27,525 nt of DNA from a virus: positions 1-27,525 of the IMG/VR virus record IMGVR_UViG_3300013102_000064. One strand, 5' to 3'. Every line of letters begins with the position of its first letter. Positions within the stretch are counted from its first letter, which is position 1. The position numbers were made by a program, and so were the translations under genes. The notes beneath the pieces are model-generated. The model saw only the letters and a list, made by a program, of their open reading frames with translations, made no database searches and was not told the DNA's origin. Positions 1 to 27,525 of the stretch are shown piece after piece.

Positions 1-21
1 ATCAGTTTCGGGTCTGAGAAC

Positions 22-110
22 CACCCCTCACCCTAACCCTCTCCCCAGAGGGTAGAGGGGACTGACCGAGTTGGTTTTTAGATATTCTGCGACCGAGAAA
101 ATAGAGTCGA
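22..110. repeat. Pseudomonas intergenic repeat (CCCTCTCCCC type)
   Basis: A CCCTAACCCTCTCCCC block is followed by a partly complementary AGAGGGTAGAGGGGACTG block and then GACCGAGTTGG...CCGAACTCGG-like sequence. From memory, this combination is a common multicopy intergenic repeat in fluorescent pseudomonads. I see no convincing coding sequence in positions 1-226. The repeat suggests that the left edge is ordinary chromosome or a phage/chromosome border, but no attachment site can be named. Confidence 0.5.
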
Positions 111-226
111 ACTCGGCATTAGATGATGCCGCGCGCGAAAAACTCTGGCGCTGGTGCGAGGTAAATAGAGTTTAGGTTTGTTGCGTGTGGTGCAAGGGAA
201 TTTCGGAAACTGAGGTGTTGGGGTTA

Positions 227-263
227 GGCAGCGGAGATGGTGGTCTCTGCTGCCTTTGTTTTT
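227..263 (+). terminator. Rho-independent terminator-like hairpin, plus-strand orientation
   Basis: GGCAGCGGAGA (227-237) pairs with TCTCTGCTGCC (244-254) through 11 positions including one G-U, with a TGGTGG loop. It is followed by TTTGTTTTT. The U-tract is on the plus strand, so it would stop transcripts arriving from the left. On the minus strand it could act only as a 3' stabilising hairpin just after the methyltransferase stop codon. Confidence 0.6.
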
Positions 264-1113
264 AGTGTGCCTTAATTAGTTTTTCGGCAATCCATTGCGC
301 GATTTGCGTAACGACGGCGTTTCCGGCAGCGAAAGCCTCTGCAAAGTTGGCCGCATCCAGTCCGAGGCAAAGCCCATCATCTTCAGACGTTCGCTGCCGC
401 TCAGCCATCTGATCCCATCCGTTCGGTTGAGCGATGAAAGTGGTACAGCCCATAGTGATTTGGGAGCCTGCTTTGTTTGCCAATAGAGTATTGGCAGCCC
501 ATGCATCCGCGGGGCGTGGCCACGCGATCTTGCTAGACGCTGGAGGTATTGCTTCCACTGGCGCAGCGTCAGCCAGCAGCTCCATGGGGGGCATTCGTCG
601 ATGACCTGCGACCAGGAATACGCGACGACGTTGCTGGGGGACTCCGAAATATTGAGCATTAAGCACTCGCCAGAATCCCACATACCCGCATTGCGCAAGG
701 GCCCGGATGACTGTTTCAAAGTCTTGGCTATCGTTGATAGCGAGCAGGTTAACGACATTCTCAAGCACCACCCAGCGAGGTTGTGTCTCTTTGAGGATTC
801 GTATGACTTCCCAGAACAGGCCGCTGCGTTCGCCGCGTAGTCCACGGGTGGCTTGGTTGCTGGGTCTGGCGCCGGCAAGGCTGATGTCTTGGCAGGGAAA
901 GCCGCCGGTGATGACGTCAACAGGACGGAGGTTGTGTGCGCCGCAGTGGCGGACGTCTTCGAACTGGACGGCGTGTGGAAATCGATCGGCAAGGACAGCC
1001 CGGTTGATGGGGTTGAGTTCCACTTGCCAGGCGGTGCGGTAGCCTGCGCTTTCGAATCCGACATCAAAACCTCCTATGCCTGCGAACAGGCTTCCAATGG
1101 TGGGCTGGGGCAT
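262..1113 (-). CDS. C5-cytosine DNA methyltransferase (Dcm-like, phage)
   Basis: The 283-residue protein transfers methyl groups from S-adenosylmethionine to cytosine C5 in DNA. Diagnostic motifs are present in order: motif I FAGIGG at about residues 9-14, motif IV GGFPCQ at 70-75 with catalytic Cys74, motif VI ENV at 118-120, motif VIII QQRRR at 160-164, and motif X GNAVV near residue 264. The segment between VIII and X is short, so the target-recognition domain is small and the target site cannot be predicted. No restriction endonuclease is adjacent, which suggests an orphan enzyme that protects phage DNA from host restriction, the job done by Mom in phage Mu. The start overlaps the last 40 nt of the com-like gene and is buried in a hairpin (see 1110-1137). 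The family is certain; the protective role is inferred. Confidence 0.93.
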   Translation of the reverse strand: MPQPTIGSLFAGIGGFDVGFESAGYRTAWQVELNPINRAVLADRFPHAVQFEDVRHCGAHNLRPVDVITGGFPCQDISLAGARPSNQATRGLRGERSGLFWEVIRILKETQPRWVVLENVVNLLAINDSQDFETVIRALAQCGYVGFWRVLNAQYFGVPQQRRRVFLVAGHRRMPPMELLADAAPVEAIPPASSKIAWPRPADAWAANTLLANKAGSQITMGCTTFIAQPNGWDQMAERQRTSEDDGLCLGLDAANFAEAFAAGNAVVTQIAQWIAEKLIKAH

Positions 1114-1274
1114 TTCTGCGCTTCTATGGGCAGATGCTCAGGGCATTCGGATAGGAGGCTCGGGGCCTTCAGGTGATTGAGTGTCCGGCAGCGCGGGCAC
1201 TTGATTTGTAGTTCGGTGAAACCGCTGACAGCGGCGAGTTTGCGGTGGCACTCGCCACAGCGTATTTCCTGCAT
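1074..1274 (-). CDS. com: Com-like zinc-finger translational activator
   Basis: The 66-residue protein has two CxxC pairs (Cys6/Cys9 and Cys26/Cys29), as in the Mu Com family, which binds mRNA and switches on translation of the overlapping mom gene. The start at 1274 is chosen because AAGGGGG lies six bases upstream; an earlier in-frame start would add six residues. The C-terminal tail overlaps the first 40 nt of the methyltransferase gene. This reproduces the com-mom layout, with a cytosine methyltransferase in place of Mom. The inferred role is to make methyltransferase translation depend on Com. The Com assignment rests on the cysteine pattern, size and position. Confidence 0.85.
   Translation of the reverse strand: MQEIRCGECHRKLAAVSGFTELQIKCPRCRTLNHLKAPSLLSECPEHLPIEAQKCPSPPLEACSQA
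1110..1137 (-). promoter_or_regulatory. Start-codon hairpin of the methyltransferase mRNA (putative Com target)
   Basis: On the minus strand GCATCTGC (1137-1130) can pair with GCAG plus ATGC (1119-1116 and 1113-1110), leaving an AA bulge. This places the methyltransferase ATG (1113-1111) inside the stem. There is no strong Shine-Dalgarno sequence upstream, only GAAG, which falls in the loop region. In Mu, Com acts by opening an inhibitory structure at the mom start. The pairing is visible in the sequence; the regulatory reading is inference. Confidence 0.5.
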
Positions 1275-1321
1275 GATCAGCCCCCTTGTCATGTGCCTCC
1301 TTTAAGAAGCCTTTCGATTGC

Positions 1322-2266
1322 TTACCATTGGATGGTCACTTGTCCATCTGCGCCATCAGGTGCCGGGCCACCGTTTCGCCCACCACCACCGTGTCCCGGA
1401 CTTCGCGGACGGTGGTCGCCGACTCCTGCGGATCCAGATACTCCACCGCCGCCAGCGCCACCAATAAAAGCATCGTTGGAGGCAGTGCCAACTGGAAGGT
1501 AGCCTCCACCGATGGTGCTGGTTTCATCACCATCAACGCCATGTCCCCCTTCCGGTCCCTTTCCGTCTATGCGACCTCCATAGCCACCTGTTGCCCACGG
1601 TGTTACACCAAATGCGGAGCTGCCGCCGTCGGTACCATTCGTGCCATTAACCTTGCCTCCTATGCCACCTGCACCGACCTTTACAGCGACTGACGTTACT
1701 CCTGTCAGGTCGACAAGCTTTTTGGAAATACCCCCACCTGATCCTCCAGAAGGACCGGGTAGAACAGCAATCCGGGCTCCGCCACCGCCGGCCCCGATAG
1801 TAGTTACCCAAGCTTTAGTGACACCAGGTGGTACTTCCCAAGTGAACTCTCCAGCCGACGAATAGACTTTAATGCCTCGGAACGGGAATGTTGCCGCGAG
1901 CGCTTTCGGCGTCACTATCGTGTGGTCATCTGTACCCGCCTTAACCAATAGTTGAGTTGCAATTCTTGCGATCCCTGGCGCACTCGTTGTTGCCTGGACG
2001 ACCTTGGCGCCGATGGCTTGGAACACTCTGAGTGCACTCATCGGCTTGTTGGTATCAGCTCCTTTTTCTGCTTCACGTTGACTGGCAAAGGGCATGCCAC
2101 TGCCATCGAAAAACGCATCTATTTTTTTCTTAAGCCAGCTTGTTCGATTCGCGAGGTGTTTGGCTTGTTGATTGGAGACACCGTCGGGGCCACCTAACAC
2201 GGGGTCGGAAGTTTCGAGTTGGTAGACGCCAGGCGCCCAGTCGGGGGATTCGGGTAGGTCGGCCAT
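1322..2266 (-). CDS. Tail fibre protein with glycine-rich C-terminal domain
   Basis: The 314-residue protein follows tail protein I, with its ATG overlapping the preceding TAA by one base (TAATG). The N-terminal region (about 1-110) resembles fibre attachment segments, with a helix-forming stretch near the GVSNQQAKHLANR region. From about residue 130 the protein becomes a β-rich domain and then a dense series of Gly-rich stretches (GAGGGG, GGSGGG, GGAGGGG, GHGGGG) to the end. Gly-rich tips of this kind are known in some phage adhesins, where polyglycine helices form a receptor-binding sandwich. No fibre assembly chaperone follows; the next gene is com. The fibre role is likely from position, and the tip fold is inferred. 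Confidence 0.75.
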   Translation of the reverse strand: MADLPESPDWAPGVYQLETSDPVLGGPDGVSNQQAKHLANRTSWLKKKIDAFFDGSGMPFASQREAEKGADTNKPMSALRVFQAIGAKVVQATTSAPGIARIATQLLVKAGTDDHTIVTPKALAATFPFRGIKVYSSAGEFTWEVPPGVTKAWVTTIGAGGGGARIAVLPGPSGGSGGGISKKLVDLTGVTSVAVKVGAGGIGGKVNGTNGTDGGSSAFGVTPWATGGYGGRIDGKGPEGGHGVDGDETSTIGGGYLPVGTASNDAFIGGAGGGGVSGSAGVGDHRPRSPGHGGGGRNGGPAPDGADGQVTIQW

Positions 2267-2811
2267 TAGCTGCTCCCATGGTTGTATTGGCCGTCGTAGC
2301 GCGCGACTGCGTTGTAGCGAATGGCAACTGACTGATAGTCGAGCGATACCAGGCGGCAGCGCGCCGGGGCGACGGAAAGTAGAAGGCGGCGCAGTAGCAC
2401 CGCCTGATCGTTGGTGATGACGCGTTTAAGAACGACCCGATACAGCGGCCAGGTGGAAGGATCTGCATCAGGCTGAGTGTCTAAGCCTTCCTGGAGGGTG
2501 ACTTCGCCAAAGCCGAGTAATCGAATGACCTCGCGGATGGCCCACGGCGTGCCCTTGAAACGATGCAGTTCGGCGGCGTTTTTGATTAAGTTGCGTTTGG
2601 CTTCTTCGGATTCGGCCAGCTCCCAGGCCGCTTCGTCGAGGAGCGAGAATTGATCGGCCAACGCCGGTAGTAGCGAGGGTTTCACCAGGTCAATCAGGTA
2701 CACCAGCATCACGTTGAGATCGAGGTCGGCTAATGCCTGGTCGAGCAGCTCACAGAGCAGCGAAAAACGCTCGTCCCCGGCCAGCGCGGGTGGCAGTGGC
2801 TGATCAGCCAT
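2266..2811 (-). CDS. Baseplate/tail protein I (P2 gpI-like)
   Basis: The protein has 181 residues from the ATG at 2811; an ATG at 2826 would add five. The sequence from LPPALAGDERF through the aspartate/leucine-rich helix and the FKGTPWAIREV segment matches the P2 gpI family (tail protein I), a baseplate wedge component next to gpJ. It overlaps the gpJ stop by a few bases and its TAA overlaps the fibre ATG, so V-W-J-I-fibre forms one tightly packed translational unit. Its length is typical of the family. Confidence 0.88.
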   Translation of the reverse strand: MADQPLPPALAGDERFSLLCELLDQALADLDLNVMLVYLIDLVKPSLLPALADQFSLLDEAAWELAESEEAKRNLIKNAAELHRFKGTPWAIREVIRLLGFGEVTLQEGLDTQPDADPSTWPLYRVVLKRVITNDQAVLLRRLLLSVAPARCRLVSLDYQSVAIRYNAVARYDGQYNHGSS

Positions 2812-3925
2812 AGGCCACCCCGGCATCGCTCAGATGGATGGATGAGCAGTTCGCCCATTCATTGCTTTGCAACTCGCGCAGGCCTGACGGTAGCTTCAGA
2901 TTGGCACGGTACACTCCGGCAACTTGAAGCAACGCGGTTAGTTGTTCCGGCACCAAGTCGCGCCCGAGTCCGGCCCGAGATTCGACTGCATAGGCGTGTG
3001 CGGCGGCTTGCGCGGCGGCCATGGCGGTGCTGCGGTCTGCGTTGGCGTAGAAGGTGATGTGTGCCTTGATCCGATAGCCGACTGCGGTTGGCGAAAACGC
3101 ATTGACCGTGTCGCACAGCGGACGGAGTTTTTCGCCGCTGACCTGATTCTCTATTCGTTGCAGTAGATCTTCTGTCGGCAGCCCGGTCGTGGTCAGCGGG
3201 TACAGCGCGACGTGGCCGTCCGGCTGACCTTCATCTGGGCCATGTACGGCGACGTCGATGATGGACTGGTGCACGGCCAGCGTGTGGTAGCGATAGGCGG
3301 CGCGGCTGCCGGCGTTGCTGAAGGCTTCGGGGGCCAGGATGATGCGCTCGCGGTAGCGGTCATCGTCTTCATCCTCGGCACCTTGAGTGGTGAGTGTGGT
3401 GTTGCTGGCGGTCAGGCCTGCTGCTGGCGAGTTGCCGAGGGCGCTGATCTGGCCTACGGTCCAGCCGTTGCCTTGTTGGCCGGCGGTCATGCAGGTGGCG
3501 GTGACGGTCATGTGGGTTTGACCGACAGCCATCACCACGTCCTGATCGGTGATGAAGGTGAGCTTGGCATCCTGGGTGCTGACCCGAGTGCCGATCGGGA
3601 TCAGCAGTGTCTGGGTCACCGCCGCGGGCATGGTGAAACGCATGGTACAGCGGGCGGCTTGGGCCAGCAGTCTAGGGGTGGCGACCAGTTCGCCGAGGTA
3701 GTCGAGAATCGGGCCGCGGGCGAAACGCACCAGCAGTTGTTCGCCGGCGTTCTGGATGCTCATCTGCAACCGCGATACCGCGTAGGCAATTTGGTCGATG
3801 TAGAGTCGTTCGATCTGGGCCGGGTACAGGGTTTTGCCCGACTTCTGTTCGTAGCGGGCAATCAGTTGGGCTTCTAGCGCGGCCGGGTCAATTTTGATGA
3901 ATTCGGGTTTAGGCATCTCGCGCAT
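2804..3925 (-). CDS. Baseplate assembly protein J (P2 gpJ / Mu gp47-like)
   Basis: The 373-residue protein contains the features of Baseplate_J proteins: an N-terminal helical segment with LARYEQKSGK-like and LVRFARGPILDYLGE-like sequence, a central β-domain (VTQTLLIPIGTRVS), the acidic GAEDEDDDRYRERI segment, and a C-terminal domain. It is a core wedge protein of the contractile-tail baseplate. It begins within the last codons of gpW and ends over the start of gpI. An alternative start at 3916 would remove only three residues. Confidence 0.93.
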   Translation of the reverse strand: MREMPKPEFIKIDPAALEAQLIARYEQKSGKTLYPAQIERLYIDQIAYAVSRLQMSIQNAGEQLLVRFARGPILDYLGELVATPRLLAQAARCTMRFTMPAAVTQTLLIPIGTRVSTQDAKLTFITDQDVVMAVGQTHMTVTATCMTAGQQGNGWTVGQISALGNSPAAGLTASNTTLTTQGAEDEDDDRYRERIILAPEAFSNAGSRAAYRYHTLAVHQSIIDVAVHGPDEGQPDGHVALYPLTTTGLPTEDLLQRIENQVSGEKLRPLCDTVNAFSPTAVGYRIKAHITFYANADRSTAMAAAQAAAHAYAVESRAGLGRDLVPEQLTALLQVAGVYRANLKLPSGLRELQSNEWANCSSIHLSDAGVAYG

Positions 3926-4286
3926 AGGGCACCTCGGTCAACTGGGACACTTCGCCGGCTACGCGCCAATGCACCTGCACGATGATCTGCGCCGCGTTGA
4001 TCTGGACTTTTACCTGGGCCACTGAGACGCGGGGTTCCCAGTGGCGAATAGCATCGAACGCCTCGCGCACCAGGTGCGGCGTGGCGCGATTGGTGGGCCA
4101 GTCGAGGTACAGGTGTAGGTCGCTGCCAAACTCTGGGCGATGGGGATCGCTGCCCTTGGGCGTGCTCAGGATGATGCGAATGGATTGGTCGATATCGCGC
4201 AGGCCCTCGACCACCTTGCCGGAGGTACCGAGGGCGGGTTGCCAGTGGGCGGCTGTAATGCTGGTGTGGGGAATGGGCATCGTCAT
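3909..4286 (-). CDS. Baseplate wedge protein W (GPW/gp25 family)
   Basis: The 125-residue protein has the GPW/gp25 core: LRDIDQSIRIILSTPKGSD, then RPEFGSDLHLYLD and a C-terminal β-region. In P2-like and T4-like phages this protein forms part of the inner baseplate and nucleates sheath assembly. A start at 4280 is also possible. It is the first phage gene after cargo island 1, and a copy of the 20-bp dyad motif lies 31 bp upstream, suggesting it begins its own transcript for W-J-I-fibre-com-methyltransferase. Confidence 0.9.
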   Translation of the reverse strand: MTMPIPHTSITAAHWQPALGTSGKVVEGLRDIDQSIRIILSTPKGSDPHRPEFGSDLHLYLDWPTNRATPHLVREAFDAIRHWEPRVSVAQVKVQINAAQIIVQVHWRVAGEVSQLTEVPYARDA

Positions 4287-4317
4287 GCGCCCATGGTGCG
4301 GAAGCCAGGCAATTGCA

Positions 4318-4337
4318 GCTTTTAATCGGGTTTAAAG
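4318..4337 (-). promoter_or_regulatory. 20-bp dyad motif, copy A (putative late promoter/activator site)
   Basis: GCTTTTAATCGGGTTTAAAG on the plus strand reads CTTTAAACCCGATTAAAAGC towards gpW. It is an imperfect palindrome with CTTTTAA/TTTAAAG arms, and TTAA steps ten bases apart. It is identical in all 20 positions to copy C upstream of the protease gene. Its position relative to phage genes suggests binding of a phage late activator; this is inferred. Confidence 0.6.
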
Positions 4338-4356
4338 ATGCTGTTCGGGCCGCCAA

Positions 4357-4376
4357 GCTTTTAATCGAGGTTGAAG
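4357..4376 (-). repeat. Diverged second copy of the 20-bp motif, 39 bp from copy A
   Basis: GCTTTTAATCGAGGTTGAAG matches copy A at 17 of 20 positions and starts exactly 39 bp after it. It lies on the cargo side, 38 bp before the DUF6338 start codon. It may be a decayed duplicate made at insertion, or a second weaker binding site. Confidence 0.5.
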
Positions 4377-4414
4377 ACGGGCAACATCAGTTGAAACGTA
4401 CCTAAAGGACGCGC

Positions 4415-5032
4415 ATGGACATTTGGGAAGTCGACAAACTATTTTTATTCATCGCATTCGTAGTCCCTGGCTTCATCAGCCTAAAGACATATGCGCTTCT
4501 TCAGCCGACGCAGGTCAAAGACACATCACAACAATTGGTCGATGCCGTTGCGTACAGCTCAATCAATTACGCTTTGTTGATGGGCCCGATTTACGCGGTT
4601 GAACACCTCAATCTCAGGTCGAACTACCCAACGCTCTACGTCCTTTTTTATGTGGTCGTGCTGCTAGTTGCACCCATCGCGTGGGCCTGGATATTTTTAT
4701 GGCTGAGGAAAACTCAGTTGCTTCAGCGCTCAATTGCACATCCGACCGGTAAACCATGGGATTTCGTTTTCAGCCAGCGACTCCCTTATTGGGTGATTGC
4801 TACGCTGAGTGATGGGAGACAAGTCGCTGGACTCTTCCACTCGAAATCCTTCGCTTCAAGCAGCCCAGCATCGGAGCAAATATACCTCGAAGAAGCGTGG
4901 GTATTGAGCGAAGGCGGCGGGTTTGAAAGGCCGAGAAACGATTCTGCAGGCATCATCATCCTTGCTAAAGAAATCGCTACACTCGAGCTGTTTCACCTAA
5001 AGGATCCACAGGAGAGTGGAAATGACGAATAG
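4415..5032 (+). CDS. DUF6338-like membrane protein (cargo island 1)
   Basis: The 205-residue protein has an N-terminal hydrophobic helix (about residues 9-30, FLFIAFVVPGFISLKTY), a weaker one near 52-65, and a long one near 80-102. These are followed by a cytoplasmic domain with WVIATLSDGRQVAGLFHSKSF and YLEEAWVLSEGGGF, which resembles the DUF6338 family. No biochemical function is known to me. AAAGGA precedes the ATG. It is transcribed against the surrounding tail genes, and its last codons overlap the first of four small proline-rich genes, so it heads a five-gene plus-strand unit. That layout suggests a phage moron or conflict module. The family call is from recalled sequence pattern. Confidence 0.65.
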   Translation: MDIWEVDKLFLFIAFVVPGFISLKTYALLQPTQVKDTSQQLVDAVAYSSINYALLMGPIYAVEHLNLRSNYPTLYVLFYVVVLLVAPIAWAWIFLWLRKTQLLQRSIAHPTGKPWDFVFSQRLPYWVIATLSDGRQVAGLFHSKSFASSSPASEQIYLEEAWVLSEGGGFERPRNDSAGIIILAKEIATLELFHLKDPQESGNDE

Positions 5033-5159
5033 AAAAAGTGATGGCGCTGGGAAAGTCGGATACCAACCGAGCAAAGGCGACTCTCATCCAACAAAAGATG
5101 GTTATGCCCCGCCACCTACCAGTGAAAGAGCACCTGCTCCGCCACCCAAAAACCCATAG
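5022..5159 (+). CDS. Proline-rich microprotein 1 of 4
   Basis: This 45-residue ORF begins inside the last codons of the DUF6338-like gene, so it is probably translationally coupled; GGAGAGTGGA provides a ribosome site. It has a polar basic N-terminus (MTNRKSDG), a GYQPSKGD block, a second GYAP block and a PAPPPKNP end. Microproteins 2-4 downstream share this plan, and microprotein 3 is the closest relative. No domain or function is recognised. It lacks membrane segments and is probably disordered. Confidence 0.7.
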   Translation: MTNRKSDGAGKVGYQPSKGDSHPTKDGYAPPPTSERAPAPPPKNP

Positions 5160-5172
5160 GATGAAAGTGAGC

Positions 5173-5319
5173 ATGACTGATAAGAAGAACGAAACGAGTA
5201 AACCCGTGCTGGTACGGGGCATAGGTCAGGATGGATATCAGCCGAAAAGCTTCATTCCCCAGCAGCCTAAACCCGAAAACGTAACCAAACCCATTGCACC
5301 TCCGCCTAAGCAGCCATAG
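5173..5319 (+). CDS. Proline-rich microprotein 2 of 4
   Basis: The 48-residue ORF starts MTDKKNETSK, contains GYQPKSF, and ends IAPPPKQP. It begins 13 bases after microprotein 1, with GAAAGTGAG as the ribosome site. It keeps the GYQP block and PPPKxP end but has lost the second GYxP block, so it is the most divergent member. Conservation of start, spacing and end in four consecutive ORFs supports real coding. Confidence 0.65.
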   Translation: MTDKKNETSKPVLVRGIGQDGYQPKSFIPQQPKPENVTKPIAPPPKQP

Positions 5320-5375
5320 CGCAAAGCGTCTGCTTAAGGCGTTTTCTAATAGTGTTGATGAACAGGAGTGTGGCA

Positions 5376-5513
5376 ATGACGAATAAACGAAGTGGCGATT
5401 CCGAAAAGTATGGTTATCAGCCGAGCAAGCAAGATTCCAACCCTGTGAAAGGCGGCTATACCCCAAGCCCAACCAACGAACGGGCACCAGCGCCGCCGCC
5501 CAAGAATCCGTAA
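5376..5513 (+). CDS. Proline-rich microprotein 3 of 4
   Basis: The 45-residue ORF starts MTNKRSGDSEK and contains GYQPSKQDS, GGYTPSPT, NERAPAPPPKNP. It is nearly collinear with microprotein 1 (same length, same GYQPSK and ERAPAPPPKNP blocks), indicating a recent tandem duplication. AGGAGTGTGGCA precedes the ATG, much as upstream of copy 1. Function unknown. Confidence 0.7.
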   Translation: MTNKRSGDSEKYGYQPSKQDSNPVKGGYTPSPTNERAPAPPPKNP

Positions 5514-5567
5514 GTAGGCTTGTTAGAGACTTTTAATTCATCCCACACATAAAGGAAGATACAGAAC

Positions 5568-5699
5568 GTGACGGATAATCGGAGCAAAGGAAGTACTGGT
5601 GGATCGAAGTCAGGTGGACGGCAAGAATTCCGCGATGGTTACTCTCCGAAGCCAACCAGTGAAAGTAAGCCAGTCTCTCCACCACCTAAAAAGCCTTAA
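5568..5699 (+). CDS. Proline-rich microprotein 4 of 4 (GTG start)
   Basis: The 43-residue ORF begins with GTG after AAAGGAAGAT. It reads VTDNRSKGS, a Gly/Ser-rich stretch, DGYSPKPTSES and SPPPKKP. Only the second GYxP block and the PPPKxP end remain. It is directly followed by an intrinsic terminator, marking the end of the cargo operon. Confidence 0.65.
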   Translation: MTDNRSKGSTGGSKSGGRQEFRDGYSPKPTSESKPVSPPPKKP

Positions 5700-5703
5700 C
5701 CAG

Positions 5704-5725
5704 TGGCCCCAGTCGGGGCCTTTTT
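5704..5725 (+). terminator. Intrinsic terminator of cargo island 1
   Basis: GGCCCC-AGTC-GGGGCC is followed by TTTTT. It ends the plus-strand DUF6338/microprotein operon just before, and overlapping, the stop codon of the opposing gpV gene. Confidence 0.9.
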
Positions 5726-6275
5726 AATGGCTATGGTGGTTTGAGTTTCCGCCGATATCCATCACCGTACCGGTAGCTTCGATATCACCATTCACTTTCA
5801 GACCGCCTTTCACGAGCAGTTCGCCATTCAAGATGACCTGTGGGATGTCCAACGTCGCCGAAGGCGCTTTTACCACCAGCGGCTCACCCGCTTCAACCGT
5901 GATGTTGCGCCCGCACTTCACTAGCAAAGCCCCCACGCAATCCAGCATCATCACTCCGGCCGCACGGTCGTAGGTCGACACCGTCCCATCACTGAACCGC
6001 ACATAGTCCGTGTCTTCATCGACAACCGGCGGTGGTTCGGCGGTTGAGTAGATGCCGCCTAAGAACACACCACCCACACCATCAGCATCAAGCAGCACCG
6101 CGACTTGTTCGCCCAGTTCGGGCATGAGCGGTCGGCGTTGTGTGCCTTGGGTGTTGCGCTGAGGGACGTTGAGCCAGTAGGTCTGGAGGCCGTCGCGGTC
6201 GTCGAGGCGGACTCGGAGGCGGCAGGTTTTGTGGTCAAGGGCAGTGACTTCGCCGTATTCGAGTTGGGTGGTCAT
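5724..6275 (-). CDS. Baseplate spike protein V (P2 gpV / Mu gp45-like)
   Basis: The 183-residue protein has an N-terminal OB-fold region (EYGEVTALDHKTCRLRVRL, then LGEQVAVLLDADGVGGVFLGGIYS) and a C-terminal β-helical repeat region (ATLDIPQVILNGELLVKGGLKVNGDI). It ends in a His-rich NSNHHSH tip. In P2 gpV the sharp tip carries histidines that bind an iron ion and pierces the outer membrane; the C-terminal HHSH fits this. It sits between gpD (hub) and, after the cargo island, gpW. In P2 the order V-W-J-I is uninterrupted, so the island split this block. Confidence 0.92.
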   Translation of the reverse strand: MTTQLEYGEVTALDHKTCRLRVRLDDRDGLQTYWLNVPQRNTQGTQRRPLMPELGEQVAVLLDADGVGGVFLGGIYSTAEPPPVVDEDTDYVRFSDGTVSTYDRAAGVMMLDCVGALLVKCGRNITVEAGEPLVVKAPSATLDIPQVILNGELLVKGGLKVNGDIEATGTVMDIGGNSNHHSH

Positions 6276-6314
6276 CGGGGCTCATTTTAGTCTGGTGAAT
6301 GGGTGGTGAATTTG

Positions 6315-6351
6315 CTGGCCTATTCGCGGGCAAGCCCGCTCCCACAGGGGG
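6315..6351. repeat. Pseudomonas REP-like palindrome
   Basis: CTGGCCTATTCGCGGGCAAG and following bases contain GCGGGC-AA-GCCCGC and then TCCCACAGGG. This matches the REP family widespread between genes in fluorescent pseudomonads. It fills the 90-bp gap between gpD and gpV. A REP element inside a phage tail operon suggests long residence in the host. Confidence 0.8.
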
Positions 6352-6365
6352 CGTGGTGTGTTGGG

Positions 6366-7397
6366 TTAATGGGTGGCGATGCGGCTGACTGATTGGCTTA
6401 CGGTGTAGCCGGTGCGGGTCATGCGGTGTTGTGAGGCTGTGATGAGGTAACGGCCACCGAGTTTTCCTGCTGCGACTAGGGTGACGACGTTGCCGCTGAC
6501 CAGGTTAGGCCGGCCCATGGCTGACCAGCTTCCGGTGGTGCGTTCGCGGTTGGCTTTTGCCAGTTCGGCATGGGCTTTTGCTTTGGATTCTTCGGTCGAT
6601 GCGCTGCGTTTTCGGCTTTTTTGGGTGTCGCCGCTGGTGGTGGTTTTGCTCATGCTGCTAGGTACCGCGACGGTTTGGTTGTTTTCGATCTTGTAGGTCA
6701 CCAGTGTTTTTGTGGTGGGGTCTTTGTGTTTGATCTCGACGGCCTGGGGTACGTTTTTAATTTGGTCGCGCAGGTTCACGTTGCTTAGGTCCTGGAGTAC
6801 CAGCGTTGCCACTGGCGCCGCTTTGGCTAATGCGCTGATGGCATGGAAGACCATGCGATGGCCGGTGATTTTGAAGGCGTAGTCGTACTCGGCCGCGAGG
6901 TTGCGCAGGAAGGTCAGGTCGGCGTCTTGCTGGGTCAGGCGATCGAGTGAGATGGGTTGGATGGTGCCGATCAGCTCCAGGCCCTGGCGTGCGGCGATCT
7001 GTTGGGCGATGGCCGGCAGTGTGGTGTTTTCATAGGCGTGGTGTGAGGGTGTGCGTAGCGCCGCTTTGATGCCGGTGGCCAGGCCATGGATGGTGATGGT
7101 CGAGGGTGGGCAATTGAGTTCGACTTCGTCGATTTCGAAACGGCCAAGGGCGCGCAGAGGCTGGCCTTCCCAGCCCATGGACAAGGTGAGGCTGTCGCCG
7201 TGGCCTGGGTACCACTGATCACGCCATTTATCTTCGGTGTCTTCCAGTTCGACCGCCAGGCTGTCGGCTTGGCCGGTGAGGTAGTCGTCAAAGGACGCCG
7301 AGAGCAAATGCTGGCTGACGTTACGGGTGATGTTGTGCTGTTGATAGGTCAGTACGAAGCGCGCTTGCGGTACCTGGGTGGGGATTATCGCATCCAT
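6366..7397 (-). CDS. Late control/baseplate hub protein D (P2 gpD-like)
   Basis: The protein has 343 residues from the ATG at 7397; the open frame extends upstream but lies over gpX. It begins MDAIIPTQVPQARFVL and contains the LTLSMGWEGQPL, LNCPPSTITIHG, QQDADLTFLRNLAAEYDYAFKI and C-terminal GRYLITASQHRMT segments typical of the GPD family. This family forms the baseplate hub to which the gpV spike attaches, equivalent to T4 gp27. It overlaps the end of gpX by 13 nt. A lysine/serine-rich linker lies near residues 260-300. Confidence 0.92.
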   Translation of the reverse strand: MDAIIPTQVPQARFVLTYQQHNITRNVSQHLLSASFDDYLTGQADSLAVELEDTEDKWRDQWYPGHGDSLTLSMGWEGQPLRALGRFEIDEVELNCPPSTITIHGLATGIKAALRTPSHHAYENTTLPAIAQQIAARQGLELIGTIQPISLDRLTQQDADLTFLRNLAAEYDYAFKITGHRMVFHAISALAKAAPVATLVLQDLSNVNLRDQIKNVPQAVEIKHKDPTTKTLVTYKIENNQTVAVPSSMSKTTTSGDTQKSRKRSASTEESKAKAHAELAKANRERTTGSWSAMGRPNLVSGNVVTLVAAGKLGGRYLITASQHRMTRTGYTVSQSVSRIATH

Positions 7398-7591
7398 GGG
7401 GGCAGGTCCTGGGCGGAGGTCACGGGTTCGAGGATGGGGATGGCCAGGGTCAGGCCCGACGGCAAGATGGCGGTGATCGGCACATGAGGGTTGGCTTGAA
7501 CGATCGGTAAATAGCGATGAGCATCGCCGTAGTAACGCCAAGCCAATTGATCCCACCGTTCACCTTCGGTGGTGACATGGGTGATAAACAT
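7385..7591 (-). CDS. Tail protein X (LysM-like, P2 gpX-like)
   Basis: The 68-residue protein has WDQLAWRYYGDAHRYLPIVQAN and ILPSGLTLAIP, the classic tail protein X / LysM-like pattern. It probably binds the tape-measure/hub region or peptidoglycan at the tail tip. Its ATG overlaps the gpU stop (TGATG) and its end overlaps gpD, so U-X-D are translationally coupled. Confidence 0.9.
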   Translation of the reverse strand: MFITHVTTEGERWDQLAWRYYGDAHRYLPIVQANPHVPITAILPSGLTLAIPILEPVTSAQDLPPWMR

Positions 7592-8472
7592 CAGGCCTTC
7601 CTCGTCAAGACTTGGCCTGCCAAGCCCGCCAGCCGGGTACGGGCGCTGTGCAGTGTGGTGAGCGCCTGGTCGAGCGACTCGTGAGATGCCGCGAACCGGT
7701 CGACGATGTTGCCCAGGTCGACCGGATTGAGGGCTGATCGAGCGCCCATCACACTGCCCAATACGCGTTCACCCACTTGCGACAGGTCGGCGCCGTCTTC
7801 GAGTAACCCGGCGGCTGCCTTCAGCCCTTGCAACGGTGCTATGGCCCGGGCCGTGACGCCTAACAATTGCGGAACCTGGCCGAGGACCATCGAGGCGTTG
7901 CCGCTCTTGATTGTCTGGTACACATTCTGGCCAGCCTTGAGGATGTTGCCGGCTGTTTTTGCGTGACCGATCACCGCTTGGACGGTACTGGGCGTGGGCA
8001 TCAGCCGCGAGATCAGACCGGGCTTATCGGCGGCGGCTGCCGATGTGCCGTTCACGGCAGAATCGAGCAAACCCGGTCGGGCGACTTTGCGCGTAAACGC
8101 CCCGGTGTATTCCTTAAGGCTGAGATGAACCGTGGCCGCCTTGATCTGGCCCACGGCGGTTGCACGACGGATGGCATTGGACATTTGGGTGATGACGTAG
8201 GCCCCCAAGTACTCACCGCTGCCCATCACAAACGCCAACGGTTGATGTTCACTTTTGGCCTGGCGCAGCGCCCTCAAGCGCTGCTCTGGATTGCCCAGCA
8301 CCGGGTGCAGTTCGATGGTCAGGGTGCATTCATCGAGCCCTTCACCGATCCATTCCAGCAAAGGCTTGCCCTGGATACGTGCGTGCTCTGCCCAGTCGGC
8401 CGAGCCGCTTTGTTCCATGCTACTGATGCCGCCGGCCACGGTGAATTCGATATCGCCCAAGATGGCAAACAT
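7591..8472 (-). CDS. Tail protein U (P2 gpU-like, extended)
   Basis: The protein has 293 residues from the ATG at 8472, chosen because it forms TGATG with the tape-measure stop; the open frame runs 26 codons further upstream but over the tape measure. The N-terminal half (MFAILGDIEFTVAGG, HARIQGKPLLEWIGEGLDECTLTIELH, PLAFVMGSGEYLGAYVI) fits P2 gpU, a tail terminator/completion or hub protein. The C-terminal 150 residues are an alanine-rich helical extension not present in standard gpU (about 150-160 residues). The extension has no recognised domain. Confidence 0.85.
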   Translation of the reverse strand: MFAILGDIEFTVAGGISSMEQSGSADWAEHARIQGKPLLEWIGEGLDECTLTIELHPVLGNPEQRLRALRQAKSEHQPLAFVMGSGEYLGAYVITQMSNAIRRATAVGQIKAATVHLSLKEYTGAFTRKVARPGLLDSAVNGTSAAAADKPGLISRLMPTPSTVQAVIGHAKTAGNILKAGQNVYQTIKSGNASMVLGQVPQLLGVTARAIAPLQGLKAAAGLLEDGADLSQVGERVLGSVMGARSALNPVDLGNIVDRFAASHESLDQALTTLHSARTRLAGLAGQVLTRKA

Positions 8473-11060
8473 CAGACGCCCCCCTGATGGGATGGGCCAT
8501 AGCTGCGGCGGCGCTGGTCGTGGATGTAGCGCTCCATCATGCGCATCCATTCGGTGTAGCTGGCCTGCAACCCTTGATTGATTGGGCCCATGTCCGCGCC
8601 AGCAGGTACGTTGATTTGAGGTGAGAAATGGAAATTCACTGGGCCCGCCGCACTAGGGCCTGCACTTGGGGATATACGCGAAGCGCTGCCCATCATGCTT
8701 GCCTTGGAAACCTGCGCCGGGTTTGGCGGGGCAAGGTCGACGCTTGATTGCGCGGCCATATCGAGTGCGGCCCTGTGTACCAGACCGGCCTGAGCACGGA
8801 TGCCAAGGGCGGCGCCTTCGCTGATGTTGGCGCCGTAGCCGATGAACACACGGCTGGGTGACTGTATGCCGAGGTTTTCGGTAAACCAGTCTTTAACGGA
8901 CGACCCGATGCCCACGACGCTGTCTTTGAGGGCCCCGGCCATGTTGCTGATGCCATTGACCAGCCCCGTGATCAGCATGCCGCCGAACTCGGTGAACTTG
9001 CCCGGCAGCTCTATGCCGAAGTAGCTCATCACGCCGGCAAAGGCTCGGTAGACCAGGCCCAGCGGCGAGAAGTTAGCCAACAACCCGAGGATGCCGGACA
9101 GACCACCGCTGAAGCCGGCTTTTACCTCGTCCCATAGGCCGGTGAAGAAGGTCTTGATCGGTGTCCAGTAGCGGTAAATCAGGTATGCACCCAGCGCGAT
9201 ACCGGTGATCAACAGGCCGATGGGGTTCATCATCAAGGCCCTGCCGAGCCAGAGGATGGCTTGCCCGGCGAGCTTCAACCCGAACAGCAAGGCGCCGCCC
9301 AGGATCTTGCCCAGGAACAGGCCACCGCGAGCGATCATCATCAACGGTGCGCCCAAGGCGGTGGTCAGGCCGCGCAAGAACAACCCGCCGTACCTGGCCA
9401 CCGAGCGCATACCCCGACCGACGCGGCTTAAGCCGGTTGTCAGTGGCGTGAATTTGCCCATCTGCCACATCCCCTGCAGCAGCGTCCATTTGGCGGAGAG
9501 TGTGGTGATGGTGCGGGTCATGGCGACAAAGGGTGACATCACCAGGTTGGCCCCATAAGCAACGCCGATGAAGGCCATTTTGCCCAGTAACAGACCGCCC
9601 ACAAGGCCCACTACCCCCCTGATGAGTTCAGGGTTTTGCTGTGCCCATGCCGAGAACGACCGCATGAGCGGGACCACTGCACGGCTGACATCGACAATCG
9701 CGGGGAGCAGCGCGTTGCCGACCGAGATGCCGATGTCGGTCAGGTTGTTGCGCAGCTCTTTGAGTTGCTCCTTGGAACTGCCCATGCGTTTAGCCCAGTC
9801 CTGATCCAGCACGCCTTTATCCGCGGCGTCTTTGCTGCCTTGCTTGATGCCGCTCAGGTCTTTTTGGTTGGCCAATGCGGGGCGGACAAATGACAAGACT
9901 TGTTGGTCGGAAAACAACGCGCCGAGTTTGTAGGCTTCATCCAACCGAGCCAGTGCGATGTGTCGTTCTTGCTCGTCCTGTATGTCCAGCGCCTTGCCGT
10001 ACTCGGCGGCTGCGGCCGGTGCTTTTGTGCCCAGGTGTGCGGTGAGGATTTTGATCATCGACTCCGCCGGCGAAAACCCTTCGCTGACCAGGTTCTTCAT
10101 GCTGCCTTTGAGATCGATTCCGGCCTTTTCAAATGACTTGAGCGTCTCGGGCACCGTGATCTTTGAGAGGAAGTTTTTGAAGTTGTTGGCGGCATCGTCA
10201 TTGCTACCGGCACCACGGCGGGCAATCTGTAACGACGCGCCGATCTCCGCCACGGCGCGCTCCCCGGTAATGCCCAAGGCGGCAAACTGGGGTGTTAACT
10301 GCGGCAGCCATTTGGCCATGTCGGCGAGTTCGAACTGGCCGCTTTTGCCCGCGAACGCGAGCATGTTCATGGACCGCTCGAGGCCGGCGGCACCAATGCC
10401 CAGGTTGTCGTTGAGCGCGATGGCCACCGACCCCAGGTCATTCATGCTGGCGCGGGTGGCGGTGGCTGTTTTGGCCATGACGGGTGCGTAGGCGGCCAGC
10501 TCTTTTGCGCTGGCAATACCGCCCGCGATCAATATCGCGGTGCCATTGGCAACGTCGGTTTGGGTCTGGTTCCACCGCAGCGCTGCGCCGCGCATCACAT
10601 GGCTGAGGTGGGCTTCTTGCGCCGGGTTAAAGCCACCGGTGATGGCGATGTCGCGGGTCTGGTCCTGGAAGTCGACGGCTGTTTTCATCGATTGAAAAAT
10701 CGGTGCACCCAACGCCGCCCCAGTACCGGCCACTTCCATGGCCTGGCCGCGTAATTCACCACGTCTGGTCTTCAGGGTTTCACCGTGGGCGATGCTGGCG
10801 GTGAGGCGGTCTTGTTTGATATTGAGCTGATCAAGGGTGCTGCCCACCGCCTCGTATTGCCGGCGCAGGCGCTCGACCCCCGTGCCGCCACGGGCCAAGG
10901 ACGCCGACAGTTCGTTGCCCATCTGCTGTTGCTTGGCCGTGAGGCCATGGAGGGCGCGACCCAATTGCTGCACGGTCGATTTAGCCGACCCGAATGCGGC
11001 GTTCAAGCTGCCCGAGACAACTGCTCCAATTTTTAACCCGACGAGGACTTCGTTAGCCAT
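8472..11060 (-). CDS. Tail tape measure protein
   Basis: The 862-residue protein has a coiled-coil N-terminus (about 20-120), a TP901/PhageMin_Tail-type core (GFNPAQEAHLSHVMRGAAL, SVAIALNDNLGIGAAGLERS, LGITGERAVAEIGASLQ), and a long hydrophobic region at about 490-680 with several membrane-like segments. The C-terminus ends in YIHDQRRRSYGPSHQGGV. It sets tail length during assembly and may be ejected with the DNA. It follows the tail chaperone genes, as in all long-tailed phages. Confidence 0.95.
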   Translation of the reverse strand: MANEVLVGLKIGAVVSGSLNAAFGSAKSTVQQLGRALHGLTAKQQQMGNELSASLARGGTGVERLRRQYEAVGSTLDQLNIKQDRLTASIAHGETLKTRRGELRGQAMEVAGTGAALGAPIFQSMKTAVDFQDQTRDIAITGGFNPAQEAHLSHVMRGAALRWNQTQTDVANGTAILIAGGIASAKELAAYAPVMAKTATATRASMNDLGSVAIALNDNLGIGAAGLERSMNMLAFAGKSGQFELADMAKWLPQLTPQFAALGITGERAVAEIGASLQIARRGAGSNDDAANNFKNFLSKITVPETLKSFEKAGIDLKGSMKNLVSEGFSPAESMIKILTAHLGTKAPAAAAEYGKALDIQDEQERHIALARLDEAYKLGALFSDQQVLSFVRPALANQKDLSGIKQGSKDAADKGVLDQDWAKRMGSSKEQLKELRNNLTDIGISVGNALLPAIVDVSRAVVPLMRSFSAWAQQNPELIRGVVGLVGGLLLGKMAFIGVAYGANLVMSPFVAMTRTITTLSAKWTLLQGMWQMGKFTPLTTGLSRVGRGMRSVARYGGLFLRGLTTALGAPLMMIARGGLFLGKILGGALLFGLKLAGQAILWLGRALMMNPIGLLITGIALGAYLIYRYWTPIKTFFTGLWDEVKAGFSGGLSGILGLLANFSPLGLVYRAFAGVMSYFGIELPGKFTEFGGMLITGLVNGISNMAGALKDSVVGIGSSVKDWFTENLGIQSPSRVFIGYGANISEGAALGIRAQAGLVHRAALDMAAQSSVDLAPPNPAQVSKASMMGSASRISPSAGPSAAGPVNFHFSPQINVPAGADMGPINQGLQASYTEWMRMMERYIHDQRRRSYGPSHQGGV

Positions 11061-11078
11061 AGTTGCTACGCTTTGGGC

Positions 11079-11339
11079 ATGTTTGAAAAAGCCGCTTTAC
11101 GCACCGCCAAGATTTTCTATGCACTGGCCATCGGCGTCGGTGTGATCTGGCTTGCCTGGCTGTGCCTGGTTCACTTGCCGGTGTGGGCGGCGGTGCTGGT
11201 GTTTTGCTTGGCGCTGCCACTGCTGGCGCTGGCGGCCGCCCCTATTGCTGCGGGCGGCGCGTTGCTGGCGGGGCTTGTGGTTGGCTTGGTGACGGTGGTC
11301 AGCTACTCGATTGCTCGGCGAGTTCGAGCCGGCGGTTAA
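11079..11339 (+). CDS. Small membrane protein antisense to the tail operon
   Basis: The 86-residue ORF begins MFEKAALRTAKIFYAL. It is strongly hydrophobic, with two to three predicted membrane segments (about residues 12-33, 34-52 and 53-76), and ends with basic residues SIARRVRAGG. Codons end mostly in G or C, as in neighbouring genes. It fills the unusual 240-bp gap between the frameshift extension of the tail chaperone and the tape measure, on the opposite strand, and its 3' end overlaps that extension by 41 bp. No clear Shine-Dalgarno sequence is visible. It may be a moron or spurious; function unknown. Confidence 0.5.
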   Translation: MFEKAALRTAKIFYALAIGVGVIWLAWLCLVHLPVWAAVLVFCLALPLLALAAAPIAAGGALLAGLVVGLVTVVSYSIARRVRAGG

Positions 11340-11493
11340 TCTCGCGCTGACACACCGCTACCCAGCGCCAGTAATCGACCATGTCTAGCCGTTCTATTTC
11401 AGACGGTTGCAGACGCAGCACCAGCAGCAGTGCTTCGTCCCAGGACTGCAGCAATGGCTCTACCGGCTGCCATTTCCCGCAACACCTCGGTGG
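11299..11493 (-). CDS. Frameshift extension of the tail assembly chaperone (E'/41'-like)
   Basis: Reading one base later than the chaperone frame, the minus strand stays open from 11493 to TGA at 11299. It encodes a conserved-looking tail: LQSWDEALLLVLRLQPSEIE, then RLDMVDYWRWVAVCQREINR and a short end. This is typical of the E+E' or gp41' second domain that binds the tape measure. It has no start codon of its own, so it should be made by ribosomal frameshifting (+1 or -2) from the upstream frame. A GCGGGAAATG sequence at 11480-11471, where CGG-GAA can re-pair as GGG-AAA, is the most attractive slip site. Confidence 0.7.
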   Translation of the reverse strand, partial: PPRCCGKWQPVEPLLQSWDEALLLVLRLQPSEIERLDMVDYWRWVAVCQREINRRLELAEQSSS

Positions 11494-11713
11494 CTAACGA
11501 CGAGTCGGCAATGTCGAACTCGCCGAGGTCTTCCAGGGTGATGCCCAGCATCTTGGCCACCAGTTGGTCTTCCATGGCACCTTCGTCTTTGGTCACCGCC
11601 TGCGCGGCACTGATGTCTTTGCGTTTGAGGCGCGTGATGGGCAGGATTTTGAGGGTTTCGCCGCTGGCGCTTTTGAAGGGGAATTTGAGGGTGAAGCTGA
11701 GTGCGTCGGCCAT
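11399..11713 (-). CDS. Tail assembly chaperone (P2 gpE / Mu gp41-like)
   Basis: The 104-residue protein begins MADALSFTLKFPFKSASGET and contains LPITRLKRKDISAAQ, typical of the E/41/14 tail assembly chaperone family (PF10109). Such proteins coat the tape measure during tail tube polymerisation. GGAG lies 9-10 nt before the ATG. It is the first phage gene after cargo island 2, and copy B of the 20-bp motif lies 53 bp upstream. A frameshifted extension (11299-11493) overlaps its end. Confidence 0.88.
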   Translation of the reverse strand: MADALSFTLKFPFKSASGETLKILPITRLKRKDISAAQAVTKDEGAMEDQLVAKMLGITLEDLGEFDIADSSLATEVLREMAAGRAIAAVLGRSTAAGAASATV

Positions 11714-11766
11714 TGTGGGGTGCTCCAGGTTGAGAACCCTGATGATGTCGCGCGGCGCAGGCGCAG

Positions 11767-11786
11767 GCTTTTAATCGGGTTTAAGG
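11767..11786 (-). promoter_or_regulatory. 20-bp dyad motif, copy B (putative late promoter/activator site)
   Basis: GCTTTTAATCGGGTTTAAGG matches copies A and C at 19 of 20 positions. It lies at the boundary between cargo island 2 and the tail chaperone gene, oriented as in the other copies relative to the downstream phage gene. A promoter or activator role is inferred from this positional conservation. Confidence 0.6.
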
Positions 11787-11923
11787 AGAGGGTTTCGCGG
11801 CTCGATCGAGGATCGTTATCGGGCAGCAATCACTGCATAGAAAGGCGTTTTACGTCGGTAGCATTACCGCAAAAAATAATAAGGACGCGCCGTCGCGGTC
11901 GCGACCTTTGAATGCTGCTAAAC

Positions 11924-11947
11924 AGCGAGGGCGCAAGCGCCCTCGCT
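11924..11947 (-). terminator. Hairpin after the DUF6124 gene
   Basis: AGCGAGGGCGC (11924-11934) and GCGCCCTCGCT (11937-11947) are perfect inverted repeats separated by AA. On the minus strand it starts 14 nt after the DUF6124 stop codon. Only a short TTT follows, so it may be a weak terminator or a 3' stabiliser. The 11787-11923 stretch holds nothing else I recognise. Confidence 0.5.
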
Positions 11948-11960
11948 ACCCGCCTGGCGA

Positions 11961-12329
11961 CTACCCAAGCTTGTGGTTGTCCAGTACTCGATTGACCGCT
12001 AACTCACCCAACATGATGACCCGTTGCAGCACCAGCATCGTTTGGCGTCGCGGGTCGTCCGTTAAGTCGACGAGATCGTTGACCATGGCGCTGGCGGATG
12101 CCAACGATTCGCAGGCCTCGACGAGCAACGTTTCGTCATCCACCGCTGCGTCGATGGTGAAGATGGTGCTGGGCCTGTGGGGCGGTATCTGCGTTTTCGT
12201 CGCCCCGGGGTCGAGGTAGAAGCTGAGTGCGCGGTCGGCCGCCTCTTTCATTTTCTTGGGGTCAAGATCAATAAAGGCGTCGTAGGGTAGCGGACCGGTA
12301 TTTGGGGGGTTAGGCGTAACTTTGAACAT
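11961..12329 (-). CDS. DUF6124 (former DUF3077) family protein
   Basis: The protein has 122 residues from the ATG at 12329, chosen because MFKVTPNPP is the family's usual beginning and GGGAG lies eight bases upstream; a start at 12350 would add seven residues. It shows the family signature: PSTIFTIDAAVDDETLLVEA, ACESLASASAMVNDL, and LGELAVNRVLDN near the end. The family is largely restricted to Pseudomonas, is multicopy in many strains, and has no established function that I know. It is divergent from the 34-residue ORF at 12462, with a structured 130-bp intergenic region between them. It is Pseudomonas-specific cargo, not a phage tail gene. Confidence 0.88.
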   Translation of the reverse strand: MFKVTPNPPNTGPLPYDAFIDLDPKKMKEAADRALSFYLDPGATKTQIPPHRPSTIFTIDAAVDDETLLVEACESLASASAMVNDLVDLTDDPRRQTMLVLQRVIMLGELAVNRVLDNHKLG

Positions 12330-12378
12330 AGATGAAGCTCCCATTTTCAATATTGAGATTGAGGAGCCATCACTCTCG

Positions 12379-12440
12379 CTACCAAACGAGGGTGGCGGCC
12401 ATACGTGGGTTGGTAGACCGGTTGAAAACGGGAAACCCGG
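12379..12440. promoter_or_regulatory. Structured region between DUF6124 and the divergent small ORF
   Basis: CTACCAA (12379-12385) pairs with TTGGTAG (12410-12416). CGGG-AAA-CCCG (12429-12439) forms a second small hairpin just before the AAGGAG ribosome site of the 34-residue ORF. I recall this intergenic sequence as conserved next to DUF6124 genes in fluorescent pseudomonads. It could be a leader RNA or a divergent operator; neither is proven by the sequence. Confidence 0.4.
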
Positions 12441-12461
12441 CGCTCACAAGGAGCCCCACGC

Positions 12462-12566
12462 ATGACCACCATATTAAAGCCGAGTCCCAAAAAGAGACTG
12501 CATAAGATGTCGCCATGCGGATGTTTTCAAAACGGGCTACCAAACCCGATCACTGTTTTTCAGTGA
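12462..12566 (+). CDS. Conserved-type small ORF (34 residues)
   Basis: The ORF starts MTTILKPSPKKRLHKMSPCG and ends NPITVFQ. AAGGAG is placed nine bases upstream, an excellent ribosome site. The basic N-terminus and paired cysteines (CGC) are notable. The stop falls in CTGTTTTTCAGTGA. It may be a leader peptide of the downstream structured region or the remnant of a longer protein. No function is recognised. Confidence 0.4.
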   Translation: MTTILKPSPKKRLHKMSPCGCFQNGLPNPITVFQ

Positions 12567-13007
12567 CAGGGAAACGATATAGCCCGCCCCACAGCCGCAC
12601 AAGCCAGCGGATTCTGGCGCACGCGTAGGTAACGACGCAAGGCGTTGTAGCCGATAGGACGTAACAGCGGGTGTCCTTAAACGCGTAGTTAAACGCGTGA
12701 AAGCTTTCCAAAGATCGAGGAAGCGTCCGACTTTTTTCCCGGGGGCGCGACCTTACCCGCGGGCCGCTGTAAATCCTGCCGGACTCGCGTGGCGACGTAG
12801 TGCTTTAGAAGAGGTTTTGGTAGGCGGATGCCGGATTGGTCACCGGCTGATGGGGACGACGCTGATCGCTACGGCGCTTCCTTTGAATAGAACCGTGCGG
12901 GGGCGAAAAAAGATGGTCACTGTACGCCGGTAATGGGACCGAGTAGGAGCTTTGCAATGCCGGTTTGCCCGAGGGCACCCGGCGTACAGTTACCATTAAA
13001 ATCAGAC
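12567..13007. other. Non-coding conserved Pseudomonas module sequence
   Basis: No convincing gene is seen in these 441 bases. The antisense translation contains PHGSIQRKRRSDQRRPHQPV, a string I recall from many Pseudomonas hypothetical proteins. This indicates a multicopy nucleic-acid element that is often mis-annotated as coding. The right part carries a long inverted repeat (12915-12994). The region directly precedes the 108-residue small gene. Confidence 0.45.
12915..12994. repeat. Long inverted repeat enclosing about 48 nt
   Basis: GGTCACTGTACGCCGG (12915-12930) and CCGGCGTACAGTTACC (12979-12994) pair at 15 of 16 positions. The enclosed segment contains GAGTAGGAGCTTTGCAATGC and a CCGAGGG element. 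A plus-strand transcript would form a long stem 14 nt before the start codon at 13008, so it may be a leader RNA or a mobile-repeat terminus. Confidence 0.6.
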
Positions 13008-13334
13008 ATGGAGCTGCCTGTCCCTTACAAAAGATGCGCGTACAACTTAACGTGCTACGGGCTGCTCCGCCCGGTCACTGCGAATGGTGACGGGAGACAA
13101 TTTACCGACGGCGACTTGGTGCGTCTGCCGGCCGATTCGGTTGTATTTGTAGGTAATGGCGTTGGGGGGTGTAGCCTCACGAACTCACACGGAGCAACAC
13201 TGAGCACGCGTCCTAGGATGAGTGAATGTTTGAAAAAAATCGTTGAAGCCTCCGACAACTTTTTAGGGTTGGCCGACGGCCGCGTGGCGGTTAGTGTGGT
13301 GGTTACTCAACCTTCAGCACTAGGAATCGGATGA
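13008..13334 (+). CDS. Small conserved-type Pseudomonas protein of the DUF6124 module
   Basis: The protein has 108 residues from MELPVPYKRCAYNL; upstream in-frame starts lie within the inverted repeat and are less likely. It contains GDLVRLPADSVVFVGNGVGG, CSLTNSHGATLS and a helix SECLKKIVEASDNFLGLADG. I recall similar proteins in Pseudomonas near DUF6124 genes, without known function. Its TGA overlaps the ATG of the next gene (ATGA), so the two are probably translationally coupled. No membrane segments. Confidence 0.6.
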   Translation: MELPVPYKRCAYNLTCYGLLRPVTANGDGRQFTDGDLVRLPADSVVFVGNGVGGCSLTNSHGATLSTRPRMSECLKKIVEASDNFLGLADGRVAVSVVVTQPSALGIG

Positions 13335-14185
13335 TTGACCTGAAGCAGGACGCCGCAACCATTACTCACGTTAACCAGCGCTTTGACGAACTCATTGGGC
13401 GACATAAAGAGAAAGTGCTGTCTCAGATCAAGGACGATCCGCAGCGGGTGATCATCCGGTACTACCTGAAGGTTCTGCGAGAACTGTGCATACAAGGATG
13501 CGGATGTTTGTCGGCCCAGGCGTATTCCACATTAGAGGCGTTGAGCCGGGTCATCATGGAGCAGTCCGCCAATATGCTCTATGTGGGTATGGACAGCGGG
13601 GAGAATGCTCGGGCGTTGCTCAGAAGCAGTAAAGCGCTGATCAAAAGTAATGGCGAGAGCTGGGCAGCTTATCTAGCCACTCAGGGTTTGCATAATCCAG
13701 TTGCACAAGCACGGCAGGAGAATGGTGCAATGATGCTGGCGCATTTTGATAAGCAGTGGCCAAACGTAGCGCGTTACCCTGGGGGCAAAGGCCTATTTGC
13801 CGCGATCGGTTGGGCAAATAACTACTACGCTTTTTACTCCCCATTGTGCGATTCGGTGCACAGCTTTTCTGACGATCTTGCTAATCTGGTCAGCATTAGC
13901 GAAGTGTTTGCAGAGTCAGCGGCGTTCGGTGAGCAGGTGCTGCGTTACTCAGAGAAGGAGCGTTGCCGACTGGCGACCTATCACTATGCTATTGCGATAG
14001 GTTTACGTGCCGAGTCCTTTGGAGGAATCTGTAGCATCGTAGGTTTCAGTCTCGACGAAAAGGAGACCGACGATATCTTCGCGGATTTGCATCGCCTGAT
14101 TGAGCGTCATGAGAAATTTGATGGTGCCCGGCTTAGCGAAATGAATGCGGTCGACATGTCTTTCAAGGACTTTCCGATCAACTAA
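13331..14185 (+). CDS. DUF5677-like helical protein (cargo island 2)
   Basis: The 284-residue all-helical protein starts MIDLKQDAATI with AGGA upstream and a four-base overlap with the previous gene. The middle contains TLEALSRVIMEQSANMLYVG, a Trp-rich segment, then YYAFYSPLCDSVHSF. The order 'R..mE...n..Y' followed by a Y/S/H-rich helix resembles DUF5677 proteins, which are HEPN-like and often lie near defence genes. No RNase motif (RxxxxH) is clear, so catalytic activity is doubtful. It is convergent with the SLATT-like gene, separated by a GC-rich hairpin. The family call is moderate. Confidence 0.6.
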   Translation: MIDLKQDAATITHVNQRFDELIGRHKEKVLSQIKDDPQRVIIRYYLKVLRELCIQGCGCLSAQAYSTLEALSRVIMEQSANMLYVGMDSGENARALLRSSKALIKSNGESWAAYLATQGLHNPVAQARQENGAMMLAHFDKQWPNVARYPGGKGLFAAIGWANNYYAFYSPLCDSVHSFSDDLANLVSISEVFAESAAFGEQVLRYSEKERCRLATYHYAIAIGLRAESFGGICSIVGFSLDEKETDDIFADLHRLIERHEKFDGARLSEMNAVDMSFKDFPIN

Positions 14186-14196
14186 TTGCAGGCGTA

Positions 14197-14215
14197 CGCG
14201 GAGCACGGCTCCGCG
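14197..14215. terminator. GC-rich hairpin between convergent genes
   Basis: CGCGGAGC-ACG-GCTCCGCG is a perfect 8-bp stem between the stop codons of the DUF5677-like gene (plus) and the SLATT-like gene (minus). No U-tract follows on either strand, so it is at best a factor-assisted or weak terminator. Confidence 0.4.
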
Positions 14216-14237
14216 GCCCCCCGAATAAGACGCAACC

Positions 14238-14738
14238 TTAAACTTTCGAGTTCAGGCCAGACTCGCCCCACTGATTTACTTTTTCAGCCTGCATATGCTC
14301 ATGGACAGCCTGAGGGATATGAGGTGACTCAACCGCCAGAGCGTCAATACGAATCCGGAGATCCTCGATCTTTTCGGCGCTAATTTCAGAGTATGTGCGC
14401 AGTAGCTCAATCTCTCTTCCAACGGCATTGTACTTTGCCCCAGCGCCCCGGTGCTTCTCAGCCAGTTCCTGGTAACGAAGCGTTGATTGCAACGCTGTGA
14501 GGATCGCGGCTATCACGCTCATCGCACCGACGCCGAACTGTAACCAGAAGCTAGATTGTTGCTGAAGCGTCGCAAACACTGCCGTGCCTACTACGGCTGA
14601 GAGTGCCACGGTAGGCATTGTTATCCAAAAATGCTGCCTGGAATACCTAAGCGCAGCCCGGTAGTGCCCCACCGCGACGACGGACGTCCGTTCATACCAT
14701 TCATCTAGAACTTGTCGCGTGCTGAGTTGACTCATCAT
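14238..14738 (-). CDS. SLATT-domain two-helix membrane protein (putative effector)
   Basis: The protein has 166 residues from the ATG at 14738; starts at 14753 or 14735 are also possible and no strong ribosome site settles it. It has the SLATT layout: a helix LDEWYERTSVVAVGHYRAAL, two adjacent membrane segments (FWITMPTVALSAVVGTAVF and FWLQFGVGAMSVIAAILTAL), then YQELAEKHRGAGAKYNAVGR and a C-terminal coiled coil. SLATT proteins are predicted pore-forming effectors of nucleotide-signalling and SLOG conflict systems, acting on the inner membrane. Here no CD-NTase or SLOG gene is adjacent. It is the last gene of a minus-strand trio (SMEK, 348-residue protein, SLATT) spaced about 50 nt apart. The SLATT call is by pattern; toxicity is inferred. 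Confidence 0.75.
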   Translation of the reverse strand: MMSQLSTRQVLDEWYERTSVVAVGHYRAALRYSRQHFWITMPTVALSAVVGTAVFATLQQQSSFWLQFGVGAMSVIAAILTALQSTLRYQELAEKHRGAGAKYNAVGREIELLRTYSEISAEKIEDLRIRIDALAVESPHIPQAVHEHMQAEKVNQWGESGLNSKV

Positions 14739-14792
14739 TGGAACCATGGTCATTGAGAGGGAGTAGAACAAAGAGCCATGCAGAGCAATTAT

Positions 14793-15839
14793 TTACTCAT
14801 ATTTCATGCTGCCCAGCAGATCGTACATCAAGTCACCTTCAAGGATTTCAAAAGGTAGTTGAACGTAGTGGTCGGGATGGCGGAGATTGGCTTTACCATC
14901 GTGAGGTGCATTCTTGGTGTGGCCTTGCACTAATTCACCACTTTCCTTGATGTATGGAAGTACGACGATCCGACCATGATTTTTGGAAAGAATCGTCCCT
15001 TCTTTCCAGACAGTATGTCCTTCCTTTCCAGAACTCGATCCCCCTACCTCCTTAACTACCCACCCGACAGAATTGTTTTCTTCATACCAAAATACAAAAC
15101 CACCGCATACGACAACACGTTGCCCGCGCCGCTTGGCATCGTCGAGCATCATTTTGAATCCTGTTTCTTGAAGCAGTTGGTTTGCCCTAGGGAGCAATGC
15201 AGAGCGTATTTCAGCCTTAGTTTTCCCCCAGTGATTCGTACCTGCCAGATTAAACCCCCTGGCTATTTTTTCACGTGCGCAGTAGATGGCCGTCTTCCGG
15301 TCGTGAACCGCTTTTGTAGTCCAATCGTTGTCGTCTTTGCGGATCAAGGTGATACGAAATTGAGAAATTCGCGCATAACGGATATACGGGAACTGCTGGA
15401 GCACCTTAAACAGCGGCTCACGCAACTTCTCTAAGTCTGGCGACAGCAATAGGTCCTCTGCTTTTGGACGTGGATCATTCACATGCCGCTTAAATGCCTC
15501 CTTCAACATCCAGTTTTCTTCATCCATCAAGCGGCCTTCGGCAGTGATCGCTTTTTCGACCTTTAATTTTATCGAAAGCTTCTCCTCAGACGGCAAGTCC
15601 AACGTATCCACATTGCCAATCAATTGAGTATTTGTAGACTTAACCTCCTCTAGCGCGTCTTTTAAATTGTCGTAGGATACTGGCCCAAAGTCAGTTTGAC
15701 CGCGCAGAAACCAATCTAGCGTTCCATCACGTTTTAATTGAAGATCAAATATATACCAGAGGTCATCATATTCAGGCCACTGCTGGGGCCAGCAAGCCAA
15801 GGTTGGGAGCGGTACTCGAGAACGTTTTAATGACTTCAT
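14793..15839 (-). CDS. Unrecognised 348-residue protein between SMEK and SLATT genes
   Basis: AAGGA lies ten bases before the ATG. I recognise no known domain. The N-terminus (about 1-50) is rich in Trp/Tyr (WPQQWPEYDDLWYIFDL), residues 55-125 are charged and coiled-coil-like, and residues 140-200 form a mixed region around YIRYARISQFRITLIRKD. The C-terminal half has a β-rich part (GQRVVVCGGFVFWYEENNS). No membrane segment, nucleotide-binding loop or nucleotidyltransferase motif is visible. It lies 52 nt after SMEK and 54 nt before SLATT on the same strand, so it may be the sensor or adaptor that links them. Bases are more A/T-rich than in the phage genes, suggesting separate acquisition. Confidence 0.85.
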   Translation of the reverse strand: MKSLKRSRVPLPTLACWPQQWPEYDDLWYIFDLQLKRDGTLDWFLRGQTDFGPVSYDNLKDALEEVKSTNTQLIGNVDTLDLPSEEKLSIKLKVEKAITAEGRLMDEENWMLKEAFKRHVNDPRPKAEDLLLSPDLEKLREPLFKVLQQFPYIRYARISQFRITLIRKDDNDWTTKAVHDRKTAIYCAREKIARGFNLAGTNHWGKTKAEIRSALLPRANQLLQETGFKMMLDDAKRRGQRVVVCGGFVFWYEENNSVGWVVKEVGGSSSGKEGHTVWKEGTILSKNHGRIVVLPYIKESGELVQGHTKNAPHDGKANLRHPDHYVQLPFEILEGDLMYDLLGSMKYE

Positions 15840-15891
15840 AGTCGTCCATTCCTTATGCTGTGATGAATGTGTGCTGGCCGTTAATTATGGG

Positions 15892-16833
15892 TTAGCTTAC
15901 ATTTGGTAGGGCTGGAAGATTGTAAGGCTTGGTAATATTATTGAATCCAGCATTGATTGCATTGCGAAGTTTATCGAAGGTCGCTGCAGTCTCTGGCAAA
16001 TTGAAATCGCAGACGTTGTCATTCAATCTGATCTCCCCACTCTGGACGTGGGTCCGAAAAAGCTGCCGTAGAACGCGCAATTGGTTGTAGATGACGTTGA
16101 GTTGATCGGCAAGTGCGTGATTATTATACTTGGATTGAGGCTTCGTCACGAGTTGCCCCTTCCACTGGCCTGCTTTTATTAAACCAATAAGGCCAGTGAT
16201 CGCTTCCCCAAAATCCCGATAGTTGTTTTCCATGTCCCAAGGGTCCTGCAAAGCGGGACAATCCATAAGTTTACGGATATCTTCAAGAGCTTCTGCATCG
16301 GTCTTGTCCAAGACAGATATGGCGGTATGAGCATAGCTAATCTCACTCTCTATGAGTGCAAGTATGGCCTGAAGCTCCATCGTCGTTTTTTTTTCGATGT
16401 CTTGCATCAATGATTTGTTATCAATGACGTCGGTACGGCCATCGAAGACCACCCCGCTAGGAATGGTTACAGTGCTGTACGTGCCTGTTCGTTTGCCAAT
16501 CAATAGGATTTTGAGAGACTTATACGTCGTCCCCAGCCCGTGCTTTACAAATTTATCCAAGGTCTTTTGGATCTTCGACGATCGGCGATCCGAAGTGACC
16601 TGGACGGCCAGACCAATGTTTTGATCTGCCAGATCGATTGCTGCGGCGTTTAGCTGACTATGATTGAGATTGACAAGATTGTACCCGTAGACCTGATTGA
16701 GCAGCCGTTCGAAGAAGTGTTCGGCTGCGATATTGAGGTCGAAAAAGTGCATTGTCCCGAGGACTTCTACGTCTGCGCTTAGGCGGGTGAGGTGGCGCGT
16801 GATGTCCTTGATCAGGTGTTCGCGTTTCAACAT
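15892..16833 (-). CDS. SMEK-domain protein (nuclease-like fold)
   Basis: The protein has 313 residues from the ATG at 16833; the frame is open 23 codons further, but MLKREHLIKDITRHL is the natural SMEK beginning. The SMEK domain (about 5-140) shows AEHFFERLLNQVYGY with Glu39, AIDLADQNIGLAVQVTSDRR with Asp67 and Gln78-x-Thr80, then KIQKTLDKFVKHGL. The D...QxT spacing is like a divergent PD-(D/E)XK core in which Lys is replaced by Thr, so cleavage activity is uncertain. The C-terminal half (about 170-313) is helical. SMEK domains occur in multi-component conflict systems, often with NTPases; none is next to this one. It starts the SMEK/348/SLATT trio. Confidence 0.8.
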   Translation of the reverse strand: MLKREHLIKDITRHLTRLSADVEVLGTMHFFDLNIAAEHFFERLLNQVYGYNLVNLNHSQLNAAAIDLADQNIGLAVQVTSDRRSSKIQKTLDKFVKHGLGTTYKSLKILLIGKRTGTYSTVTIPSGVVFDGRTDVIDNKSLMQDIEKKTTMELQAILALIESEISYAHTAISVLDKTDAEALEDIRKLMDCPALQDPWDMENNYRDFGEAITGLIGLIKAGQWKGQLVTKPQSKYNNHALADQLNVIYNQLRVLRQLFRTHVQSGEIRLNDNVCDFNLPETAATFDKLRNAINAGFNNITKPYNLPALPNVS

Positions 16834-16933
16834 GACATTCCCAAAGTGGTGAGAAGCAGTCAGCAGGCTTGTGATCGATGATAACCGGTAGTTCACGATC
16901 AATGCGGACTAGCGTTTATGAAAAGGTCTGTGG

Positions 16934-16959
16934 AAAAAGGCCCCGCAGCTTAGGGGCCC
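16934..16959 (-). terminator. Intrinsic terminator before the SMEK gene
   Basis: On the minus strand GGCCCC (16958-16953) and GGGGCC (16944-16939) form a stem with loop TAAGCTGC, followed by TTTTT. It ends the transcript of the lamin-tail-like gene (16983-17351), so the SMEK trio needs its own promoter in the 100 bp after it. Confidence 0.85.
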
Positions 16960-16982
16960 TCCACGTCGGCGGCTACGAGACT

Positions 16983-17351
16983 CTACGCAACGCTCGAAAC
17001 CTTGAAGTTGCTGGCGGTTTTGACTTGAATAAGATGCACCTTGTCTCCCTCTTCATTCCAGACAGGGGACTTCAACCCCCAGTAGAAAAAGCTAGCAGGC
17101 TTCTTGTTCGTGGTCACTCCCCTTATATTTTCTCCAGATTTTGTGAATAGAAAGATGTAGTCGTTCTTTTTTACTTCCCAGCGAGGAAAAATAAAAACAT
17201 GGCGATGCTTATTGCTTGGGCTGCCATTGTTATTAAATGTTTAATCAAAAATTATGTGACCCTCTAGATTACAGTCTTCTTTAGCCTGAAGGGTTACATA
17301 CTCCTTTTTCTCATCACCTTGTTCTGAAACTTTAATGACTTTCAAATCCAT
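16983..17351 (-). pseudogene. Lamin-tail-domain-like gene interrupted by an in-frame TAA
   Basis: AAAGGA lies eight bases before the ATG at 17351. The frame reads MDLKVIKVSEQGDEKKEYVT, continues to EGHIIFD, meets TAA at 17243-17241, and then runs on in the same frame through TFNNNGSPSNKHRHVFIFP, KKNDYIFLFTKSGEN, FYWGLKSPVWNEEGDKVHLI to TAG at 16983. The combined 122 codons follow the order of a lamin-tail domain (EYVxL..., H.h.FP, ...iWN..GD...L). A single stop in an otherwise intact, well-started frame suggests recent decay, a sequencing error or readthrough. Its downstream terminator is intact. Function unknown. Confidence 0.6.
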
Positions 17352-17630
17352 TACGAAAATTCCTTTTACATACGACCAACGCAGGCAAAATGCCAGCACC
17401 AGCGCTAGGCTATCTTGGAGAGCGGTGCCAAGGGAAGGTGTTTTTGAATCTTAAATAAGGACATTCAGAACTTTGTACTACCGCAACGCCCAACCAACGG
17501 CATGAGTGAAAATCATTTCGTCAACTCCCCGGCGGTTTCGTTTTGGCCCGCAGCAAGGCCAATGCAACTTGACCTTCAAAACTAAAACGGATCTTATCTG
17601 ACGCTCACCTCGACAGTCAGGACGTTAGGT
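17352..17630. other. Divergent intergenic region
   Basis: This 279-bp stretch lies between the minus-strand lamin-tail-like gene and the plus-strand PD-(D/E)XK-like gene, and should hold both promoters. I see no gene in it and no confident -35/-10 pair. Confidence 0.4.
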
Positions 17631-18821
17631 ATGTGGGAATACGATTGGCTTGCATGGAACGCTCGCGCGAGCAGCCCCAAGAATAAATGGGCGCTTGAGC
17701 GTTGGTTTTTGATGTATTTGCATCAGCAACAAAATGTCGACCGGCTTGCCTTGGCAGTCATGCACCGGCTCATGGCCGACGACAAAAATATCCAAGTACG
17801 TGTTCAATCGATCTGGGTAGACGGCACTCCTCAGGCAGCGTTCAGCCCCAAAGGTCATCTGCCCCACGAAGAACGGCCGCAATGCGAATTGGCAGATTTA
17901 CTACTGTGTGTTCGATTGGAGTCACCCAACGGTCAGCTTCAACGCGAGCAAGCAATGTTGATCCAGGCCAAAGTTGCCTCTGACCATGATGAGCTGCCAG
18001 GGGGCGAATCGACACATACAGAACGCCAGCTGCTTGAAGACTGCGACCGCAACCAAGACATCACAGTGTACCCAGGCGTCAAGCGAAAGAAGCCGATTGG
18101 CGATTATCAACTTGGTAATGGCGCTAACAAACAGGCTTACGGCCTTCACGATTGTGCGCGCTACTTGTTGATGGCCAACCAACGATGGGGAAAAGTGGAC
18201 AAAGCCTTCGCCCCCTTGCAAGTCGGCTGGCCATTGTGCAGCGGAAAAAAACAGATCACTCCTCCCGAGCCTTTCTTGGACGCTGTCATGAGCATGGTGG
18301 CAGGTACAAAACCAGAATTGGGACGAGAGATAAAAACCGGAGTGGACGCACTGAACTGCGTCTGGACGAAAATGGTGAACGATCTGCGGGGTAAATATTT
18401 GCCGGTCACTATGAAGGGATACAACAAGCAACGACGTGTGAGGACCTCTGCTGATACGGTGAAATCGCCATATTTAGTTTACTCAGTCCTCAGCGAGAGC
18501 CGAAACTTTAGCGTTATGTCCGACCAGTGGCATACATGGCTTTCACTAAATTGGCCGTACTTGCGGCACCGGTCGGGTTTGGCCAGAATTATGTATTACT
18601 TTAAGCAAGTGTTGCCTAAAAAGAGCCGTTGGGATCATGATAAAAGATTGGAATACTTGCGCAAATCAGGTGTAGATGGCTACGAGGGCATTAAAATCTG
18701 GAGTGACAATTCAAATGTTCCACCCGCGGCCGACTCAAACATGACCGATGGCAATGGCCCACATATTTCCACGCTTGTAATCACTATTCGCGGCCTAGAG
18801 CCGGAACGTCGTCCAGACTAA
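17631..18821 (+). CDS. PD-(D/E)XK-like nuclease-family protein, unrecognised family
   Basis: The 396-residue protein is preceded by AGGACGTTAGGT. The N-terminal helices (about 17-50) carry WALERWFLMYLHQQQNVDRL. Then CELADLLLCVRLES with Glu86 and Asp89 is followed by AMLIQAKVA with Gln112-x-Lys114. This D-x(22)-QxK arrangement on two β-strands is the signature of a PD-(D/E)XK nuclease fold with the Gln variant. The C-terminal 250 residues contain Trp/Tyr-rich helices and no known domain. It stands alone on the plus strand, ended by a terminator facing the tail tube gene. A restriction-like or defence role is inferred from motif and context. It could instead be a nuclease-fold protein without activity. 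Confidence 0.65.
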   Translation: MWEYDWLAWNARASSPKNKWALERWFLMYLHQQQNVDRLALAVMHRLMADDKNIQVRVQSIWVDGTPQAAFSPKGHLPHEERPQCELADLLLCVRLESPNGQLQREQAMLIQAKVASDHDELPGGESTHTERQLLEDCDRNQDITVYPGVKRKKPIGDYQLGNGANKQAYGLHDCARYLLMANQRWGKVDKAFAPLQVGWPLCSGKKQITPPEPFLDAVMSMVAGTKPELGREIKTGVDALNCVWTKMVNDLRGKYLPVTMKGYNKQRRVRTSADTVKSPYLVYSVLSESRNFSVMSDQWHTWLSLNWPYLRHRSGLARIMYYFKQVLPKKSRWDHDKRLEYLRKSGVDGYEGIKIWSDNSNVPPAADSNMTDGNGPHISTLVITIRGLEPERRPD

Positions 18822-18823
18822 AG

Positions 18824-18849
18824 AAGGCCGCTCTCACAAGCGGCCTTTT
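18824..18849. terminator. Bidirectional terminator between cargo island 2 and the tail tube gene
   Basis: AAGGCCGCT-CTCACA-AGCGGCCTT is a 9-bp stem flanked by A-rich and TTTTC sequence, so it can serve both convergent transcripts: the PD-(D/E)XK-like gene and the sheath/tube genes. It would stop the phage late transcript at the island, which explains why a new promoter is needed before the tail chaperone. Confidence 0.85.
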
Positions 18850-18860
18850 CATTTCCATAA

Positions 18861-19385
18861 TCAAGCGATTCCAAGATTCCTGTTGTACCTAGCCAACTGA
18901 TCCTCACCCCCCACTCGAAAAATATTCGCCAAATAATCCAACAACACCACCTCATCCCCATTGATCATCTGCCGCACATAGGTGGCCGAAAACGGAGTCT
19001 CATACTTCGTCGGGTCTCGTGGTTTGTGAGTGCCTAGCTGGTACTCCTTCCCGGTAATGGTCATGGTCGTCACCAGCGGAATCTCGTTCACCAGCCCCCC
19101 GTTATTGAACACCTGAACGTTGGACCGACACTGCAGCTGCACGCTCTTGAACGGCGTCACCAGCTTCTTGGCCGCCTCGAAATACAGGCTGTTCCAAGTG
19201 ATTTTCCCCTCCAACTTATCGATCCCATCCGGCAGCTCGATCAGCCCGACCATGCCCAACCCTTGAAAGTCGCTCATCACGGTTTTGATGGTGCCCAGAT
19301 CAATCTCTTCACACTTACCAAAGTAGCTGGTGCCATCCAGATAAACGTTGGCGTTGGAGATGCGGTGTGCGCTAAAGCCAGCCAT
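18861..19385 (-). CDS. Major tail tube protein (P2 FII-like)
   Basis: The 174-residue protein begins MAGFSAHRISNANVYLDGTS and contains LPDGIDKLEGKITWNSLY and the ITGKEYQLGTHKPRDP segment, matching the phage major tail tube family. It polymerises into the inner tube of the contractile tail. It starts one base after the sheath stop codon and is the last gene before cargo island 2. In P2 the next gene would be E, here displaced by about 7 kb. Confidence 0.94.
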   Translation of the reverse strand: MAGFSAHRISNANVYLDGTSYFGKCEEIDLGTIKTVMSDFQGLGMVGLIELPDGIDKLEGKITWNSLYFEAAKKLVTPFKSVQLQCRSNVQVFNNGGLVNEIPLVTTMTITGKEYQLGTHKPRDPTKYETPFSATYVRQMINGDEVVLLDYLANIFRVGGEDQLARYNRNLGIA

Positions 19386-20810
19386 TTATGCGTTCCCCAG
19401 GTTGACCAGGTAATCCCCGGTGATTTCGGTTTCAAAGGTGCCGCGTTCAAACGGCAGCGGCACGGTGAGTTTGTAGTTGAACAGTGCGTGGCCCTGTTCC
19501 AGTTCGGTTTGTGGGTTGCGGGCCGGGTCGTACCAGCATTCACCGCCGAGTAAGGCGCCGTCGCCGATGAGTTTGCGCAGGAACAGGTTGACGCTTTCGG
19601 TGATGCTGGTGATGAGCGAGGTGGTGATGGGCTGGTCGACGAATTGCAGCGCGCTGTAGCGAATAGATTCGTCGACGACGTCTTTGGTGCGGCGCACGTT
19701 TTCGAAGTTGCGCATGTGGGTGACGCTGGGCCAGGCCGCGGTGCGGTTGCCCCATAAGCGCAGGCCGGTGCCGTAGGCATTGAAGACGGTGGTGATGCCG
19801 TTTTCGTTGAGCAGGTTGACCTCGCTGGTGGCGTCGTCGATGCGTGCGGTGAGTGGCCGTTCCAGGCCGATGACGCCCAGCAGCGGTTGGTTGGAGCTGC
19901 TCCACCAGTAGCCGTGATCGTTGTCGATTTTGGCGCGCAGGCCGGCGGCGCGGATCGACAAGGGTTGCAGGCGCTCGCCGTTGGTGGCGGCGTCGTACAC
20001 CTTGACGTGTGGGTAGCACAGGCGGACCCGATCGCTGCTGGTGTTGAAGTTGATGGCACCGGACGGCCCACGCCCAGCCAGCACTTGCTGCACGGTGGCG
20101 CCGATGGGGGCATCGACGTAGGCCACGCCACCGACCTGGCCGGCCGAGATGGCCAGGTCGGCCGTGACTGCCTTCAAGGTGCTGAAACCTGGTGCGATGA
20201 AGATTTTGGGGAAGAAGCCCAACTGGTTGTAGCTGTCTTGAAAGGCCTTTAAGCCGGTGCGCCGCCCCGCGAGGGTGATGCCGCCGATGATGTCGGCCGG
20301 GGTGACTTGGCTGGGGTCGGCGTGGGTGTAGTCGGCCTTAATCTGGCCGTTGGCGGCGATGCTGCCGGTGGCCAGGCGCCTGATGTGGCCGGTGAGCATG
20401 TTGACGGTGTAGTCGGTGCCTAGCCCGTGGGTGACCGATCCGTCGGCGGACTTGAGTTGCAGGGTTTGCAGCGCGCCGTGTGCCAGCTGCAACAGGTCGT
20501 TGTCGGCGAACTGTTGGGGTTGGTCGGTGACCTTGGCGTTGTGGATCGCCGGATCGAGCACGTTGACGACCAGCACGGTACCAGCGCCGAAGTCGTAGAT
20601 GCCCTGCAGCGCTTCGGGGATGCTGAAGCCGCTTTGATGCGCGCCGAACTGGGCGGCGTGGGTGTCGTTCAGGCACAAGGTGAGTTCATTGACGGGCCCG
20701 ACCGGCGCGGTGCCGACCAAGGCGATGACCGCCGATTTGACGACCCGAACAGGCCGCGGGCCGCGCTCGACTTCGGTGGTTTCTATGCCGTGCAGATAGT
20801 TGGCTGGCAT
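19386..20810 (-). CDS. Contractile tail sheath protein (P2 FI / Mu gpL-like)
   Basis: The 474-residue protein has the sheath N-terminus (HGIETTEVERGPRPVRVVKSA, ALVGTAP), a middle region with ITLAGRRTGLKAFQD and a C-terminal sheath domain with DDATSEVNLLNENGITTVF, GTGLRLWGNRTAA, and INFNTSSDR. The size is typical. Sheath subunits contract to drive the tube through the cell envelope. It is immediately followed by the tube gene. Confidence 0.96.
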   Translation of the reverse strand: MPANYLHGIETTEVERGPRPVRVVKSAVIALVGTAPVGPVNELTLCLNDTHAAQFGAHQSGFSIPEALQGIYDFGAGTVLVVNVLDPAIHNAKVTDQPQQFADNDLLQLAHGALQTLQLKSADGSVTHGLGTDYTVNMLTGHIRRLATGSIAANGQIKADYTHADPSQVTPADIIGGITLAGRRTGLKAFQDSYNQLGFFPKIFIAPGFSTLKAVTADLAISAGQVGGVAYVDAPIGATVQQVLAGRGPSGAINFNTSSDRVRLCYPHVKVYDAATNGERLQPLSIRAAGLRAKIDNDHGYWWSSSNQPLLGVIGLERPLTARIDDATSEVNLLNENGITTVFNAYGTGLRLWGNRTAAWPSVTHMRNFENVRRTKDVVDESIRYSALQFVDQPITTSLITSITESVNLFLRKLIGDGALLGGECWYDPARNPQTELEQGHALFNYKLTVPLPFERGTFETEITGDYLVNLGNA

Positions 20811-20816
20811 GGGCGT

Positions 20817-21050
20817 TTATTCCTTCTCTGGTTTTAGAGACGCGACAGCAGTTTTGTTGGCCGGCTTTGTGTGGGCCGGTAGCGGTGTCAGGTGTTTGAG
20901 CGCTAGCAGCACGACGGTGTATTCGTGATCGGCCGGCAGCTCGACGGGCTTGCCTGGCAGCAGCTGAACGTCGAGTGGCTCGGCGGTATCGCCCACGTGC
21001 AGGGAGGCGGCACTTTGCGGGCCGGTGTAGCGATAACGGGTCAGGTTCAT
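20817..21050 (-). CDS. Small phage protein upstream of the sheath (Mu gp38 position)
   Basis: The protein has 77 residues from the ATG at 21050, selected because it forms ATGA with the gp37-like stop. It begins MNLTRYRYTGPQSAASLHVG and is β-rich with a Lys-rich end. I do not recognise a domain. Its position between the gp37-like and sheath genes matches Mu gp38, a small protein of unknown role. Confidence 0.7.
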   Translation of the reverse strand: MNLTRYRYTGPQSAASLHVGDTAEPLDVQLLPGKPVELPADHEYTVVLLALKHLTPLPAHTKPANKTAVASLKPEKE

Positions 21051-21535
21051 GGGTGGTCCTCGAATACAGCGTGTTTGAGCAGCGGCCCGTGTTCGGGAGG
21101 CATGAATTGCAGTTGCGTAGTGCGGGTGGCGAAGTCCTGGGCGTACTGCCACACGCCGTTTTGGTGGCCGATGAACTGCTCGGACAGTGGACGGCAGGCC
21201 TGGTCGGCGTTTGGCGGATACCACCCCGTGAGGCAGGTGCGGATGCGGTCGAGGTAGCTGATTACGCCGGCGGTGCCGTTGAGCTGGCGAAAGATCAGCG
21301 TGAGGCGCAGCACCACGTTGCGGGCTTGAAAGGTCGCATCGGTGCTCTCCGAGACGCCAAAGGTGGACTTGCCGTAGGCCAGCAAGACGGCACCGCGTGG
21401 GTGGTTGAGGCGGTACTGCAGCGGGTTTTCGGGGAACAGCTCGACCATCAGTTCGTGGCCCACGTCGTGCTGCAGTTTTGCGAGCACGGCGTCCATCAGT
21501 TGCTCGGTTTGGGTTTTAGGGATCACCTGGGTCAT
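21047..21535 (-). CDS. Mu gp37-like tail terminator/connector protein
   Basis: The protein has 162 residues from the ATG at 21535, which overlaps the gp36-like stop (TGATG); a start at 21550 would add five. It contains QTEQLMDAVLAKLQHDVGHE, RGAVLLAYGKSTFGVS and RNVVLRLTLIFRQLNG, in keeping with the Gp37 family of Mu-like phages, thought to complete or terminate the tail at the head-tail junction. Confidence 0.85.
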   Translation of the reverse strand: MTQVIPKTQTEQLMDAVLAKLQHDVGHELMVELFPENPLQYRLNHPRGAVLLAYGKSTFGVSESTDATFQARNVVLRLTLIFRQLNGTAGVISYLDRIRTCLTGWYPPNADQACRPLSEQFIGHQNGVWQYAQDFATRTTQLQFMPPEHGPLLKHAVFEDHP

Positions 21536-21966
21536 CAGTAGCGTTCCCACGTGTCGGCGCTGAATTGTTGAGGGCGTGAGCGCACGCGGATCTCGCCCGG
21601 TTCCGGCGCGGCGTGGCCGGTGGGCAGGCCTAAAGTGACAACGCCGTCGCGGATGTTTTCCAGCAGTTTGAGGGTGTCTTTGCGGCTGTCTTTTACGGCG
21701 TCGGGCAATGCGCCTTCGGGGCGGCGCTGGTACAGCCAGTGCCGCGCCAGGTAGACCACGGCATCACGCAACATGGTGGGTACTGGGTCGAGTGGCAGGT
21801 GGTAGCGCCCGCGCAGGTAGCCATCGACCAGCTCTTGCGCGTGGCGCACACCGTCGTCGATGACGCTTTCGTTGGGCTGCGTGGCGGCCGGGTCGTCGTT
21901 GGAGAGCTGAATGAGCGTCATCTGTGGGATGGCGTGGCCGAGGTCGGCACGGGTGCAGTAGCGCAT
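21535..21966 (-). CDS. Mu gp36-like protein (DUF1320), head-tail connector
   Basis: The 143-residue protein starts MRYCTRADLGHAIPQMTLIQ and has the DUF1320 pattern: ELVDGYLRGRYHLPL, MLRDAVVYLARHWLY, ALPDAVKDSRKDTLKLLENI, then a G-rich end. It probably acts as a head-completion/adaptor protein under the capsid vertex. It lies directly after the capsid gene, as in Mu. Confidence 0.9.
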   Translation of the reverse strand: MRYCTRADLGHAIPQMTLIQLSNDDPAATQPNESVIDDGVRHAQELVDGYLRGRYHLPLDPVPTMLRDAVVYLARHWLYQRRPEGALPDAVKDSRKDTLKLLENIRDGVVTLGLPTGHAAPEPGEIRVRSRPQQFSADTWERY

Positions 21967-21969
21967 GGG

Positions 21970-22950
21970 TCAACCCGCCTTCAGTTCAACCAGCGCTTCG
22001 GGGAACAAGCACATGGCCAAGGGGTTGGCCTGGGCTTCGAGGTCCCAGCCTTTGCCCATCTTTCGCGGCTCGGCCTTGCTGTAGAACGGCTGGCCCAGGG
22101 TGTTGACTGTTTCGTTGTAGTTGGCCGGGGCGTTGAACAGGCGGAACACACCGCGGGCCATGGGAAAGACCTGGGCGATGTCTGCCGGAATGAAGCGCTG
22201 ACCGCTGACGGTGACGTCGTATTCGATGAACTCGATGCCGCCGAAGGTGAAGCCAGTGCGCAGGTCGCCGCCGAGGCGGTCTTGGGCTTCCTGGTAGTTG
22301 GCGAACGCGGCTTTGACGTTGGCGTGGTCGGTGAAGGCGTCGAACCAGTCCGGCCCGCACAGTGCGCGGAAGCCGGTGACCATCACGCCGCCGAGCTTGG
22401 ATTCAGAATGGCGTTTGGCGTCGAGGCAGGCCTTGCGCACGTTGGTCTCGGGGTTGCTGAGCAGCACGGTGACCTTCTTCTGTTTGACGTCGAATTCGTC
22501 AAACAGGTCGAACAGCAGCGAACCGTCGGCGTCGAGCAGTTGACCGCGCAGTGCGCCGACACGCTGAAACTCGCGGGTGGCTTCGATGCTGTTTTTGAGG
22601 TCTTGCAGGTGGTCGTTGATGACGGTGGCCATGGGCGTGGTGGCGCTCTCTTGGCCGAACGCGGCGATGCCTTGCAGCTGGCTGGGCAGCAGCGGCCGGT
22701 TGATGGGGAGGTGCAGGGTTTCGAAGGTGCGGCGTTTGCGTTTGTTGCCTTTGACGGGGGCCGGGTCGTCGTTGCGCGAGGTGTTGGGCACGAGCACCAG
22801 CCGGCCTTCGCGTTCGTCGATGATGACGGTGGTGCTGGTGACGCCTTTTTCGTCGAACAGCCCCATGGCGCCGACCTTGCCGGGCATGACCGGGAGTTTG
22901 TTCACGGCGGCGGTAAGGTTGGCGACGCTGAACAGGTCTTGCAGGTTCAT
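21970..22950 (-). CDS. Major capsid protein (lambda gpE family)
   Basis: The 326-residue protein begins MNLQDLFSVANLTAAVNKLP and shows the gpE-type features: RKRRTFETLHLPINRPLLPS in the E-loop region, FDVKQKKVTVLL, a FRALCGPDWFDAFTDHANVK helix, FIEYDVTVSGQRFIP and the C-terminal QANPLAMCLFPEALVEL. It forms the HK97-fold shell. This is a lambda-type capsid, not a Mu gpT-type one, though its neighbours are Mu-like. Confidence 0.93.
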   Translation of the reverse strand: MNLQDLFSVANLTAAVNKLPVMPGKVGAMGLFDEKGVTSTTVIIDEREGRLVLVPNTSRNDDPAPVKGNKRKRRTFETLHLPINRPLLPSQLQGIAAFGQESATTPMATVINDHLQDLKNSIEATREFQRVGALRGQLLDADGSLLFDLFDEFDVKQKKVTVLLSNPETNVRKACLDAKRHSESKLGGVMVTGFRALCGPDWFDAFTDHANVKAAFANYQEAQDRLGGDLRTGFTFGGIEFIEYDVTVSGQRFIPADIAQVFPMARGVFRLFNAPANYNETVNTLGQPFYSKAEPRKMGKGWDLEAQANPLAMCLFPEALVELKAG

Positions 22951-22963
22951 GGTGGGCTCCTGA

Positions 22964-23332
22964 TTAGAGGGTGGCGCGGGCGACGATGCCCAAGGTGTTG
23001 AGTTCGTCGAGGGCGGTGGTTTTTTGGGCTTCGGTGATGCCGGCGGGCCACGCGAGTTCGGCCAAGGCCAAGACGGCGCCGCGGGCGATGACGATGCCGG
23101 GTTGGTCGCCTGCGGTGGCGTCGATGGATTCGGCCAGTACGGCGGCGGCTTTCTTGGCGGCGCCGGTGCCTGCGGGGTCGAGCCGTTGGTATTTGCCGGC
23201 GACTTTGGCCAGCACTTGCCCTAGCGGGTAGTCGGTGCCGGCCAGTAACGTGGCTTTGGATCGGGTCCAGCCGGGGCTGACTTCGACCAGCAGTAAGTCG
23301 CCCAGGTCGTTGGGTTGGGTGAAGGTGGCCAT
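22964..23332 (-). CDS. Head decoration protein (lambda gpD-like)
   Basis: The 122-residue protein is placed between protease/scaffold and capsid genes. The order D-like then E-like is that of lambda and related phages. The sequence has SPGWTRSKATLLAGTDYPLG, VLAKVAGKYQRLDP, and AAAVLAESIDATAGDQPGIV followed by ARGAVLA, typical of head-decoration protein D. It would trimerise on the shell and stabilise the expanded capsid. Confidence 0.88.
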   Translation of the reverse strand: MATFTQPNDLGDLLLVEVSPGWTRSKATLLAGTDYPLGQVLAKVAGKYQRLDPAGTGAAKKAAAVLAESIDATAGDQPGIVIARGAVLALAELAWPAGITEAQKTTALDELNTLGIVARATL

Positions 23333-23340
23333 GGGGGTTC

Positions 23341-23736
23341 CTATCGTTGAGCTCGAGCTTCGGCGTCGGCGAGTAATGGATTGGTGACTGGTTTGGTGGT
23401 GTCGTCAGCGCGGCATTTGGTGGCGACTTCGGCGAAGCTGATGCCGCCGGCCAAGTCGTTGAAGATGGCTTTTAGGCCTTCGCTCAAGGGCTGGCGGGCG
23501 TCGTCTTCGCCGAACTCCAACGGCGATTGACTGGACTCGGCGTAGTCCAGTGCAGCGATGACTGCTGGTGCGTGAACGGGCTTCATGCCTGCCGCCACCA
23601 GCTTCTCGGCATAGTCGACGCTGGCGGTGTGAATGGCGCTTTGCGCGGCCATGCGAGCCGCGTTATCACGCTTGGCGATGTCTGCTTTCAGGCGCTTGTT
23701 TTCTGCCTCCAGGGCGGCGGTATCTTGCTCGGGCAT
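23341..23736 (-). CDS. Candidate internal scaffold product (Mu Z / lambda Nu3-like)
   Basis: In frame with the protease gene, an ATG at 23736 (MPEQDTAALEAENKRLKADI) begins exactly at the scaffold coiled coil, with AGG about eight bases upstream. The 131-residue product would be the free scaffold, as with lambda C/Nu3 and Mu I/Z. The start is plausible but unproven. Confidence 0.4.
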   Translation of the reverse strand: MPEQDTAALEAENKRLKADIAKRDNAARMAAQSAIHTASVDYAEKLVAAGMKPVHAPAVIAALDYAESSQSPLEFGEDDARQPLSEGLKAIFNDLAGGISFAEVATKCRADDTTKPVTNPLLADAEARAQR

Positions 23737-24360
23737 GTGGATGACCTGTGTGGTTTGGGTGGGTTCTGAGAAGGCGGTTTGCAGGGGCTGTTCTGGCTGG
23801 CGGGCGGTTTCGGCGAGGCTGTCGATGGCCCACGACGGGGCGACCTGGTCGGCGGTGTCTTTGTTGAATTGGCCGATGAGCCATTCGCGGAAGCGGCGCC
23901 AGAGGTCGGCACTGAGGTAGTGGCCGTGGTCGCTGAACTCGATGACGCCTTGTTCGTCGTCGGCCAGTTCGATGGGGCGCAGGCCTTTTACCGACGGTGG
24001 TTGGGCGCCGAGGAAGCCGACGTGGCGCAGGTAGTAGACGCCGGGCACGGGGTTGTTGGCGGCGTCTGGGTGGTAGAAGGAGGCGGAGATTTTTTTGTAG
24101 CTGCCTTTGGCGATTTGCTCGGCGAAGGTGGCGTCGACTTGTTGGGGTTCGGCGATTAGGCCTTGGGCGGTGGCGGATAGGGATTTGATCCAGCCGGCGG
24201 CTGGGGCGTCGTGCTGGGGATGGCCGATGACCATGGGGGCTTCGTGGAGCGATGGGTTGTAAGCGGCTACGGTGGCGGTTAGGTCGGATTCGGTGAAGTT
24301 GAAGCTGGTCCCGCACATGGCGGTGTGGGTGCCGGGTTTGAAGATGTGGAGGGGTTTCAT
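23341..24360 (-). CDS. Prohead protease with scaffold domain (Mu gpI-like)
   Basis: The protein has 339 residues from the ATG at 24360 (MKPLHIFKPGTHTAMCGTSF); a GTG at 24375 would add five. The protease part contains MVIGHPQHDAPAAGWIKSL (His candidates) and YKKISASFYHP (Ser candidate), as in Mu I-type serine proteases. A linker rich in Gln/Pro/Thr leads to a coiled-coil scaffold segment (DTAALEAENKRLKADIAKRD) and helical end. The scaffold half may also be made separately from an internal ATG at 23736. The enzyme processes the prohead during maturation. It is the first structural gene of this transcript. Confidence 0.9.
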   Translation of the reverse strand: MKPLHIFKPGTHTAMCGTSFNFTESDLTATVAAYNPSLHEAPMVIGHPQHDAPAAGWIKSLSATAQGLIAEPQQVDATFAEQIAKGSYKKISASFYHPDAANNPVPGVYYLRHVGFLGAQPPSVKGLRPIELADDEQGVIEFSDHGHYLSADLWRRFREWLIGQFNKDTADQVAPSWAIDSLAETARQPEQPLQTAFSEPTQTTQVIHMPEQDTAALEAENKRLKADIAKRDNAARMAAQSAIHTASVDYAEKLVAAGMKPVHAPAVIAALDYAESSQSPLEFGEDDARQPLSEGLKAIFNDLAGGISFAEVATKCRADDTTKPVTNPLLADAEARAQR

Positions 24361-24415
24361 GGTTGAGCGCTGCACTGGAGGAATGTGCAGAGCTTGGGCT
24401 TGAAGGTGGCTTGGG

Positions 24416-24435
24416 GCTTTTAATCGGGTTTAAAG
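24416..24435 (-). promoter_or_regulatory. 20-bp dyad motif, copy C (putative late promoter/activator site)
   Basis: GCTTTTAATCGGGTTTAAAG is identical to copy A. It lies 55 bp upstream of the protease ATG, the same place as the Mu late promoter P-I upstream of gene I. No clear -35 hexamer accompanies it, as expected for activator-dependent late promoters. Function inferred. Confidence 0.6.
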
Positions 24436-25019
24436 GGTTTGGGTGGAAGTGTCAGGCGAGATTCGCGGCGGGTGTGATGGTTTTGATGAGCGAGATGAGA
24501 TGGGAAGTGATGACGAGGAGAGCCAGTGCTGCGCAATGCGGCAGGCTGGCTTTATAAAGCTTTTACGCCGCGTTGTTCGCTCAACCGTGAGCCGACACGC
24601 AGGGGACCGTTGCTTGTGCCTTCTCAGACGACTGTGTGAAGCCTTCGGGTTTGGTCTTGGCCTGAGCTATAGCTAACGGGGGTGAGCCATAGGTTTCAGT
24701 GGTGGAAACTGGCCGATTATCGACCCGGATCGGACCGTGATGGAGGGCACGAGTCGGCCAGGAGCTGCCGGTGTACATGGTGATGGCAAATGGGAGGCGT
24801 CACCGATGCTGCTTTCGAATTTAAAAGGCAGCAGGGTTTGCCGTCTCCCGTGTCGTGTTTCTCTCTGGGCGATGTTGCGTTTGCCGCGACCACCACTAAG
24901 CTAGACAAGGACTTACAAGACGACAAGGAACGTTATACGACACGCCATCGCGACAAGAACCGCGACATGCCATGTCGCCTAATAATAGTTATGTGTCACC
25001 AATATAAACTGAGGCAACA
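24436..25019. other. 584-bp intergenic stretch at the start of cargo island 3
   Basis: Short open frames exist on both strands, but none has a ribosome site together with plausible composition. No terminase, portal or other phage gene is present where Mu-like phages would have them. The last 40 bp before the lipoprotein start are AT-rich (CACCAATATAAACTGAGG) and may hold its promoter. Confidence 0.4.
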
Positions 25020-25355
25020 ATGAAAATTTCAATTTTTTATCTATTCCAGGTCGCTATTCTCGTCGGCCTCATGTCCGGCTGTACGTCTCAATTTGGAAAT
25101 CCGCGCATACAACACTCAACCAATACTTCAGTCTCTCAGGAAATTCAGCCAAACATCACTTCACAGCAGTATGTTATTCAACTCTACGGCGAGCCATCTT
25201 GGAAGTCTGTCGGGGAGGACAGAAAAGATATCTGGGGTTGGCAGTTTGCTGAGAGAAGTGGCGGTAAGCAGCACGGCAAACTTTTGAAAATTTACTTCAC
25301 GCAAAATTCCCTCGTCGAGAGCTTTGAACTCATTACTGACGAAATGAGTTATTAG
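25020..25355 (+). CDS. Small lipoprotein, BamE/SmpA-like fold possible
   Basis: The 111-residue protein has a signal peptide (MKISIFYLFQVAILVGLMSG) ending in a lipobox-like LMSGC, so Cys21 would be lipidated; Met at -3 is slightly unusual. The mature part has YVIQLYGEPSWKSVGEDRKD, IWGWQFAER and LLKIYFTQNSLVESFEL, the strand order of BamE/SmpA-OmlA-like lipoproteins (LGxP...W.Y...F..g.v). GAGG precedes the ATG. It is not BamE itself, since the locus and sequence differ; it is probably a periplasmic accessory of island 3. Confidence 0.7.
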   Translation: MKISIFYLFQVAILVGLMSGCTSQFGNPRIQHSTNTSVSQEIQPNITSQQYVIQLYGEPSWKSVGEDRKDIWGWQFAERSGGKQHGKLLKIYFTQNSLVESFELITDEMSY

Positions 25356-25767
25356 TTTTGGTCTTGTCGTATTCAGCCACCCCAGAAATATTTAAGTGCC
25401 ACATAACAGCATATATGGATTCTCCCCGCCAGCGGTGAGTAATACTCTTAAAACCCTGTCGTCAGTGCGGTTGCATTCATATATCCGGCCTGTAGTGGGC
25501 GCTACCGCCCTGGCCGCTCTGTTATTCGCGCAACGGGGGCCAAGCGCACATGGCCGAAGGCAGGTAGCTTCCGACGGTGAACGACCGCAAAGGGTCGTTT
25601 TCTGCCTGTAGTGACCGGTTGAAAACGACCCATAGCTGCCGGTGAAAGCCGTCAGAAAACGCCAGAAGAAGTGGCCAATGGATGGCACGAACCTGCTACG
25701 CTGAGTCCTCTCAGGAGTGAGAGCTTGCCTTCATCCATAAGTACGTCAGTAGTCTGGTACAGGTACC
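25356..25767. other. Intergenic region holding hairpin repeat R1
   Basis: No gene is supported in these 412 bp. It holds repeat copy R1 (25592-25643) and a small CTCTC-AGGAGT-GAGAG hairpin near 25708-25723. A stretch near 25490-25560 is GC-rich and looks like repeat-derived sequence. Confidence 0.4.
25592..25643 (+). repeat. Intergenic hairpin repeat, copy R1
   Basis: GGGTCGTTTT and AAAACGACCC form a perfect 10-bp inverted repeat around CTGCCTGTAGTGACCGGTTG, followed by ATAGCTGCCGGT. Copies R2 and R3 share most of the sequence. This is the best-preserved stem in the window. Confidence 0.75.
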
Positions 25768-26256
25768 ATGCATCATATAATCGGCTTATATACCTCGAAA
25801 AAAACAGAGCATTTGTGGTCGCTAGACCCAGAAGACCGAATTGTTTTCAGATCTGACTGCTTTCATACGTTTGGGTATTTTTCCCTTATAGCACCTGCTT
25901 TTGAACGATATGCACAAAGAGATGCAGGGATAGGCATTGAATCAATGAATGTAATGTTCCGCTTGAGAAATGACGATCTAGCTGACGTATTGGCAATTTT
26001 GAACGATCTCGAAACACAGCTCTGTCAGCAACCAAAAAGTTGGCAGGAGTATCTCGGTGAAATCCAACATCCAAGGCAAGATAAGCGGCCAATCAAACCG
26101 CTGTTATTCAGACGTCGAGCCGTTCGGATTGTCCAAAGATTGCGAGCGTTAATGCTTAAAGCCCAAGCCCACGATAAATGCTTAGTATATGGAAATGGTG
26201 TTTGCTACCGAACACTGTGCGGCACAAAGATGCCGCCCGGTACCGTGTACTCCTAG
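25768..26256 (+). CDS. Unrecognised 162-residue protein
   Basis: The protein begins MHHIIGLYTSKKTEHLWSLD, with AGGTACC just before the ATG. It has no signal or membrane segment. The middle is helical (DDLADVLAILNDLETQLCQQ), with a basic helix FRRRAVRIVQRLRALMLKAQ and a C-terminal CLVYGNGVCYRTLCG region with three cysteines. Its base composition is more A/T-rich than the phage genes. Size and place beside a SUKH immunity-like gene suggest another orphan immunity or conflict protein, but this is only contextual. Confidence 0.6.
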   Translation: MHHIIGLYTSKKTEHLWSLDPEDRIVFRSDCFHTFGYFSLIAPAFERYAQRDAGIGIESMNVMFRLRNDDLADVLAILNDLETQLCQQPKSWQEYLGEIQHPRQDKRPIKPLLFRRRAVRIVQRLRALMLKAQAHDKCLVYGNGVCYRTLCGTKMPPGTVYS

Positions 26257-26474
26257 AGCCGAGCCTACGGTTCAAGCGTTCGCTTCACTCGTCGGGGACG
26301 GGATAAACCCCATCCGTTAATCAAACGAAAGGATCCAGCCGAGTGGCTGCTTCTGCCCGTTTTCCGCCGGTCGCGAGAGGCAGAAAACGGCCAGAAGCGG
26401 ACATAGGGGTAGCGCAATTGGATGCACGCCCACAGACTGCTCATCAACCCTAACGCATTTAAGGTTGTTTATTG
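26257..26474. other. Intergenic region with inverted repeat copy R4
   Basis: No gene is supported. It contains R4 (26349-26398). AAGG about ten bases before the ATG at 26475 is the ribosome site of the next gene. Confidence 0.4.
26349..26398 (-). repeat. Intergenic hairpin repeat, diverged copy R4 (minus orientation)
   Basis: Read on the minus strand it contains TTTTCTGCCTCTCGCGACCG followed by GCGGAAAACG, matching the R1-R3 consensus. The outer arms GCTTCTGCCCGTTTTC and GAAAACGGCCAGAAGC pair at 15 of 16 positions. Confidence 0.6.
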
Positions 26475-26711
26475 ATGCCCTCACCACTCGACACAACCGT
26501 TTCCATTCCCCTTTCGCCGGACGAAGCGGTCGTGCTGTTTGAATTTGTCCGACGCTACAGTGATACCGATAATTTGGCTATTGAAGACCAAGCTGAGCAA
26601 AGGGCCCTATGGAACCTTTGCTGCGTATTTGAAAAACACCTGAACCTTCCAGTAGAAGGCAACTACGCACAGATATTGGGTATGGCACGAGACAGGCTCA
26701 GGGATGAATGA
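26475..26711 (+). CDS. Small unrecognised protein (78 residues)
   Basis: The protein starts MPSPLDTTVSIPLSPDEAVV and continues LFEFVRRYSDTDNL, a segment rich in QAEQRALWNLCCVFEKHL and GMARDRLRDE. It is acidic, helical and soluble. I recall similar short proteins scattered in proteobacteria, without a known role. The ATG at 26475 is preferred over the TTG one codon earlier. Repeat R2 follows 11 nt after the stop codon. Confidence 0.65.
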   Translation: MPSPLDTTVSIPLSPDEAVVLFEFVRRYSDTDNLAIEDQAEQRALWNLCCVFEKHLNLPVEGNYAQILGMARDRLRDE

Positions 26712-26722
26712 ATGGCAGCAGC

Positions 26723-26774
26723 GGGTCGTTTGCTGCCTGTCGTGACCGGTTGAAAACGACCCATAGCTGCCGGT
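26723..26774 (+). repeat. Intergenic hairpin repeat, copy R2
   Basis: GGGTCGTTT...AAACGACCC arms flank GCTGCCTGTCGTGACCGGTT, and the copy ends CATAGCTGCCGGT. It is nearly identical to R1. Confidence 0.75.
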
Positions 26775-26853
26775 CAGCATCGGCGGAAATTGGCCGAATT
26801 TGGACATCTAGACGAGGCTATTGTGTCCGCTTTCGGTTTTCTTCATGGTTGTA

Positions 26854-27222
26854 TTAATTGCGCTCTACACAGACCTGCTGAAACCACGCGGAAAAATTTG
26901 GCCACCTTTCATTCGTCGCGCCATTGTGAGACCAGTAACTTACCTCACCGGTTTGTGAGACGCAGAAGTAGTCGCCATTGTCTTCAATGAAAGGGAGCCA
27001 GTCCTTTGGTACACCGCTATGGTTCCATGCTGACTCGGCAATTTGAAATATGTCGAGATAGCTGCTCCCAGGAAGAATAACAGCGGGTTCAAAATAGGCA
27101 TTCGCCACGTCACTTCCTCCCTTTAAAAACTCGGCATAGGCGGGAGGAAAATGGAAGTTAAGCTTACGTTCTGCATCTGCGATATCTGCGTCGTCAGGGA
27201 TGCGGAACGGATCGCTAGTCAT
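26854..27222 (-). CDS. SMI1/KNR4 (SUKH) family immunity-like protein
   Basis: The 122-residue protein starts MTSDPFRIPDDADIADAERK with AAGGTGA upstream. The SUKH pattern is clear: I..AE..L...PP.Y.EFL..G(S), then LDIFQIAESAWN, LPFIEDNGDYFCVSQTGEVS, YWSHNGAT and WPNFSAWF. SUKH proteins commonly neutralise polymorphic toxins delivered by contact systems. A partial gene on the same strand immediately upstream (27410-27525) may encode the toxin. The family call is strong; the partner is inferred. Confidence 0.9.
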   Translation of the reverse strand: MTSDPFRIPDDADIADAERKLNFHFPPAYAEFLKGGSDVANAYFEPAVILPGSSYLDIFQIAESAWNHSGVPKDWLPFIEDNGDYFCVSQTGEVSYWSHNGATNERWPNFSAWFQQVCVERN

Positions 27223-27324
27223 AAACGAGTCACCTTACGCTTGGATTAATGAACAAACTGTGTGGTTCCGTCAGCGGAACCTGAGGCTATCGAGTGGCAG
27301 CAGAGCTGTCCAGTGACTGCATTT

Positions 27325-27373
27325 GGCCGATTTCTGCCTATCGCGACCGGCTGAAAACGACCCAAAGCTGTCC
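27325..27373 (+). repeat. Intergenic hairpin repeat, copy R3
   Basis: GGCCGATTTCTGCCTATCGC, GACCGGCTGAAAACGACCC and AAAGCTGTCC follow the R1/R2 consensus, but the left arm has diverged, so the stem is weakened. It separates the partial gene from the SUKH gene. Confidence 0.65.
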
Positions 27374-27409
27374 TTCAAACCATCTCATTAAAAGTAAAGG
27401 TATGGTCCA

Positions 27410-27525
27410 TCACGCCTTTTTCTTGATAGCGCGAATGGCTGCCATGTAAGCGCTGTTTCCGATTCCGATCTGACCCCAGACCTCGCGGCTTTCTCCTTCC
27501 TGGCGGTCGTATTGTTCATCCGCAT
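27410..27525 (-). CDS. 3' end of a gene running off the right edge (possible toxin)
   Basis: On the minus strand one frame is open from the window edge to TGA at 27412-27410, giving 37 residues: ADEQYDRQEGESREVWGQIG, then IGNSAYMAAIRAIKKKA. The basic Lys-rich end and soluble character are compatible with a C-terminal toxin domain, and the next gene on this strand is the SUKH immunity-like gene. The family cannot be told from so short a piece. Confidence 0.5.
   Translation of the reverse strand, partial: ADEQYDRQEGESREVWGQIGIGNSAYMAAIRAIKKKA

Follow-up and report, generated by a model that had tools for sequence, protein, structure and literature searches.

Gene content of the locus and its cargo slot

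The 27,525-nucleotide stretch of viral DNA analysed here (the window) comes from a P2-like phage, probably a Pseudomonas phage since its nearest relative bearing the same three genes sits in a Pseudomonas genome. It carries three neighbouring genes on the minus strand, encoding a SMEK-domain protein, a 348-residue protein (P348) and a SLATT protein (Table 1). Open reading frame calls and family matches indicated that these genes are real and lie about where a preliminary description of the sequence had placed them. That description gave intergenic gaps of 52 and 54 nt. The first, between SMEK and P348, was confirmed, but the second, between P348 and SLATT, is one of three values (21, 45 or 54 nt) depending on which SLATT start is used. 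The ATG start agrees with the start of a 169-residue relative in the related locus L006. As described earlier, the three genes are more A/T-rich than the tail genes. Their G+C contents are 0.53 (SLATT), 0.47 (P348) and 0.48 (SMEK), whereas the whole window has 0.56 and the listed genes for tail and head proteins mostly fall at 0.57-0.64, with the tail tube gene at 0.53.

Table 1. Position and assignment of the features in and around the cargo slot of the window.
Feature	Position	Strand	Assignment
gpE-type gene (slot edge)	11399-11713		PF10109 Phage_TAC_7, E 2.0e-12
Cargo slot	11714-18860	none	between gpE-type gene and tail tube gene; 7.1 kb
P284	13331-14185	plus	neighbouring cargo gene; phrog_4167, E 1.1e-54
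SLATT gene	14238-14771	minus	177 residues from TTG 14771; alternative ATG 14747, start uncertain
P348 gene	14793-15839	minus	348 residues; phrog_22329
SMEK gene	15892-16833	minus	313 residues from ATG; 336 residues from upstream TTG
SMEK protein layout	residues about 4-164		N-terminal Mrr-like SMEK_N nuclease domain, then C-terminal region of about 150 residues with no role assigned
P396	17631-18821	plus	neighbouring cargo gene; 396 residues, no family match
Palindromic hairpin, terminator-like	18824-18847	minus	between tail tube gene and cargo
Tail tube gene (slot edge)	18861-19385		TIGR01611, E 6.1e-48

The interval between the gpE-type and tail tube genes is a slot in which defence-type genes are swapped. 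Its length was taken from 69 of 76 loci, the other seven having no gpE match on the available piece; it amounted to 4.9-8.9 kb in 18 of these relatives and to 0.17-1.7 kb in 51. The contents of the large slots change between relatives and include Dsr1-, AbiJ- and restriction-type genes (36 of 39 proteins scanned, one per cluster of at least 150 residues, some clusters being dropped as repeats or doubtful reading frames). The idea that defence-type cargo lies in the late region of this phage is upheld. A repeat search of the slot gave nothing that could be tied to its edges. The tail tube gene is labelled "head closure" in PHROGs (phrog_55).

Comparable hotspots are known. The available text of PMC9122126 places those of E. 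coli next to cos and others in Vibrionales prophages (between cI and integrase) and in Bacillales, and reports that phage and satellite hotspots hold diverse tested defence systems. The slot of the window likewise spans a short distance between conserved genes of the phage, shows high turnover and holds defence-type contents, but its position, between the tail tube and gpE-type genes, is different. Among the full-text matches listed, none joined the terms P2-like, Pseudomonas, tail tube, defense systems and hotspot.

Two other genes of the slot were considered. P284 displayed a weak DUF5677-like match, below the Pfam cut-off of that family (E 0.0034). Relatives of P396, at 51-52% identity, adjoin the tube gene in three other loci. 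The hairpin comprises 10 pairs, 6 of them G-C, followed by a T-rich tail; hairpin-type sites numbered 10 in the region for a shuffle mean of 8.1, so that the scan alone is no proof of function. A sigma-70 promoter scan performed no better than on shuffled sequences.

SMEK and SLATT proteins

The SMEK protein scored 137.4 bits against SMEK_N in Pfam (PF21941, cut-off 27, E 3.7e-40) and 98.8 bits against NF033859 in NCBIfam (cut-off 30). Both values are above the curated cut-offs, in agreement with its earlier assignment as a nuclease-like protein of the SMEK type. Residues 4-164 match the Mrr domain of the Mrr-APAZ pAgo system of Kordia jejudonensis (PDB 26bh, E 1e-18). The PADLOC profile Aga_REase-PNTD1-PNTD2 was matched by residues 26-203 of the 336-residue form (E 9e-39), over positions 2-183 only of the 463 in the profile. 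The core D67...Q78-x-T80, at first regarded as divergent, proved to be the family norm: each of the 12 SMEK proteins aligned has E38, D67, Q78 and K87, and 11 have T80. Judging from its family, the protein most likely cuts DNA through the Mrr-like domain. It shares this N-terminal nuclease domain with the short pAgo systems in which a SMEK/Mrr nuclease is combined with APAZ (PDB 26bh; PMC10810196, as far as its available text goes), but stops about 150 residues after it, and no pAgo match was detected among the cargo proteins scanned (seven with Pfam, six with PADLOC). In one genome (G313), a SMEK relative does adjoin a pAgo gene (locus L118).

The SLATT protein was matched by NF033632 (124 bits, cut-off 55), by SLATT_4 in Pfam (PF18186, 36.7 bits, cut-off 27) and by the PADLOC two-transmembrane effector PDLC00712 (E 1.4e-17). 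A Kyte-Doolittle scan revealed two hydrophobic segments in this protein and no hydrophobic membrane segment in SMEK or P348. Its description as a SLATT-like membrane protein with two helices is therefore sound. Members of the SLATT_4 family are predicted pore-type effectors, and the protein would most likely permeabilise the inner membrane once triggered. SLATT effectors of the same family occur in CBASS and other systems, according to the available part of PMC7159879. Unlike CBASS, the 27.5-kb record, possibly a fragment, gave no match to the SMODS cyclase domain (PF18144), which bears out the earlier remark that no CD-NTase lies nearby, and the six cargo proteins scanned gave no PADLOC cyclase match. 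Seven SLATT regions of Pseudomonas were fetched; in the six inspected, no partner common to all was recognised. Neighbours are shared within two pairs of regions (L168/L169 and L171/L172).

The P348 family and its genomic settings

P348 had no Pfam or NCBIfam hit at E values up to 10, and none at E up to 1 among the 5027 models of PADLOC 2.0.0 (families to 2023). It belongs to phrog_22329, a family of unknown function in PHROGs (E 1.7e-107, residues 10-348 on profile positions 10-352 of 352), in keeping with its description as a protein with no recognised domain. Membership of a metabolic family, which had been named as a finding that would count against the proposal, was discarded on the lack of any Pfam or NCBIfam match. 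The idea of a hidden CD-NTase was also rejected, with no match in Pfam, NCBIfam or PADLOC and no SMODS match in the record. The structure search recommended earlier was carried out on P348 models, with a pLDDT of 78 for the whole protein and 67 for the C-terminal part. Foldseek returned no match to solved folds at E 0.001, the best VIA-align Z score was 4.2, and the best hit of a profile search of PDB sequences was no better than E 0.2. A likeness of the C-terminal model to splicing endonucleases, seen with a few chains at E 1.7-2.5, was not counted as evidence. Conservation is strongest in the C-terminal part (about residues 203-348, alignment A2), where K208, R212, N287, R290, K298, T308-K309-N310 and R320 are invariant. 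These basic and polar residues might, at a guess, serve in binding or modifying a nucleic acid or a nucleotide. No paper naming phrog_22329 or its pHCM2 homologue WP_001238819 was found among the full-text matches listed.

Homologues of P348 were collected from 73 other contigs (44 genome and 29 viral), of which 52 have at least 2.5 kb on both sides of the gene. The match set includes short fragments, and these contigs are not all independent, some being duplicated across collections (L046 and L089 look alike). The gene occurs in P4-like satellites, P2-like phages, SSU5-type phage-plasmids and chromosomes, with no constant partner. It lies between psu and the integrase in six P4-like contigs (both genes confirmed by PHROGs in L010), and between the portal and replication-nicking genes in three P2-like contigs (confirmed in L007). 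Both are positions which we take to be hotspots of Rousset et al. The P4-like contigs carry a second gene between P348 and the integrase, encoding 654 residues where whole, with a weak Avs2-like match (E 6.3e-6). In SSU5-type phage-plasmids, the position of P348 is constant, close to genes for a DnaB-like helicase and ParA. Broken or truncated copies were also encountered (for instance L015, L052, L060, L061 and L086).

On chromosomes, P348 adjoins Gabija, CBASS and SIR2-HerA genes, identified among ten neighbours picked by hand as defence-like. A less biased comparison was made at E <=1e-30 and counted the PADLOC families matched, not the proteins matching: 78 models were matched among 97 proteins neighbouring P348, against 3 among 97 control proteins, the control genomes having been chosen because they already matched SMEK, SLATT or P348, and the neighbours spanning more genera. 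The neighbour set came from 233 reading frames within 4 kb of P348 at loci L019-L061; 97 of the 185 non-redundant ones, from 35 contigs, were kept (the longest, up to 1500 residues, fitting 48,000 residues). The controls were 97 of 140 non-redundant reading frames (45,896 residues) from 20 sites placed arbitrarily in 10 Pseudomonas genomes. The neighbour models listed include GajA, GajB, HamA, HamB, CBASS cyclase and phospholipase, SIR2 and HerA, as well as PD-Lambda-5_A, PD-T7-5 and dCTPase. When one large neighbour was taken per locus at 20 loci, five had a PADLOC match at 1e-20 (L020, L039, L052, L055 and L056) and 15 had none.

Its repeated location beside known anti-phage genes therefore makes P348 a good candidate for a stand-alone defence gene. 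A counter-defence gene, or a mere hitch-hiker, would cluster with defence genes too. In the former case, mobile elements would carry P348 against host or rival immunity. Its presence in phages, satellites and phage-plasmids, its fixed place near the replication genes of SSU5-type elements and the variety of the neighbouring defence systems, as expected for a broad inhibitor, are consistent with such a role. However, P348 also adjoins chromosomal Gabija, CBASS and SIR2-HerA genes, and in P2-like and P4-like elements it occupies the type of position where a variety of tested defence systems is found (PMC9122126, available text). We consider a counter-defence function rather unlikely.

Linkage of the three genes and proposed interpretation

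The preliminary description had proposed a single three-part system, with P348 as sensor or adaptor. In a version of such a system restricted to this lineage, P348 would sense infection, SMEK would cut DNA and SLATT would open the membrane. The common strand and short gaps favour this arrangement. In L006, moreover, the three genes occur in the same order at 81-86% identity to the window, with dN/dS ratios of 0.14, 0.11 and 0.08, and they are under purifying selection. Sheath and tape measure genes are about as diverged as the three genes, and the conserved order may therefore reflect plain descent.

Linkage argues against a common system. SMEK and SLATT were found near P348 in only one of the 73 other P348 contigs, as assayed by tblastn and by HMMs on 88 fetched loci, some of them overlapping. 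This contig, IMGVR_UViG_2565956580_000002, is a close relative of the window phage with the genes in the same slot. When weak and partial matches are counted, 17 of 398 Pseudomonas genomes had a match to SMEK, 19 to SLATT and 25 to P348; all three occurred together in a single genome, G270, where they are linked. This genome is probably the host of the viral contig just mentioned, because the identity values are equal. In some of the 398 genomes two of the three genes co-occur; in one of these, G340, SMEK and SLATT are separated by about 5 kb. Full-length SMEK relatives also occur without P348 or SLATT, one in the same slot (L017, 79%, upstream side ending with the contig) and one on a chromosome (L109, 62%).

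Instead of recurrent linkage in unrelated genomes, which was to support the proposal, linkage was seen in one close relative and in its probable host, G270. Conversely, a complete lack of linkage in any other genome, which was to refute it, is nearly what was observed. A conserved system is rejected on the distribution of the genes over the P348 contigs, the 398 Pseudomonas genomes and the solo SMEK relatives, and the version restricted to this lineage is improbable. Nevertheless, since the three genes are kept in two related phages, each under purifying selection, some cooperation within the lineage is possible.

A maintenance gene unconnected with conflict, acting in the replication, the immunity or the morphogenesis of a phage or plasmid, would fit the stable position of P348 near helicase and ParA genes in phage-plasmids and its lack of a recognisable effector domain in Pfam, NCBIfam and PADLOC, but is very unlikely given that the placement of P348 differs among chromosomes, P2-like elements, P4-like elements and the window phage, and that its chromosomal neighbours match far more defence models than the controls.

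Altogether, we favour as the likely explanation that the locus holds independent defence cargo, and that P348 is a candidate for an uncharacterised, probably single-gene, antiphage family. SMEK, P348 and SLATT would be three independently mobile cargo genes which share a strand, and perhaps a transcript, in this lineage. P348 would most likely work without the other two, since it is found without both in phages, in satellites and beside chromosomal defence genes; it may be a single-gene factor of the superinfection-exclusion or abortive-infection type. More tentatively, phrog_22329 could be the first family of a novel antiphage effector that acts alone and has an unsolved fold; P2-like phages, P4-like satellites, phage-plasmids and the defence islands of chromosomes would carry it across the proteobacteria.

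A doubtful three-gene system thus gives way to a defence-linked family with no described function, found in four kinds of setting and suited to plaque assays with one gene. Testing is easier for single genes that travel among phages, satellites and islands than for systems of several parts. A protein such as P348, for which no fold could be recognised, may also bring to light a new mechanism by which phages are sensed or stopped. The large cargo slot between the tail genes of this P2-like clade could also be mined for further antiphage genes.

With regard to published phenotypes, the available text of PMC12724215 concerns another prophage gene. That of PMC8969562 reports that three lytic phages plate 1-2 orders of magnitude less well when an SSU5-like plasmid is present, an effect of the plasmid as a whole which, if this plasmid carries P348, would be no more than a hint as to the gene.

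The phage genes and the cargo slot

The 27,525-base virus record carries P2-like late genes, mostly on the minus strand; names beyond those supported by family matches in the table are ones that we presume for the remaining late genes. As the preliminary description had stated, the genes for SMEK, P348 (348 residues) and SLATT were all found on the minus strand. Both SMEK and SLATT exceeded curated family cut-offs, and the sole family match of P348 was phrog_22329, a family without assigned function.

Features of the window and of its cargo slot
Feature	Position	Strand	Remarks
ORF resembling DNA cytosine methyltransferase	262-1113	-	Judged by eye; window edge, adjoins tail fibre gene
Membrane-type gene	4415-5032	+	Low G+C (0.49); without PHROGs match
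Small ORF	5038-5319	+	
gpE-type chaperone gene	11399-11713		Slot edge; PF10109, E 2.0e-12
C4 antisense RNA	12388-12476	-	66.8 bits; in slot, near 129-aa ORF
a1b1 target element of C4	12529-12580	-	In slot, near 129-aa ORF
P133	12933-13334	+	
SLATT gene	14238-14771	-	SLATT_4, two hydrophobic segments
P348 gene	14793-15839	-	
SMEK gene	15892-16833	-	
P396	17631-18821	+	Without family match
Tail tube gene	18861-19385		Slot edge; TIGR01611, E 6.1e-48; named 'head closure' (phrog_55) in PHROGs
Tape measure gene			PHROGs match

The trio lies in a cargo slot between the tail tube and gpE-type genes. Relatives of the tube gene were found in 76 loci, and the slot was measured in the 69 having gpE on the same piece. 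The interval spanned 4.9-8.9 kb (median 6.6) in 18 of these loci and 0.17-1.7 kb in the other 51; the window's own slot spans 7.1 kb. Tube identity was at least 90% in all 18 large-slot loci. Cargo varied between phages, with certain genes common to two to five of them, and the trio was present in one large slot out of 18. When 36 of 39 chosen slot proteins, including the L183 copy of the trio, were scanned, 31 PADLOC models were matched at E <=1e-6. The SMEK and SLATT models were included, and the matches listed also comprised Dsr1, AbiJ, a methyl-directed restriction enzyme, PD-T4-10_B, LmuA, endonuclease effectors and predicted-defence models. Pfam matches included SIR2_2, Abi_C, PLDc_2, HNH_2 and CHAT. 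The defence hotspots of PMC9122126 (2022), likewise short high-turnover intervals flanked by conserved phage genes, occupy a different position in the phage genome from the window's slot.

Several further elements were observed in or near the slot. In L006, a close relative carrying the trio, a second, partial copy of the tube gene 3' end (4032-4174; 86-88%, in two pieces) is located just past the first cargo gene, as though cargo entry had duplicated the slot edge. Relatives of P396 (51-52%) adjoin the tube gene in three loci (L185, L187, L189), and a D...Q-x-K stretch noticed by eye in P396 recalls PD-(D/E)XK nucleases. Stretches similar to P133 occur in 11 of the 76 tube loci, always on the strand opposite the tube gene; P133 may be no protein but the translation of a conserved non-coding module. 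C4 RNA was also found in the slots of L006 and L110, and together with its target element in L017 and the satellite L010; these elements may have a regulatory role for the phage or the cargo. Elsewhere in the window, the plus-strand pair at 4415-5319 breaks into the minus-strand baseplate genes and is perhaps another cargo spot.

Linkage of the three genes

P348 was found on 73 contigs, 44 from genome_contigs and 29 from viral_contigs, the latter taking in all ten contigs of another P348 search; at least 2.5 kb was available on both sides in 52 of the 73. SMEK and SLATT adjoined P348 in one contig, IMGVR_UViG_2565956580_000002 (loci L006, L016, L087 and L183), in the same slot and with 86% (SMEK), 85% (P348) and 81% (SLATT) identity to the window. 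SMEK and SLATT HMMs built here, applied to the ORFs of 88 P348 loci, some overlapping, found only this contig. Among 398 Pseudomonas genomes, SMEK was detected in 17, SLATT in 19 and P348 in 25; these counts include weak and partial matches. All three genes occurred in a single genome, G270, at identity values equal to those of the contig above, so that the two are probably one and the same provirus. Two of the three were found in five genomes: SMEK and SLATT in G321 and G340, SMEK and P348 in G313, SLATT and P348 in G139 and G186. They were closely spaced only in G340, where relatives of SMEK (35%) and SLATT (51%) are separated by about 5 kb in locus L168, which has no P348. In the same slot, L017 carries SMEK (79%) without P348 or SLATT; its downstream slot part is present, and on the upstream side the contig ends.

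Between the window and L006, dN/dS was 0.14 for SMEK, 0.11 for P348 and 0.08 for SLATT (synonymous sites near saturation in the latter), compared with 0.15 for sheath and 0.12 for tape measure. The three genes are held under constraint. They have diverged about as much as these phage genes, which fits a slot inherited by shared descent. The preliminary description had rightly noted three genes together and had proposed a single undescribed conflict system with P348 as sensor or adaptor; with the trio in one of 73 P348 contigs and one of 398 genomes, the one-system reading is unlikely.

SMEK and SLATT

The N-terminal part of SMEK matched SMEK_N (E 3.7e-40), and residues 4-164 matched the solved 'Mrr domain' of an Mrr-APAZ pAgo protein (PDB 26bh, E 1e-18). 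Nuclease domains fused to APAZ include SMEK, according to PMC10810196. The core had been called divergent; it is the family's own, since E38, D67, Q78 and K87 were common to all 12 aligned relatives and T80 to 11. One SMEK relative (L118) adjoins a short pAgo gene (best match of this partner to pAgo chains, E 3.5e-87), and three (L111, L113, L114) lie beside a gene judged ATPase-like by eye. Full-length relatives in L017 and L109 have neighbours unlike those of the window.

For SLATT, seven regions with relatives were fetched and six could be viewed around the match. L168 and L169 have neighbours in common, L171 and L172 have others, and no partner common to all six was seen. SMODS gave no match within the 27.5-kb window.

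P348, a defence-linked family

P348 homologues share 37-85% identity with the window's protein in an alignment of 37. By record title they come from gammaproteobacterial, betaproteobacterial and alphaproteobacterial genera, plus one contig labelled Chlorobiaceae MAG. Shared clusters of neighbours divided the 29 viral contigs into 14 phage-plasmids of the SSU5 type, like pHCM2, six P4-like satellites with Psu, three P2-like phages whose P348 lies between the portal and replication genes, one P2-like Vibrio phage that has it next to the integrase, the contig bearing the trio, and four others. PHROGs confirmed neighbour names in L007 and L010, and ParA in L066. P348 and the integrase are separated by a second gene in the P4-like contigs. 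The submitters of the Vibrio record label two genes beyond the integrase PD-T4-4, and P348 bears no defence note. Plasmid matches numbered 149 records, 143 of them typed non-mobilizable; in a Rhizobium plasmid, P348 comes after genes annotated nucleotidyltransferase and CBASS phospholipase. Chromosomal copies lie beside Gabija (L019, L053 and, by clustering, L035), CBASS (L028), SIR2-HerA (L031) and OLD/AriA-type AAA ATPases (L044, L059), among further neighbours.

A set of 97 proteins from within 4 kb of P348 matched 78 PADLOC models at E <=1e-30, compared with three (two Dsr1 models and mad3) for 97 size-alike controls. The matches listed included GajA, GajB, HamA, HamB, two cyclase models, HerA, SIR2, PD-Lambda-5_A, PD-T7-5, dCTPase and CBASS phospholipase. 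The count of 78 is inflated by model redundancy and multi-gene systems, and one protein may match several model names; the fair comparison is therefore that of component names, 13 among the matches listed versus two. In a smaller sample with one large neighbour per P348 locus, 5 of 20 matched PADLOC at 1e-20. P348 is a defence-linked, uncharacterised family without a constant partner and the interesting member of the trio, a candidate for inclusion among hotspot-borne defence genes.

The P348 model (37 sequences; mean pLDDT 78, pTM 0.63) opens with a beta-sheet, continues in long helices and ends in a beta-rich part of low confidence. Foldseek returned no match for it at E <=0.001, and VIA-align reached a Z of at most 4.2, for residues 12-77. 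Modelled alone from 50 sequences, the C-terminal part reached a pLDDT of 67 and gave no structural match; it is in this part that sequence conservation peaks.
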